From Methanobacteriota archaeon (GTDB lineage: Archaea > Hydrothermarchaeota > Hydrothermarchaeia > Hydrothermarchaeales > SZUA-236): 5,425 nucleotides of DNA. Of the stretch, positions 1 through 5,425 are shown one piece after another. Location: contig RFHW01000165.1 of NCBI GenBank assembly GCA_003695745.1, forward strand, positions 1 to 5,425, written 5' to 3'. Position numbers and translations under genes: made by a program. Below the pieces are notes generated by a model, which worked only from the letters and a program-made list of their open reading frames with translations, made no database searches and was not told where the DNA came from. The number at the start of each line of letters is the position of its first letter. The stretch's first letter is position 1.

Positions 1-564
1 ATCCATCGGGGGACGAGGGTGCGCAAGATGCACTCCAGCAGAAGGGACGCCTTCAGAAGCATAAACACCCTGCCTGTGGGCAGGGTCGCAGAAGAGGTGG
101 AGTTCACAGAAGAGGTGAAGAAGCGCGGCAAAGGCCGGGCCACCGTGGAGGGGAGGCTTGAGCCCCGGGTGGCTCTTGTAAAGATGTATCCGGGTATAAG
201 CGGCGAGGCCCTTGATTTTTATGTGGAAAACTATCGCGGGATCGTGGTAGAAGGAACGGGTCTGGGGCATCTTCCCGAAGCTCTCCTGCATACAGTAAAA
301 AAAGCAAAAAAACGCAGTGTCCCGATTGTTATGACCTCTCAGACCCTCTACGGCAGGGTTGACATGAAGGTCTATTCAACGGGACGCCGCCTCCTCGAGC
401 TCGGCGTGATACCGGGCGGGGACATGCTCCCTGAGACCGCCCTTGTGAAGCTCATGTATGTGCTCGGGCAGACAAAGGAGCCTGAGGAGATAAGGAGGCT
501 CATCACAACAGACCTTGCAGGCGAGCTCTCAGAGGTGTCAAGGCCCGATGCCTTCCTGAGGTGA
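1..564 (+). CDS. gatD: Glu-tRNA(Gln) amidotransferase subunit D, C-terminal part (partial at left edge)
   Basis: GatD is the asparaginase-like subunit of the archaeal GatDE amidotransferase. It hydrolyses glutamine and passes ammonia to GatE, which converts Glu-tRNA(Gln) to Gln-tRNA(Gln) in the cytoplasm. The frame is open to the first base, so the gene begins outside the window and 187 residues are visible. They start inside the asparaginase core at HRGTRVRKMHSSRRDAF. The lysine at visible residue 9 aligns with the lysine of the Thr-Thr-Asp-Lys catalytic set of asparaginases and GatD; the other three lie upstream of the window. The second asparaginase subdomain follows, with GTGLGHLP near residues 85-92 and SQTLYGRVDMKVYSTGRRLL near 113-132. 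The tail (EIRRLITTDLAGE) is typical of GatD. The stop sits 7 bases before gatE, so the two are co-transcribed. No frameshift is seen. The GTG at 19-21 is an internal valine, not the start. Confidence 0.95.
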   Translation: MHRGTRVRKMHSSRRDAFRSINTLPVGRVAEEVEFTEEVKKRGKGRATVEGRLEPRVALVKMYPGISGEALDFYVENYRGIVVEGTGLGHLPEALLHTVKKAKKRSVPIVMTSQTLYGRVDMKVYSTGRRLLELGVIPGGDMLPETALVKLMYVLGQTKEPEEIRRLITTDLAGELSEVSRPDAFLR

Positions 565-568
565 GGAG
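560..568 (+). promoter_or_regulatory. Ribosome-binding site of gatE
   Basis: GGTGAGGAG spans the gatD stop codon and ends 3 bases before the gatE ATG at 572. GGTGA is the archaeal Shine-Dalgarno core, complementary to the 3' end of 16S rRNA. It fixes the short gatE start and suggests gatE translation is coupled to termination of gatD. Confidence 0.7.
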
Positions 569-571
569 AAG

Positions 572-2398
572 ATGAAGATCGGCTTTGAGATCCATCAGCA
601 GCTTGATGCGCACAAGCTCTTCTGCAGCTCGCCCTCGCTTCTCAGGGATGACGAGCCCGGGCTCACGGTGCTCCGCAGGCTCCGCACAAGCCAGAGCGAG
701 CTTGGCGAGGTGGACGAGGCCGCCCGAAGGGAGTTCCAGAAGGGAAAGAGCTTCATCTATCAGGGCTATAACGACACCATCTGCCTTGTGGAGCTGGATG
801 AGGAGCCGCCAAGGGGGCCGAACCCGGAGGCCGTGGAGATAGCCCTCACCATAGCGCTGATGCTCAACGCCACGGTGGTGGATGAGATACACTTCATGCG
901 AAAGCTCGTCATCGACGGCTCCAACACCTCCGGCTTCCAGCGCACGGCGGTGATAGCCTTCGACGGCCATCTGGACACAGAGGAAGGGCGGATCAGGATA
1001 CCCACCATCTGCCTTGAGGAGGAGGCGGCGCGAAAGGTCGCTGAGGACGACCGCACGACCACATACAACCTTGACAGGCTCGGCATACCCCTCGTGGAGA
1101 TCACAACCGCCCCTGACATCAAATCGCCTGAGCAGGCGCGGGAGGCCGCCCAGAGGATCGGCGAGCTCCTCAGGGCCACAGAGCGGGTGAAACGGGGCAT
1201 CGGCACGATCCGCCAGGACATCAACGTCTCAGTTGAAGGCGGGGCGAGGGTGGAGATAAAAGGGGTTCAGGAGCTAAACACCATCCCCCGGCTCATCGAA
1301 AATGAGGTGGAGCGCCAGAAGGGCCTCATAGATATAGCGAGGAGGCTTGAGGAGCGGGGGGTCAAAAAAGAGGATGTGAAGGGCAGGGTCCATGACGTGA
1401 CCGGGTTGTTCAAGGACACAGGCTCCAAGGTCATCAGAGGACAGCTCAAATCCGGCAGGGTCCTTGCTCTGAGGCTCAAGGGCTTTGCAGGGCTTCTGGG
1501 AGGCGGGCTCCTCGGAAGGGAGATGGCCAGATACGTCAGGGTCAGCACAGGACTGAAGGGCATCTTCCACTCAGACGAGCTCCCGGCCTACGGGATAACA
1601 GAGGACGAGGTGGCCTCTGTGTCAAAGAGGCTTGGGCTGGAGGAGGATGATGCCTTCGTCCTTGTGGCAGGGAGGGAGGAGAGGGCGAGAAAGGCCCTTG
1701 AGGTGGTGCTGGAGCGGGCTGCCCAGGCCCTCGCAGGCCCTCCTGAGGAGACGAGGATGGCAAGGGACTCCTCCACCGAATACATGCGGCCCCTGCCCGG
1801 CGCCGCCCGCATGTACCCTGAGACCGACATACCCCCATTCGTGGTGTCAGAGGCGCTTCTGGACAGGCTCCGTGAAAACCTGCCTGAGACCTATGAGGAG
1901 AAGACCGCAAGGCTCATGGCGAGCTACGGCCTGGGCCGGGAGCAGGCAGGGCAGCTTGTGAGGGCAGGCCACACAGCCCTCTTTGAAGGGCTGGCGCAGG
2001 AAGGGGCCATCCCGGCCACGACCATTGCATCAACCATATTAAAGGCCTCAAAGGACCTTTCCACAGGGCTGATGAAGGAAGAGGATATAAAAGGCCTCTT
2101 CAAGGCCCTTGCGGTGGGCCGGATATCGAAAGAAGCCATACCAGAGATACTGGATGAGGTAAGGGGTGGAGCGGACTTTGAAGAGGCCCTTGAGAAACTG
2201 GGGGCCGGCGGCGGGCCGGACCTGGAGTCGCTTGTTGACCGCATCATCAGGGAGAAGGAGGGCTTCATCAGAGAGCGGGGCGCCAATGCCCTGAAACCGC
2301 TCATGGGCCTTGTGATGAAGGAGGTGCGGGGGAAGGTGGACGGCAGGGTGGTGAGCGAGACCCTGAAGAGGAGGCTGGAGGACTTTCTGTCAGATTAA
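572..2398 (+). CDS. gatE: Glu-tRNA(Gln) amidotransferase subunit E
   Basis: GatE is the tRNA-binding kinase/amidotransferase subunit. It phosphorylates the misacylated glutamate on tRNA(Gln) and amidates it with ammonia supplied by GatD. The 608 residues are near the usual family length (about 620). The GatB-like cradle domain covers roughly residues 1-268. It opens with GFEIHQQLDAHKLFC and carries NLDRLGIPLVEITTAPDI (166-183) and RQDINVSVEGGARVEIKGVQ (214-233). An AspRS-like (GAD) insertion follows at about 270-395; this insertion separates GatE from bacterial GatB. The cradle resumes with STEYMRPLPGAARMYPETDI (401-420). A helical and YqeY-like tail occupies about 425-605 and would contact the tRNA elbow. 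The N-terminus is short but well supported by the ribosome-binding site just upstream. The gene is intact, GC-rich and in one operon with gatD. It is universal and essential in archaea that lack a GlnRS. Confidence 0.97.
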   Translation: MKIGFEIHQQLDAHKLFCSSPSLLRDDEPGLTVLRRLRTSQSELGEVDEAARREFQKGKSFIYQGYNDTICLVELDEEPPRGPNPEAVEIALTIALMLNATVVDEIHFMRKLVIDGSNTSGFQRTAVIAFDGHLDTEEGRIRIPTICLEEEAARKVAEDDRTTTYNLDRLGIPLVEITTAPDIKSPEQAREAAQRIGELLRATERVKRGIGTIRQDINVSVEGGARVEIKGVQELNTIPRLIENEVERQKGLIDIARRLEERGVKKEDVKGRVHDVTGLFKDTGSKVIRGQLKSGRVLALRLKGFAGLLGGGLLGREMARYVRVSTGLKGIFHSDELPAYGITEDEVASVSKRLGLEEDDAFVLVAGREERARKALEVVLERAAQALAGPPEETRMARDSSTEYMRPLPGAARMYPETDIPPFVVSEALLDRLRENLPETYEEKTARLMASYGLGREQAGQLVRAGHTALFEGLAQEGAIPATTIASTILKASKDLSTGLMKEEDIKGLFKALAVGRISKEAIPEILDEVRGGADFEEALEKLGAGGGPDLESLVDRIIREKEGFIRERGANALKPLMGLVMKEVRGKVDGRVVSETLKRRLEDFLSD

Positions 2399-2473
2399 GG
2401 GGGGTCATTCCTCTATGATTATTCGCCTCGTGGCTTCGTCCACAGAAAAGACCATCACATAGCTGCCTATAAT
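2399..2473. other. Intergenic gap after gatE, with a possible gene remnant on the - strand
   Basis: The gap between gatE and the toxin-antitoxin promoter has no complete gene and no clear T-rich terminator. On the - strand an open frame reads from a stop at 2485-2483 to a TGA at 2407-2405. It encodes SFLIIGSYVMVFSVDEATRR followed by IIIEE. This resembles the central strands of RelE/ParE toxins (a YRVVFSVDE-like stretch), but it is only 25 codons and lacks both ends of such a protein. It may be the relic of an older toxin gene or chance. Confidence in a relic is low. Confidence 0.3.
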
Positions 2474-2490
2474 CAGAAAGCTTTAATAAT
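2474..2490 (+). promoter_or_regulatory. BRE/TATA promoter of the toxin-antitoxin pair
   Basis: CAGAAAG (2474-2480) resembles the archaeal TFB-recognition element, and CTTTAATAAT (2481-2490) directly after it resembles a TATA box. With the usual distance of about 26 bases from box centre to start, transcription should begin near 2511-2513. That falls on the ATG at 2513, giving a leaderless mRNA. It is the best promoter-like match in the + strand gaps of the window. Confidence 0.55.
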
Positions 2491-2499
2491 GTTAAGGAT

Positions 2500-2513
2500 T
2501 GTAAATCTTTACA
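2500..2513. promoter_or_regulatory. Palindromic candidate operator over the predicted transcription start
   Basis: TGTAAA-TC-TTTACA has two perfect 6-base arms and a 2-base centre. It lies downstream of the TATA box and touches the antitoxin start codon at 2513. Type II antitoxins commonly repress their own operon by binding such palindromes, so this is a reasonable autoregulatory site. Binding is inferred only from symmetry and position. Confidence 0.4.
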
Positions 2514-2695
2514 TGAATGCCTCTAAACGTATCCCTGTGACGAAGGTGGTGTGGGAGGAGCTCGGCCGCCTGAAAAGGGCTGGGCAGACCTATGATGAGC
2601 TCCTGATGGAGATGATTGAAGAGCACAAGAAAGGGCTTCTCTTCAGGGAGATGCGGGCCATCGAAGAGCGCGGCGACTTCGTGGAGCTGGAATAA
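2513..2695 (+). CDS. Small archaeal type II antitoxin
   Basis: This 60-residue, charged protein precedes a RelE/ParE-fold toxin and is probably its antitoxin. It resembles small archaeal antitoxin-like proteins that begin with a short strand of the KRIPVS type and continue with W-x-E-L-x-x-L-K and G-E/Q-T-Y-D-E-L-L. Here SKRIPVTKVVWEELGRLK covers about residues 4-21 and GQTYDELLMEMIEEHKK 24-40. The first half has the strand-helix-helix look of a ribbon-helix-helix DNA-binding dimer. The acidic tail (MRAIEERGDFVELE, 47-60) would wrap the toxin. I chose the ATG at 2513 over the in-frame ATG at 2489. The upstream start would add eight residues atypical of the family and would overlap the TATA-like box. 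The stop lies 26 bases before the toxin start. The exact family name is uncertain; the antitoxin role rests mainly on the pairing. Confidence 0.75.
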   Translation: MNASKRIPVTKVVWEELGRLKRAGQTYDELLMEMIEEHKKGLLFREMRAIEERGDFVELE

Positions 2696-2706
2696 GCCCG
2701 TCGGGC
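2696..2706. repeat. Short palindrome between antitoxin and toxin
   Basis: GCCCG-T-CGGGC begins at the base after the antitoxin stop codon and ends 15 bases before the toxin ATG. As RNA it could fold into a small GC hairpin that slows ribosomes or transcription and lowers toxin output relative to antitoxin. As DNA it could be a second binding site. No function is proven; an 11-base palindrome in GC-rich DNA can arise by chance. Confidence 0.3.
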
Positions 2707-2721
2707 AGTTTGAGAGTCAGT

Positions 2722-3012
2722 ATGGCCTATCGGGTCCTGATCGACAGGGAGGCGCTGGCCTACGTGGACAGCCTGCCGGAAAAGAGCCAGAGGATCGTCA
2801 AGGAGAACCTGAAAAAGCTTGGCGACAATCCCTATCCAGGGAGCGGCGCAGGCGACAAGGAGAAGCTCACCTATCGCGGGGAATCGCTGTACCGGATTCA
2901 CATAGCCCGCGCCTACACCGCCTTCTACCGGGTCTACGATCGCGACAAAACCGTGAAGATCCTCAAGGTCATGACCATCGAGCAGGCGCACAAAGAATAC
3001 GGGAGGCTGTGA
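2722..3012 (+). CDS. RelE/ParE-superfamily toxin
   Basis: This 96-residue basic protein has the layout of RelE/ParE toxins. A first strand (MAYRVLIDREALAYVDSL) leads into two helices (about 10-33, EKSQRIVKENLKKL). A loop rich in Gly and Asp and a four-strand sheet follow: LTYRGESLYRIHI (49-61), YTAFYRVYD (65-73) and KTVKILKVMTI (76-86). Arg52, Arg58, Arg63 and Arg70 cluster where archaeal RelE carries its RNA-contacting basic residues, and the protein ends HKEYGRL. RelE members cut mRNA on the ribosome, whereas ParE members poison gyrase; the sequence alone does not separate these well, although the basic sheet favours RelE. I chose the ATG at 2722; an in-frame TTG at 2710 would add four residues but is a poor start. 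The ribosome-binding site is weak, as expected for a toxin made at lower level than its antitoxin. No disruption is seen, so the pair looks functional. Confidence 0.85.
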   Translation: MAYRVLIDREALAYVDSLPEKSQRIVKENLKKLGDNPYPGSGAGDKEKLTYRGESLYRIHIARAYTAFYRVYDRDKTVKILKVMTIEQAHKEYGRL

Positions 3013-3184
3013 ACGAGGCGTTGGAAGGAGCCAAAAGGGTTTTCTCTCAGGCTGAATAGGGTGTTTTCGTGAAATCAAATCTGAGGTGTTCTGAATAAGG
3101 TTCTGGGGGGATGAAGTTTTAATAAGATTTGGGTGAAGCAAAGCAACCTCAGAGTTCTGAAGGCCGGCCATGAGCGCTCTATAT
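3013..3184. other. Convergent intergenic region between the toxin and the radical SAM gene
   Basis: This 172-base gap separates two converging genes, so it should hold termination signals for both. On the + strand there are only short T-runs (TTTT at 3040-3043, 3064-3067 and 3117-3120), no strong archaeal oligo-T terminator. A bulged inverted repeat at 3147-3163 (CCTCAG AGTT CTGAAGG) could form a small hairpin just past the radical SAM stop codon. The words CTGAATAGGG (3052-3061) and CTGAATAAGG (3091-3100) form a near-identical direct repeat. TTTTAATAA (3117-3125) looks like a TATA box but has no + strand gene ahead of it. No protein-coding gene is convincing here. Confidence 0.4.
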
Positions 3185-4351
3185 CTACCATGTGCTCATC
3201 TCCTTTTCCAGTCTTTCGCTTCTTCCCTTTGCCAAAAACTCCTCTATCTCTCTGGAGATGCTCTCTCCCACCCCAGGGATCTTTCTCAACTCCCCTCTCT
3301 TGTAGATCTCTTTTATGCTCTCATTCAGATTCTCTATACTTTGAGACGCTCTATGATATGCCCAAGCAGAATAGGGATCTCCTGATTTAAACTCCTTGAA
3401 AAAGGCCATGAGCAGCAAATGACTTGCAACTTCAAAATTCTCTTTATCAAAGCCTTCTTTCGGTGTCAAGGTTTTCTGACTCAAAGCCCGTTCAAAGCTT
3501 GGCGGTGGGATGTAATTTTCTATCCCGTATCCTCTACAAAACTGGAAGGCCTTTTTGTTCACCTTCACCACATAATCCTGTGAGGGGCTCTCTTGTTTGC
3601 CATATAGCTTCTCATATTTCTCCACGAGCCCTGGAAGATTTCTCTCTAACAGCTCCATGAATCTCAAACGTTGATTGCTTCTTAAGGTCATTGCACCACC
3701 GATTAAGACGTATCTTGCGCACTCCGATGCTCTTTTAATCACCTCTTCCATGTTCTCTTCGCTGTCCAGAAGATAGGGGACTATCGGTGTAAAATCAACG
3801 CCGGCCTGTATCCCTTCTTCGTTTAATATCCTCACCGCATCCAATCTTTTCTCTGGAGAGGGGGCAAAGGGTTCTAACAAGGATAAGAGCCTTCTGCTGA
3901 AGGTTACTATGGTCATAGAAACGGTGCACCACGCTTGTTTTGCTATTTCACCCAGCAGGTCTATATCCCTCAAGACCAAATCGCTTTTTGTGATGATATG
4001 GACCGGGAACCTGTGTCTTGCCAGAATCTCTAAGACACCCCTTGTTACCTCATACCTTTTCTCAGCAGGCTGATAAGGATCGGTAACCCCAGACATGGCC
4101 ACAACATCTGGTATGGCCTTTTTGAGCTCTCTTTCCAGAACCCCAGGAGCATCCTTTTTTACATAGATGACCCTTGAAAAATCCCTGTAATCCTCATGGA
4201 CAAGATATCTTTCGGTTATGGCGTCGCAATAGTTGCAGGCGAACTGACAGCCTCGGTAAGGATTAATGGAGTATCTATTCCAAAACCAGTTATCTCTAAA
4301 CCTATGCTTTGTGAGCATGCTTTTTGCTTCAATTTCAACGAATTTTACCAT
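3185..4351 (-). CDS. SplB-like radical SAM protein with a C-terminal Pol X-type helix-hairpin-helix domain
   Basis: This 388-residue protein belongs to the COG1533/SplB group, whose best-known member is spore photoproduct lyase; most archaeal members have no known reaction. The radical SAM cluster motif is C35-x3-C39-x2-C42 within NPYRGCQFACNYCDA (30-44) and should bind a [4Fe-4S] cluster and S-adenosylmethionine. GVTDPYQPAEKRYEVTRGVL (88-107), EPFAPSPEKRLDAVRIL (160-176) and GGAMTLR (218-224) are further group landmarks. About residues 305-384 form a separate module. SGDPYSAWAYHRASQSIENL, a linker, then IPGVG (358-362) with IEEFLAKGR match the 8-kDa N-terminal domain of DNA polymerase beta/Pol X, which binds gapped or 5'-phosphate DNA. 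The lyase lysine of Pol beta (Lys72) aligns with Glu368, so DNA binding is likelier than dRP-lyase activity. The start overlaps the upstream AlkD-like gene by 17 bases; AGGGG at 4361-4365 may be its ribosome-binding site. The gene is AT-richer than gatE. Substrate unknown. Confidence 0.88.
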   Translation of the reverse strand: MVKFVEIEAKSMLTKHRFRDNWFWNRYSINPYRGCQFACNYCDAITERYLVHEDYRDFSRVIYVKKDAPGVLERELKKAIPDVVAMSGVTDPYQPAEKRYEVTRGVLEILARHRFPVHIITKSDLVLRDIDLLGEIAKQAWCTVSMTIVTFSRRLLSLLEPFAPSPEKRLDAVRILNEEGIQAGVDFTPIVPYLLDSEENMEEVIKRASECARYVLIGGAMTLRSNQRLRFMELLERNLPGLVEKYEKLYGKQESPSQDYVVKVNKKAFQFCRGYGIENYIPPPSFERALSQKTLTPKEGFDKENFEVASHLLLMAFFKEFKSGDPYSAWAYHRASQSIENLNESIKEIYKRGELRKIPGVGESISREIEEFLAKGRSERLEKEMSTW

Positions 4352-5159
4352 TGTTAACAGCCCCTATCATGCCCAAGATCTCGGCCTGCTTTTCCATTGG
4401 CAGCTTCTTCATCCCATCCTTAATGATCCACCTTGCATCCTTGTTTGGATCTCTCCCCGCCCATCTAGCTAAAAACCCTGCCACATCCTCAGGATTCCCC
4501 TTGGTTATCTCCCTTAAAACCCATGATACCGCCTTCTTAACATCCTTCTCATCATCTTCCATAACCCTGTCAAGGATCCTGAAGACCCTGTCTGTAGTCT
4601 TCATCCTTTTATATCCTCGCAAGGTCACCACTCCAAAACGCCGGACCCACCTGTTATCGCTCTTAATCCACCTTTCTGAAAGGGGCAAAACAAGCTCTGG
4701 ATCGGAATATACTATTGGCTCTACTCCAAAAATGGCAAGGTTATCACAGACCGACCAGTTATCAAGATCAGATAATACTGAAGAGACAAAGCCTAAACAA
4801 ATCTCTGGATTCTTCGGACCAAACCTCTCCAAACTTTTCCCTGCTATCTGCCTTGCTTCCCACGACCCTTCAGCCCAGATAACCTCCAACAATCCTTGTG
4901 CCTTTGAGGGCTCTTTCTGAATGAATCTGCCTATTTCGGCCGCTATCACCCTTAATACAGGCTTGGGAACGCCATAAAACTTTCCAGTCTCTGGAATGAT
5001 CCTCTGGTAATTTTTTGTTGCCCCTTCATCACCATGAGATTTAAGGAGCTTCTGCAATCCCTTTGTGAACTCCTTGGGTTTATCTACCTTTTCAAGCAAC
5101 TCCCTTGTTCTCTTCCGGATCAATGTCTTATCCAATCGGTTATGTCCGAACCCATTCAT
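4335..5159 (-). CDS. AlkD-like HEAT-repeat DNA glycosylase/DNA alkylation repair protein
   Basis: This 274-residue, basic, all-helical protein resembles the DNA_alkylation family (AlkC/AlkD), whose bacterial members excise positively charged alkylated purines without flipping the base into a pocket. The family start KFYGVPKPVLR lies at about 60-70, and WAEGSWEARQIA at 95-106. The AlkD active-site residues appear conserved: W135-x3-D139 (NWSVCD) matches Trp109/Asp113 of Bacillus cereus AlkD, WVRR (171-174) holds the equivalent of Arg148, and KKAVSWVLRE has W213 at the Trp187 position. I chose the ATG at 5159. It forms an ATGA overlap with the stop of the upstream adenylyltransferase gene, with a GGAAAGGA sequence directly before it. 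The frame stays open to 5327, but that stretch is a shadow of the upstream gene, being abnormally Arg-rich. The gene is coupled to the radical SAM gene downstream. Glycosylase activity is inferred; some relatives only bind DNA. Confidence 0.85.
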   Translation of the reverse strand: MNGFGHNRLDKTLIRKRTRELLEKVDKPKEFTKGLQKLLKSHGDEGATKNYQRIIPETGKFYGVPKPVLRVIAAEIGRFIQKEPSKAQGLLEVIWAEGSWEARQIAGKSLERFGPKNPEICLGFVSSVLSDLDNWSVCDNLAIFGVEPIVYSDPELVLPLSERWIKSDNRWVRRFGVVTLRGYKRMKTTDRVFRILDRVMEDDEKDVKKAVSWVLREITKGNPEDVAGFLARWAGRDPNKDARWIIKDGMKKLPMEKQAEILGMIGAVNNGKIR

Positions 5160-5425
5160 TCCTTTCCAAGCCTTCTCACCCTCTCCACGCCTCTGATCTC
5201 TTTTATGTATCTGGCGACGGGGGGTGGAACGAGCCTTTCCCAGTCCCCGCCTTCTCTCATCCTTCTCCGTATCTCTGTGCCTGAGTATTCTTCGCCTTTT
5301 ATGAGCTCGATCTCCCGCACCTCCCATCCCGCCTCCCTGAAGAGCCGCTGCACAAGGGGGTTGCCGCTGTAGACCGCATCGAATGGCGGGACGAGGGACG
5401 CCACATGGCCGGGGTAGAGGTCGTC
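5156..5425 (-). CDS. Archaeal nicotinamide-nucleotide adenylyltransferase, C-terminal half (partial at right edge)
   Basis: The enzyme joins NMN and ATP to make NAD+ and pyrophosphate in the last step of NAD synthesis. The frame is open to the edge of the window, so the N-terminal half with the HxGH nucleotide-binding motif is missing; 89 of roughly 170-180 residues are visible. They match the archaeal NadM-type protein: LVPPFDAVYSGNPLVQRLF (11-29), EYSGTEIRRRM (46-56), which is the second nucleotidyltransferase signature of the SxTxxR kind, and GGDWERLVPPPVARYIKEI (58-76). The GTG at 5404-5402 is an internal valine, since family-like sequence (DDLYPGH) continues upstream. The stop overlaps the start of the AlkD-like gene in an ATGA, so this gene heads or lies within the - strand operon. 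Base composition is GC-rich like gatDE and unlike the two genes downstream. Confidence 0.92.
   Translation of the reverse strand, partial: DDLYPGHVASLVPPFDAVYSGNPLVQRLFREAGWEVREIELIKGEEYSGTEIRRRMREGGDWERLVPPPVARYIKEIRGVERVRRLGKE

Follow-up and report, generated by a model that had tools for sequence, protein, structure and literature searches.

A gene joining a radical-SAM core to a Pol X-type HHH_8 domain overlaps an AlkD-type glycosylase gene in a hydrothermarchaeal genome: a candidate DNA alkylation-repair pair

Two overlapping minus-strand genes lie between genes of the host in the window, the whole 5,425-base stretch of archaeal DNA analyzed here. The first, at positions 3185 to 4351, encodes a radical-SAM protein of 388 residues fused to an HHH_8 domain and ends in a stop codon at 3185 to 3187. 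The second, at positions 4335 to 5135, encodes an AlkD-type DNA glycosylase of 266 residues (PF08713, E=1.4e-45) and shares 17 bases with the fusion gene. Upstream, the pair is flanked by the 3' part of the host gene nadM (NMN adenylyltransferase; 5156 to 5425, minus strand), and the other flank is the host gene gatE (572 to 2398, plus strand), whose product, going by its family name, we take to be subunit E of Glu-tRNA(Gln) amidotransferase. The same gap between gatE and nadM also holds, at 2489 to 3012 on the plus strand, a small antitoxin-like open reading frame (ORF; a weak VapB-type match that stays below cut-off) and, after it, an ORF for a ParE-type toxin (PF05016, 26.3 bits versus a cut-off of 23).

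The pair is inserted in the host chromosome and, judged by its sequence, looks horizontally acquired. Third-position GC is 0.50 in both genes of the pair versus 0.67 to 0.82 in gatD, gatE, nadM, and the parE-like gene, and among 23 genomes of the host phylum, a match to the fusion protein at E up to 1e-70 was found in the host only. On one contig of a genome from the same family (G001), the last 30 amino acids of gatE are followed by one ORF of 129 amino acids and then by nadM in the opposite direction, with neither the fusion gene nor the AlkD gene between them. Moreover, the fusion gene and AlkD diverge in step. Together, the low third-position GC, the empty site in G001, and the in-step divergence suggest that the two genes either arrived in the chromosome together or were brought together within it. 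Contamination was set aside as the source of the foreign look, as the pair sits between gatDE and nadM and the flanks match the host family (gatE is 67% and nadM 64 to 65% identical). The assembly may nonetheless be chimeric, as the pair is known here on one 5,425-base contig. Carriage by a phage or plasmid was rejected because the best matches on viral contigs (19 loci) covered no tail, and none of the 79 matching plasmid records aligned across more than 80% of the query. A defense system was likewise rejected, since neither the fusion protein nor AlkD had a PADLOC match at E up to 0.01.

The fusion protein consists of two recognizable parts. The radical-SAM core spans residues 1 to 285 (3497 to 4351, minus strand), and a PF04055 match at residues 29 to 201 (E=1.1e-13) places it in the radical-SAM superfamily. 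Its CxxxCxxC motif, the predicted [4Fe-4S]/SAM site, occupies residues 35 to 42 (4226 to 4249, minus strand) and is followed directly by Asp43; the cysteines at 35, 39, and 42 are present in 90 of 91 aligned rows, the remaining row being gapped. The tail, residues 303 to 388 (3188 to 3445, minus strand), is a Pol X-type 8-kDa or HHH_8 domain, for which the Pfam match at residues 304 to 377 (3221 to 3442) exceeds the curated score of PF14716. No other Pfam domain, including a polymerase palm or nucleotidyltransferase domain, rose above cut-off across the 388 residues. Structure prediction likewise gives both parts the folds expected of them, with spore photoproduct lyase (SPL) as the best structural match of the core. 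A first-pass annotation made from the letters alone had read the protein as an SplB-type radical-SAM enzyme fused to a Pol X-like helix-hairpin-helix domain, and Pfam, profile, and predicted fold all bear out that domain assignment, including a significant similarity of the tail to the Pol X 8-kDa domain.

How much of the family X chemistry the tail has kept can be estimated from conserved positions. HHH_8 domains of Pol X and Pol β sit at gaps, and we mapped what we take to be the Pol β lyase and 5'-phosphate lysines K35, K68, and K72, together with Tyr39 (Pol β numbering), onto the tail through a printed PolX alignment. The position of the Schiff-base lysine K72 holds Lys in none of the 91 rows, and those of K35 and K68 hold it in 2 and 6 rows, respectively. 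Tyr is kept at the Tyr39 position in 89 rows and the hairpin G[VI]G motif in 69, and the hairpin is degraded in rows from a Spirochaetota (L012) and a KSB1 (L014) genome. Since the lysine positions are mostly not Lys, the tail, as read from its sequence, appears to keep the fold and the hairpin without the gap-end chemistry of Pol β. The tail shares sequence and predicted fold with the 8-kDa domain of family X DNA polymerases but comes without a polymerase domain, the lyase lysine, or most of the 5'-phosphate lysines. Gap-specific binding of the Pol X kind is weakened by these losses, and the earlier suggestion that the enzyme acts specifically at nicks or gaps is left unsupported.

The core departs from SPL in its active site. 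In SPL, the relay Tyr directly follows the third motif Cys (C98-Y99 in Bacillus subtilis, Y98 in the Gt enzyme), and the hydrogen-donor Cys (Cys141 in B. subtilis, C140 in Gt) lies about 43 residues past that Cys, according to PMC3742179. In a clostridial enzyme, the Cys in use is placed differently, as described in PMC5368176. In a printed alignment to SPL, the position of the relay Tyr is Asp43 in 90 of 91 rows of the fusion family, one row being gapped. The hydrogen-donor Cys has no counterpart in the window protein, which contains no Cys at residues 43 to 141; a Cys occurs somewhere in residues 43 to 140 in 8 of 91 rows and at 80 to 95 in 2. Moreover, PF20903, the Pfam family for SPL, gave no match to the window protein with E of 10 or below. 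A profile search with the fusion-family alignment A2 gave no SPL among the best 60 matches listed, and the broad alignment A3 did list SPL. Because the relay residues are missing, SPL chemistry is not transferable to the fusion enzyme, and spore photoproduct lyase proper is ruled out by residues. Thus, the "SplB-type" label holds for the predicted fold and fails for the catalytic residues. In summary, the fusion enzyme resembles SPL (SplB, PDB 4FHC series) in its predicted radical-SAM fold but differs from it in an empty catalytic Cys place, in Asp43 for the relay Tyr, in the added HHH_8 tail, and in a gene without UV or spore context.

Candidates for a replacement thiol were considered. Cys142 is invariant in 91 of 91 A2 rows, but it was dropped as a clade-wide catalytic thiol because the position is Ala or Val in 9 of 9 tail-bearing KSB1 proteins, is Cys in only 7 of 124 short-form rows, and in the model begins strand 4 instead of ending it. 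Position 25, which lies ten residues ahead of the cluster motif, is Cys in 50 of 91 rows (P0064-P0120, alignment A2), possibly a catalytic thiol of a sublineage; the window protein has Asn there. Given Cys25 in those rows and a clostridial Cys that lies elsewhere, the Cys test is weaker for the relatives than for the window protein. The fusion family has a signature of its own: among ungapped rows, Asp43, Gly88, and Gln227 are all present in 12 of 12 archaeal fusions, 9 of 9 KSB1 proteins, and 5 of 5 weak-tail proteins. In the 124 rows of short-form relatives, Asp43 occurs in 3, Gly88 in 11, and Gln227 in 6, and 110 rows have Tyr or Phe at the position of Asp43.

The overlapping AlkD gene, missed in the first-pass annotation, is stronger evidence for a DNA-repair role than the fused domain. 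Its product scores 156.1 bits for PF08713 against a cut-off of 21, matches the alkylpurine DNA glycosylase AlkD of Bacillus cereus (5CL3 series) at E=1.5e-13, and retains W127, D131, R166, and W205, which we take to be the AlkD catalytic quartet of W, D, R, and W. The pairing recurs: an AlkD-profile match lies no more than 1.4 kb away on the same strand at 9 of 11 fused loci (the window, L002 to L010, and L013). Near the core of short-form genes, the same search gave no match at the 67 loci of that scan or at 19 loci from relatives. In this comparison, most of the fused loci are closely related to one another (about 64 to 77% identical), whereas the controls stand further apart and some of the contigs are short. 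The shared neighborhood is therefore partly common descent. AlkD is near complete in the window, L002, L003, L006, L008, and L009 (74 to 78% identical to that of the window), is a remnant of 77 amino acids in L004, and is a piece at the contig end in L010, with three ORFs between it and the fusion gene. L007 carries a different AlkD-profile protein (34.8% identical) on the 3' side of the fusion gene that lacks the W of WxxxD. No AlkD was found in L005, over the 3.7 kb upstream of the fusion gene, or in L013, a locus that is cut off on its upstream side. In L002, ORFs that read by eye as an IS3-type transposase pair lie between AlkD and the fusion gene (L002:6678-7948), and genome G065 holds two copies of the pair (L006 and L008).

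Looser versions of the pairing occur outside the fused clade. An AlkD-profile match accompanies 5 of 22 Halobacteriota short-form loci (L111, L113, L121, L122, and L126); in a Pfam check covering L113, L122, and L126, the last two were DNA_alkylation proteins and L113 was mainly a HEAT protein despite 29.6 bits for DNA_alkylation. L122 places AlkD, an O6-methylguanine methyltransferase (PF01035, E=1.6e-17), and a short radical-SAM gene in one run (L122:133-2376), an alkylation-repair cluster whose radical-SAM gene lacks the HHH_8 tail. In KSB1, an AlkD2/AlkC-like HEAT gene lies upstream at 3 of 12 loci (L192, L194, and L195). Of these, only the L194 gene clears the Pfam DNA_alkylation cut-off (29.5 bits versus 21; the others score 17.3 and 19.0), and the L194 partner matches AlkD2 (E=5.5e-08) and AlkC (4.4e-06). 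All three KSB1 partners have E for the catalytic D and N for the second W.

The first-pass annotation called for a genome survey of the architecture, which proved to recur. In a protein search, PF14716 stood alongside PF04055 in 116 of 120 homologs, the best 120 of 6,053 matches with the window protein included, and the named sources among the matches listed were mostly archaea (Methanophagales/ANME-1, Syntrophoarchaeum, Methanobacteriaceae, and Methanomicrobiales), with a few labeled bacteria. A genome scan gave ten clear-fusion loci (L002 to L010 and L013) and three with a weak tail (L011, L012, and L014), of which L012 and L014 gave no HHH_8 match with E of 0.1 or below. In the ANME-1 phylum, 34 of 294 genomes matched at E up to 1e-60. 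Four genomes contain five full-length clear fusions between them, two others contain broken fusions, and G249 and G268 carry a divergent full-length form, of which L109 passes the Pfam HHH_8 cut-off. In KSB1, 12 of 82 genomes matched at E up to 1e-70, and 10 of the 12 reach profile position 376 at least; among seven scanned, three (L191, L193, and L197) pass the HHH_8 cut-off, and the other four have a weaker HHH_8. The tail is no regular feature of COG1533 proteins, as its profile matched none of 108 short-form loci (67, 19, and 22). A 62-row tree built without the KSB1 rows L191 to L199 unites the ten fused archaeal rows in a single clade (100/100), which sits with the weak-tail rows in a 15-row group at lower support (81/84, not starred).

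Several loci have features of their own. Fused and short-form radical-SAM genes stand in tandem without AlkD at L005:3763-5841, and the fusion gene is split across two reading frames in draft contigs at L009, L010, and L013, by decay or sequencing error. Cys-rich DUF3795 genes lie beside radical-SAM genes with and without the tail (e.g., L009:6863-7420), near 5 of 11 fused loci (L006 to L010) and also near L012, L109, and the short-form loci L113 and L117.

COG1533-type radical-SAM proteins are widespread, and we know of no assigned reaction among them apart from SPL relatives by fold. The PA0069 and Rv2578c proteins (NF033668 and NF038135) share the core with the window protein over residues 2 to 277 (E values of 1.2e-56 and 4.1e-59), but the window protein falls below both equivalog cut-offs (192 bits versus 360, and 200 versus 430), and these short-form relatives lack the tail and mostly have Tyr or Phe for Asp43. 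No paper on LexA control of PA0069 was found. Closest in concept is TIGR03916, rSAM_link_UDG, a "putative DNA modification/repair radical SAM" family that also pairs a radical-SAM protein with a DNA glycosylase, presumably a uracil-DNA-glycosylase-like protein. TIGR03916 is nevertheless a different family with a different partner; the window protein did not match it at E up to 1, and no match was found in the host genome. To our knowledge, no known AlkD has a radical-SAM partner. Among open-licence PMC texts, one paper mentions both AlkD and radical SAM, in unrelated passages. The fused arrangement, for which the first-pass annotation knew of no described enzyme, is already visible in public precomputed domain tables, and no paper describing it was found among open-licence PMC texts.

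We propose that the fusion enzyme is a repair enzyme that complements AlkD, since the fold and the fusion point to DNA, as the first-pass annotation rightly argued from the fused module, the AlkD gene points to alkylation damage, and the loss of the SPL residues points to a different reaction. That the enzyme acts on damaged DNA together with AlkD is probable. That it is the second, radical-based arm of an alkylation-repair pair we hold at slightly short of even chances, and that it works by direct radical reversal is more tentative. In this scheme, HHH_8 would grip the DNA backbone close to or at the lesion and leave the backbone uncut. The cluster bound by CxxxCxxC would cleave SAM to a 5'-deoxyadenosyl radical, and hydrogen abstraction by this radical, from the damaged base or from the alkyl group on it, would start reversal. 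AlkD excises N3- and N7-alkylpurines, and the radical enzyme might take lesions that AlkD cannot excise.

Other readings were weighed. The substrate could be RNA or protein, with HHH_8 as a general nucleic-acid handle and AlkD a neighbor by chance or shared transfer, and we consider this unlikely. It is doubtful, and a little more so, that the enzyme acts after AlkD, at the abasic site or gap left by AlkD and an AP nuclease, with HHH_8 recognizing the break and the radical cleaning a blocked end. AlkD makes abasic sites, HHH_8 domains are at home at gaps, and the two genes overlap, but with the Pol β lysines gone from nearly every row, the 5'-end pocket looks lost. Less likely again is base modification, in which the radical arm makes a modified base that the glycosylase removes or guards in a restriction- or epigenetic-like scheme: the cassette looks mobile, with its two copies in G065 and the IS3-like run in L002, but PADLOC was silent and no nuclease lies alongside in the loci read. 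A true SPL with an extra domain is very improbable, as the best structural match and Y41, the same SAM-side Tyr ahead of the third motif Cys as in SPL, are outweighed by Asp43, a stretch from C42 to C142 that holds no further Cys in the window protein, and the unmatched PF20903.

Returning to repair beside AlkD, the fused DNA-holding domain and the recurring, overlapping AlkD gene give one clade of COG1533 a DNA-repair hypothesis that is specific enough to test. In stripping N1-methyladenine and N3-methylcytosine, AlkB depends on molecular oxygen. We speculate, as a long shot, that the fusion enzyme is an oxygen-free counterpart of AlkB, a radical-SAM dealkylase whose 5'-deoxyadenosyl radical would draw hydrogen from the alkyl group of these two lesions on DNA gripped by the Pol X-type domain, with AlkD excising the purine lesions, and that the pair is traded as a two-gene cassette among strict anaerobes such as ANME-1. 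If the repair reading is true, radical chemistry could let strict anaerobes undo base damage with no need for oxygen, and the fusion family would be a second DNA-acting branch of radical-SAM enzymes beside SPL, with a different active-site signature of Asp43, Gly88, and Gln227.
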